From assembly GCA_017509685.1 (NCBI GenBank), contig JAFWPA010000059.1:1-42560 (forward strand): DNA of 42,560 nt, given 5' to 3'. Every line of letters starts with the position of its first letter. Positions within the stretch are counted from its first letter, which is position 1. Positions 1-42,560 of the stretch are shown in pieces. This stretch comes from Bacteroidales bacterium (GTDB lineage Bacteria > Bacteroidota > Bacteroidia > Bacteroidales > UBA932). The position numbers and the translations under genes were made by a program. Below the pieces are notes generated by a model. The model did not search any database. It saw only the letters and a list, made by a program, of their open reading frames with translations, and was not told where the DNA came from.

Positions 1-139
1 AATTTGGGCTCTTCTGGCAGCACGTCGCGCTCTTCCGCTTTCGTCGGACGGGGGCAGGGTGCAATCTCTACGAAACAGTTGAGCAGCTCCTGCACGCCGA
101 AGTTGTTGAGGGCGCTCCCGAAGAATACGGGGTGCCCCC
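1..139 (-). pseudogene. prfC: Fragment of peptide chain release factor 3 (RF3), joined to metK
   Basis: Read on the minus strand from about 137 down to 1, in a frame different from metK, the sequence encodes [18 protein letters not shown] and then NCFVEIAP. This matches the conserved block after the GTPase domain of RF3 (PrfC), the GTPase that recycles RF1/RF2 from the ribosome. About 45 codons are visible and the frame continues off the left edge. The RF3 reading begins exactly where MetK similarity ends, inside a run of five G (135-139, minus strand). No start codon or upstream RF3 sequence exists here, so this cannot be a working prfC gene. A chimeric contig end is the simplest explanation; a real rearrangement is less likely. 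Confidence 0.75.
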
Positions 140-997
140 GTAGGTGTCCACGATGATCTTACGGCCCGTAAGACCGGTGTCCCCGTGGGGACCGCCAATC
201 ACGAACTTGCCGGTGGGGTTCACGTGCAGCACATAGTCGTGGATGAGGGCGGCGGTGGCCTCCGGCAACTCGGCCTTCAGGCGCGGGATGAGGATGTTCT
301 CCACGTCCTCCTTGATTTTGGCCTGCATGGCTTCGTCCACCTTGGCCTGGCCGAACTGGGCCACGGCTTTCTCATAGGGCATACGGCCCAGGCTCCTGGG
401 CACGAATTCGTCGTGCTGGGTGCTCAGGACAATGGTGTGCACCTTCACAGGCTGATGGGTTTCCCCGTCATATTCAATGGTGAACTGGCTCTTGGCGTCG
501 GGACGCAGATAGGGCATCAGGCCAATCTCGTGGTGCCGGATACGGGCCAGGATTTCCAGGATCTTGTGGCTCAGATACAGCGGCAGGGGCATATAGTCCT
601 CGGTATCCCGGCAGGCATAGCCGAACATCATACCCTGGTCGCCGGCACCCTGCTCCTCCTCCGTGGCACGCTCCACGCCGCGGTTGATATCGGCGCTCTG
701 CTCGTGGATGGCGCTCAGCACGCCGCACCCGCTGGCGTCAAACATATATTCGGCCTTGGTGTAGCCAATCTTGCGGATGGTATTGCGCACGGTGTTCTGG
801 ATGTCCACATAGGCCTCGGCCTTCACCTCGCCCATCACCACCACCATGCCGGTAGAGCAGAAACTCTCGCAGGCCACCTTGGCCTCCGGGTCCTGCTTCA
901 GGAATTCGTCCAGGATAGCGTCACTGATCTGGTCGGCCACCTTGTCCGGGTGTCCTTCGCTCACCGATTCACTGGTAAATAAGTAGTTCTTAGCCAT
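135..997 (-). CDS. metK: S-adenosylmethionine synthetase, C-terminally truncated
   Basis: MetK makes S-adenosylmethionine from methionine and ATP in the cytoplasm. The start is ATG at 997 ([20 protein letters not shown]), with the ATP/methionine-binding GHPDK motif near residue 16. About 288 residues follow the Bacteroidota MetK sequence, up to [21 protein letters not shown], which holds the conserved GDTGLTGRK region. At that point the sequence switches to another gene (prfC). In the MetK frame this adds about 21 unrelated residues and a stop at 68-70. Roughly the last 140 residues of a normal 420-430 aa enzyme are missing, including part of the active site formed at the dimer interface, so the frame as given would not make an active enzyme. 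It is more likely a chimeric contig end than a true pseudogene. The gene has its own promoter and a hairpin-bearing leader. Confidence 0.93.
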
Positions 998-1002
998 ATC
1001 AC

Positions 1003-1038
1003 AAAAAAATTAGCCCCAGGCATATATGCGGAGGCTAA
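1003..1038 (-). promoter_or_regulatory. metK leader hairpin with U-tract (candidate attenuator)
   Basis: On the minus strand TTAGCCTC (1038-1031) pairs with GGGGCTAA (1017-1010), an 8-bp stem with one G-U pair and a loop containing GCATATATGC. Seven U follow (1009-1003), and the metK ATG lies 5 nt beyond them. The form is that of an intrinsic terminator placed directly before the gene, so it could act as an attenuator in the roughly 120-nt leader. The same TTAGCC strand could also pair with GGCTAA in the metK start region (ATGGCTAAG). No known SAM riboswitch class was recognised. Confidence 0.55.
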
Positions 1039-1127
1039 AAAACACAAAACACTGATATGAAATGAATTTTAGCATTTTTTAACGTGGTTGCAAGCAGCCA
1101 AATCTATCCACATATATTTTGGGGCTG

Positions 1128-1158
1128 CAAAGGTAGAACAAATTTTTGTATCTGCAAA
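1128..1158 (-). promoter_or_regulatory. metK promoter (Bacteroidota -33/-7 type)
   Basis: On the minus strand TTTG (1158-1155) is followed by 19 nt and TACCTTTG (1135-1128). This fits the Bacteroidota sigma-ABfr consensus TTTG-N19-TAnnTTTG exactly. It predicts transcription starting near 1121-1124 and a metK leader of about 120 nt. Confidence 0.75.
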
Positions 1159-1174
1159 ATTTTTGTTGGGGGGC

Positions 1175-1978
1175 TTACGGCCTCACCCAGTGGATCCGGA
1201 CCCCGTCCCGTTCCATGCCGCGGAACCAGGTCATCTGGCGCTTGGCGAACTGGTGGATGGCGTTGCCCAGGGCGATGACCATGTCGTCGTAGCTCAACTG
1301 CCCCAGTACATACTGTGTAACGAATTTATACTCAAGACCATAGTAGATAAGGTCATCGGCCGGAATGCCGCTTGCCAGCAGCCCCTGAATCTCTTCCACA
1401 AGACCCTCCTGCAGGCGTTCTTCCAGGCGGCGGTCGATGCGCGACACCCGTTCTTCCCGCGTGACCAGCGTACCTATATAATATACATGCTGAGGGAGGG
1501 CGTCGGCCGATACCCCGTTGCCCTTCTCGAACTTGTAGGCCCGCGTGACGCTTTCGATCCACAGCCCAGATCCTCCGCACAGGATGGGGACGGCCCCGCG
1601 GCGGCGGATATCGGCATACGCCTTGGCGAAGGCGGCCTGATACTCGTAAATGTTGAACTTGGCACCCGCCGGAGCAATGTCGATGAGGTGATAAGGAACG
1701 TCGCCGTACTCCCGCAGGTCCTTCCCCGTGCCGATGTCCATCCCCACGTACACCTGGCGGCTGTCGGCCGATAATATTTCGGCATTACCCAGCGCCTGGG
1801 CCAGCCGCACAGCGTACCGCGTTTTTCCCGAGGCCGTGGGGCCCAGGACGCAGATGAGGTCGATTTCGCCGGCGGCGTAAGCGCGCGCCAGAGCCGCCGG
1901 ATCCACGGTTTCGGGGTCCGGGAGTTTGGCCATGGGCGGGATGCCAGGGCGGTCGGGAAGCAGTTCGGTCTTGTTCAT
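1175..1978 (-). CDS. miaA: tRNA dimethylallyltransferase, compact form without insertion domain
   Basis: MiaA transfers a dimethylallyl group to N6 of A37 in tRNAs that read codons starting with U. The ATG at 1978 gives 267 aa; an open frame upstream to 2032 would run through the smpB promoter and is not needed. Visible are the P-loop GPTASGKT (residues 46-53), DSRQVY (72-77), [10 protein letters not shown], and the C-terminal [11 protein letters not shown]. The protein jumps from [18 protein letters not shown] to [13 protein letters not shown] within about 15 residues. In E. coli MiaA some 85 more residues lie there, forming the helical insertion domain and the RALE motif. It may be a compact MiaA, a second paralogue, or a related prenyltransferase. 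A weak -7 box (TAATTTCG) ends 6 nt before the ATG, so the mRNA may be leaderless. It diverges from smpB. Confidence 0.85.
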
Positions 1979-2004
1979 TGGGGGCGAAATTACGAAAAAA
2001 GTGC

Positions 2005-2012
2005 TACCTTTG
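2005..2012 (+). promoter_or_regulatory. smpB -7 promoter box
   Basis: TACCTTTG matches TAnnTTTG and lies 7 nt before the smpB ATG, so any 5' leader would be only a few nucleotides. No good TTTG is seen at the -33 distance. The divergent miaA promoter overlaps this region. Confidence 0.55.
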
Positions 2013-2019
2013 CAATCCC

Positions 2020-2475
2020 ATGCCCAAAGCAAAGAGCACCATACAGATCAAGAACCGCCGGGCCTCGTTCGACTACGAGTTCCTGGAAACCTATACCGCC
2101 GGCATCCAGCTGGTGGGTACGGAGATCAAGTCCATCCGCGCCGGGAAGTGCTCCCTGCAGGATGCCTACTGCTTCTTCGTAGGGAACGAGCTCTTTGTGC
2201 GGGGGATGAACATCGCCCTGTATCACTGGGGCACCTGGAACAGCCACGAACCCGTGCGGGACCGCCGGCTGCTGCTGAACCGCAAGGAGCTGCGGCACCT
2301 CCAGCAGGCCGACAAGCAGAAAGGCCTCACCATCATTGCCGTCAAGCTCTTCATCGCCGAAAACGGTTTTGCCAAACTGGTGATTGCCCTGGCCAAGGGT
2401 AAGAAAGAGTACGACAAGCGCCAGTCCATCAAGGAAAAGGACGTGCGCCGCGAAATGGACCGGGGAGACTACTAG
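2020..2475 (+). CDS. smpB: SsrA-binding protein SmpB
   Basis: SmpB binds tmRNA and brings it to stalled ribosomes for trans-translation. The product is 151 aa from ATG 2020 ([20 protein letters not shown]), the usual length. It shows the family's core [11 protein letters not shown] followed by a basic C-terminal tail, [19 protein letters not shown], which folds in the empty mRNA channel of the ribosome. A longer frame from 1978 would start upstream of the promoter and is rejected. The stop codon (2473-2475) overlaps the last bases of the convergent M23 gene on the other strand by four bases. Confidence 0.95.
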
Positions 2476-3392
2476 TCCATACTTTGCTCCGTGCTCACGG
2501 AGAGATACATCATACGGGCATATTCCTCCGGGGTAACGGAGGCGAAGAAGTAGTTGACGGGGTCTACGGGACGGCCGCCCCGGCGCACTTCGAAGTGCAG
2601 GTGCGGCGCGGGAAGCGTGGGAGAGATGCCCACGGTGCCAATCTGCTGGTCCCGTTTCACGCGGCGGCCCTTGACGGCCGATATGTCTCCCAGCAGGCAA
2701 TACCTTGTGACATAGCCGTTTCCGTGGTCGATTTCCACGGTGTTGCCCAGGCCTTTACGGCTGCGGACCACCTGGGAGACCACGCCGTCGGCCGCGGCAT
2801 AGACGGCTGCGCCCTGCGGGGCCACCAGATCCAGGCCGTCGTGCTGGACCTGCAGCTTGTAAACGGGATTGTACTTCATCCCCACGGAGGCGCCGGTCTG
2901 CACATAGGACATCCCGTGCAGCGGCAGGCAGAGCGGCGGAACGCTGTCCCGCTTCTCCTGGAGGATGCGGAAGACCTCGGCGAAATTGCTGTCCACGCTG
3001 CCGGCCATCAGCATCAGGGTGCCGGAGGTGGAGGCGGCGGTGGACACGTAGTAGTTCTCCGAGAGGGAGTCGGAGATGGTGATGAAGTTGGCGGCCGATG
3101 CGGCATCGGCCGACGGAACCTGCGACTTGAAAAGGCCGATGTAGATGTCGTTGTCCTTCTCCATAAGCCCCGTCACTACGTCGGAAATGAGGTTTTCCTT
3201 GGCCACCATCTGGGCGTAGCGGTCCCTGTACAGGCGGTTTTCACGCTCCAGCTGGCGTTCCTTGTCGGTAGAAAAGAACAGGGCGAACAGCACGTACAGC
3301 ACGATGGCGAAAGAAACGGTGGCCACCGAGTACCGCAGCACGCTGCCCAGCACTTTCTTGAACTTGGAGGGTTTCTTTTGCTTCTTGGCCAT
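2472..3392 (-). CDS. M23-family peptidase-like membrane protein, catalytic His replaced
   Basis: This 306-aa protein has a basic N-terminus, one membrane segment (about residues 24-40), a short coiled coil (43-75) and a C-terminal M23 (LytM-type) domain facing the periplasm. The zinc-ligand pattern is kept: H184 and D188 in HDGLD, and H266 in PHLHFEV, with H264 beside it. The catalytic His normally found in the block YAHL is missing: here it reads RYCLLGD (residues 230-236). By comparison with LytM this should impair or abolish hydrolysis. A regulatory role like that of EnvC-type degenerate M23 domains is possible, but this is inference. It begins one base after the stop of the intact M23 gene upstream, so the two are co-transcribed and probably arose by duplication. 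Confidence 0.85.
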
Positions 3393-3393
3393 A

Positions 3394-4353
3394 CTACTGT
3401 TCGGGTTTACGCACCATGGTGAAATAATCCTCGGGAGAGATGTCCAGGTCCATGTACAGGGCCGGGTTCATGTAGTCCCTGCGGTAGTGGACTTCATAGT
3501 GAAGGTGGGGGCCGGACGACCGGCCGGTGTTACCTGTGAGGCCGATACAGTCTCCGCGCTGAAGGTGGTCGCCAACAGATACGTCGATGCGGGACATATG
3601 GGCGTAACGGGTCTTGTAACCGAATCCGTGTTCCACCTCTACGTGGAAGCCATAGCCCTTCCTGCGGTCCGTGACCACTTTGGTCACAATGCCGTCTCCG
3701 GTTACGTAGATGGGGTTGCCGGGCTTGCAGGCGAAGTCCATACCTGTGTGGCGCTTGCTGAAGCCTGTGAAGGGATCGGAGCGGTAACCGAACGTACTGG
3801 ACAGCCGGTAGGTGGAACGGTCCGGATTGATGGGCGGAATGGCCGGAATGTGCGCTGCCATGTCACCGGCATTCTGCTGGAGATGGGCCACTTCATCAAA
3901 GGATTTGGACTGGATGAACAGGCGTTTCTCCAGCACGTCCAGGCGCTTGGTAAGATCCAGAAGGGAGGTGCCCTGAAGGTCGTCGTAACGGTTTTCACCG
4001 CCGAAACCGGACCCGCGAACGGTCTGGGGAATCTCGTCCATACCGTAGACGGAACGGTAGATGCGGTCGTCCCGGATTTCCAGCTGGGAAACCATGTCTT
4101 CCCAACGGTCCAGCTGCTGGGAGATCTGGTCTACACGGGTCCTCCATTCCATGTTCTGGAAGCGCAGAATGGCCGTTTTGGGCAAACTGAAGTCCCAGAT
4201 GTAGGCCGCCCACATGAACAGCACGAACAGCACCAGGCCCAATACCCCCACCAACGGCAGGCTCCACCAGTCTTTCCGCGGGGGCTCCTGCAGTTCGAAC
4301 GTCAGGGTTTCGGGATCCAGGACGTATTTGGGTTCTTCTTTTTTCTTTGCCAC
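3394..4353 (-). CDS. M23-family peptidoglycan endopeptidase, membrane anchored
   Basis: The product is 319 aa from a GTG start at 4353. It has a cytoplasmic N-terminus of about 30 residues, a membrane segment (about 31-53), a helical stalk (60-165) and a C-terminal M23 domain. All active-site residues are present: H202 and D206 in HTGMD, H252 in YAHM, and H283/H285 in GPHLHYEV. It is therefore predicted to cleave peptide cross-links of peptidoglycan in the periplasm. It is the first gene of a two-gene operon with the degenerate M23 gene. A -7 box (TAACTTTG, 4360-4367) ends 6 nt before the GTG, so the mRNA probably has almost no leader. alaS diverges from it. Confidence 0.9.
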   Translation of the reverse strand: MAKKKEEPKYVLDPETLTFELQEPPRKDWWSLPLVGVLGLVLFVLFMWAAYIWDFSLPKTAILRFQNMEWRTRVDQISQQLDRWEDMVSQLEIRDDRIYRSVYGMDEIPQTVRGSGFGGENRYDDLQGTSLLDLTKRLDVLEKRLFIQSKSFDEVAHLQQNAGDMAAHIPAIPPINPDRSTYRLSSTFGYRSDPFTGFSKRHTGMDFACKPGNPIYVTGDGIVTKVVTDRRKGYGFHVEVEHGFGYKTRYAHMSRIDVSVGDHLQRGDCIGLTGNTGRSSGPHLHYEVHYRRDYMNPALYMDLDISPEDYFTMVRKPEQ

Positions 4354-4359
4354 AGACTA

Positions 4360-4413
4360 CAAAGTTACGAAAAATTTCCATTACGGAAAATCACGGAAAA
4401 ATGCTTAAATTTG
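4360..4413. promoter_or_regulatory. Divergent promoters of the M23 operon and alaS
   Basis: TAACTTTG on the minus strand (4367-4360) lies 6 nt before the M23 GTG start. TAAATTTG on the plus strand (4406-4413) lies 22 nt before the alaS ATG. Both match TAnnTTTG; the -33 boxes are poor. Confidence 0.55.
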
Positions 4414-4435
4414 CAAGCTATATTAAAACTGATAT

Positions 4436-7048
4436 ATGACATCTAAAGAGATTCGCCAGAAATACCTGGACTTCTTCGCCGGTAAGGGGCACACCATCGT
4501 GCCGTCGGCGCCCATGGTCATCAAGAACGACCCTACGCTCATGTTCACCAATGCGGGCATGAACCAATTCAAAGATATTTTCCTGGGCAATACCGCGCCC
4601 AAGTTCCCCCGTGCGGTCGACAGCCAGAAGTGCCTGCGCGTAAGCGGCAAGCACAACGACCTGGAAGCGGTGGGCCACGACGGCCGCCACCACACCATGT
4701 TCGAGATGCTGGGCAACTGGAGTTTTGGAGATTACTTCAAGAAAGAAGCCATCGACTGGGCCTGGGAACTGCTCACGGAGGTGTACAAGATTGACAAGAC
4801 CAAGCTGTACGCCACCGTTTTCGAGGGCAGCGAGGAAGACGGTACCGCCCTGGACACCGAGGCCCGCCAGGCCTGGCTGAAGCACCTGCCGGAGGACCAC
4901 GTGCTCACCGGCAACAAGCACGACAACTTCTGGGAGATGGGCGACACCGGTCCCTGCGGTCCCTGCAGCGAGATCCACATCGACCTCCGCTCCGACGAAG
5001 AAATTGCCCGGATTCCCGGCCGGGAACTGGTGAACATGGACAACGACGAGGTCATCGAAATCTGGAATCTGGTGTTCATGCAGTATGAACGCAAGGCCGA
5101 CGGCCACCTGGAGTCCCTGCCCGCCAAAAGCATCGACACCGGCATGGGCTTCGAGCGCCTGTGCATGATTCTCCAGAACAAGAAGAGCAACTACGAGACG
5201 GATGTCTTCTCCGGGATCATCGGCCAGGTGGAGAACCTCTCCGGACACAAATACGCCGAAGGCGGCAACGTGGAGGTGGCCATGCGCGTCATCGCCGACC
5301 ACGTGCGCGCCATCGCCTTCTCCATCGCCGACGGCCAGCTGCCTTCCAACGTGAAGGCCGGCTATGTGATCCGCCGCATCCTGCGCCGTGCCGTGCGCTA
5401 CGGCTATACCTTCCTGGGCTTCACCGAGCCCTTCCTGTGCCGCCTCATCCCCCAGTTAGTGGCCGATATGGGCGAAGCCTATCCGGAACTCCCTGCTCAG
5501 CAGAAGCTCATCTCCAACGTGATCAAGGAAGAAGAAAACGCCTTCCTGCGCACGCTGGACCGCGGTATCCGCATGCTGGAAGACAATATGGCCAAGAACG
5601 CCGACACCAAGGTGGTGGCAGGAACCGATGCATTCGTGCTGTACGACACCTATGGCTTCCCTATCGACCTCACCCAGCTCATCGCCGCCGAAAAGGGCTA
5701 CACCGTAGACCTCAAGGGCTTCAACGTGGAACTGGAGAAGCAGAAGGAGCGCGCCCGCAACGCCACCGCCAACGAATTCGGAGACTGGATGGTGTTCAAG
5801 GAGGCCGATGTGGAATTCGTGGGCTACGACGTCCTCCGCATCAAGGGGGTCCATCTCCTGAAGCAGCGCACCGTGAAGCAGAAGAACAAGGAGTACTTCC
5901 AGTTGGTCTTCGACCGCACGCCTTTCTATGCTGAAATGGGCGGCCAGGTGGGAGACACCGGTTTCATCGAGGGTGAAGACGGAGAACGCATCCAGATTCT
6001 GAACACCGTGAAGGAAAACAACCTCACCATCCATCTGGCCGAGCGTCTTCCTTCCGTGAGCAGTCAGACTTTCTACCTGGTGGTGGACAACTCCCGCCGC
6101 CGGCACATCCAGAACAACCATACCTGCACGCACCTGCTGCACCAGGCCCTGCGCGTGATTCTGGGGACCCATGTGGAGCAGAAGGGTTCCTTCGTGGGCC
6201 CGGACTATTTCCGCTTCGACTTCTCGCACTTCCAGAAGATGACCGACGAAGAGCTGCGCGCCGTGGAAACCCGCGTGAACCAACTCATCCGCTCCGACTT
6301 CCCGCTGGAGGAGAAGCGTGACGCCACCATGGAGGAAGCCCGTGGCATGGGCGCCATGGCCCTGTTCGGCGAAAAGTACGGAGATGTGGTGCGCGTGGTG
6401 CGCTTCGGAGACTCCGTAGAGCTCTGCGGCGGTACCCACACGCCCCGCACCGGTACCATCGGCCTGTTCAAGATTGTATCTGAAAGCGCCGTGGCCGCCG
6501 GCGTACGCCGCATCGAGGCCGTCACCGGAGGCAAGGCCATGGAGACCGTGAATCACATGGAAGACCTCCTGAAGGGCCTGAAGAACCTCATGAACAACGT
6601 GCCGGACCTCCAGGGCGCCATCGAAAAGCTGGTAGCCGAGAATGCCGACGCCCGCAAGCAGCTGGAAGCCGTGGCCAACGAGAAGGCCGCCGCCCTGGCC
6701 GAAAAGCTGGAAACACAGGCAGTGGAAGTGAACGGCATCAAGGTGGTACGGTACGACCATGCGTCCGATCCCGCCATCGTGCGCAACGTGGCCCTGTTAT
6801 TGCAGAAAAAGGTCCAGAACTTTGTGCTGGCCGGCGCCTTTGCCTGGGACGGCAAGCCCAATCTGGTGCTCCTGTACTCCAACGACCTCGTTGCAAAGGG
6901 CAAGAACGCCGGTAAGGACATCCGCGAAGCCGCCAAGTTCATCCAGGGCGGCGGCGGCGGACAGCCCGGCCTGGCAACCGCCGGCGGACGTATGGTCGAA
7001 GGCCTCCCCGACGCCTTAAACAAACTAGTCGAGATTGCAACTGCATAA
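4436..7048 (+). CDS. alaS: Alanyl-tRNA synthetase
   Basis: AlaRS charges tRNA-Ala and hydrolyses mischarged Ser- and Gly-tRNA-Ala. The product is 870 aa from ATG 4436 ([19 protein letters not shown]), a normal length. The class II catalytic domain fills about residues 1-450, with motif-like segments such as [15 protein letters not shown]. The editing domain carries HTCTHLLHQ (about 560-568) and CGGTH (about 663-667), which together hold the editing-site metal ligands. The C-terminal C-Ala domain ends in a glycine-rich block, GGGGGQPG, near 838. The next gene starts 3 nt after the stop, so alaS probably heads an operon with the permease-Fmt fusion and thiN. Confidence 0.97.
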
Positions 7049-7051
7049 GGA

Positions 7052-9493
7052 TTGAAAAAACTAGACCAGTTTCTACTAAAATCTTTCATAGGACCGTTTT
7101 TGGCGATCCTGGGGATTGTTACGTTCATACTGGTCATGCAGTTCCTGTGGCTGTACATTGACGAGCTGGTGGGCAAAGGCCTGGAGTTCAAGGTCATCCT
7201 GGAATTCCTGATGTGGGGCAGTTGCCAGACGCTCCCCATGGCTATTCCGCTGGCTACGCTCCTGAGCTCCATGATGACGCTGGGAGACATGGGAGAGAAG
7301 TTCGAGCTCACGGCCATGAAGGCGTCGGGCATCTCCCTGGCCCGCGTACTGGTTCCCATGACGGTGGTAAGCGTTTTCATCTGCATAGGCGCCTTCTACG
7401 TAGGAGACCGGCTGGTCCCCTACTCCATCAACCAGATCTACACCATGCGGGACGACATCGGCCGCACCAAGAGTGAGATCAAAATCCCCACGGGAACGTT
7501 CTACGACGGCATCGAGGGATACATTCTGCGGATAGAGCAGCGGGACAAGAAGACGGGGATGATGTACAACATCCAGGTGTACGACCACACCGTGGACAAG
7601 GGCAACACCCGCCTCACGGTGGCCGACAGCGGCATCATCAAGATGTCCAAGTCCAAGGACTACCTCACGTTCCAGCTGTACGACGGCATCAACTACCAGG
7701 AAACCAATACCCGCAAGTACAAGGACACCACCCTTGCGCTGAACCGTATCCAGTTCCAGAGCCAGGAACTGGTGATACCGCTGGAGAACTACGCCTTCCA
7801 TCACTCCGACAGCGCCCGTTACGGGGAACAGGTGAAATCCATGAACCTCAAGTCCCTGTACCACGGCCAGGACTCCCTGGAGGACCTGGTGCACAAGGGT
7901 ACCCTGAAACACGTGAAGGACTTCTCCAAACAGAGTTACATTAACTACCGGGACCAGTTGGACACCACCTGGCGGGAGAAGGCCACGGCCCGGCTGGATC
8001 CGCCGTCCGACGAGCGCTGGAAAACGCCCCAGGACAAGAAGCGGGGCCTGGAGAACGCGGCGTCATCGGCCCGGCAGTACGAGAGCGTGGCCCGCGGGCA
8101 AAGTATGGAGTCCTATGACTACACCCACCTCATTTACCGCACCAACGTGGAAATCTGGAAGAAGTATGCCCAGGCGCTGGCCTGCCTGCTGCTGTTCTTC
8201 ATCGGCGCACCGGTAGGCGCCCTGCTCAAAAAGGGCGGCCTGGGGGCTCCGGCGGTGATTTCCATGTTGTTCTTCGTACTGTATTGGGTTATCGACATCA
8301 CCGGTGAGCGCCTGGCCAACAACGGTGCCACCACCGCTTTCATCGGCAAGTTCATATCGGCCTTCGTGCTGGCGCCCATCGGGGCCTTCCTAACCGTCAA
8401 AGCGGTGAAGGATGCCAGCCTGTTCAATTTGGACGGCGGCAAAATCTGGTTCCGCAAAATCAAGAGCAAATTCTTCCGTATGTTCAGAAAAACACGTATA
8501 GTCTATATGGGAACGCCCGAATTCTCGGTGGGTCCTCTGGATGCCCTGCTGAAAGCCGGACACCACGTGGTGGGCGTTGTCACCGTTCCCGACAAACCCA
8601 GCGGCCGCGGCCTCAAGATGAACGAGAGCGCCGTGAAGAAGTACGCCGTAGCTCACGAGTTACCGCTGCTCCAGCCCGAAAAGCTTAAGGACGAGGCTTT
8701 CCTGAAAGACCTGGCCGCCTGGAAGGCCGACCTCTTTGTGGTGGTTGGCTTCCGGATGCTGCCGGAAGTGGTGTGGAGCATGCCCAAGTACGGCACCTTC
8801 AACCTGCACGCCGCCCTGCTGCCGCAGTACCGCGGCGCCGCCCCCATCAACTGGGCGGTGATCAACGGGGAAAACATCACCGGCGTCACCACGTTCATGA
8901 TTGACCAGAAGATTGACACCGGCGGCATCATCCTGCGCGCCGAATGTCACATCGACCCCGCCGATACGGCCGGTGACGTGCATGACAAACTGATGGAACT
9001 GGGTTCCCAGCTGGTACTGGAAACCGTAGAAGGCATTGTGCAGAAGAATGTGGAACTGCGCGTGCAGCGCAGCTTCATCCAGGGTTCGGAGCTTTTGAAG
9101 CCCGCTCCCAAACTTACACGCGAACTCCAGCACATTGACTGGGACGACACCACCCGGCACATCTACAACCTCATCCGCGGCCTGTCTCCGTTCCCCTGCG
9201 CCTTCACCGAACTGGTTTCCGGCGAAGAGACCTTGCAGCTCAAGGTCTTCTTCGGCGAAATGCGCACAGACCTGCACGCCGCCCCCGGCACGGTTTTAAG
9301 CGACGGCAAGACTTACTTCGCCATAGCCACCCAGGACGGTGCCATCGCCATCACCGACCTGCAACTAGCCGGCAAAAAGCGTATGGACGTGAAGTCCTTC
9401 CTGCTGGGCTTCCGCAATCCCACCTCCTACACCACCACCCCCGGCACCTCCAAGTCCGAGATTGCCAAGGCGGCCCCCAAGGAAGATGAATAG
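7052..9493 (+). CDS. fmt: Fusion: LptF/LptG-family permease + methionyl-tRNA formyltransferase
   Basis: One uninterrupted 813-codon frame joins two unrelated proteins. Residues 1-476 are a LptF/LptG (YjgP/YjgQ) permease, the membrane part of the lipopolysaccharide exporter, with three N-terminal and three C-terminal membrane segments around a periplasmic domain. Residues 477-813 are complete Fmt, which formylates initiator Met-tRNA: MGTPEFSVGPL at its start, FNLHAALLPQYRGAAPINWA with the catalytic Asn and His, and the Asp in IDTGG. There is no stop codon or linker. An in-frame ATG at 8480 could start Fmt alone. The permease tail should face the cytoplasm, so a fused Fmt would be in the right compartment. 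The start is a TTG at 7052 after AAGG, 3 nt past alaS. A fusion, or internal initiation at 8480, are both possible; a single-base error removing a stop is not excluded. Confidence 0.9.
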   Translation: MKKLDQFLLKSFIGPFLAILGIVTFILVMQFLWLYIDELVGKGLEFKVILEFLMWGSCQTLPMAIPLATLLSSMMTLGDMGEKFELTAMKASGISLARVLVPMTVVSVFICIGAFYVGDRLVPYSINQIYTMRDDIGRTKSEIKIPTGTFYDGIEGYILRIEQRDKKTGMMYNIQVYDHTVDKGNTRLTVADSGIIKMSKSKDYLTFQLYDGINYQETNTRKYKDTTLALNRIQFQSQELVIPLENYAFHHSDSARYGEQVKSMNLKSLYHGQDSLEDLVHKGTLKHVKDFSKQSYINYRDQLDTTWREKATARLDPPSDERWKTPQDKKRGLENAASSARQYESVARGQSMESYDYTHLIYRTNVEIWKKYAQALACLLLFFIGAPVGALLKKGGLGAPAVISMLFFVLYWVIDITGERLANNGATTAFIGKFISAFVLAPIGAFLTVKAVKDASLFNLDGGKIWFRKIKSKFFRMFRKTRIVYMGTPEFSVGPLDALLKAGHHVVGVVTVPDKPSGRGLKMNESAVKKYAVAHELPLLQPEKLKDEAFLKDLAAWKADLFVVVGFRMLPEVVWSMPKYGTFNLHAALLPQYRGAAPINWAVINGENITGVTTFMIDQKIDTGGIILRAECHIDPADTAGDVHDKLMELGSQLVLETVEGIVQKNVELRVQRSFIQGSELLKPAPKLTRELQHIDWDDTTRHIYNLIRGLSPFPCAFTELVSGEETLQLKVFFGEMRTDLHAAPGTVLSDGKTYFAIATQDGAIAITDLQLAGKKRMDVKSFLLGFRNPTSYTTTPGTSKSEIAKAAPKEDE

Positions 9494-10127
9494 TATTATC
9501 ATATTAGGTAACGGGGCATTCCCGACAGAGGCATATCCGCTGTATCTGCTGGATTCGGCAGAGGGCGTGGTGTGCTGTGACGGAGCGGTGGAGCAGTGGC
9601 TGGCGCATGATGCATCGGCCTGTCCGCTGGCGGTGATCGGAGATATGGATTCGCTGCCGGAGGAACTGCAGGAGCGGTTTGCTTCTGTGCTGGTGCACGA
9701 GGCGGAGCAGGAGGACAATGACCAGACCAAGGCCTTGCGGTGGGTGCTGGAGCATCATCCGGAGGTTTCCGAAATTGTGTTCCTGGGCGCTACGGGGCTG
9801 CGGGAAGACCATACCATCGGCAACCTGGGGCTGCTCATGGACTATCCCCGGCAGTTTGACCTGGGAGAGCGCAGGCTGTCCATGGTGTCTGACTTCGGCA
9901 CGGCTTTCCCGGTCACGGACAGCTGCGACCTGCACCTGGGCGAAGGGCGCCGCATTTCGCTGTTCAGCGCCGACAACACCCTTCGCATCACCTCCGAAGG
10001 CCTCCAGTGGCCCACAGACGCCGTGGTTTTCGACGCCTGGTGGAAAGCCACCCTCAACCGCACCACGGCGCCCATCGTCTCCCTGCACTTTAACCACCCG
10101 TCTTTGGCCCTGGTCCTGGTGGACTAG
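9486..10127 (+). CDS. thiN: Thiamine pyrophosphokinase
   Basis: This enzyme makes thiamine diphosphate from thiamine and ATP. The product is 213 aa from ATG 9486 (MNSIIILGNGAFP), overlapping the end of the fmt region by 8 nt, which suggests translational coupling. The three family motifs are visible: GDMDS (52-56), DNDQTKA (77-83) and REDHTIGN (106-113). These carry the acidic residues that bind Mg-ATP. The C-terminal part (about 135-213) matches the thiamine-binding beta domain. Upstream in-frame codons back to 9462 lie inside fmt and would add a very basic tail, so the ATG at 9486 is preferred. Confidence 0.92.
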   Translation: MNSIIILGNGAFPTEAYPLYLLDSAEGVVCCDGAVEQWLAHDASACPLAVIGDMDSLPEELQERFASVLVHEAEQEDNDQTKALRWVLEHHPEVSEIVFLGATGLREDHTIGNLGLLMDYPRQFDLGERRLSMVSDFGTAFPVTDSCDLHLGEGRRISLFSADNTLRITSEGLQWPTDAVVFDAWWKATLNRTTAPIVSLHFNHPSLALVLVD

Positions 10128-10236
10128 GACTTTAATACAGGGGGCGCTGTACTCCTTTACAATCCGAGGCGGGTGTTTTCGCCAACTATTTGACACACTG
10201 TTGATTACAACATTTCCTCCGGGTAAAAACGCTGTT

Positions 10237-10722
10237 TTATTTTGCTGCGGCTTCGGCCAGGATTCTCTCCAATTCTTCCCTGTCCATCTTGCCTTCCAGG
10301 CACATAAGCGTGAATTCGGAGGCCTCCTTGTTGACTAGAACCACAGAGTTGACGGTGCTGCCGCTTCCTGCAGTGAACAGGCGGGTTACCTCTCCGTTTT
10401 CCTTTGTTTCGAACAGGAGTTCATACTTCTTCCCGTTCAGAAGGCGCTTCACCTCGGCTTCCAGTTTAGAGGCTACGCCGGGGTCCTCGGCGTCCAGCAT
10501 ATAAAAGCCGGTCATGCTCTGAATGATGGGCGTGAGGTCTACATTACCGTCTTCTATGTCAATATCCGGGATCTTGCCAATCATGCGGAACATAGCGGGA
10601 GACACATAGACAGCGCTTATGCCGTCCAGGTCGGAATACTTGTTGTAGAGGTCTTTGCCACTCTGGGCGAAAGCTGTGACGGCCGCGAGAAGTGTAGCCA
10701 ATATGGTGATTATCTTTTTCAT
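10237..10722 (-). CDS. DUF4252 protein, secreted
   Basis: The product is 161 aa from ATG 10722 (MKKIITILATLLAAVTAFAQ), with a signal peptide cut probably after AFAQ. The rest resembles DUF4252, a Bacteroidota family of unknown function found beside ECF sigma genes. It is the last gene of a four-gene operon; its ATG overlaps the stop of the preceding gene (ATGA). A second DUF4252 protein heads the same operon. The pair of secreted proteins around a sigma/anti-sigma unit suggests an envelope-related response, but what they sense or do is not known. Confidence 0.82.
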   Translation of the reverse strand: MKKIITILATLLAAVTAFAQSGKDLYNKYSDLDGISAVYVSPAMFRMIGKIPDIDIEDGNVDLTPIIQSMTGFYMLDAEDPGVASKLEAEVKRLLNGKKYELLFETKENGEVTRLFTAGSGSTVNSVVLVNKEASEFTLMCLEGKMDREELERILAEAAAK

Positions 10723-11045
10723 TTCCAATATGTTACTTTGTTTTCAGACTGTTCAATAATGTCAGCGCTACGGGCAACCATCTGCCCCATGCGGCTAAAA
10801 GCCTGTTCCATGGCGGCATAGGCCAGGTACGGATCCGTAAAGGTATCTTTTGGCTCGGGAGTGCGCAGAAGGGCACTTAGTCCGATGCCCGCCACCACGG
10901 CCACGGAAGCGGCGATACTCCAGACGACGGCACGACGGCGGGGCAGGCGCACCTGCAGGTCCTTCGGCACGGGGAGGCTTTCATCGGCCCCGATGCGGTC
11001 CCAGTCGACCATGGTCATTCTTTCTATGTCTTGGATGCGTTTCAT
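10719..11045 (-). CDS. Small single-pass membrane protein, anti-sigma factor candidate
   Basis: The product is 108 aa. Its N-terminal 38 residues are cytoplasmic, a membrane segment follows at about 39-60 (VVWSIAASVAVVAGIGLSAL), and about 48 residues lie outside. It is translated from an ATG overlapping the sigma gene's stop by 4 nt. Size, topology and position fit an anti-sigma factor that holds the ECF sigma at the membrane, but no known anti-sigma zinc motif (HxxxCxxC) is present. The function rests on context only. Confidence 0.7.
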   Translation of the reverse strand: MKRIQDIERMTMVDWDRIGADESLPVPKDLQVRLPRRRAVVWSIAASVAVVAGIGLSALLRTPEPKDTFTDPYLAYAAMEQAFSRMGQMVARSADIIEQSENKVTYWK

Positions 11046-11515
11046 AGGCTTTGTTTGAGTTTTTTGCGGGCCAGGCTTACCTGGACGCGGATGTTAAGGG
11101 GACTGAGTCCGGTTTTGTGGGCGATTTCCTCATAGGTGAGACCTTCCATCACCCTTAGCGAAAGCAGTTTGCGTTGCGTTTCAGGCAACCGGCCGATGGC
11201 TTCCCGCACGTGTTTCAGTTCCTCCCTTGTCTCCAGCGCATCATCAGCCGGAGGTTCCAACGCCACCGTTTCGTCTGGTGGTTCCGAGGGTCGGGCCTTG
11301 CGGATGCGGTCTATGCAGAGGTTCCTGAGCAGCATCGTCCCATAGGCCGATGGATTCTGCACCATCTCCAGGTGGTCCCGCAGGTTCCAAAGCTTGAGGT
11401 ACAGCTCTTGGACGGCATCCTTGGCATCGGCCTCGTTCTCCAGAATGTAGTAGGCAATGCGGTAGAACCGGCCCTTCAAGGGAATCCAGACGTTATGGAA
11501 CGCTTGCTCAGTCAT
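11042..11515 (-). CDS. ECF-type RNA polymerase sigma factor
   Basis: The product is 157 aa, the usual size for an extracytoplasmic-function sigma-70. Region 2 (about 12-75) has the typical NEADAKDAVQELYLKLW block, which contacts the core enzyme and the -10 element. Region 4 (about 112-155) ends in a helix-turn-helix, GLTYEEIAHKTGLSPLNIRVQ, for the -35 element. It overlaps DUF4252 A upstream by 8 nt and the anti-sigma candidate downstream by 4 nt. A candidate ECF promoter in front of the operon suggests autoregulation. Confidence 0.93.
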   Translation of the reverse strand: MTEQAFHNVWIPLKGRFYRIAYYILENEADAKDAVQELYLKLWNLRDHLEMVQNPSAYGTMLLRNLCIDRIRKARPSEPPDETVALEPPADDALETREELKHVREAIGRLPETQRKLLSLRVMEGLTYEEIAHKTGLSPLNIRVQVSLARKKLKQSL

Positions 11516-11990
11516 TGGCAGCAGCCATCAGTTTGTCCAGCGTCACATTTCCCCGCACGTAGATGAGCGTGCCTTCCGGGTCCCACAGGATGCAGTCGCG
11601 AATAGCCGTTCCGTCGTCAATGCCGTAAATGCTCAGGCGGTCCCCGTCCTCTTTGGCTTCCAATATGAGTTCCATTCCCTTAAGGAGTTGTTGTACCTTT
11701 TTTACGAAACGGCCTTTGACAGCGGCTTCGGCATCTTCGAAATCCAGCACCGTGAGACGGCGGATTTCGCTGAAAGCGCGGAGAATTTCCCGGTCTTCCT
11801 GGTCTAAATCGGCATCACAGAACGCCAGTGTTTTCACAAAGGAAAGCGCCAAGGGGCCCAGGGTCACGTTGTCGAATCCGTCATAATGCCGGTATTCGTC
11901 AACCAGCGTCTGAACTTTGTTGATGGGTTTTCCCGCCCAAAGGAAAGTGGCGGTTAACAATAAGGTAAGAGTAAGCAAAATCTTTTTCAT
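11508..11990 (-). CDS. DUF4252 protein, secreted, first gene of the sigma operon
   Basis: The product is 160 aa from ATG 11990 (MKKILLTLTLLLTATFLWAG), with a clear signal peptide. The mature part shares DUF4252 features with the gene at 10237-10722, including a C-terminal ...GTLIYVRGNVTLDKLM strand-helix comparable to ...SEFTLMCLEGKMDREEL there. Sequence identity between the two is low. It overlaps the sigma gene by 8 nt. Function is unknown; the repeated pairing of such proteins with ECF sigma genes suggests they are regulon products or sensors. Confidence 0.8.
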   Translation of the reverse strand: MKKILLTLTLLLTATFLWAGKPINKVQTLVDEYRHYDGFDNVTLGPLALSFVKTLAFCDADLDQEDREILRAFSEIRRLTVLDFEDAEAAVKGRFVKKVQQLLKGMELILEAKEDGDRLSIYGIDDGTAIRDCILWDPEGTLIYVRGNVTLDKLMAAAND

Positions 11991-12018
11991 ATCTGTCTTC
12001 AAGCGCTTGCATATAAAA

Positions 12019-12045
12019 GACGGAACAGAGAAAGAAATGTTAAAA
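12019..12045 (-). promoter_or_regulatory. Candidate ECF-sigma promoter of the DUF4252-sigma operon
   Basis: On the minus strand TTTTAAC (12045-12039) is followed by 16 nt and CGTC (12022-12019). AAC-N16-CGTC resembles the promoter layout recognised by many ECF sigmas, while no TAnnTTTG box is present. It sits just after the esterase stop codon and about 28 nt before the first ATG. This would make the operon self-activating. Confidence 0.4.
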
Positions 12046-12047
12046 CG

Positions 12048-12899
12048 CTATTTTCCGAAATTCCGCGAAGCGAAGGGCAGGGCGGTGTAGAGGGCGCGGT
12101 GCCAGTATTCCCAGGTGTGGCCGCCGTTGTGGACGCGCAGTTCGCAGGGGATGCCGGCTTTACGCATCTTCAGGTGCAGGTCCACGGAGAGTTGCAGCAG
12201 GTGGTCGTCGTCTCCGCAGTCCAGGAACCAGGCCACGGTTTTCAGTTCTTCCTTGGTCACGGGACCCACCCAGTCAATGAAATCCAGGGCCGAATGATCC
12301 CGTACGGAACGGTCTGTGAGGGCGAGTTTGCTGCCTACGCGGTCTGTGCCGCGGATGTCGCGGTCCTTGTGGTCCAGCCAGGCGCTCATGCCGTAGGCGC
12401 TGGAAAAGAGTCTCGGGTGATGCTGGGCATAGACGATGGCACCGCCGCCGCCCATGGACAGGCCGATGACCGCCCGCAATCCCTTCTCCCCGCCGCAGTG
12501 GTACTTCCGTTCCACTTCCGGCAGGAATTCGTCGAAGAAGAAGTCCTCGTAGGGCCAGTCCTGCACGTTGAAATAGCCGTTCTGGTAGCCGTGTACGTCC
12601 TTGTCTCCGGCATTGGGCATCACCATCACGCAGGGGCGCACTTCACCGCAGGCGATGAGTTCATCGGCCACTTCCTTCATGCGGCCGCTTTTCACCCAGT
12701 TGCTGTAGTCCCCGTACAGGCCGTGCAGGAGGTAGATTACGGGATAACGGTCCCACTGGTTGTATCCGTCGGGAAGGTATACGTTGTACTTCTGCTCACA
12801 GCCGAGCTTGGTGCTGAAGATGCTGCCCGTCTCTATGCGGCTTTGGGCCGATACCGCCAGGGGCAGTATCAGCAGAAGGGCGAAAAGAATCTTTTTCAT
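12048..12899 (-). CDS. Secreted alpha/beta-hydrolase of the esterase D/feruloyl esterase type
   Basis: The product is 283 aa with a signal peptide (MKKILFALLLILPLAVSAQ). The alpha/beta-hydrolase fold is shown by YPVIYLLHGLYGD (oxyanion loop, about 53-64), the nucleophile S148 in GLSMGGGG, the acidic residue in LDCGDDD (about 227-232) and H261 in NGGHTWEYW. This matches the putative esterase family (Esterase D, tributyrin and feruloyl esterases), which act on acyl esters, often of plant polysaccharides. It lacks carbohydrate-binding or PUL neighbours, so the substrate is open. pyrH starts just upstream, 3 nt before it, so the two are co-transcribed. Confidence 0.9.
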   Translation of the reverse strand: MKKILFALLLILPLAVSAQSRIETGSIFSTKLGCEQKYNVYLPDGYNQWDRYPVIYLLHGLYGDYSNWVKSGRMKEVADELIACGEVRPCVMVMPNAGDKDVHGYQNGYFNVQDWPYEDFFFDEFLPEVERKYHCGGEKGLRAVIGLSMGGGGAIVYAQHHPRLFSSAYGMSAWLDHKDRDIRGTDRVGSKLALTDRSVRDHSALDFIDWVGPVTKEELKTVAWFLDCGDDDHLLQLSVDLHLKMRKAGIPCELRVHNGGHTWEYWHRALYTALPFASRNFGK

Positions 12900-12902
12900 G
12901 CT

Positions 12903-13607
12903 TTACGGATGAACCAGGGTTCCAACCTTTTCTCCGGCGAGGAGTTTGGTGAGGTTGCCGGTGGCGTTCATGTCGAAGACGATGATGGGCATCTTGCCGT
13001 CGGAGCACAGGGCATAGGCGGTCTGGTCCATCACTTTCAGGTGCTTGGAGATGGCCTCGTCGAAGGAGAGTTCGTCGTACTTGACGGCCGACGGGTCCTT
13101 CTCCGGGTCTGCGGTATATACACCGTCCACGCGGGTGCCTTTGAGGAGGGCGTCGGCCCCGATCTCCAAAGCCCGGAGGGCTGCGCCGCTGTCCGTGGTG
13201 AAGAAGGGGTTGCCGGTTCCGCCGGCGATGAGGGCCACGCCGCCGCGTTCCATCACCTTGACGGCGTCGTCGCGCATATAGTATTTGGCGTGCGGCTCCA
13301 TGGGGGTGGAGGTGAAAACCACGGCTTCCACGCCTTGGGCCTTGATGAACATGCTAAGGGCCAGGGAGTTGATCACCGTGGCCAGCATACCCATCTTGTC
13401 TCCGTCTACGCGATCGAAGCCCTTGTTAGCACCCTGAAGGCCACGGAAGATGTTACCGCCGCCGTTCACGATGGCAATCTGAAGACCGGCCTTGGCTGCC
13501 GCCGCAATCTCCTTCGCATACTTTTCCAACCATTCGGTTTCCAGGCCCTTTCCGGCAGGGCCGCCCAGGCTTTCGCCGCTGAGTTTGAGTAAAACGCGTT
13601 TGTACAT
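12903..13607 (-). CDS. pyrH: UMP kinase
   Basis: PyrH phosphorylates UMP to UDP, the first committed step from UMP to UTP and CTP. The product is 234 aa from ATG 13607 (MYKRVLLKLSGESL), typical length. The amino-acid kinase fold is clear: KLSGESL at the phosphate site, the glycine-rich IVNGGGNIFRG, GTGNPFFTTDSGAALRA and DGVYTADPEKDP. An in-frame extension to 13655 crosses the promoter and is rejected. The usual neighbour frr is not here; a secreted esterase follows instead. Confidence 0.96.
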   Translation of the reverse strand: MYKRVLLKLSGESLGGPAGKGLETEWLEKYAKEIAAAAKAGLQIAIVNGGGNIFRGLQGANKGFDRVDGDKMGMLATVINSLALSMFIKAQGVEAVVFTSTPMEPHAKYYMRDDAVKVMERGGVALIAGGTGNPFFTTDSGAALRALEIGADALLKGTRVDGVYTADPEKDPSAVKYDELSFDEAISKHLKVMDQTAYALCSDGKMPIIVFDMNATGNLTKLLAGEKVGTLVHP

Positions 13608-13624
13608 GTGTATCGATTTTGAAA

Positions 13625-13673
13625 CAAAAGTACCTAAATAGTGGGATAATTCCAAGAAAGATTCCTATATTTG
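13625..13673. promoter_or_regulatory. Divergent promoters of pyrH and the sdhC-like gene
   Basis: TACTTTTG (minus, 13632-13625) lies 17 nt before the pyrH ATG, with a partial -33 box (TTGG) about 19 nt further up. TATATTTG (plus, 13666-13673) lies 29 nt before the ATG of the cytochrome b gene. Both match TAnnTTTG. Confidence 0.6.
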
Positions 13674-13702
13674 CATACTAGAAAAAACCTAAATTACAGA
13701 TA

Positions 13703-14464
13703 ATGGCTAATTTTTTAACCTCCTCTATCGGCAAGAAGTTTATCCAGAGCGTCAGTGGCGCTTTCCTCATTGTCTTCCTGCTTCTTCACGGAACCATTAA
13801 TTTCTTCTCCGTCTTGGACTCCATGCACGGTAATTTTGGCAAAGTGGCCGCCGACAATTTCCCCTACACCCACGGGGACGGCTGGTTCCAGCTGGGCTGC
13901 GACTTCATGTCCTCTCCCTTCATCAAGATTATGGTTCCCGTCCTGGCACTGGGTTTTGTCATCCATATTGTATATGGTATCTGGCTCAGCTACGAGAACT
14001 TGAAAAAGCGCGGTGGTCTCAAGCGCTATGAGGTAGCCTCCAAGGCCAAGAACGACAGCTGGAGCGCCAAGAACATGGCCGTCCTGGGCATCATCATCCT
14101 GGGTCTGCTGGCTTTCCACCTCACCCACTTCTGGGCCAAGATGCAGCTGCAGGAGTTCATGGGCGCCGAGGCCGAGAATCCCTACTACCTCCTCATCGCC
14201 ACCTTCCGCAATCCCGTGGTCTTGTGCTGCTATATCATATGGTTCATCGCCCTGTTCCTCCACCTGGAGCACGGCTTCTGGAGCATGTTCCAGACCATCG
14301 GCTGGAATAACAAGAAATGGCTCAAGCGCCTGAAAGTCATCGGCATCATCGTAGCCGCCCTCATCGTGCTGCTGTTCGTTGCCACGGCCGTCAACGCCTA
14401 CATCGAAAGCCTGGGCGGAACTGCATCAGCCCAGTGGACCGAAGCCCTGCTTGCAAGTTTTTAA
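13703..14464 (+). CDS. sdhC: Succinate dehydrogenase/fumarate reductase cytochrome b subunit
   Basis: The product is 253 aa with five hydrophobic segments (about 15-38, 72-95, 125-147, 172-192, 210-232). It matches the single-subunit dihaem membrane anchor of Bacteroidota and epsilonproteobacterial SQR/QFR enzymes, which passes electrons between quinone and the SdhA/SdhB head. Histidines at membrane positions 29, 88, 139 and 187, with H142 and H190 beside the last two, are candidate haem ligands. In Bacteroidota this gene is normally followed at once by the flavoprotein and iron-sulfur genes. Here the next gene is trpB2 with its own promoter, so it is an orphan in this window and the partners must lie elsewhere. 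Confidence 0.92.
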   Translation: MANFLTSSIGKKFIQSVSGAFLIVFLLLHGTINFFSVLDSMHGNFGKVAADNFPYTHGDGWFQLGCDFMSSPFIKIMVPVLALGFVIHIVYGIWLSYENLKKRGGLKRYEVASKAKNDSWSAKNMAVLGIIILGLLAFHLTHFWAKMQLQEFMGAEAENPYYLLIATFRNPVVLCCYIIWFIALFLHLEHGFWSMFQTIGWNNKKWLKRLKVIGIIVAALIVLLFVATAVNAYIESLGGTASAQWTEALLASF

Positions 14465-14471
14465 AATTTTT

Positions 14472-14503
14472 CTTGCAATTGTAATTTCTATTGTTCATCT
14501 TTG
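14472..14503 (+). promoter_or_regulatory. Candidate promoter of the trp leader
   Basis: CTTG (14472-14475) is followed by 20 nt and CATCTTTG (14496-14503), one mismatch from TAnnTTTG. It ends 8 nt before the leader-peptide ATG, leaving a leader of only a few bases. Confidence 0.45.
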
Positions 14504-14511
14504 TGAGCAGA

Positions 14512-14562
14512 ATGAGAAAGAACAACAATAACTGGTGGCGCACTTACAGCTCAATCCTGTAA
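14512..14562 (+). CDS. Tryptophan leader peptide
   Basis: A 16-codon frame encodes MRKNNNNWWRTYSSIL and stops with TAA at 14560-14562. Two adjacent Trp codons (14533-14538) precede hairpin segment 1, and the stop codon lies inside segment 2. This is the arrangement of ribosome-sensed trp attenuators such as E. coli trpL. Tryptophan shortage should stall the ribosome on the Trp pair and favour readthrough into trpB2. Confidence 0.85.
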   Translation: MRKNNNNWWRTYSSIL

Positions 14563-14623
14563 GTCGCTTTGCCGTAGTTATATGTATTGAAGGCCCGCTG
14601 ACTTACAGTGGGCCTTATTTTTT
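14542..14623 (+). promoter_or_regulatory. Trp attenuator: competing hairpins and intrinsic terminator
   Basis: Segment 1 (ACTTACAG, 14542-14549) pairs with segment 2 (CTGTAAGT, 14557-14564), 8 bp. Segment 2 with one more base (CTGTAAGTC) pairs perfectly over 9 bp with segment 3 (GACTTACAG, 14600-14608). Segment 3 lies in the loop and upper stem of the terminator AAGGCCC (14590-14596)/GGGCCTT (14610-14616), which is followed by ATTTTTT. A ribosome stalled at the Trp codons covers segment 1, lets 2:3 form and prevents the terminator. A ribosome reaching the stop codon covers segment 2 and lets it form. Confidence 0.85.
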
Positions 14624-14649
14624 GATAATGATTTTAAAACACTGATATT

Positions 14650-16014
14650 ATGAAACAGAAAAAGTACATCCTTCCGGACACTGAGATTCCTACCCATTAC
14701 TTTAACATTCAGGCCATCATGCCCAACAAGCCGCTGCCTTTCCTGCATCCGGCCACTAAACAGCCCCTGAAGCCCGAGGATCTGTATCCCATTTTCTGCA
14801 AGGCCTGCGCCGACCAGGAACTGAACCAGACCGACGAATGGATTCCCATCCCCGAAGAAGTACGTCAGCAGTATGCCGCCTACCGTTGTACCCCGCTGGT
14901 GAGAGCCTATGAGCTGGAAGCCGCCCTGGGAACGCCCGCCCACATCTACTTCAAGAATGAATCTGTGAGCCCCGCCGGCAGCCACAAGCTGAACAGCGCC
15001 ATCGCCCAGGCCTATTATGCCAAGGAGCAGGGCATCACCAACCTCACCACCGAAACCGGCGCCGGCCAGTGGGGGGGTGCGCTCAGCTATGCCACCAAGA
15101 AGTTCGGCATCGACTGCGCTGTCTATATGGTAAAGGTGAGCTATGAGCAGAAGCCTTTCCGCCGTTCCATCATGCAGGCTTTTGGCGCCACCGTCACGCC
15201 TTCTCCGTCCATGAGTACCCGTGCCGGTAAGGACATCATCACCCGCAACCCCAACGACCAGGGCTCCCTGGGCTGCGCCATCTCCGAGGCCATCGAACTG
15301 GCCGTGAGCACCCCCAACTGCAAATATGCCCTGGGCTCCGTGCTGAATCACGTGTGCCTGCACCAGACGGTAATCGGCCTGGAAGCCGAAAAGCAGATGG
15401 CCATGGCCGGCGAGTATCCGGACATCGTGGTCGCCTGCTTCGGCGGCGGTTCCAACTTCTGCGGCCTGGCCCTCCCGTTTATGCGCCACAACATCCAGGA
15501 AGGCAAGAAGACCCGCTTCATTGCCGCAGAGCCTTACTCCTGCCCCAAGCTCACCAAGGGTAAATTCGAGTACGACTTTGGCGACGAATCCGGTATGACT
15601 CCGCTGCTGCCTATGTTCACCCTGGGTCACACCTTCAAGCCCGCCGCCATCCACGCCGGCGGTCTGCGCTACCACGGCGCCGGCGTCATCCTCTCCCAGC
15701 TGATGAAGGACGGTTACATGGAAGCCGTAGACATCGAGCAGCTGGATTCCTTCAAGGCCGGCGTCCTGTTCGCCCGCACGGAAGGCATCATTCCTGCTCC
15801 GGAAAGCTGCCACGCCATTGCCGCCACCATCCAGGAAGCCCTCAAGTGCAAGGAAACCGGCGAGGCCAAGACCATTCTCTTCAACCTCTCCGGTCACGGT
15901 TTCGTGGATATGAGCGCCTATGACCAGTACTTCTCCGGCGAGATGCAGAACTATCACGTCTCCGAAGAAGACCTGTCCAAGTTCATCGCCAGCGCCGATG
16001 CACTGAACAAGTAG
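14650..16014 (+). CDS. trpB2: Tryptophan synthase beta chain-like protein, TrpB2 type
   Basis: The product is 454 aa, longer than TrpB1 (about 400) and typical of the TrpB2 branch, with its N-terminal extension (ILPDTEIPTHYFNIQAIMP). The PLP lysine is K113 in PAGSHKLNSA; the catalytic Glu lies in TTETGAGQWGGA, and the phosphate loop is CFGGGSNF. TrpB enzymes join indole with serine to make tryptophan; TrpB2 proteins often work without TrpA. There is no trpA nearby. The upstream trp attenuator is independent support for a biosynthetic role. A strong 11-bp hairpin follows the stop codon. Confidence 0.94.
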   Translation: MKQKKYILPDTEIPTHYFNIQAIMPNKPLPFLHPATKQPLKPEDLYPIFCKACADQELNQTDEWIPIPEEVRQQYAAYRCTPLVRAYELEAALGTPAHIYFKNESVSPAGSHKLNSAIAQAYYAKEQGITNLTTETGAGQWGGALSYATKKFGIDCAVYMVKVSYEQKPFRRSIMQAFGATVTPSPSMSTRAGKDIITRNPNDQGSLGCAISEAIELAVSTPNCKYALGSVLNHVCLHQTVIGLEAEKQMAMAGEYPDIVVACFGGGSNFCGLALPFMRHNIQEGKKTRFIAAEPYSCPKLTKGKFEYDFGDESGMTPLLPMFTLGHTFKPAAIHAGGLRYHGAGVILSQLMKDGYMEAVDIEQLDSFKAGVLFARTEGIIPAPESCHAIAATIQEALKCKETGEAKTILFNLSGHGFVDMSAYDQYFSGEMQNYHVSEEDLSKFIASADALNK

Positions 16015-16019
16015 TCGGC

Positions 16020-16047
16020 GTTTTTGCTAAAATTAGTTAGCAAAAAC
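16020..16047 (+). terminator. Hairpin after trpB2, probable terminator
   Basis: GTTTTTGCTAA (16020-16030) and TTAGCAAAAAC (16037-16047) form a perfect 11-bp stem with a 6-nt loop 5 nt after the trpB2 stop. There is no U-tract after it, so termination is likely but not certain. It lies between two convergent genes and could serve both. Confidence 0.55.
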
Positions 16048-16098
16048 ACCCACCTCAGCGTTCTGTGTATTGAGGCATGCTCTGCGGCAGGCCATCCC

Positions 16099-17910
16099 CT
16101 ACACCGGCCTCGTCTGTTCAAACAGCCAGGCGGCGACGTCGGCGGGGAGGCGCGGGGAGAGGACGTCGCAGACGTGCGCGTTGTAGGCGTTGAGCCAGGC
16201 GCGTTCGTCGGCCGTGAGCAGTGAAAGCTCCAGGCAGGAGGTGTCGAAGTGGCACAGCGTCAGCGTTTCGAAGCCCAGGAAGGAGCCGAACTCATTGTCT
16301 CCCACGGGGCGCACCAGCACCAGGTTTTCGTGGCGGACGCCATGCATGCCTTCGCGGTAGATGCCGGGCTCTATGGAGACAATCATTCCGGGCTCCAGGG
16401 GTGTAGCGTTGAAGTTTTGCCGGATATCCTGCGGACCTTCGTGATCACACAGGAAGAATCCCACGCCGTGGCCGGTGCCGTGGCCGAAGTTGCGCTTGGC
16501 GCGCCACAGGGGTTCGCGGGCCAGGGCGTCTATCTGGCAGCCGGCGGTTCCGCGCGGGAACACGGCCATAGACAGGTCTATATGTCCCTTCAAAACCAAT
16601 GTGTAGTCTTCGCGCTCCAGCGGCGTGCACGGGCCCAGCGGAACGGTGCGCGTGATGTCCGTAGTGCCAAAGAGATACTGCCCACCGGAATCCACAAGAT
16701 ACAGGCCGTGGGGCTCCAGCAGCGCTGAACCGGTGGCCGGTGTACTGTAGTGCGGCAGGGCCGCGGAAGGCCCGTAGGCCGATATGGTCTCGAAACTGTC
16801 TCCCCGATACCCCGGAACGGCGGCACGCAGCCGCCCCTGTTCACGGGCGGCCTCCCACTCGTTCACGGAACCCACGTGACGGGACAGCCAGAACAGGAAC
16901 TGCTCCATCACCAGGCTGTCTTCCACGTGCGCTTCCCGCATCCCAGCCACTTCCACAGGGTTTTTCACGGCCTTCCACAGAGGCACGGGAGAGCCTACCT
17001 CCAGCACTTCCGGCAGCAGGTCTCCGTCGTCTATCGCGTCCCGGAGCGCTATGTTCAGGCTGGAAGGATCGATGCAAATCTTGTCTATACCGTCCATCTC
17101 TACCCGCAGCGAGGCCAGGGTGAAGAGGATGTCGTCGTAGTCCTGGATAGAGACGCCGTCGGCCTGCAGTTCCTGGAAACTGGCGGCGGTCTCAGAGTCG
17201 GGGTCTTCGTAGGCGTCCTTGCGCACGAACCAGAAGACGTCGTCCAGGGTGACCAGAAGATAGGAGATGACCACGGGATTGTACTCGATGTCGGCGCCGC
17301 GCACGTTCAGCAGCCAGGCAATCTGGTCCAGCTCGGAGATGAGGATGGCATCGGCCCCTCTCAGGACCAGCCACTTGCGCAGCCGGTTGATGCGGGTTTC
17401 CCGGCTCTCCCCCGCGAGGTCCTCTCCCAGCGTGATGATGGGCGAGGAAGGAATGGCGGGACGGTCAGTCCACAGGGACGACAGCAGGTCCGGGACGGAC
17501 ACAATCTGGGCCGATGGTACCGCTTCCTGCAGCCGTTCCACGGCGTCCATGGTCTGGCACAGGCCGTCTACCGCGATGATGGGCTCGTCCAGCCCCAGGG
17601 AAGCCAGCCACTCCGGAATGGGCACCTGCTCCGGCACGCGCAGTTTGTGCAGCACGAAACCGGTGCCGGCCAGCTGCCGGTTGGCCTGGATGAAGTAACG
17701 GGTATCCGTCCACAGACCGGCGTGATCCTGCGTCACCACCACGTCTCCAGCCTCACCGGTAAAGCCCGAAAGCCATTCCACCTGTTTCCACCGGGGAGCG
17801 GGGTATTCACTGGCGTGCGGGTCGCTGCCCGTGAGAATCACGATGTCCCACCCGTTTTCCCGCATCAGGCCGCGGAGGGCCTCCAGCCGTTCCGAAAAGA
17901 TTATTGCCAT
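16099..17910 (-). CDS. pepP: Xaa-Pro aminopeptidase (M24B family)
   Basis: The product is 603 aa from ATG 17910 (MAIIFSERLEALRGLM), the size of the long three-domain aminopeptidase P (similar to human XPNPEP1). Two creatinase-like N-terminal domains (about 1-290) precede the pita-bread catalytic domain. Metal ligands are recognisable: the Asp residues in YLVDSGGQYLFGTTDITRT, the His in HGTGHGVG, the Glu in IVSIEPGIY and the Glu in VRHENLVLV. It removes an N-terminal residue preceding proline, in the cytoplasm. The ATG lies 15 nt after a -7 box. It diverges from the coiled-coil membrane protein gene; the promoters meet in a palindrome. Confidence 0.93.
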   Translation of the reverse strand: MAIIFSERLEALRGLMRENGWDIVILTGSDPHASEYPAPRWKQVEWLSGFTGEAGDVVVTQDHAGLWTDTRYFIQANRQLAGTGFVLHKLRVPEQVPIPEWLASLGLDEPIIAVDGLCQTMDAVERLQEAVPSAQIVSVPDLLSSLWTDRPAIPSSPIITLGEDLAGESRETRINRLRKWLVLRGADAILISELDQIAWLLNVRGADIEYNPVVISYLLVTLDDVFWFVRKDAYEDPDSETAASFQELQADGVSIQDYDDILFTLASLRVEMDGIDKICIDPSSLNIALRDAIDDGDLLPEVLEVGSPVPLWKAVKNPVEVAGMREAHVEDSLVMEQFLFWLSRHVGSVNEWEAAREQGRLRAAVPGYRGDSFETISAYGPSAALPHYSTPATGSALLEPHGLYLVDSGGQYLFGTTDITRTVPLGPCTPLEREDYTLVLKGHIDLSMAVFPRGTAGCQIDALAREPLWRAKRNFGHGTGHGVGFFLCDHEGPQDIRQNFNATPLEPGMIVSIEPGIYREGMHGVRHENLVLVRPVGDNEFGSFLGFETLTLCHFDTSCLELSLLTADERAWLNAYNAHVCDVLSPRLPADVAAWLFEQTRPV

Positions 17911-17925
17911 AGTACGATATTTGCA

Positions 17926-17943
17926 CAAATATAGCTATATTTG
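17926..17943. promoter_or_regulatory. Palindromic back-to-back -7 boxes (bidirectional promoter)
   Basis: CAAATATAGCTATATTTG is a perfect 18-bp palindrome. Read on either strand it ends in TATATTTG, a full TAnnTTTG box. It lies between pepP (minus) and the gene at 17966 (plus). No -33 box is seen at the right distance on either side. A palindromic regulator site over both promoters is an alternative reading. Confidence 0.6.
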
Positions 17944-17965
17944 TATGAATTTAAAACAGAAAGCT

Positions 17966-18877
17966 ATGACTGAAGATCCGCTCGAGAGAATCGAACGCGA
18001 AGAGCGTGAAAAAAAGGAAAAGAAAGGCCCCAGGACCGTCATGACCATCCTGGCCGCAGTAGCCGTGATCCTGGCCTGCATACTGGCCTATATGTTGTAT
18101 CAGCGCAATTCGCTGGTAAAACAGCTGGAAGGCGAAAAGGCCGAACTGGCTCAGCAGATGGTAGCCCTGCAGGAAGATTTCTCTTCCTTGAGCAGCGACT
18201 ATGAAAACATCAACCACCAGCTGGATACTTCCCGCGAACAAGTGGCCATGCTCATCGAGAAACTGAGCAAGACAGAGGCCACCAACCGCGCCAAAATCCG
18301 TCAGTACGAGAAAGAACTGGGTACCCTGCGCACCATCATGAAGGGTTACATCGTCCAGATTGACTCCCTGAACACCCTGAACAAGAAACTTACGGCCGAT
18401 GCCGCCGCCGCCCGCCGCGAAGCCGCCGAAAGCCGCCGCGCCAACGAAGAACTGAGCCAGCGGGTAGAGAACCTGTCCTCCCAGGTGAACGCCGGCAAGG
18501 TGCTGCGCGCCCGCGCCATCTCCCTCACCGGTTACTACAGCAACGACAAAGCCGGAGACCGCCACAGCCGCATCCGCTATATGGTGGCCAGCCTGTCGCT
18601 GGTAGAGAATTCCCTGGCCGACAAAGGCCCCGTGCGTGTATTCGTAAGAGTGAAAGATCCCGAGGGCGTGCTCCTGATGAACAATGAGTCCATCGAGTTC
18701 ACCGTGGCCGGAGAAACCCTGCAGTCCACCGCCTCCCGCGAAGTGGACTATGAAGGCGCCGAAGTGGATATGTCCATCTACATCAACGACACCGGCGAAT
18801 TCATGAAGGGTGTCTACACCCTGGAAGTATACACGGAGCAAAGCCTGCTGGGCCGCGCGGAATGCATGCTCAGGTAA
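17966..18877 (+). CDS. Membrane-anchored coiled-coil protein of unknown function
   Basis: The product is 303 aa from ATG 17966 (MTEDPLERIEREER). An earlier in-frame ATG at 17945 lies 1 nt from the -7 box and is probably upstream of the transcript start. A very charged cytoplasmic N-terminus is followed by one membrane segment (about 24-45), a long coiled coil (about 47-175) and a C-terminal beta-rich domain (about 180-303, YMVASLSLVENS to LYTLEVYTEQSLLG-like strands). No catalytic motif is visible and no named family was recognised; such proteins occur widely in Bacteroidales. hemW starts one base after the stop codon. Confidence 0.85.
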   Translation: MTEDPLERIEREEREKKEKKGPRTVMTILAAVAVILACILAYMLYQRNSLVKQLEGEKAELAQQMVALQEDFSSLSSDYENINHQLDTSREQVAMLIEKLSKTEATNRAKIRQYEKELGTLRTIMKGYIVQIDSLNTLNKKLTADAAAARREAAESRRANEELSQRVENLSSQVNAGKVLRARAISLTGYYSNDKAGDRHSRIRYMVASLSLVENSLADKGPVRVFVRVKDPEGVLLMNNESIEFTVAGETLQSTASREVDYEGAEVDMSIYINDTGEFMKGVYTLEVYTEQSLLGRAECMLR

Positions 18878-18878
18878 T

Positions 18879-19955
18879 ATGATTTACATTCACGTCCCCT
18901 TCTGCAAGAGCTTCTGCACCTACTGCGACTTCTACTCGGAGATTGCACAGGAGGGTATGTTCGCCCGCTACACGGACCAGGTGTGCGCGGAAATCCGTCG
19001 CCGCAAGGCCGAGATGGACAGCCAGCTCAATACCCTGTACTTCGGGGGCGGCACCCCTTCGGTGCTGCCGCTGGGAGACCTCACCCGCATCCTGCTCACT
19101 CTGGAAGAATGCGGTCACGGCGGTCCGTACACGGAGTTCACCCTGGAAGTGAACCCGGACGACATTGTGGAGAAAGGACGCCCGTACCTGGACAGCCTCC
19201 GGATGCTGGGCGTAAACCGCATGAGCATTGGCGTGCAGTCCTTCGACGACGACCTGCTGAAATGGATGAACCGCCGGCACGACGCCGCACGTGCCAAACA
19301 GGCCTTTGCCCTCATACGGGAAGCCGGTTTCACCAACGTGAGCATAGACCTCATCTTCGGCCTCAGCAACCTCTCCAACGACGTATGGCAGAAGACCATC
19401 GACGAGGCCCTGGCCCTGAACCCGGAGCACATTTCCTGCTACCAGCTCACCGTGGAAGGAGACAGTGTCCTGGCACACCGGCTGGAGAACGGCGAGTACG
19501 AGGAAGCCCCCGACGAAGTGTGCCGCCGGCAGTACGACATCCTCTGCGAAAAGCTGCGCTATGCCGGCTACAACCACTATGAGATTTCCAACTTCGCCAA
19601 GCCTGGATACGAAGCCGTGCATAACGGCGGTTACTGGCAGCGCCGCCCGTATGTAGGCCTGGGCCCCGCCGCCCACTCCTTCAGCGGACGCGGACGCAGC
19701 TGGAACGACGCCACCCTGGATGGCTACGGCCACACGGAAGAATCCCTGAGCGTGGAAGACGAGAAAGTGGAGACCCTGATGCTGGCCCTGCGTACGGCCC
19801 GCGGCGTAGACGAAGAATTCCTGCAGGCCAACTGCATCCCTGGCAGCATCCAGCAGCTGATGCAGGAGGGCGCCCTGGTGAAAGTGGGCCGTCGCTACCG
19901 CATTCCAGAAGACCATTTCTTTGTATCCGACGAAATTATCCGAACCTTGGTATGA
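18879..19955 (+). CDS. hemW: Radical SAM haem chaperone HemW-like protein
   Basis: The product is 358 aa from ATG 18879 (MIYIHVPFCKSFCTYCDFYS). The radical SAM cluster motif CxxxCxxC is C9, C13 and C16, followed by the FGGGTPS glycine motif. The remainder follows the HemN/HemW family, including the YEISNFAKPG region. At this length and with this motif it is HemW, which carries haem to respiratory enzymes, rather than HemN, an anaerobic coproporphyrinogen oxidase of about 450 aa. Older annotations often confuse them. It overlaps the next gene by 4 nt (ATGA). Confidence 0.93.
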   Translation: MIYIHVPFCKSFCTYCDFYSEIAQEGMFARYTDQVCAEIRRRKAEMDSQLNTLYFGGGTPSVLPLGDLTRILLTLEECGHGGPYTEFTLEVNPDDIVEKGRPYLDSLRMLGVNRMSIGVQSFDDDLLKWMNRRHDAARAKQAFALIREAGFTNVSIDLIFGLSNLSNDVWQKTIDEALALNPEHISCYQLTVEGDSVLAHRLENGEYEEAPDEVCRRQYDILCEKLRYAGYNHYEISNFAKPGYEAVHNGGYWQRRPYVGLGPAAHSFSGRGRSWNDATLDGYGHTEESLSVEDEKVETLMLALRTARGVDEEFLQANCIPGSIQQLMQEGALVKVGRRYRIPEDHFFVSDEIIRTLV

Positions 19956-20419
19956 CCTATATCAGAAGAGCCGTCAAATACCTGATTCAGTTAACCTTTA
20001 TCTTCATCGTGCTCATTGGCATCCTCATGGCTGCCGGCATGATTCCCGTAGACGTGGCCCTGGCTTTCAAGAAAGGCTGGCAAAGCGTCTGGTTCATCCT
20101 GGCCCTGTTCGCCTTCATGGCCGCCATCTATCCGTTTTTCGGATACGGCAAGCGCAACATCCGGGCGCAGGGGGATCCCGCCGACTATTGGGAAGCCATC
20201 GGCCAGGCTATGGAAGGGCGCGGCTATGTAGAGGCTGCCTGCCTGGAAGACGGCACGCACAAGTACCACCTCAAGAGCGGCATCGCCCGGGTGGCCCGTT
20301 TGTGGGAAGACACCATTACCATTACCCCGCAGCTGGGCGGTTTTCAGGCAGAAGGCCTGCAACGGGACCTGGCCCGCGTGGTAATGTCCATTGACCATAA
20401 AATCAACCGTTATGAGTGA
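19952..20419 (+). CDS. Two-TM membrane protein of unknown function
   Basis: The product is 155 aa. Two membrane segments (about 8-31 and 45-65) are followed by a cytoplasmic or periplasmic domain of about 85 residues with mixed alpha/beta composition (KRNIRAQGDPADYWEAI...). It overlaps hemW by 4 nt and the next gene by 8 nt, so all three are translated from one message. No family is recognised. Confidence 0.8.
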   Translation: MTYIRRAVKYLIQLTFIFIVLIGILMAAGMIPVDVALAFKKGWQSVWFILALFAFMAAIYPFFGYGKRNIRAQGDPADYWEAIGQAMEGRGYVEAACLEDGTHKYHLKSGIARVARLWEDTITITPQLGGFQAEGLQRDLARVVMSIDHKINRYE

Positions 20420-20636
20420 TTCACAAGGATTCAAAACCGTGGCCACTTTTACTGAAAAAGCAATGGCCGACCTGTGTGTAGCCAAGCTGGGAGACAACGG
20501 CATCCCCGCCGGCGTCTTTGGCGCAGACTCCTCCTACCCGTCCCTGAGTTTTGCCAGGAACATCGAGGTTAAAGTGAATGAAAGCGATTACGAGGCGGCG
20601 ATGAGCATCTTGGCCGCCGCCGACAAGGCCGAGTAA
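20412..20636 (+). CDS. DUF2007-like small protein
   Basis: The product is 74 aa from ATG 20412 (MSDSQGFKTVATFTEKAMADL). It resembles DUF2007 (putative signal-transducing, GlnB-like fold) proteins: a strand-helix-strand in which KTVATFTEKAMADLCVAKLGDNGIP precedes IEVKVNESDYEAAMSIL. It overlaps the previous gene by 8 nt. Its last 49 bp lie inside the end of the convergent DUF3109 gene. The function of the family is not established. Confidence 0.75.
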   Translation: MSDSQGFKTVATFTEKAMADLCVAKLGDNGIPAGVFGADSSYPSLSFARNIEVKVNESDYEAAMSILAAADKAE

Positions 20637-21190
20637 AACTCCTGCCCGAAAGCTTCTGTAAGCGGCCCGCGGAGGAATTCGTACACACGGATTCCTTCGC
20701 GGCGCCCTTTTTCATAGGCCTCCTTGCAGATATGCCAGCGATGCAGGTTCAGGCCCACGCGGCCGCCGCCCAGGTCTACCACCCGGATGGGATACAGGCT
20801 GCAGGAAATGGGTTTCCGAAAGGTACCGTGGCCCTGACAGAACTGCCGCTCGATGGCGCACATACAGCTGCCGTCGGCCGTAAAATGACAGAAGGCGCAT
20901 TCCTCACTGCCTTCCACCAGGGGCGTTACGATGTCCCCTTCCCGGTCTATCTCGAAGAAACCCTTGGCATCTACGGCAGCGCGGCCTTCCGGGCGCATCA
21001 GCGAGCTGTAAATGGGATAATTCTGCTCCAGGGGTTCCAGTTCCTCTTCCTTCAAGGGAGCGCCGCTGTCCCCTATGATACAGCATTTGCCCTTGCACAC
21101 GGCGTAGTCGCAGGCGAAAAACTCCAGGATGACGTCCTCGGAAACCAGGACGTCGCCAATCTCTATGATGGTGCCGAAACCCCTGCTCAT
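20588..21190 (-). CDS. DUF3109 family protein, cysteine rich
   Basis: The product is 200 aa (MSRGFGTIIEIGDVLVSEDV). It has the family's clustered cysteines: C27 region DYAVCKGKCCIIGDSG, then CAFCHFTADGSCMCAIERQFCQG and a later CSLYPIR. These resemble the metal-binding CxxxCC type of YkgJ-like proteins. DUF3109 is conserved in Bacteroidota without a settled function. Its ATG overlaps the stop of the M16-like gene (ATGA), so the two are coupled. Its 3' end overlaps DUF2007 on the other strand. Confidence 0.87.
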   Translation of the reverse strand: MSRGFGTIIEIGDVLVSEDVILEFFACDYAVCKGKCCIIGDSGAPLKEEELEPLEQNYPIYSSLMRPEGRAAVDAKGFFEIDREGDIVTPLVEGSEECAFCHFTADGSCMCAIERQFCQGHGTFRKPISCSLYPIRVVDLGGGRVGLNLHRWHICKEAYEKGRREGIRVYEFLRGPLTEAFGQEFYSALSAAAKMLIAAS

Positions 21191-23568
21191 GGTACAATGT
21201 ATTCAACGCGTCCGCCGGCGGCAATCGTCTTCAGGAACTCTTCTACCTGCTCTGCATCCATGTAGCCGATGGCGTCGGCGAAGCGGGAACGGATGTCCTT
21301 GTTCACGGCATAACGGGCCAGCACGGTAGCTACACATCCCTCCGGCGTATCCATCAAATCACGCATACCGGCATCTACCTTTTGTTTCCATGTCTTGAGA
21401 CCAGCAGCGTCTACCGGCTTGCCGGCCGCCTGCTGAATGGCCGCACGGACGGCCGGAAGAGCCTCAATGGGGCCACCGGGACAACTGATGAGTACCTGGA
21501 AACGCTCCTGCGGCTGTACGCAGTAAAGCAGGCGCACGGAAGGAGACACGCCGTAAGCCGAGAGATGCTGGACCAAGGCGTCCCGCAGGGCCTGCAGTCC
21601 TACATAAGCCGTATAGAAATGATCCGTGGTCATGGCATATTCCGCATCCATCAGCACGTGGAAACCGGGAGTTCCCACCGTATCCGTGACCGTGGTGACG
21701 CCGCTTAGCGTATGCATTTCGGCTGACTTGCGGATAATCTGCCCGCGCTGGGTCTGGAAATTGCCCAGATAGCGCTCCAGCAGCTTTTTCACCTCTTCCT
21801 TGGGCAGGTTGCCGGACAGGATGAGCACGCCGTCGTTCATCCGTTTGAAACGGTCTTCATAGAACAGGAAAGCCTTCTTCCGGGTTTCGGGACTCAGGGC
21901 CTGCTTCCACTTGTAAAGGCTGCAGGTATAGCCGGGATTCAACTGCCGGAACAGGACACCCTCCAGGTCTTCATCTATCATTTGCTGCTGCACCTGCCAT
22001 ATCTGAAAATCCTCCAGGCTGGGCCGACGGGAAGTGGTGAGCGCCAGCAGGGACTTCAGCACCAGCGGCAGCCGGTCCTGCGGTGCGCTTCCGGTGATTT
22101 CCGTGCTGTTCAGGTCTACACGAGTTTCCAGGGAAATTCCATTGGCCGCCAGCATATCGTGGAATTCGGCCGCCGGAATGCCCGCCACGTCGTACAGGGA
22201 AAGCAGGGGGCCGATATAACCGCCCTCCCCTTCCTGCAGGCCGGGAATGTGCGCCAGGCCGCCGTTCAGCTGCAGGGCGTACTGGAAGCCCCGGGCCTGA
22301 GGCATCTGCTTGAAAATCACGCGCATCCCGTTGGAGAAGGTCCACATTTCACCGCCGGAGACCACTTCGGTCTTCTCGCTCTTGAGTTTCACCTTGGCCA
22401 CGCCCATATTCAGGGCCGACAGTCCGGCGCTGTGCCAGGAATAGTCCTTCCCGCCCGACCCGGTGACGCGGGCCTCCAGGTAATGGCCGATAAAGTGGTT
22501 GAGCGCCGTCCCGTAATCCAGCGTATCCCGGCTGGTACGGTAGCTTAGCGTGAGGTTGGCGGCGTAGTCGAAGAAGGCCGATGCATACTTGCTAAGGAGA
22601 CCGGCATAAACGTCGCTTTCCAGCGCTTTCTTGGCAAAGAGACGGTATTCTTCCTCGAAGGGCGCCAGCTGCGTACCATAACGGTAATGAGCCAGGCAGC
22701 GCGCAATCCAGTGTTCGTCCAGGACGGGGTCCGACGCCTCTTTCCACATGGCGGGATCCATCACGGCGCGGGCGTCTTCCAGTTCCTGACGGCCGATTCC
22801 TTCCGTCTCAATCAAGGACAGCACGGTGGCCACGATGGCAGCCGCACGGTCCAGGTATTCTTCCGGCGTTTCCACCGTAACCCGGAAAGATTCGTCGGTG
22901 CCGCCTGTTCCCAGGCCTTTATATTCTATCTGAAGGGGGGCGTAGGGAATACGGGCCTCCCGGAGTTCCTTTTCCAGCCGATGACGTACGATTACCTCCA
23001 GTTCCCGGGAGAAAATGTCCGTGACCAGCGCCTGCATGGTGTTGCGCTGTTCCGGGGGAACGGGCGGCGCCTTGTAGCACACCGACACCCGGGAAGGTTC
23101 CCCTTCGGCCGCGCGGGACATCCGGATTACGGGGACCTGGACATCGGCCCATTCCTGTGCGGCCATCACCTTCCCCTTGGGACGGCGGGGGGCCATGATG
23201 GACAGCATGTCCAGCTTCTTCTTGATTTCCGCGGGGTCTATGTCGCCGCTTACCATCAGCGCCTGGGAAACTTTGGGGGTGTCCAGCAGGGAAAAGGCGC
23301 TGATAAGGATGGAATCCAGCACTTCGGACCGGTATACGGGGACGTGAGGGAAATGATGGACGGTGGAATCGGCCCTGGCGGCCACGGCGATATGGGCATA
23401 GCCAAGGTCGGCCGGGTTTTTCACCAGGTAATAGGTGACACCGCACCTGAGAGTCCCTTCCTGCACGCGTTCATCCTTGGCTAAAGCCGGAAGTGACTGC
23501 GCAGGCACGGGATTTGTCATCAGGAGGACGGCAAGCGTCAAAAAGCCATATTTAAGACGATTCCACAT
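21187..23568 (-). CDS. M16 (pitrilysin)-like periplasmic protein without catalytic motif
   Basis: The product is 793 aa from ATG 23568 (MWNRLKYGFLTLAVLLM), with a signal peptide ending near PVPAQS. Two M16-like halves are visible; the second starts around GGEMWTFSNGMRVIFKQMPQ and has the family pattern ALQLNGGLAHIPGLQEGEGGYIGPLL. An active M16 protease needs HxxEH here (or in the first half), and neither half has it. It is therefore predicted to be a non-catalytic partner or a chaperone-like clamshell, as in the inactive subunit of two-subunit M16 enzymes. No active M16 partner is in the window. It is coupled to DUF3109. A -7 box (TAATTTTG, 23596-23589) lies 20 nt before the ATG. Confidence 0.85.
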   Translation of the reverse strand: MWNRLKYGFLTLAVLLMTNPVPAQSLPALAKDERVQEGTLRCGVTYYLVKNPADLGYAHIAVAARADSTVHHFPHVPVYRSEVLDSILISAFSLLDTPKVSQALMVSGDIDPAEIKKKLDMLSIMAPRRPKGKVMAAQEWADVQVPVIRMSRAAEGEPSRVSVCYKAPPVPPEQRNTMQALVTDIFSRELEVIVRHRLEKELREARIPYAPLQIEYKGLGTGGTDESFRVTVETPEEYLDRAAAIVATVLSLIETEGIGRQELEDARAVMDPAMWKEASDPVLDEHWIARCLAHYRYGTQLAPFEEEYRLFAKKALESDVYAGLLSKYASAFFDYAANLTLSYRTSRDTLDYGTALNHFIGHYLEARVTGSGGKDYSWHSAGLSALNMGVAKVKLKSEKTEVVSGGEMWTFSNGMRVIFKQMPQARGFQYALQLNGGLAHIPGLQEGEGGYIGPLLSLYDVAGIPAAEFHDMLAANGISLETRVDLNSTEITGSAPQDRLPLVLKSLLALTTSRRPSLEDFQIWQVQQQMIDEDLEGVLFRQLNPGYTCSLYKWKQALSPETRKKAFLFYEDRFKRMNDGVLILSGNLPKEEVKKLLERYLGNFQTQRGQIIRKSAEMHTLSGVTTVTDTVGTPGFHVLMDAEYAMTTDHFYTAYVGLQALRDALVQHLSAYGVSPSVRLLYCVQPQERFQVLISCPGGPIEALPAVRAAIQQAAGKPVDAAGLKTWKQKVDAGMRDLMDTPEGCVATVLARYAVNKDIRSRFADAIGYMDAEQVEEFLKTIAAGGRVEYIVP

Positions 23569-23588
23569 GGATTCAAACAAAGGCGCTG

Positions 23589-23617
23589 CAAAATTACCAC
23601 TTTTTTTGCTATATTTG
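23589..23617. promoter_or_regulatory. Divergent promoters of the M16-like gene and TPR gene
   Basis: TAATTTTG on the minus strand (23596-23589) and TATATTTG on the plus strand (23610-23617), 13 bp apart, both match TAnnTTTG. The plus transcript has a leader of about 45 nt, which carries a small hairpin (CTGTTT/AAACAG, 23622-23636). Confidence 0.6.
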
Positions 23618-23667
23618 CAACCTGTTTGTGAAACAGAAAGTATTTAACCTATAATAAGAAGAAGAAA

Positions 23668-24504
23668 ATGAAGAAGATTTTCGTTACTGTGCTCAGCCTG
23701 GCCGTGGCCGCTGTCGCCGCCTTCGCCCAGGACTACAATGCCGCTATGGAAGCTTACAACAACGCTGCCGTAGCCGAAACCAAAGCAGCCCAGATTGCCG
23801 GTTTCCGTGAGGCTATGAACCTTTTCGCCGCCTGCGAGGATGAAGATGCTCCCGCCCAGGTAGCCAAGTGCCAGGACAACATCGTGAACATCTCCTTCGG
23901 TATCGTCACCGACGACATCAAGGCCAAGGACTTCGACAAGGCCCTGGTATCCCTGGACGCCGCCGTTGCCGCCGCTCAGGAGTTCGGTCAGGATGTGGAA
24001 GAGCGTAAGAACAAGCAGCTGGGCAACATCTACAACGGTGCTGCCAACGCCGCCTTCGGCAAGAAGGACGCCGCCGCTGCCGTTGAAAACGCCCAGAAGG
24101 CCATCGAAATCAACGAGGCCGTAGGTGCCACTTACTTCTTCCTGGGTTGGGGCCTGTCCCAGCAGAAAGATGTGGACGGCGCCATCGAGGCCCTGGAGAA
24201 AGCCAACGAGATGGGTATGAGCAAGCAGGCTCTCCCGCTCCTGTCCAACCAGTACCTCACCAAGTGCCAGGCCGCCAACAAGGCCGGCAAGTTCGCCGAG
24301 GCTGTTGACATGGCCGGCAAGGCCCTGGAGTACAACCCCAACAACGCCAACGCATACAAGCTGCGCGGCAACGCCTACGTTTCCCTGAACAAGATGCCCG
24401 AGGCTATCGCCGACTTTGAAAAATATCTGGAGGTGAACCCCAACGCCAAGGACGCCGAGTCCATCAAGAAGACCATCGCCCAGCTGAAGGCTGCCAAGAA
24501 GTAA
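23668..24504 (+). CDS. Secreted TPR-repeat protein
   Basis: The product is 278 aa, preceded by an A/G-rich stretch (AAGAAGAAGAAA). MKKIFVTVLSLAVAAVAAFAQ is a clear signal peptide. The mature protein is Ala-rich and helical with at least three TPR-like units (about 115-150, GNIYNGAANAAFGKKDAAAAVENAQKA-type; 152-185; 215-262, AYKLRGNAYVSLNKM-type). TPR repeats bind other proteins. Codon use is very even and biased to C/G-ending codons, as in strongly expressed genes. No enzymatic domain is present. The gene ends one base before the convergent U32 gene. Confidence 0.88.
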   Translation: MKKIFVTVLSLAVAAVAAFAQDYNAAMEAYNNAAVAETKAAQIAGFREAMNLFAACEDEDAPAQVAKCQDNIVNISFGIVTDDIKAKDFDKALVSLDAAVAAAQEFGQDVEERKNKQLGNIYNGAANAAFGKKDAAAAVENAQKAIEINEAVGATYFFLGWGLSQQKDVDGAIEALEKANEMGMSKQALPLLSNQYLTKCQAANKAGKFAEAVDMAGKALEYNPNNANAYKLRGNAYVSLNKMPEAIADFEKYLEVNPNAKDAESIKKTIAQLKAAKK

Positions 24505-24505
24505 A

Positions 24506-26194
24506 TCAGCTCACCGTCATTTCACAGACGGCGCAGTCAAAAGTGAGTTGGAGCCGCTCTTTCCCGTTCCGGAGGAAGAGCGGTTCTGCTTTTTTCACCT
24601 TTCCCTGCTTGGGGCACAGGCCCAGCTGGTGGCGGATGCAGTATTTGGTGCGCATCAGCTCTCCGTTGCAGGCGTATTCCATTTTATAACTGCTGTCCAA
24701 CGCCTTGGCTCCCCGGTAAAGAGGGCGTGCCCGGACCGGCAGCGCGTCCAGTTGCAGGGCCAGGTCTCGGCGAATACCGTTGATGGCGGCCACCGGAAGG
24801 AAGGGGACAGGGCCCTGTACGCTCACAGACGGCTGTCCAAAGGCATAGTGGCCGCTGCGCTTGGCCAGCTGGGCTTCCAGGGTTTGCAGCATTTTCTCCG
24901 GGTCGCGGGCCGTATCGGCCGGTGCATCCTCCTGCACGGTGACCTGGCGGCCGTCTTCGGAAATGGCGGTCACCTTGATCTGACCGTTTACCAGGGCCAC
25001 CGACAGTTGTACGTCGATTTCTCGGATGGGCCGGGCAGCATCCAGCTGCCGCTCAAACGCAGCGCTGATGTTGCGGTACAACTTGACGCCGGGCACCAGG
25101 CCTTCCACCTTCTTGCAATGAACAGTGAGGCCTTCGCAGACATCGGCCCGGAAACCGCCGCTGTCGAAGGTGAAACCGTCGCCGTTGGCCAGCCGGATGC
25201 CGGCCGATGCAGGCTCCAGCACAAAACCGTCCCGGGTGAGACGCTGCACCTTTCCTACGTACTCTCCGCCGCCTTCTGCGGCCCATTGACCGCGCTTGCC
25301 GTCCATAAACAGTTCGGTATAACCGCGGTTGAAGGTCTTCTCCAGATCCGGGACAAAACCGCCCTGTACATGACCGAAGGAGGCCCGGCAGTAGCGGTCC
25401 GGGTAACGGGCCACCAGGGCATCCAGCGCCTCTGAATAGGCCTTGACCACGTTGCGCACGTAGGATTCGCCCTTGAGGCGGCCTTCTATTTTGAAGGAGG
25501 AGACGCCGGCATGGGCCAGTTCTTCCAGCCGGTGCAGGAGATTGTAGTCTTTAAGGGAAAGGAGGGGTTTGTTGCGTACAATCACCTTCCCGTTTGCGTC
25601 TTCCAGATCATACAGGCTTCGGCAGGGCTGGGCACAGGCGCCCCGGTTGGCGCTGCGGCCGGTGAGTTTCTCAGAAAGGTAGCACTGGCCGCTGTAACAG
25701 ACGCACAGCGCGCCGTGTACGAAGAACTCAATTTCTGTCCCCACCGCGCCGCAAATGGCCCTGATCTGTTCCAGGGACAGTTCCCGTTCCAGCACCAGGC
25801 GTCCAAAGCCCAGGCTTTCCAGCCCCCGCGCCTTTTCCGGGGTACGGATGGCGCACTGGGTGCTGGCGTGCATGATGATTGAATCACTCATGCCCAGCAC
25901 CTGGGGGTCCTGAACAATGAGCGCATCCACTCCGGCCAGTTCCAGCTGCCTGACCAGCTCCTGCGCCTGCGGAACCTCTTCCGGATACAGAAGGGTGTTG
26001 ACCGTAGCGTAGATGCGTGCCCCGTAGCGGTGTGCATAGGAGCACAGCCGGGCAATGTCCTCGACACTGTTCCCCGCCGCCTGCCGGGCCCCGAACGCCG
26101 GACCGGCGATATACACGGCATCGGCCCCGCAGTCAATGGCCGCGATGCCAATTTCCGCCGTCCTGGCCGGCGCCAGCAGTTCCAGTGCCTTCAT
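24506..26194 (-). CDS. U32 family protein (RNA hydroxylation type)
   Basis: The product is 562 aa (MKALELLAPARTAEIGIAAIDCGADAVY). It has the U32 family hallmarks: LLAPA...AIDCGADAVYIAGPAFGARQ and the signature EFFVHGALCVCYSGQCYLSE near residues 155-175, followed by RGACAQPCR. The clustered Cys residues are thought to hold an Fe-S cluster. Relatives RlhA (23S rRNA C2501) and TrhP (tRNA U34) hydroxylate RNA using prephenate-dependent chemistry. The extra C-terminal part, with its YCIRHQLGLCP and FDCAVCEM cysteines, makes it closer in length to RlhA. Substrate cannot be told from sequence alone. A -7 box (TAACTTTG, 26206-26199) ends 4 nt before the ATG, so the transcript is probably leaderless. 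Confidence 0.87.
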   Translation of the reverse strand: MKALELLAPARTAEIGIAAIDCGADAVYIAGPAFGARQAAGNSVEDIARLCSYAHRYGARIYATVNTLLYPEEVPQAQELVRQLELAGVDALIVQDPQVLGMSDSIIMHASTQCAIRTPEKARGLESLGFGRLVLERELSLEQIRAICGAVGTEIEFFVHGALCVCYSGQCYLSEKLTGRSANRGACAQPCRSLYDLEDANGKVIVRNKPLLSLKDYNLLHRLEELAHAGVSSFKIEGRLKGESYVRNVVKAYSEALDALVARYPDRYCRASFGHVQGGFVPDLEKTFNRGYTELFMDGKRGQWAAEGGGEYVGKVQRLTRDGFVLEPASAGIRLANGDGFTFDSGGFRADVCEGLTVHCKKVEGLVPGVKLYRNISAAFERQLDAARPIREIDVQLSVALVNGQIKVTAISEDGRQVTVQEDAPADTARDPEKMLQTLEAQLAKRSGHYAFGQPSVSVQGPVPFLPVAAINGIRRDLALQLDALPVRARPLYRGAKALDSSYKMEYACNGELMRTKYCIRHQLGLCPKQGKVKKAEPLFLRNGKERLQLTFDCAVCEMTVS

Positions 26195-26198
26195 GGTG

Positions 26199-26206
26199 CA
26201 AAGTTA
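26199..26206 (-). promoter_or_regulatory. -7 box of the U32 gene, 4 nt from the start codon
   Basis: TAACTTTG on the minus strand ends 4 nt before the ATG at 26194 (TAACTTTGCACCATG). With the usual distance from this box to the transcript start, the mRNA would begin at or next to the start codon. No convincing -33 box is seen. Confidence 0.55.
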
Positions 26207-26242
26207 CAAAAAACTCTTTCAATCCTGCCTACGACATAACTT

Positions 26243-26320
26243 ATTGATTATCAGCACTGTTGGATTTTTTCTTTAGGCTCCGAGGGCTAAAGAAAATCCT
26301 GAATAACACTGACAATCAAT
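26243..26320. repeat. Palindromic repeat element, copy A
   Basis: An imperfect 78-bp inverted repeat. The outer arms are ATTGATTATCAG (26243-26254) and CTGACAATCAAT (26309-26320). The inner stem is GGATT..TTCTTTAG against CTAAAGAAAATCC around the loop GCTCCGAGGG. The right arm overlaps the last codons of hicB. A related element lies at 41957-42036. It can form a strong hairpin and may terminate hicB transcription, but its two-layer symmetry and second copy suggest a REP-like or MITE-like dispersed element. Confidence 0.65.
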
Positions 26321-26750
26321 CACTTACGCGACCACCTTGACCGGAGAACTCCAGAGACAACAACTCCTCTCCCAGCTGGTGAAGGGCCCGCTCAATCTTT
26401 TTGACTTGAGCAGGTCGGGGTTTGGATAGTCCTTGGGCATAGTGCCAGAGTTGTTTCTGGTTAATGCCGGTCATACGTTCCAAGGCAGACTTGGTGAAAA
26501 TCTTACAATACATCTGCAAAAAGGAACGTGTATCCAGACGAAACACAATCTGGTATTCCCCCTGCAATTCTTCGGGAACAGGTTCTCCATAGTCGATACA
26601 AGCCTCCTTCAATACAACTAATCCTTCTTTCAGGTTTTGTTTCACCTTCTCCAGAGTATCCCCTATTCCACCTACACCAGCAATCTCTTCTACATAGGCT
26701 CCATAATTGTGCTCGGCTTTTTCTATGACTGCATGTAATGTAACCATCAT
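26316..26750 (-). CDS. hicB: HicB-type antitoxin
   Basis: The product is 144 aa (MMVTLHAVIEKAEHNYGAYVEEIAG). The N-terminal half is the HicB partial RNase H-like fold, with the characteristic AYVEEIAGVGGIGDTLEKVKQNLKEGL. The C-terminal part (about 88-135, KSALERMTGINQKQLWHYAQG) is a helix-turn-helix for binding the operon's own promoter. It neutralises HicA. Two ATG codons stand in tandem; the first is used here. The gene lies 4 nt after hicA in the same operon. Base composition is lower in G+C than neighbours, which fits horizontal acquisition. Confidence 0.9.
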   Translation of the reverse strand: MMVTLHAVIEKAEHNYGAYVEEIAGVGGIGDTLEKVKQNLKEGLVVLKEACIDYGEPVPEELQGEYQIVFRLDTRSFLQMYCKIFTKSALERMTGINQKQLWHYAQGLSKPRPAQVKKIERALHQLGEELLSLEFSGQGGRVSD

Positions 26751-26754
26751 AAAA

Positions 26755-26946
26755 CTATTTTAGATTTGCTTCCCTAAATATGGCACTGTACAGGCCTTCA
26801 GGCATATCATCACTGTCTTTGCCAGGAACACTGATTGAACGAACAGCACTTTGCTTTCTAAAGACGCGATGATCTCCTCTTGTTCTAACGTGATGCCACC
26901 CGTTCATCTGTAACAGAAGCACCACTTCTTTCACTTTCTTTGTCAT
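26755..26946 (-). CDS. hicA: HicA-type mRNA interferase toxin
   Basis: The product is 63 aa (MTKKVKEVVLLLQMNGWHHV). It has the small dsRBD-like HicA fold with the catalytic His in the segment TRGDHRVFRK (H26). HicA toxins cleave mRNA and stop growth when HicB is lost. Toxin first, antitoxin second is a common HicAB order. The promoter runs directly into the start codon (next entry). The gene is complete, so the pair could be active. Confidence 0.9.
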   Translation of the reverse strand: MTKKVKEVVLLLQMNGWHHVRTRGDHRVFRKQSAVRSISVPGKDSDDMPEGLYSAIFREANLK

Positions 26947-26947
26947 G

Positions 26948-26979
26948 CAAAAGTAACTATTTTTCTATTGTTTTGCAAA
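26948..26979 (-). promoter_or_regulatory. hicAB promoter running into the start codon
   Basis: On the minus strand TTTG (26979-26976) is followed by 20 nt and TACTTTTG (26955-26948), and after one base comes the hicA ATG. Both boxes match the consensus. The position leaves no room for a leader or ribosome-binding site. Confidence 0.65.
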
Positions 26980-26981
26980 TT

Positions 26982-28154
26982 TTACATCAGTTCCATCACC
27001 AGATCCACATCGCCGTAAGAGCGGGACTGGCTGCTGTACTTTTCCAGGTAGCGGCGGGAGAGGGATCCGCGCCAGACAATGTCGTCGCGGGAGTAGAGGG
27101 GCAGTTCCAGTTCCACGCCATAGCTTTTGGATTCCACCTTCACCACGGCGTTGCATTTCCAGGTGTTGCGGGTGCCGCCGTCGTCTTCTACGATCATCAG
27201 GGCGCAGGAAGTGAGCTGCTGGCTCCACTCGGAGACCAGGACGGCGTTGAAGGGCACCTCCTGTCCCACCTGCTTGCGACGCACCACTATCATAAAGTCG
27301 GTGATGGTAGGGTCGTACAGGCGCAGTTCGGCCTCGGTGCTGGCCACGAAGTTCTCGATGGCCCCTATTTTTACGAAAAATTCACTGGCCCCCGCGAACC
27401 AGGAGTCGTATTGCCGTTTGGTCTTCAACGAACGCAGCACCAGGGATTTCAGTTCCGGGTCCTGCGTGGATTTCACCAGGATGTCGCCCCCGCCGGTGCC
27501 CCAGGAAGGGTCTTCCCGGCGACGCAGTTCCAGAGACTTGTACTCCGCGTCCGAATTGCGGTTCACCACCCAAACGGGGCGCTCCAGGCTCATCTGTTCG
27601 TCTACGAGCACCTTCTTCACGCTGCCGTCCGGCTGCACGGCGTAGCCCTCGTTTTGGGTAGCACCCTCGCCGGGGTCATAGGTGATGACGGGCAGCGAAG
27701 AGCCGTCCCATTCGTCCGACGAAGGCCAGTAAATCTGGACGTCAGAGAGAGCCAGCGAATCCAGCCAGGCCGATGCTTCCCCGTCGGAAGCCTTGGTGCC
27801 CAGGAGGACTTCCCGCAGCGCATCGCGCAAGGGGTGGCGCCAGCCGTCGGCCGCCTTGGTAGAGGCATCCTCTCCCACCCCCGTGCCGGGAGCGGCGAAG
27901 AGGTCCTTCATCCGGTATTCTTCGTCGTAACCGTTGCCGGCCGATGCCATCGCCGCCCGGTGCACCTCCTCCAGGTGCTCTGCCTCCAGCGGGACGGCCG
28001 ACAGCAGCCGCGCCACCTCCGGCAGCGAGACAAAGGCCGGCATCTCCTCCGAAACCGGGACCTCAACGTCTGTATCATCCAACTTGCCGCAGCCCGTCAA
28101 AAGGGCCGGAACCAGGGCCAGAAGACCCGCAAAGATAGAACCACTGTACCGCAT
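26982..28154 (-). CDS. Lipoprotein of unknown function
   Basis: The product is 390 aa from ATG 28154 (MRYSGSIFAGLLALVPALLT). The lipobox is LLTGC with C22 as the lipidated residue, so it is anchored in the outer or inner membrane. The following residues are acidic (KLDDTDVEVPVSEEMP), a feature linked with surface-exposed Bacteroidota lipoproteins, though the true sorting motif cannot be assigned. The rest has no recognisable domain; strands near the end (CNAVVKVESKSYGVELELPLYS) suggest a beta-sandwich. An upstream in-frame start at 28199 is less likely because it breaks the signal peptide. Confidence 0.78.
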   Translation of the reverse strand: MRYSGSIFAGLLALVPALLTGCGKLDDTDVEVPVSEEMPAFVSLPEVARLLSAVPLEAEHLEEVHRAAMASAGNGYDEEYRMKDLFAAPGTGVGEDASTKAADGWRHPLRDALREVLLGTKASDGEASAWLDSLALSDVQIYWPSSDEWDGSSLPVITYDPGEGATQNEGYAVQPDGSVKKVLVDEQMSLERPVWVVNRNSDAEYKSLELRRREDPSWGTGGGDILVKSTQDPELKSLVLRSLKTKRQYDSWFAGASEFFVKIGAIENFVASTEAELRLYDPTITDFMIVVRRKQVGQEVPFNAVLVSEWSQQLTSCALMIVEDDGGTRNTWKCNAVVKVESKSYGVELELPLYSRDDIVWRGSLSRRYLEKYSSQSRSYGDVDLVMELM

Positions 28155-28183
28155 AATCCTTTTTTCCGCAAAGTACAGCAAAC

Positions 28184-28214
28184 TTATCCGTTTCATCAAA
28201 ATTGAAACGGATAA
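28184..28214. repeat. Perfect 12-bp inverted repeat between prmC and the lipoprotein gene
   Basis: TTATCCGTTTCA (28184-28195) and TGAAACGGATAA (28203-28214) are perfect inverted repeats with a 7-nt loop. No U-tract follows on either strand. It sits about 30 nt upstream of the lipoprotein start, beyond the prmC terminator. It may be an operator or a second stem-loop. Confidence 0.7.
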
Positions 28215-28218
28215 TCGA

Positions 28219-28250
28219 CAAAAAAGGCCTTACACCGTTGTGCAGGGCCT
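28219..28250 (-). terminator. prmC intrinsic terminator
   Basis: On the minus strand AGGCC (part of the stop region, 28250-28246) pairs with GGCCT (28229-28225) around an inner CAC/GTG helix. It is followed by T6 (28225-28220). The stem starts within the prmC stop codon TAG. Confidence 0.65.
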
Positions 28251-29151
28251 ATCTCATGTAAAAGATAAAGCGATTTTTGTCGTAAAAATCGGTAACGATG
28301 TCGCATTCTGGGAAGCCTGCGCCATCGAAAACCGCCAGCGTCTGCTTTCCCAGGGCCTCGTTGATCTCTGTAAGCCCCTTCCCTTCGGGGGAAAGGAAGC
28401 GCTGGGACCAGCGTGCGATGGCCCGGTAATACAGCAACGGATCTTCGTCCGGGACGAAGAGCGCGATGGCCGGTTCGTAGTCCAGCACGTTGCGGCGCAT
28501 CTGCGGCTTTTCCTTCTCCATGATGTAGGGCGGATTGGAGAGGATGAGGTCGAAACTGCCGAAATTGAATTCCTGTTCGGTGTCCAGGACATCGGCCGCC
28601 ACAAAAGTGGGTGCCAGGGCGCCTTTTTCCTTCAGTTCCTGGGAGAAGTTCTGGCTGCGGGCCACTTCCAGGGCCTTTTCGGAGATGTCCACCCCCACCA
28701 CGCGCGCACCGGGAACCGACAGCGCCACAGACCAGGCGATGTTGCCCGACCCCGTGCACAGGTCCAGCACCCGGACGGGTTCCGCGCTCTTGCCGAAGGG
28801 GATGCGCATGCGGCGGGTCATATCGGCCAGCTTCACCGCCTCCCGCACCAGGAGTTCCGTTTCGGGCCGGGGGATGAGGACGTCCGAGGTGACGCGGAAG
28901 CTGCGGCCACAGAATTCGGCCTTGCCAATCACGTACTGGATGGGCTCGCCGGCCTGCAGGCGCTCCAACGCATCGGCCAGGGGCTTTTCCCCTTTCTTGT
29001 CTATCTGATACTGGGGGTCTACGATGTGCGTGTAACTCTTGGTGCCGATAACGGCCTCGCACAGCATCAGCACGATGCTGCGGGCCTCGGCCGTAGGGTA
29101 CAGCGGTTCCAGGGCGGCGATTCCGCTTTTCAGGAAATCCAGCAGCAGCAT
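28249..29151 (-). CDS. prmC: Release factor glutamine methyltransferase PrmC
   Basis: PrmC methylates the Gln of the GGQ motif of RF1 and RF2, speeding termination. The product is 300 aa (MLLLDFLKSGIAALEPLYP). It has the SAM-binding DLCTGSGNIAWSVAL (about 130-144), VVGVDISEKAL, and the NPPY tetrapeptide (206-209) that holds the Gln substrate, as well as the N-terminal helical domain with PIQYVIGKAEFCGRSF and the IPRPETE motif. It starts 3 nt after ddl and so is third in the PBP1A-ddl-prmC operon. Confidence 0.95.
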   Translation of the reverse strand: MLLLDFLKSGIAALEPLYPTAEARSIVLMLCEAVIGTKSYTHIVDPQYQIDKKGEKPLADALERLQAGEPIQYVIGKAEFCGRSFRVTSDVLIPRPETELLVREAVKLADMTRRMRIPFGKSAEPVRVLDLCTGSGNIAWSVALSVPGARVVGVDISEKALEVARSQNFSQELKEKGALAPTFVAADVLDTEQEFNFGSFDLILSNPPYIMEKEKPQMRRNVLDYEPAIALFVPDEDPLLYYRAIARWSQRFLSPEGKGLTEINEALGKQTLAVFDGAGFPECDIVTDFYDKNRFIFYMR

Positions 29152-29154
29152 GAA

Positions 29155-30174
29155 CTAGGCGTTTTCGATGATGGTGGTAAGGAAGTCCGTGATGCCGATG
29201 CCGGCGGCTCGCACCATCTTGGGCACCAGGGAGGCGTTGGTCATGCCGGGGATGATGTTCACCTCCAGGAAGTAGATGCCGTCCGGGGCCGATATGTAGT
29301 CCATGCGCACCAGGCCCTTGCAGCCCAGGCAGCGGTAGATGTTGCGGGTGATTTCCTGGATTTTCTCCGACAGGATCACGGGAATCTCGGCGGGACATAC
29401 CTCCCGGCTGAGACCGTTGTACTTGGCATCGTAGTCGAACCAGCCGGTGGTGGGGATGATCTCGATGACCGGCAGGGTCTTCACTTCGTCGCCGTCCCGG
29501 TAGGCGGCGCAGGTGAGTTCGTGCTCACAGGAAATGGCGGTCTCAACGATAACCGTATCGCCTTCCATAAAGGCATAGCGGATGGCTTCCGGCAGGTCCT
29601 GGGCCTTATCTACCTTGGAGATGCCGAAACTGGAGCCGCCGCCGGTGGGTTTCACGAAAAGGGGCAGGCCCAGGCGTTCCACCGTGTTCTTGCAGAAGGC
29701 CTCTACGTCATCTCCCTTCCGGATGAAGGCGTCTGGAGCCAGCTTCACGATATCCGTTCCCCGCAGATAACTCTTGCAGGAATACTTGTCAAAGGCCACG
29801 GTGGTGACGAAGGCGCTGCAGGTAGAGTGCGGCACGCCCAACATCTCCAGATAGCCCTGCAACAGACCGGTTTCTCCGGGGGCGCCGTGCTGCATGATGT
29901 AGGCGAAGTCGAACTTGATCTTTTCGCCCAGCACCATCACGGAGAAATCCGACTTGTCCACCACGGGCTGTGCACCCTCCGGAAAAGCCTGGCGCATGGA
30001 ATTGGCCTTGCGCATGGCCACCAGCTTCCAGTCTCCGAAGCGGGCGAAGATTTCATAAACGTCATAGCGGAACTCGTCTATGCGGGAAGCGGTGAACTCA
30101 CCGCTGCGGCAAGACACTTCCCATTCCGATGAATCGCTGCCGTAGATTACGGCTATGGATTGGTACTTGGACAT
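29155..30174 (-). CDS. ddl: D-alanine--D-alanine ligase
   Basis: Ddl makes the D-Ala-D-Ala end of the peptidoglycan stem peptide in the cytoplasm. The product is 339 aa. The ATP-grasp fold is visible: GAPGETGLLQGYLEMLGVPHSTCSAF (N-terminal domain), the FVKPTGGGSSFGISKV lid, and the Mg-binding FLEVNIIPGMTNASLVPKM at the end. The gene begins 3 nt after PBP1A and ends 3 nt before prmC. Grouping with PBP1A makes a wall-synthesis operon. Confidence 0.96.
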   Translation of the reverse strand: MSKYQSIAVIYGSDSSEWEVSCRSGEFTASRIDEFRYDVYEIFARFGDWKLVAMRKANSMRQAFPEGAQPVVDKSDFSVMVLGEKIKFDFAYIMQHGAPGETGLLQGYLEMLGVPHSTCSAFVTTVAFDKYSCKSYLRGTDIVKLAPDAFIRKGDDVEAFCKNTVERLGLPLFVKPTGGGSSFGISKVDKAQDLPEAIRYAFMEGDTVIVETAISCEHELTCAAYRDGDEVKTLPVIEIIPTTGWFDYDAKYNGLSREVCPAEIPVILSEKIQEITRNIYRCLGCKGLVRMDYISAPDGIYFLEVNIIPGMTNASLVPKMVRAAGIGITDFLTTIIENA

Positions 30175-30177
30175 GCT

Positions 30178-32499
30178 TTATTCGAAGTAATAATTTTCCA
30201 AATCTGTCTTTTCCGGGGTTTCTTCCTCCCCTGCGGGCGTGCACCAGACTCCCTTGAGGGACTCCGGGAACACGTCTTCGGCCGATATGCCCAGGGTGCC
30301 GTCTTTGAGCACCTTCTGCATCCACAAGCCCCAGATGGGCAGGGCCATGTTGGCGCCCTGGCCCAGGTTGGTATTGGCAAAGTGGACATAGCGGTCCTCG
30401 GCACCCACCCACACGCCGGCGGTGATGGCGGGCGTATAGCCGATGAACCAGCCGTCGGAGTTGTCGTTGGTGGTACCGGTCTTGCCGGCAATCTCTCCGG
30501 TGAGGCCGTATTTCAGGCGCAGACGCACGCCGGTACCGTTGTCCACCACGGCGCGCATCATCTGGATCATTTCTCCCGTGGCCCGCTGGGAAAGGGCCAC
30601 GCGCTTGCGGTCGCTGAACTGGCCCAGCACATTACCGTCGCTGTCCTCAATGCGGGTGACGAACATGGGCGATGTATACACGCCGCCGGAAGGATAGGTG
30701 TTGTAGGCGGTGACCATGTCGTACACGGAAAGGTCGGCCGCGCCCACACACAGGGAAACCACAGGGTCTATGAAGCCGCCGATACCCATCTTGCGCATCA
30801 TGGACACCATGGAAGGGGCGCCCAGCTGCTTCATCAGATAGGCCGATACGGAATTGGAGCTGTGTGCAAGGCCCCAGGTAAGGTCTACCATGGTTCCGTC
30901 GGCGTGTTCATCCTGCGGAGACCAGGTTTCGTCCTCGGTCTGGATAGCGATGACCACCGGAGAGTTAAGCACGGGGTCGCAGGGCGTCATGCCGCTCTCC
31001 ATGGCCTGGGTGTACAGGAAAGGCTTGATGGTGGAGCCCACCTGGCGTTTGCCCTGGCGCACGTTGTCATACTTGAAGTAACGGTAATCCGGACCACCCA
31101 CGTAGGCCTTCACGTGACCCGTACCCGGCTCGATGGCCATGAAGGCGGCACGGAAGAAGGACTTGTAGTAGCGGATGGAGTCGTTGGGCGTCATGGTGGT
31201 GTCCCGGTAGCCGGGGGCCTCCCAGGTAAAGACACGCATCTTCACGGGGACGTCGAAGCTGGCCTCAATCTCCGCGTCGGTGTGGCCGGAAGCCTTCATC
31301 ATGCGGTTGCGGTCGCTCCAGCGGCGGGCCTGCTGCATATTCTTTTCAATGACGGACTTCTCTGTGTCGGCCATGAACGGCGGATTGCGGCGGTACTTGA
31401 GTTCCTTCCAGAAAGCCGGCTGGAGATCCTTGCTCAGGTGCTCCGTGATGGCTTCCTCGGCATAACGCTGCATCTTGTAGTTGATGGTGGTATAGATGCG
31501 CAGGCCGTCCTGGTCCAGGTCGTAGGGCGTTCCGTCGCTCTTTGAATTCTTGTTGAGCCAGCCGTACAGGGGGTCGTCGGCCCACAGGAGGGAGTCTACC
31601 TGATAGTCTTCATAGAAGTAGTAGGAGTTGCGCCTGGGCTTGGCGGCGCTCATGGTACGGCGCAGCATATCCCGGAAGTAGGGGCCCACACCGGTGGTAC
31701 GGTCTCCCTGGCGGGCATGCAGCACGATGGGCAGGGCCTGCATGGAATCACACTGGGCACGGGTGATATACTTCATGCCGCACATACGGTCCAGCACCAG
31801 GTTGCGGCGCCGGAGGGCGCTCTCCGGGTTGATGGCGGGGTTGTAGCGCGTGGGCTTGTTCACCATTCCCACCAGCACGGCGCTCTCTTCCGTGAGCAGG
31901 TCTATGGGCTTTTTGCCGAAGAACTGGTTGGCAGCCGATGAGATACCGTAGGAATTGGAGCCGAAGAAGATGGCGTTCAGGTACATGTCCACAATCTCCT
32001 CCTTGGTATAGTTGCGCTCCAGCTTGATGGCGGTAATCCATTCCTTGAGTTTGATCCAGATCATCTTGAACTTGCCAACATGCTCCCCACGGGGATACAG
32101 CGTCTTGGCCAGCTGCTGGGTGATGGTGGAGCCGCCGCCCTGGGAGGAATCCCGGGACAGCAGGGTTTTGAACAGCACGCGGCCCAGGGATTGCAGGTCC
32201 ACGCCGGAATGCTCATAGAAGCGCTTGTCCTCTGTGGCTACGGCAGCCTGCACCAGCGAGGGTGCCAGTTCCTCATAGCTCACGAACGTACGGTTCTCTA
32301 TATGGTAGGTGGTAAGGATCTCCCCTTCCTCTGCGATTACCTGAGTGGCCAGCTTGGTGTCCGGATTCTCCAGCTGCTCAATGGAGGGGATGTCGGCGAG
32401 GGCCCATACCAGGCCCAGCAGGACGAACAGCGCCACCACCGGCGTGATGAGCAGAATCCAGAACCACTTTACGATTTTTTTCTTCCGGGCGTCTGTCAT
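30178..32499 (-). CDS. mrcA: Penicillin-binding protein 1A, bifunctional
   Basis: This class A PBP polymerises glycan strands and cross-links peptides in the periplasm. The product is 773 aa from ATG 32499 (MTDARKKKIVKWFW), with one membrane segment (about 10-33). The GT51 transglycosylase domain has the catalytic Glu in ATEDKRFYEH (E90) and GGGSTITQQLAKTLYP (121-135). The transpeptidase domain has the active-site Ser in GSTIKPF, SSNS and KTGTT motifs. It ends with a short, Glu-rich tail. It is the first gene of the operon with ddl and prmC, diverging from topA. Large glycine/proline C-terminal extensions are absent. Confidence 0.95.
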   Translation of the reverse strand: MTDARKKKIVKWFWILLITPVVALFVLLGLVWALADIPSIEQLENPDTKLATQVIAEEGEILTTYHIENRTFVSYEELAPSLVQAAVATEDKRFYEHSGVDLQSLGRVLFKTLLSRDSSQGGGSTITQQLAKTLYPRGEHVGKFKMIWIKLKEWITAIKLERNYTKEEIVDMYLNAIFFGSNSYGISSAANQFFGKKPIDLLTEESAVLVGMVNKPTRYNPAINPESALRRRNLVLDRMCGMKYITRAQCDSMQALPIVLHARQGDRTTGVGPYFRDMLRRTMSAAKPRRNSYYFYEDYQVDSLLWADDPLYGWLNKNSKSDGTPYDLDQDGLRIYTTINYKMQRYAEEAITEHLSKDLQPAFWKELKYRRNPPFMADTEKSVIEKNMQQARRWSDRNRMMKASGHTDAEIEASFDVPVKMRVFTWEAPGYRDTTMTPNDSIRYYKSFFRAAFMAIEPGTGHVKAYVGGPDYRYFKYDNVRQGKRQVGSTIKPFLYTQAMESGMTPCDPVLNSPVVIAIQTEDETWSPQDEHADGTMVDLTWGLAHSSNSVSAYLMKQLGAPSMVSMMRKMGIGGFIDPVVSLCVGAADLSVYDMVTAYNTYPSGGVYTSPMFVTRIEDSDGNVLGQFSDRKRVALSQRATGEMIQMMRAVVDNGTGVRLRLKYGLTGEIAGKTGTTNDNSDGWFIGYTPAITAGVWVGAEDRYVHFANTNLGQGANMALPIWGLWMQKVLKDGTLGISAEDVFPESLKGVWCTPAGEEETPEKTDLENYYFE

Positions 32500-32521
32500 G
32501 GTCAAAATCTACCTATATAAA

Positions 32522-32561
32522 CAAGACCTTAGGTCTTGAAAAAATTCCAAATACAAAAGTA
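32522..32561. promoter_or_regulatory. PBP1A/topA intergenic: -7 box and 17-bp dyad
   Basis: CAAGACCTTAGGTCTTG (32522-32538) has 8-bp arms around a single base. On the minus strand a TACTTTTG box (32561-32554) precedes it, so the dyad would lie in the 54-nt PBP1A leader or act as an operator. For topA, TTACTTTG (one mismatch) ends 4 nt before the ATG at 32608. Confidence 0.45.
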
Positions 32562-32607
32562 ATCAGAAAATTTGGATTTATCCCCGAAAACTGCGTTACT
32601 TTGCAGC

Positions 32608-34914
32608 ATGAACGAGAAAAATTTAGTGATTGTAGAGTCTCCCGGAAAGGTAAGGACCATCCAGCAATACTTGGGAAAGGACTACCTTGTGAAGGCATCT
32701 GTGGGTCATATCCGGGATCTGGAGGAGCACAAGCTCAGCGTGGACGTTGAAAACGGTTTCCAGCCGGAATATGTAATCCCCGCCGACAAGAAAAAGGTAG
32801 TGGCCGAGCTGAAGAAGCTGTCGGCCGGTGCCGCCACCGTGTGGCTGGCGTCCGATGAGGACCGCGAGGGAGAGGCCATTTCCTGGCACCTGCGCGAGAC
32901 CCTGGAGCTGCCGCGGGAGAAGACCCGCCGCATCGTGTTCCACGAAATCACCAAGCAAGCCATCCTGGAGGCCATCGAGCACCCCAGGGACATCGATATG
33001 AACCTGGTGAACGCCCAGCAGGCCCGTCGCGTGCTGGACCGCCTGGTGGGCTTTGAGCTGTCCCCCATCCTGTGGCGCAAGATCCAGCCCAAGCTGAGCG
33101 CCGGCCGCGTGCAGAGCGTGGCCCTGCGCCTGATTGTGGACCGAGAAAAGGAGATTATGGCGTTCCGCCCGGAACCTTACTACCGCGTGGAAGCCACCTT
33201 CCGCCCGGAAGGCTCCCCGGTGAAAGTAAAAGCCCTGCTGGACACCCGTTTTGCCACGGAGGAAGAGGCACGCCGGTTCCTGGAGGATTCCATCGGCGCC
33301 CGCTACAGCATCGTTTCCCTGGAGAAGAAGGAAGGCGTGCGCGTTCCCGCCGCCCCCTTCACCACCTCTACGCTGCAGCAGGAAGCGGCCCGCAAGCTGC
33401 GCTTCCCGGTGTCCACCACCATGCGCGTGGCGCAGACCCTGTACGAAAGGGGTCTCATCACCTATATGCGTACGGACTCCACCAACCTCTCTTCCCTGGC
33501 ACTGGGTACGGCCAAGCAGTTCATCCTGAACAACTTCGGCCCCGAGTACCACCATTTCCGCCAGTACCACACCCGTTCCAAGGGAGCGCAGGAGGCCCAC
33601 GAAGCCATCCGGCCCACCTATATAGACAATGTAAGCATCGAAGGCACGCCGCAGGAGAAAAAACTGTACGAGCTCATCTGGAAGCGCACCATCGCCTCCC
33701 AGATGGCCGAGAGCCGCGTGATGAACACCACCCTCAAGGTGGGAATGGACAAACGCACGGAACAGTACGGCATCCAGAGCGCAGAGCTGCTCTTCGACGG
33801 CTTTATGAAGGTGTACCTTGAGGGCCGCGACGACGAAGAGCCCGCCGAAACCGAAGAGGTGATGCTGCCGGAACTGCACAAGGGAGACGTGTTGCTGGAA
33901 GAGGGCGTGAACGCCCTGTGCAAGTTCACCGCTCCGCCCGCACGTTACTCGGAGGCCACCCTGGTGAAGAAGCTGGAAGAGCTGGGTATCGGCCGTCCTT
34001 CCACCTACGCCGCAACGGTGGACACCCTCACCCGCGGCCGCGGCTATGTGGCCAAAGGCGACAAACCGGGCCAGGCTTTCAAGGTGACAAACCTTTCCCT
34101 CAAGGGCGGAACCGTCAAGTCTTCCCAGAAGACGGAGACCGTGGGCGCAGAAAAAGGTAAGTTGCTGCCTCAGGAGATCGGCCTCATCGTGACGGACTTC
34201 CTGGTGGGCAACTTCACGGACATCCTGGACTACGACTTCACCGCCAACGTGGAGGCCGATTTCGACGATGTGGCCGAGGGCAAGAAAGCCTGGAACGACA
34301 CCATTGAAGCCTTCTACATGCCTTTCCACCGCCACGTGGAGGAGGTGATGCAGGACCGCAGCTACAGCAAGGTGACGCGGGAGATCGGCATCGCCCCGGA
34401 CGGCGACAAAGTGATTGCCGCCTTCGGCAAATTCGGCCCGTATGTGCAGAAAGGAGAGGGCGAGAAACGCCAGAGCGCATCCCTGGCCAAAGGGCAGCTG
34501 ATTGAAACCATCACCCTGGAAGAAGCTCTGAAACTGCTGGAACTGCCCCGCACCGTGGGCCAGCTGGACGGCGTTGACGTGGTGGCCACCCGGGGAAAAT
34601 TCGGCCCTTACTTAAAATACGGAAGTAAAAATGTGAAACTTCCCCGTTCGGCCGACCCTCTTACCATCTCCCTGGATGAATGCGAAGCCCTGATTCGCGA
34701 ATCCACTCAGGAAAAAGCCGCTCCGGAGTACATCGCCGAGTTCGGTGACATAAAAATAGTAAACGGCCGTTATGGCCCTTACATCAAGCAAGGTGCTTCC
34801 AATTTTAAAATCCCCCGCGGAAAAGATGCCGCTACGCTTACAGAAGCTGATTGTCAAGCAATTATAGATGCTTCCGAGCCCACAAAAAAATTTGGCCGCA
34901 AACGCGGAAAATAA
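32608..34914 (+). CDS. topA: DNA topoisomerase I
   Basis: TopA relaxes negative supercoils. The product is 768 aa from ATG 32608 (MNEKNLVIVESPGKVRTI), the usual Toprim start, with ASDEDREGEAISWHL for the metal site. The active-site Tyr lies in GLITYMRTDST. The C-terminus carries three topoisomerase C-terminal repeats marked GKFGPY, GKFGPY and GRYGPY (about residues 610-750) and no Cys4 zinc fingers, as is usual in Bacteroidota. Upstream in-frame codons to 32572 lie above the promoter box. Convergent or downstream genes leave it as a single unit. Confidence 0.97.
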   Translation: MNEKNLVIVESPGKVRTIQQYLGKDYLVKASVGHIRDLEEHKLSVDVENGFQPEYVIPADKKKVVAELKKLSAGAATVWLASDEDREGEAISWHLRETLELPREKTRRIVFHEITKQAILEAIEHPRDIDMNLVNAQQARRVLDRLVGFELSPILWRKIQPKLSAGRVQSVALRLIVDREKEIMAFRPEPYYRVEATFRPEGSPVKVKALLDTRFATEEEARRFLEDSIGARYSIVSLEKKEGVRVPAAPFTTSTLQQEAARKLRFPVSTTMRVAQTLYERGLITYMRTDSTNLSSLALGTAKQFILNNFGPEYHHFRQYHTRSKGAQEAHEAIRPTYIDNVSIEGTPQEKKLYELIWKRTIASQMAESRVMNTTLKVGMDKRTEQYGIQSAELLFDGFMKVYLEGRDDEEPAETEEVMLPELHKGDVLLEEGVNALCKFTAPPARYSEATLVKKLEELGIGRPSTYAATVDTLTRGRGYVAKGDKPGQAFKVTNLSLKGGTVKSSQKTETVGAEKGKLLPQEIGLIVTDFLVGNFTDILDYDFTANVEADFDDVAEGKKAWNDTIEAFYMPFHRHVEEVMQDRSYSKVTREIGIAPDGDKVIAAFGKFGPYVQKGEGEKRQSASLAKGQLIETITLEEALKLLELPRTVGQLDGVDVVATRGKFGPYLKYGSKNVKLPRSADPLTISLDECEALIRESTQEKAAPEYIAEFGDIKIVNGRYGPYIKQGASNFKIPRGKDAATLTEADCQAIIDASEPTKKFGRKRGK

Positions 34915-34924
34915 AAATTTTTTG

Positions 34925-34932
34925 TATCTTTG
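34925..34932 (+). promoter_or_regulatory. -7 box of the Lrp/AsnC gene
   Basis: TATCTTTG matches TAnnTTTG and lies 28 nt before the ATG at 34961, directly after the topA stop codon. No clear -33 box. Confidence 0.5.
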
Positions 34933-34960
34933 CCCCGGTTAGTTTTAAAATGTAAGTAGT

Positions 34961-35455
34961 ATGTCCAGTTATCACATCGACGCCGTGGACCAGAAAATCC
35001 TGTCCTACCTTGTCAAGAACGCCCGTATGCCGTTTTTGGAAATCGCCCGCGAATGCGGCGTTTCCGGCGCAGCCATTCACCAGCGCTTCAAGCGTCTGGA
35101 GGCCAACGGTGTCATTACGGGTTCCCGCTTGCAGGTAAAGCCGCAGGCCCTGGGTCTCAATGTGTGCGCCTTTGTGAGCATCACCTTGTCGGAAAGCACC
35201 AAGTATCCCGAAGTCATCGCCAACCTCAAGAAGATTCCGGAAATCGTTGAGTGTCATTTCGTTACCGGCAAGTACGCCATCCTGGCCAAACTCTACTGCC
35301 TGGACAACGACCACCTGATGGAAGTGCTCCTGAACACCATCCAGAAACTCCCCTACATCCAGTCTACGGACACCATGATCTCCCTCGATGAACCCATCGA
35401 GCGGCAAGTATGGGTTAAAGATTTTAAGAGTACTACCTACACGGGCCGAGATTAA
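34961..35455 (+). CDS. Lrp/AsnC-family transcription regulator
   Basis: The product is 164 aa. An N-terminal winged helix-turn-helix (about 8-58, DAVDQKILSYLVKNARMPF and GVSGAAIHQRFKRLEANGVI) binds DNA. A C-terminal ACT-like RAM domain (about 70-150, NVCAFVSITLSES...IVECHFVTGKYAILAKLY) senses amino acids and drives multimer formation. The ligand and targets are not predictable. Its last 23 bp overlap the end of ispD on the other strand. Confidence 0.93.
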   Translation: MSSYHIDAVDQKILSYLVKNARMPFLEIARECGVSGAAIHQRFKRLEANGVITGSRLQVKPQALGLNVCAFVSITLSESTKYPEVIANLKKIPEIVECHFVTGKYAILAKLYCLDNDHLMEVLLNTIQKLPYIQSTDTMISLDEPIERQVWVKDFKSTTYTGRD

Positions 35456-36137
35456 GAATGGCCTGCGCGAGGGCCAAGTCCTCTGGAGTTGTAATTTTGA
35501 TATTGTACCGTTCACCCTCGATGAAGGTGAGCGGTATGCCGTATTTTTCGGCTACGGAGGCGTCGTCGGTGAAGAGGGTGTCGTAGCCTTGGGCATAGGC
35601 GGCTTTGAGCTGTGTGCTATGGAAGATCTGCGGGGTCTGGGCGCCCCAGATGCGGCTGCGGTCGATGGATTCTCCGGTAGAGGAAAGGCGGCCGTCGGGG
35701 CCTTTGGCCAGGACTTTGAGGGTGTCCGTCACGGGCAGGACGGGGATGACGGCCGGGGACGACTGGGCGGCGGCGAACAGTTCCCGGATCTTGTCCACGG
35801 AAATGAGCGGCCGTACGCCGTCCTGGACGGCGACGACGGCGTTGTCCGGCACGAATTCCAAGGCGTTCTTCACGGAATGGAAGCGGGTGAAACCGCCCTT
35901 GACCAGGCGCTGCGGGCACACAAAATTCACTTTTTGGCAATATTGGCGCCAAGAGGCAATATGGCTTTCCGGGAGCACCGTAATCACGTGTACGTCCGGC
36001 ACGGCTTCCAGGAATTTTTCCAGCGTGAGACGGAGGATGGGTTTGCCGCCCAGTTCAAGGAACTGCTTGGGTACGGAAGCCCCCATCCGGGTGCCCGTTC
36101 CCCCTGCCGTTACGATGAGATACTTATTTTGGTCCAT
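35433..36137 (-). CDS. ispD: 2-C-methyl-D-erythritol 4-phosphate cytidylyltransferase
   Basis: IspD forms CDP-methylerythritol in the MEP pathway of isoprenoid synthesis, which supplies undecaprenyl phosphate for the cell wall and the prenyl donor for MiaA. The product is 234 aa (MDQNKYLIVTAGGTGTRMGASVPKQF). The nucleotide-binding TAGGTGTRMG and KQFLEL match, with VQDGVRPLISVDKI and RIWGAQTPQIF further on. A -7 box (TACATTTG, 36162-36155) lies 17 nt before the ATG, facing that of mreB. Confidence 0.96.
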   Translation of the reverse strand: MDQNKYLIVTAGGTGTRMGASVPKQFLELGGKPILRLTLEKFLEAVPDVHVITVLPESHIASWRQYCQKVNFVCPQRLVKGGFTRFHSVKNALEFVPDNAVVAVQDGVRPLISVDKIRELFAAAQSSPAVIPVLPVTDTLKVLAKGPDGRLSSTGESIDRSRIWGAQTPQIFHSTQLKAAYAQGYDTLFTDDASVAEKYGIPLTFIEGERYNIKITTPEDLALAQAILNLGPCR

Positions 36138-36154
36138 GGCGCAATTTCATTACG

Positions 36155-36182
36155 CAAATGTAAGTTTTTTTTCGTAATTTTG
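36155..36182. promoter_or_regulatory. Divergent promoters of ispD and mreB
   Basis: TACATTTG on the minus strand (36162-36155) and TAATTTTG on the plus strand (36175-36182) stand back to back 12 bp apart. The mreB leader would be about 25-30 nt. Confidence 0.6.
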
Positions 36183-36212
36183 AAGGCTAATTCGAAAATA
36201 GAGAAACAACAT

Positions 36213-37235
36213 ATGGCATTCCGCTTCCTGAACCAAGAATTGGCTATGGACCTGGGTACCGCCAACACTATCATTTTCCAGAATGACCAGATTGTGTTGG
36301 ACGAGCCGTCCATCGTAGCCATCGACAACCAGACGGGCAAGTGCATCGCCCTGGGCCAGAAGGCCAAAATGATGCACGAGAAGACCAACCCGGGCATCAA
36401 GACCATCCGCCCCCTGCGGGATGGTGTCATCGCCGACTTCAATGCCGCCGAGATGATGATCCGCGGCTTCATCAAGCAGGTGAACGCCCGTCATCGCAGC
36501 ATCTTCGCCTCCAACCTGAAACTGGTGGTGGGTATCCCCTCCGGTTCCACGGAAGTGGAAATCCGCGCCGTCCGTGACTCCAGCGAGCACGCCGGCGGCC
36601 GCGATGTTTATCTCATCTACGAGCCCATGGCTGCAGCCCTGGGTATCGGCCTGGACGTAGAAGCTCCCAAGGGCAATATGGTGGTGGATATCGGAGGCGG
36701 TACCACCGAAATCGCCGTCATCTCCCTGGGCGGCATCGTACAGCAGGAATCCATCCGTATCGCCGGCGACGTCTTCACGGCCGACATCCAAAACTACCTG
36801 CGCCAGCAGCACGTGATCAAGGTGGGTGAAACCACGGCCGAAAGGATCAAGATCGCCGTGGGCGCCGTCATTCCCCAGCTGGACGTGGAACCGGAACCCT
36901 TCCTGGTGCGCGGCCCCAACCTGATGACCGGTCACCCGGTAGAGGCCCTCATCCCCTACCAGGAGATTGCCCACTGCCTGGACAAATCCATCGCCCGCCT
37001 GGAGGCCGCCATCCAGTCCACCCTGGAGCAGACGCCCCCGGAACTGTACTCCGACATTGTGGAGAACGGCATTTTCCTGAGCGGCGGCGGCTCCCTGCTG
37101 CGCGGCCTGGACAAACGCCTGTCGGAAAAGATGAACATCCCTTTCCACGTGGCCGAAGACCCGCTTCGCGCCGTGGCCCGCGGTACCTGCATCGCCCTCA
37201 AGAACACGGAGAACTATTCCTTCCTCATGAGATAA
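36213..37235 (+). CDS. mreB: Rod shape-determining protein MreB
   Basis: MreB is the actin-like filament that positions wall elongation. The product is 340 aa from ATG 36213 (MAFRFLNQELAMDLGTANT). It has the actin-fold phosphate loops DLGTANTIIF and VVDIGGGTTEIAVIS, and the adenosine motif FLSGGGSLLRGLDKR. It opens a five-gene operon, mreB-mreC-mreD-PBP2-rodA, and mreC starts 3 nt after it. This order is the standard elongasome locus and indicates a rod-shaped or elongating cell. Confidence 0.97.
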   Translation: MAFRFLNQELAMDLGTANTIIFQNDQIVLDEPSIVAIDNQTGKCIALGQKAKMMHEKTNPGIKTIRPLRDGVIADFNAAEMMIRGFIKQVNARHRSIFASNLKLVVGIPSGSTEVEIRAVRDSSEHAGGRDVYLIYEPMAAALGIGLDVEAPKGNMVVDIGGGTTEIAVISLGGIVQQESIRIAGDVFTADIQNYLRQQHVIKVGETTAERIKIAVGAVIPQLDVEPEPFLVRGPNLMTGHPVEALIPYQEIAHCLDKSIARLEAAIQSTLEQTPPELYSDIVENGIFLSGGGSLLRGLDKRLSEKMNIPFHVAEDPLRAVARGTCIALKNTENYSFLMR

Positions 37236-37238
37236 GCC

Positions 37239-38051
37239 ATGCGCAAACGGACAACGTGGCTTTCTGTATTGGTCTATGTGGTCGTTTTCATTGTTTTGGA
37301 AATGGTCGCATTCCAACTGATATCCGCCAACGCTCCGCTGCAGCGCACCTGGGCCGCCAAAGGCGCCCACGTATTCATGGCCAAGGTAGGTGGAAAATCC
37401 ACCGCCATCAGCCAGTACTTTACCCTCAAGTCGGAGAATGAAGCCCTGGTCCGGGAGAACGACGCCCTCATGCAGGAACTGCTGCAAGCCCGGGAACAGC
37501 TGAGAGCCTTCCACACGGAATCCCTCTCCCCGGAGCAGTCCCTCGGCTTCACGGCCATGCCCGCCGAGGTTGTGATGATGAGCAAGAACGGCCAGCACAA
37601 CTACCTCATCCTGAACAAGGGATTTGAGGACGGTGTGCAGGAGAAGTCGGGCATCATCACCCATAACGGGGTGGTGGGCATCGTAGACGCCGTGAGCGCA
37701 CACCACGCCTACGCCTTCTCCTTCCGGAACAACGACATCTCCATCAGCGCCCGGCTGGGCCACGAAGGCGGCTCCGGCCTGCTTGTGTGGGACGGCACTT
37801 CCTCCAACAGGGCCATCATCAAGGAGATTCCCCTGCAATACCTGTACAGCCCGGGAGACACGGTTTACACCAGCGGCCATTCCCTGCTGTTCCCGCCCGA
37901 CATCCCGCTGGGTTTGGCCGGGCAGTCCCACGTGGTGAACGGTGCCACCAACGAGATAGAAGTGGAACTGTTCCAGGATTTCAGCGCCATCCGTTACGTG
38001 ACCGTCGTGCACAACAATTCGTTTGACGAAATTCAGCGGTTTGTACAATGA
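37239..38051 (+). CDS. mreC: Rod shape-determining protein MreC
   Basis: MreC is a periplasmic scaffold that activates PBP2-RodA. The product is 270 aa: cytoplasmic start, membrane segment (about 7-28), coiled coil (about 62-92, LKSENEALVRENDALMQELLQAREQL) and the two beta-barrel domains (about 105-265). It overlaps mreD by 4 nt (ATGA). Confidence 0.93.
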   Translation: MRKRTTWLSVLVYVVVFIVLEMVAFQLISANAPLQRTWAAKGAHVFMAKVGGKSTAISQYFTLKSENEALVRENDALMQELLQAREQLRAFHTESLSPEQSLGFTAMPAEVVMMSKNGQHNYLILNKGFEDGVQEKSGIITHNGVVGIVDAVSAHHAYAFSFRNNDISISARLGHEGGSGLLVWDGTSSNRAIIKEIPLQYLYSPGDTVYTSGHSLLFPPDIPLGLAGQSHVVNGATNEIEVELFQDFSAIRYVTVVHNNSFDEIQRFVQ

Positions 38052-38560
38052 GAAAGTCCGGATTCTGGTTCATCTATTTGCTGCTTGTCATTGTCCAGCT
38101 GCTGCTCAACAACTTCCTGCGGGTAAGTCCGTACCTGATGCTGAGCATCCTGCCGGTCATGGTGTTGTGCATCCCCATCCGGGTAAACACTACGGCCACC
38201 ATGTTCATCGCCTTTGCCACGGGTCTGGTCATCGACCTCCTGTCCGAGGGCCTGCTGGGCCTCAACGCCCTCGCGTTGGTACCGGTGGCCCTGCTGCGCA
38301 ACAGCATCATCCGCCTTATCTTCGGCACCGAGCTCTTTGCCCGCAATGAAGACTTCTCTCCCCAGCGCAACGGATTCGGGAAAGTGCTGCTGGGCGTCTT
38401 CATCGCCCACGCGCTGTACCTGGCCATCTACGTATGGGTAGACGCCGCGGGCATGCGCCCCTTCTCCTTCAACGCCATCCGTTTCGCCGTGTCCCTGGTG
38501 GCCGGCGTGCTGGTCTCCCTGCCCACGCTGGGGCTTCTGGCTCCGGATCCGCGCCGATGA
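38048..38560 (+). CDS. mreD: Rod shape-determining protein MreD
   Basis: MreD is a small integral membrane partner of MreC. The product is 170 aa with about five hydrophobic segments (5-25, 30-48, 52-78, 112-135, 145-165). Sequence is weakly conserved in the family, so the call leans on its place between mreC and PBP2, overlapping both by 4 nt. Confidence 0.9.
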   Translation: MRKSGFWFIYLLLVIVQLLLNNFLRVSPYLMLSILPVMVLCIPIRVNTTATMFIAFATGLVIDLLSEGLLGLNALALVPVALLRNSIIRLIFGTELFARNEDFSPQRNGFGKVLLGVFIAHALYLAIYVWVDAAGMRPFSFNAIRFAVSLVAGVLVSLPTLGLLAPDPRR

Positions 38561-40398
38561 CCCAAGACGGACGTCATATCCGTCTGCTGATTGGCCTGGG
38601 AGCTGCCGCCCTTTTGCTCCTGGGCAAAATTTTTTCTCTCCAGATCCTGGACAACCGGTATAAGGAAGACGCAGACCGCAACTCCACCATCTACGAAACC
38701 ATTTACCCCACCCGCGGCATCATCTATGACCGCAACGGGAAAATCCTGGTGGGCAATAAGGTGGCCTACGATATCCTGGTGAGCCCCCGGGAAGTGCAGG
38801 AGTTCGACACCCTGGCCCTGGCCACCGTGCTGGACGTAGACCCCGAATTCATCCGCGCCAGGCTGGAGGATTACCACCGTCGGCGCACTTCTATCGGCTT
38901 CCAGGCGGTGACTATGCTGCGCACCGTCCCGGCCGAGACCTATATGCGCTTCGACGAAGTGAAGTACAAGTTCCCAGGCTTCCGCGGCCAGGTGAGAAGC
39001 ATCCGGGACTACCCCGTGAACGCGGGCGGCAACCTGCTGGGCTATGTGTCGGAGGTGAACCAGAGCTACATTGACAAGCACCCCGGCGAATACCGCAGCG
39101 GAGACTATGCGGGAATGACGGGCATCGAGGCCGCGCGGGAAGCAGAGCTTCGCGGAGAGAAAGGCTATCACATCTACCTGCGCAACTCCCGCAACCAGAT
39201 TGAACAGTCCTACAAGGACGGCGCCGAAGACAAGGAGGCCGTCCCGGGCCGCAATGTCGTCACCACCATCGACGCTGACCTCCAGCAGTTCGGGCAGGAG
39301 CTCATGCAGAACAAGGTGGGCTCCATCGTCGCCATCGAACCCGCTACCGGGGAGATTCTGGCGCTGGTATCGGCCCCCGGTATCGACGTTAGCATGCTGG
39401 CCGATATCGGCAAGTACTGGAACGAGATCTCTTCCAACCCCTACAAGCCCATGTACAACCGCGCGGTGCAGGCATCCTACCCGCCCGGCAGCGTGTTCAA
39501 GCTGGTAAACGGGCTCATCGGCCTGGAAGAGGGCGTACTGCGTCCGGAAATGACCTATCCCTGCTACCAGGGTTACCACTTCGGGGCGGGGCACAAGTTG
39601 GGCTGTCACGTGCACAAGAGCCCGCTGAACATGGAAGAGAGCATCATGATGAGCTGCAACGCCTATTACTGCTACGTGTTCAAGAACATCCTGGACCAGA
39701 AGAAGTTCGACGACGTGACCCAGGGTCTGGACCACTGGCGGGAGATGGTAATGAGCTTCGGCTTCGGCCGCAAGCTGGAGAGCGACTTCCCGGCCGAGCT
39801 CAGCGGCAGTATCCCCTCTTCCAAGACCTACAACCGGTCCTACGGGCGCGGACGGTGGAACTCCACTTCCGTGATTTCCCTTTCCATCGGCCAGGGAGAA
39901 ATCCTGGCCACCCCCATGCACCTGGCCAACCTGTGCGCCACCATCGCCAACCGCGGGCACTACTTCATCCCGCACATCATCAAGGAATCCGAGGGTGTGG
40001 AAATCGAGGACCGTTTCTATGAGCCGCAGTACACGCTGGTGGACACCCTGCAGTTCCCCAAGGTAATCAAGGGCATGTGGCGGGCGGTGAACTCCGGTCC
40101 CGGCATGGGCGGAACGGCCGCCATCGCGCACGTGGATTCCCTGGACATCTGCGGCAAGACCGGTACGGCGCAGAACCCCCGTGGGGCCGATAATTCCGTG
40201 TTCATCTGCTTCGCGCCTATGGACAACCCCAAGATTGCCATCGCCGCCTACGTGGAGAACGGCGGTTTCGGCGCCACTTACGCAGCGCCCATTGCCTCCC
40301 TGATGGTAGAGAAATACCTGAAGGGACAGACTTCCCGCCCGGCGCTGGAAACCAGAATGAAAGAAGCCGACCTCATGGCCCGTGTGAAGCATGACTGA
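38557..40398 (+). CDS. mrdA: Penicillin-binding protein 2 (elongation transpeptidase)
   Basis: PBP2 is the class B transpeptidase of lateral wall synthesis, paired with RodA. The product is 613 aa from ATG 38557 (MTQDGRHIRLLIGLG). One membrane segment (about 8-28) is followed by the dimerisation/pedestal domain (PTRGIIYDRNGKIL, near 51-64) and the transpeptidase domain with S312xxK315 in PPGSVFKLV, the SCN triad (near 364) and KTGTAQN (near 523). It overlaps mreD by 4 nt and rodA by 8 nt. An upstream in-frame extension over mreD is a shadow. Confidence 0.96.
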   Translation: MTQDGRHIRLLIGLGAAALLLLGKIFSLQILDNRYKEDADRNSTIYETIYPTRGIIYDRNGKILVGNKVAYDILVSPREVQEFDTLALATVLDVDPEFIRARLEDYHRRRTSIGFQAVTMLRTVPAETYMRFDEVKYKFPGFRGQVRSIRDYPVNAGGNLLGYVSEVNQSYIDKHPGEYRSGDYAGMTGIEAAREAELRGEKGYHIYLRNSRNQIEQSYKDGAEDKEAVPGRNVVTTIDADLQQFGQELMQNKVGSIVAIEPATGEILALVSAPGIDVSMLADIGKYWNEISSNPYKPMYNRAVQASYPPGSVFKLVNGLIGLEEGVLRPEMTYPCYQGYHFGAGHKLGCHVHKSPLNMEESIMMSCNAYYCYVFKNILDQKKFDDVTQGLDHWREMVMSFGFGRKLESDFPAELSGSIPSSKTYNRSYGRGRWNSTSVISLSIGQGEILATPMHLANLCATIANRGHYFIPHIIKESEGVEIEDRFYEPQYTLVDTLQFPKVIKGMWRAVNSGPGMGGTAAIAHVDSLDICGKTGTAQNPRGADNSVFICFAPMDNPKIAIAAYVENGGFGATYAAPIASLMVEKYLKGQTSRPALETRMKEADLMARVKHD

Positions 40399-41911
40399 GA
40401 GAGATCCATATAAGAGGCAGTCCATAGACTGGTGGCTGGTGGGGACGTATCTCCTGCTGGTGCTCATCGGCTGGGTGAACATCTATGCCGCCACCCATAC
40501 GTCCGAGGCTGCGTCCCTGCTGGACTTTTCCGGCCGTGCGGGCAAACAGTTCGTGTGGATTCTCACGGCGCTGGGGCTGGCGGCTATCATCCTGTTCCTG
40601 CTCCCGGCCAAACTGTGGGAGGGCATCTGTATACCCTTGTACGGATTTGTGGTGGCGCTGCTGGTGCTGGTAATCTTCGTCTCCTCCAACATCAAGGGTT
40701 CGCATTCCTGGTTTAGCCTGGGACCCATCAGTTTCCAGCCGGCCGAAATCTCCAAGATATCCACTTCCCTGTTGCTGTCCTACTGGCTCAGCCAGCAGGG
40801 ATTCAAGATGACCCGGCTCAAGGACTTCCTGGTGGCGTGCCTCATCATCGGCCTGCCCATGCTCATCATCGTGGCCGAGAGCGAGACGGGCAGCGCCCTG
40901 GTGTACATCGGCTTCATCTTCGTGCTGTACCGGGAGGGGCTTTCCGGCTGGTGGCTGGGACTGATTGGCCTCATCATCCTGCTGTTCATCACCACGCTTA
41001 CGATGGGCCCTTTCTGGGCTATCCTCATCATGATTGCCGTGCTGGTGGCGTGCAACGCCTACATGCAGCCGTCGCGCTTCTGGAAACGGGTGGCCATCTT
41101 CGGCGGCGTGGTGGTGGTGATCGCCCTACTGCCCACCCTGCTTTCCTGGCTGGGAAACCTGGTGACCGCACAGATGGATGCGCTCAACGACCGCATCTGG
41201 GTACCGCAGGCCGATGAGACCAAGGACTACTTCTGGGGCTTCATCCTCAAGATCAAGCCCATCTACGTGATGCTGGGCGGGGCGGCCGTGGCTTTACCGC
41301 TGCTGATGTGGTGGGCCTATCGGCAAAAAGACACCTTCTTGGGCATTTCCCTCATCGCCTTCGTGGTGGGCGTGATGATGGTGTTCTCCACGGACTACAT
41401 CTTCAACAACGTGCTCAAAGACCACCAGCGCAGCCGTATCGAGGTTTTGCTGGGCATGAAGGAAGACCTGGCCGGCGCGGGCTACAATGTGAACCAGAGT
41501 AAGATTGCCATCGGCTCCGGCGGACTGTTCGGCAAGGGCTTCCTGCAGGGGACCCAGACCACCTTCGGCTTTGTGCCGGAACAGAGCACGGACTTCATCT
41601 TCTGCACCATCGGCGAAGAGTGGGGCTTTGCAGGCAGCCTGCTGGTTATCGCGCTGTACGTGTTCCTGATTGTACGGCTGGTCACCGACGCCGAACGATG
41701 TCGCGGCCACTTTGCCCGGGTGTACGGCTACTGCGTAGCCTCCTGCATCTTCATGCACCTGTTTATTAATGTGGGCATGACCGTGGGCCTGATGCCCGTT
41801 ATTGGCATTCCCCTGCCGCTCCTTTCCTATGGCGGCTCCTCCCTGTGGGCGTTCACCATGCTCATTTTTATCTTCCTGGCGCTGTACCGGGACGAGAAGA
41901 AGTATTTTTAG
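40391..41911 (+). CDS. rodA: RodA, SEDS-family peptidoglycan polymerase
   Basis: RodA polymerises lipid II into glycan strands with PBP2. The product is 506 aa with about ten membrane segments, longer than E. coli RodA (370 aa) because of an extended loop (about 225-300, including a membrane segment and LNDRIWVPQADETKDYFWGF). The SEDS signature is clear: FSLGPISFQPAEISKIS, and the C-terminal GLMPVIGIPLPLLSYGGSS. Last gene of the mre operon; 8-nt overlap with PBP2. No typical terminator, but a palindromic element follows. Confidence 0.95.
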   Translation: MTERDPYKRQSIDWWLVGTYLLLVLIGWVNIYAATHTSEAASLLDFSGRAGKQFVWILTALGLAAIILFLLPAKLWEGICIPLYGFVVALLVLVIFVSSNIKGSHSWFSLGPISFQPAEISKISTSLLLSYWLSQQGFKMTRLKDFLVACLIIGLPMLIIVAESETGSALVYIGFIFVLYREGLSGWWLGLIGLIILLFITTLTMGPFWAILIMIAVLVACNAYMQPSRFWKRVAIFGGVVVVIALLPTLLSWLGNLVTAQMDALNDRIWVPQADETKDYFWGFILKIKPIYVMLGGAAVALPLLMWWAYRQKDTFLGISLIAFVVGVMMVFSTDYIFNNVLKDHQRSRIEVLLGMKEDLAGAGYNVNQSKIAIGSGGLFGKGFLQGTQTTFGFVPEQSTDFIFCTIGEEWGFAGSLLVIALYVFLIVRLVTDAERCRGHFARVYGYCVASCIFMHLFINVGMTVGLMPVIGIPLPLLSYGGSSLWAFTMLIFIFLALYRDEKKYF

Positions 41912-41956
41912 CGACCGGGCTGTTTTGTTGCCTGGGGTTTGGTTTCACGCTAAGTG

Positions 41957-42036
41957 CTTGATTATTAGCGCTGTTTGGCATTTTCTTTATCCCGCGCGGA
42001 GCAAAGAAAAAACCCAAATGCACTGATACACAAATA
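41957..42036. repeat. Palindromic repeat element, copy B
   Basis: About 80 bp with arms TTGATTATTAGCGCTG (41958-41973) and CACTGATACACAA (42021-42033), and inner arms CATTTTCTTTA and CAAAGAAAAAACCC around CCCGCGCGGAG. Its left half is about 85% identical to the left half of copy A at 26243-26320, and both fold the same way. It lies between rodA and the split tRNA gene. Confidence 0.6.
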
Positions 42037-42072
42037 GTTAGCCAGCGAGCTGAAAAATCCGATTTTTTTGCT

Positions 42073-42080
42073 TACCTTTG
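42073..42080 (+). promoter_or_regulatory. -7 box of the tRNA-Leu gene
   Basis: TACCTTTG matches TAnnTTTG 14 nt before the first tRNA base. A -33 box is not obvious. Confidence 0.5.
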
Positions 42081-42094
42081 CAGTCCCACATTAC

Positions 42095-42127
42095 GCCTTG
42101 GTGGTGGAATGGTAGACACGAGGGACT
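42095..42127 (+). tRNA. tRNA-Leu, 5' half only (interrupted in the anticodon loop)
   Basis: GCCTTGG is the 5' acceptor strand, followed by TG, a D arm with the 3-bp stem GTG/CAC and the loop GGAATGGTAGA, then G26 and the anticodon stem AGGGA with C32 and U33. All fits Bacteroidota class II tRNA-Leu, most likely the UAA or a related isoacceptor whose stem is AGGGA/UCCCU. The sequence expected next (anticodon, UCCCU, variable arm, T arm) is absent. The 3' half is not within the 430 nt that remain. The identity of the anticodon cannot be read, since TAG after U33 may belong to the inserted sequence. Confidence 0.8.
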
Positions 42128-42142
42128 TAGGCTGGTTCTTTG
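42119..42142 (+). other. P1-like helix at the tRNA break
   Basis: Exon bases CGAGGGACT (42119-42127) pair with GGTTCTTTG (42134-42142), nine pairs with four G-U wobbles. The last exon U (42127) pairs with G42134. A U-G pair at the splice site is the hallmark of a group I intron P1 helix, with GGTTCTTT as the internal guide. The six-base loop is TAGGCT. Confidence 0.5.
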
Positions 42143-42151
42143 AAATAATTA

Positions 42152-42183
42152 TTTGTAAGACATGATGGTTGATCTTAACTTTG
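42152..42183 (+). promoter_or_regulatory. Promoter of the HNH gene
   Basis: TTTG (42152-42155), 20 nt, TAACTTTG (42176-42183), then 5 nt to the ATG. Both boxes match the Bacteroidota consensus. It has the same layout as the hicA promoter. Confidence 0.6.
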
Positions 42184-42188
42184 CGTGT

Positions 42189-42560
42189 ATGAGCAAAGCT
42201 AAATATTCAATTGAAGATGTCAAGCAGGCTGTTTCTGACAGCAAGTCTGTAGCGGGTGTCTTGAGGCAATTAGGGCTTAGGCCCATTGGTGGGAACTATA
42301 GAACCATAAATAGGATAATAGCGGAAACCCAAATCGATACTTCTCATTTTACTGGGCAGGGATGGAATGTCGGATTGGCCTTTAAGCCGAACAAGGGCAT
42401 CTCAGATGAAGACATATATGTAAAAGAGTCATCATATAAATGCTCTTGGCGGTTGCGCGAGCATTATAAGAAAACTACAGGCATCGCTCATTGCGAAAAA
42501 TGTGGTTTGGATAGTTGGCAAGCTCACCCTATTCCGCTTGAGATTCATCATATCAATGGT
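42189..42560 (+). CDS. HNH homing endonuclease, partial (3' end off window)
   Basis: From ATG 42189 (MSKAKYSIEDVKQAVSDSKS) 124 codons are visible and the frame is open at the window edge. The N-terminal part (about 5-60) is a helix-turn-helix region (VAGVLRQLGLRPIGGNYRTI, then IDTSHFTGQGWN), common in phage and intron HNH proteins. The zinc-binding CEKC (C102, C105) and the start of the HNH core, LEIHHING (H120, H121), follow. HNH enzymes of this type nick or cut DNA to spread their own element. Base and codon use are much more AT-rich than neighbouring genes, a sign of transfer. The rest of the HNH motif and any later domain are not visible. Confidence 0.88.
   Translation, partial: MSKAKYSIEDVKQAVSDSKSVAGVLRQLGLRPIGGNYRTINRIIAETQIDTSHFTGQGWNVGLAFKPNKGISDEDIYVKESSYKCSWRLREHYKKTTGIAHCEKCGLDSWQAHPIPLEIHHING

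Follow-up and report, generated by a model that had tools for sequence, protein, structure and literature searches.

The window, which is the whole analysed stretch of 42,560 nucleotides from a Bacteroidales contig, ends inside what is almost certainly a mobile group I intron, lodged in the anticodon of a tRNA-Leu(UAA) gene between U34 and A35. Judged by site and fold, the element is of the tRNA-Leu(UAA) kind, a variant with an HNH part in the P1 loop, and by sequence likeness it has relatives in phage tRNA genes. It is apparently mobile; splicing and homing are steps that we infer. Below, G numbers denote genomes and L numbers loci; the window's genome is G000, a bin that is 79% complete, and the window contig (G000:C64) stops at 42560, inside the intron. 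The features are the following:

40391 to 41911, plus strand: upstream neighbour of the tRNA, presumably rodA (named by similarity); the same rodA-tRNA order is seen in sibling G028.
42073 to 42080, plus strand: TAccTTTG, a promoter-like element 5' of the tRNA, read from the sequence.
42095 to 42128, plus strand: tRNA-Leu(UAA) 5' exon, G1 to U34; its letters match the intronless sibling L030 (G028).
42129 to 42560, plus strand: 5' part of the probable group I intron, truncated by the contig end; 100% identical to L002.
42129 to 42160, plus strand: 5' strand of the long P1-extension helix; the contig stops before its partner, which sits towards the 3' end of the HNH ORF.
42176 to 42183, plus strand: TAacTTTG, a possible internal promoter element of the ORF; recurs in relatives.
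42189 to 42560, plus strand: putative HNH endonuclease ORF; the start is conserved in relatives, and the frame runs to the contig end at LEIHHING.
42537 to 42560, plus strand: LEIHHING, the opening part of the HNH motif in the translated frame.

The original prediction reported a class II tRNA-Leu 5' half, which is indeed present at 42095-42128, and the window holds 432 of 725 intron nucleotides if the length is as in L002. On the window, ARAGORN calls no tRNA, Rfam at gathering reports neither a tRNA nor an intron, and Pfam gives no HNH match with the cut frame alone. The sole Rfam report is a SAM-II riboswitch at window 1059-1117 on the minus strand (63.6 bits). The window's own 3' half, sought in G000, returned only a 70-nt overlap and one T-arm match; since this half is missing, the intron core of G000 is deduced from L002. 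The core and the 3' half had been expected to lie outside the window, which is borne out, and both are found in relatives instead.

L002, from a sheep omasum MAG (JAFWSX010000013.1), is identical to the window over 432 of 432 intron nucleotides and over the 34-nt exon. Beyond the shared stretch, it continues with the remaining HNH ORF, an RF00028 core, a terminal G and the 3' exon. The core and the 3' tRNA half, for which the original prediction had proposed a search, thus both lie about 0.7 kb downstream in this identical copy. RF00028 matches at 4478-4673 with 50.3 bits (cut-off 50), and the core is followed by AAAATCCCTTGGGCAG...CCGGGGCA, in which the foreseen rest of the anticodon, UCCCU and the acceptor strand are found, the end pairing with GCCTTGG of the 5' half. 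L003, from a goat omasum MAG, has the same arrangement with 51.3 bits. Of 20 loci, 6 reach the RF00028 gathering score, among them L002 and L003; the other 14 stay below it, and part of these are cut before the core or lack it. A stricter-filter RF00028 scan of the order gave matches in just 3 of 393 genomes. In view of these misses, the Rfam model taken by itself is weak evidence here. With core and 3' half in L002, the idea of an HNH-bearing group I intron in the anticodon loop of a Bacteroidales tRNA-Leu has held up.

The exact site follows from the intronless siblings L030, L067 and L070, in which GGGACTT is directly followed by AAAATCCC, and from the complete intron of L002, which terminates in GGCAAG before the same AAAATCCC; a terminal G precedes AAAATCCC in every complete intron compared. 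The exon had been read as ending at U33, and these loci move the boundary to after U34. Relative to the intronless siblings, the insertion lies between U34 and A35, and the spliced loop is CUUAAAA with anticodon UAA. When intronless sibling loci were given to ARAGORN, it recognised a tRNA-Leu (taa) in 8 of 8, whereas it called no tRNA in 33 of 33 intron-bearing loci (27/27 and 6/6). Upstream, TACCTTTG likewise precedes the tRNA in L002, L006 and L030; both promoter-like elements of the window are read against the Bacteroidota promoter consensus.

The same junctions bear on two other accounts of the insert. Destruction of the tRNA by an inserted stand-alone HNH gene, with no working intron, is very improbable: relatives with no recognised core do exist in L082 and Dulem virus 42, whereas the identical L002 has a group I core, a terminal G and an exact 3' exon, the fold covaries on relatives, and no second copy of the 5' half is seen in G000 (79% complete). 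tRNA genes are common attachment sites of islands, which recommends an integrase-type island using this tRNA as its attachment site; even so, such an origin is next to negligible, as the insert measures only 725 nt in L002 with the HNH ORF as its longest frame, the two halves meet exactly, neither junction shows a duplicated tRNA end, and a ribozyme core is present. For L002 itself, both accounts are rejected on the core, the terminal G and the exact exons.

The fold of the intron was drawn on 10 ORF-less introns of 210-234 nt and consists of 47 pairs distributed over P1, P2, P3, P4, P5, P6, P6a, P7, P8, P9 and P9.1. Over these introns, 98.3% of cells are paired, as against 34-41% in slid versions, a figure that is favoured because the structure was drawn on one of its rows; the stronger part is the two-sided changes, which appear in 9 of the 47 pairs, and 0 of 500 shuffles match the fold. 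P3 and P7 are paired in all 10 introns, P3 being compensatory, with a C-G to U-A exchange divided 5:5, and P7 invariant. At the 5' splice site, U34.G is invariant in 10/10, and the P1 exon ACUU pairs with the IGS GAGU. P1, P4, P6 and P7 are invariant, so that covariation gives no test of these helices. The window insert probably belongs to the group I introns, its core being known from L002 and relatives, and would be self-splicing.

A different P1 had been drawn in the window, a 9-bp helix with a U-G pair at the splice site. This helix is drawable, yet U33.G occurs in only 4 of 20 related introns. It keeps 7 to 9 of its 9 pairs, A31-U fails in 11 of the 20, and the other pairs fall mostly on invariant exon and anchor letters. 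It is not the conserved P1, whose U34.G IGS sits 3' of the ORF.

In ORF-bearing introns, the IGS (GAGUGC) is placed behind the HNH-coding part, at intron position 522 in L002, so that the P1 loop is taken up by the HNH part. The stretch directly 5' of the IGS pairs with the first ~32 nt of the intron. In the best register, this P1 extension is paired in 128 of 133 cells over 7 pairs and 19 rows, L007 and L024 being dropped for lack of an anchor. Over 20 rows (L024 dropped), the hand-summed counts are 136 of 160 cells over 8 pairs in the proximal part (slid, 53-68%) and 210 of 250 cells over 13 pairs in the distal part (slid, 31-60%); with longer stretches that include frayed ends, they become 145 of 220 and 247 of 307. 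In the proximal part 2 pairs change on both sides, in the distal part 5, and some of these pairs lie at frayed ends. The mean duplex energy is -27.3 kcal/mol with own partners, -23.5 with swapped and -13.2 (sd 4.0) with shuffled strands, and swapped strands pair almost as well because both strands are conserved. Read from these alignments, a long covarying extension helix closes the ORF-filled P1 loop.

The HNH-family frame noticed in the window does stay open to the contig end, with a first ATG at 42162, earlier than the conserved start at 42189. The full-length ORF in L002 encodes 206 aa and passes Pfam gathering for both HNH_3 and HNH; HNH_3 is above gathering in 3/3 proteins, and PHROG 10822 is matched by 3/3 (E 1.5e-41 to 5.9e-45). 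Across 14 aligned intron ORFs, the mean column identity is 80% and the HNH motifs are complete, CxxC, LEIHHxNG, DNR and LLCPNCHA being present in 14/14 proteins; the window frame ends within the motif. L010 has ATT at the start codon where the 13 other aligned ORFs have ATG. In an HNH tree of 75 rows, the 12 genus rows form one clade (100/100); the nearest viral lineage is not separated in this tree, in which the bootstrap is unsettled and L157 sits on an absurd branch. Over the phylum, the HNH profile matches in 21 of 395 genomes, for most of them weakly and partially, and a search of solved structures gave 0 matches. The protein is probably a homing endonuclease, its cutting being suggested by the patchy distribution and the identical copy in a distant species. 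In front of the ORF, TAnnTTT lies 12-16 nt 5' of the start in 12 of 14 relatives and in the window copy, the full TAnnTTTG in 5 of 14 and in the window copy; the element may be an internal promoter, and shared descent could account for its conservation.

Such an intron had been expected to be unusual in Bacteroidales, an expectation that did not stand: close relatives are frequent in one genus, and distant ones occur in the tRNA-Leu(UAA) of many viral contigs. An intron occupies the site in 29 of 61 same-genus genomes (G000-G060), three of the 29 having a divergent second type; another 17 genomes are intronless and the remaining 15 are half-seen or without a match, with adjacency of the tRNA halves judged by eye; G047 has one of each. 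The ORF occurs in intact, frameshifted, remnant and absent states. For the 26 genomes with the main type, it is intact as far as visible in 7 (G015 with ATT, G010 open to the contig end), cut early by the contig end in G000 and G004, broken in 3 (G009, G012, G018) and remnant or absent in 14. Among 8 named MAGs, the ORF is intact in 7 and interrupted by in-frame stops in L009. A divergent second type of group I intron occupies the same site in the same genus in L066, L068 and L069 (G039, G056 and G021). Elsewhere, L078 (G308, minus strand) has an ORF-less intron in the tRNA-Leu(UAA) of another family of the order, at 46.4 bits and below the RF00028 cut-off; L081 (G633, minus strand) has an HNH-bearing group I intron that, by reading, sits between U33 and U34 and so one base earlier in the tRNA-Leu; and L077 (G318) has a group I intron apparently in some other tRNA.

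Across 19 genomes, some with incomplete cores, core identity is uncorrelated with RodA identity (Mantel r 0.08, P 0.28), in a comparison of low power because the core is short and conserved. The RodA proteins of G000 and the L002 genome are 52-53% identical despite the 432/432 identity of their introns. The identity of the window copy to L002 is explained by recent transfer or, alternatively, by a chimeric contig end. In the latter case, the intron family would be real and the assembler would have used the shared exon to fuse a rodA-tRNA end with an intron from a different species, so that G000 itself would have an intronless (or other) tRNA-Leu. This we consider unlikely, though well short of negligible. 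Besides the distant RodA proteins, it draws on the window and L002 sharing only ~38 nt 5' of the intron (by eye) before the 432 identical nucleotides, on the L002 upstream flank matching G000 at only 67% and on another contig, on the contig terminating within the intron, and on G028, which of the genomes compared has the nearest RodA (79%) and whose tRNA-Leu after rodA is intronless at the same place. A recent homing event, however, predicts the identical pattern, core identity does not follow RodA identity in the genus, and the upstream 3.9 kb of L002 is not in the G000 bin at high identity.

In the proposed mechanism of the mobile intron, the 5' exon ACUU would pair with the IGS GAGU, placing U34.G at the splice site. 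The core (P2-P9, with the P3/P7 pseudoknot) would bind guanosine and cut after U34, the terminal G would set the 3' splice site, and CUU and AAAA would be joined to the loop CUUAAAA. The HNH ORF in the P1 loop separates the splice site from the IGS, and the long helix would draw both together. As suggested by the distribution, the HNH endonuclease would cut tRNA-Leu(UAA) genes that lack the intron, in which the anticodon arm is highly conserved, and the intron would be copied in during repair of the cut gene. The copies would then decay, from a broken ORF through loss of the ORF to loss of the intron.

The viral set was assembled from at least 80 loci matched by the HNH profile, 58 from a second scan, 33 from a core pattern and the phage records L185 and L301; the IMG/VR contigs are predicted viral, and several loci share contigs. 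The anticodon arm of tRNA-Leu(UAA) is split by a group I core signature in at least 62 of the 173 viral loci examined, which represent at least 43 distinct introns. Of these, 41 have an IGS-like motif, with an HNH motif inside at least 29 and none in 12, and 2 more lack the IGS motif. A stricter script that requires acceptor-stem pairing retains 24 of 80 loci among the matches listed, and 18 of the 24, again among the matches listed, have the HNH inside a class II tRNA-Leu(UAA); L103 and L106 were added by eye to these 18. In L185, a 595-kb GenBank phage, the HNH lies between P6 and P7 by reading, and L301, a 735-kb GenBank phage, has an ORF-less copy. When four viral cores are compared, the best genus cores are 71-80% alike. 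The viral scan for the genus-type core motif gave 0, none of the viral contigs scanned showing exactly the Bacteroidales-type motif, and blastn of the window stretch against phages gave no match. In the plasmid search, the only core match is in 4 Bradyrhizobium records.

Several further arrangements were seen alongside. L186, a Bradyrhizobium plasmid typed as conjugative, has an ORF-less group I intron in tRNA-Leu(UAA) at ~599-886. In L082 (G621), a stand-alone HNH gene at 1501-2049 lies directly 5' of an intact tRNA-Leu(UAA) and overlaps it. L184 (Dulem virus 42) has an HNH inside tRNA-Leu(UAA) at ~1404-2020 with no RF00028 match at E 0.01, its core possibly having been lost by deletion. The viral loci L164, L165, L166, L169 and L170 have a class-I-bodied tRNA with a short variable loop, yet the loop reads CTTAAAA (anticodon UAA); an ORF-less group I intron measuring 198-200 nt interrupts this tRNA, and just 3' lies a gene of the intron-HNH family. 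The introns of L279 and L286 (viral) are apparently in other tRNAs, with low-scoring script anticodons TCT and CAT, and the viral loci L243, L244 and L245 show, by eye, a second N-terminal-like HNH-family motif after the HNH domain.

In five viral introns (L103, L105, L210, L213 and L216), the ORF extends from the P1 loop across the core without leaving its frame, crosses the insert between the P7 strands (the P8 region by reading) and stops at a TAG within the 3' strand of P7. For L103, the start reported by the script is a motif match 3' of the core, and its ORF spans the whole stretch. Among the matches listed, the core frame is read through in 6 of 29 viral introns with an HNH motif, namely these five and L149, and in 0 of 12 without one; in L149 the core frame is open, yet its own HNH ORF stops earlier. 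By tblastn, proteins of Agrobacterium phage Atu_ph07 and Enterococcus phage 113 resemble the intron proteins, and their alignment extends to the C-terminal part of L103 and L105, which by our reading of motifs would be a zinc finger/HTH. The two stand-alone homologues align to either side of the core-encoded stretch, most of whose ~50 residues they lack. Among the 13 ORF-bearing genus copies that could be measured, 10 have an ORF tail that ends at P7 and 3 stop early in the core; of the 13 ORF-less or remnant introns that could be measured, 6 likewise have a core frame open as far as the P7 stop. Coding selection on the Bacteroidales core was considered and rejected, codon-position entropy being alike in ORF-bearing and ORF-less introns. 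An interleaved gene is a reading that we hold to be evenly balanced between right and wrong: the viral ORF would be translated from the HNH through the core into the zinc finger/HTH, with its stop in P7 and the core doubling as a linker, the Bacteroidales form would be a derivative after loss of the last domain, and movement between phages and bacteria would run through the anticodon loop of one tRNA. Should the viral forms have a translated core, a single stretch of RNA would be under catalytic and coding demands together.

In conclusion, intact, decaying, ORF-less and empty alleles stand side by side in one genus, so that the homing cycle could be tested directly in bacteria. A standard tRNA finder misses such genes, as the ARAGORN calls illustrate (8/8 intronless, 0/33 intron-bearing). 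The intron interrupts the same gene as the cyanobacterial and plastid tRNA-Leu(UAA) intron of subgroup IC3, and at the same site, U34/A35. In comparison with that intron, the ORF-less forms of the genus measure 210-234 nt and have the IGS GAGU paired with ACUU; the genus copies differ from it in that many have the P1 loop filled by an HNH ORF and that their presence is patchy from genome to genome. An intron-encoded endonuclease was reportedly described by Bonocora and Shub in 2001 for cyanobacterial tRNA-fMet, another tRNA than Leu, with a fold other than HNH. The cyanobacterial tRNA-Leu(UAA) intron is termed ancient in the accessible part of one paper (PMC3610870). In Beggiatoa and Thiomargarita, another bacterial phylum, group I introns interrupt the same gene, tRNA-Leu-TAA, which is then ~350 bases long, and the accessible part of the report makes no mention of an intron endonuclease (PMC4853749). 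Group I introns are also reported in fMet and Ile2 tRNAs, according to an excerpt of a further paper (PMC8450103).

On the phage side, the intron proteins match the PHROG 10822 family of HNH endonucleases. HNH genes lie in the loops of phage group I introns in Bastillevirinae, where core elements overlap the nuclease genes (PMC11878797), and in Jug phages, which have many group I introns according to a preprint whose main text does not mention tRNA (PMC12363816); the host genes are protein genes in these partial accounts, whereas here the host is tRNA-Leu(UAA). A search of titles and abstract starts, with few subscription journals covered, showed among the matches listed no report of an intron in a Bacteroidales tRNA-Leu or in a phage tRNA. 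The main text of the huge-phage paper has no word beginning 'intron' (PMC7162821), and that of the group I intron database paper names tRNA once, for plastids, and has no Bacteroid- or phage words (PMC11835236). In the available part of a 2014 review, all phage introns then observed were in protein genes despite the many phage tRNAs, and there was little evidence of bacterial introns moving between bacterial species (PMC3984707). The present family bears on both points, phage tRNA introns and movement between bacterial species.
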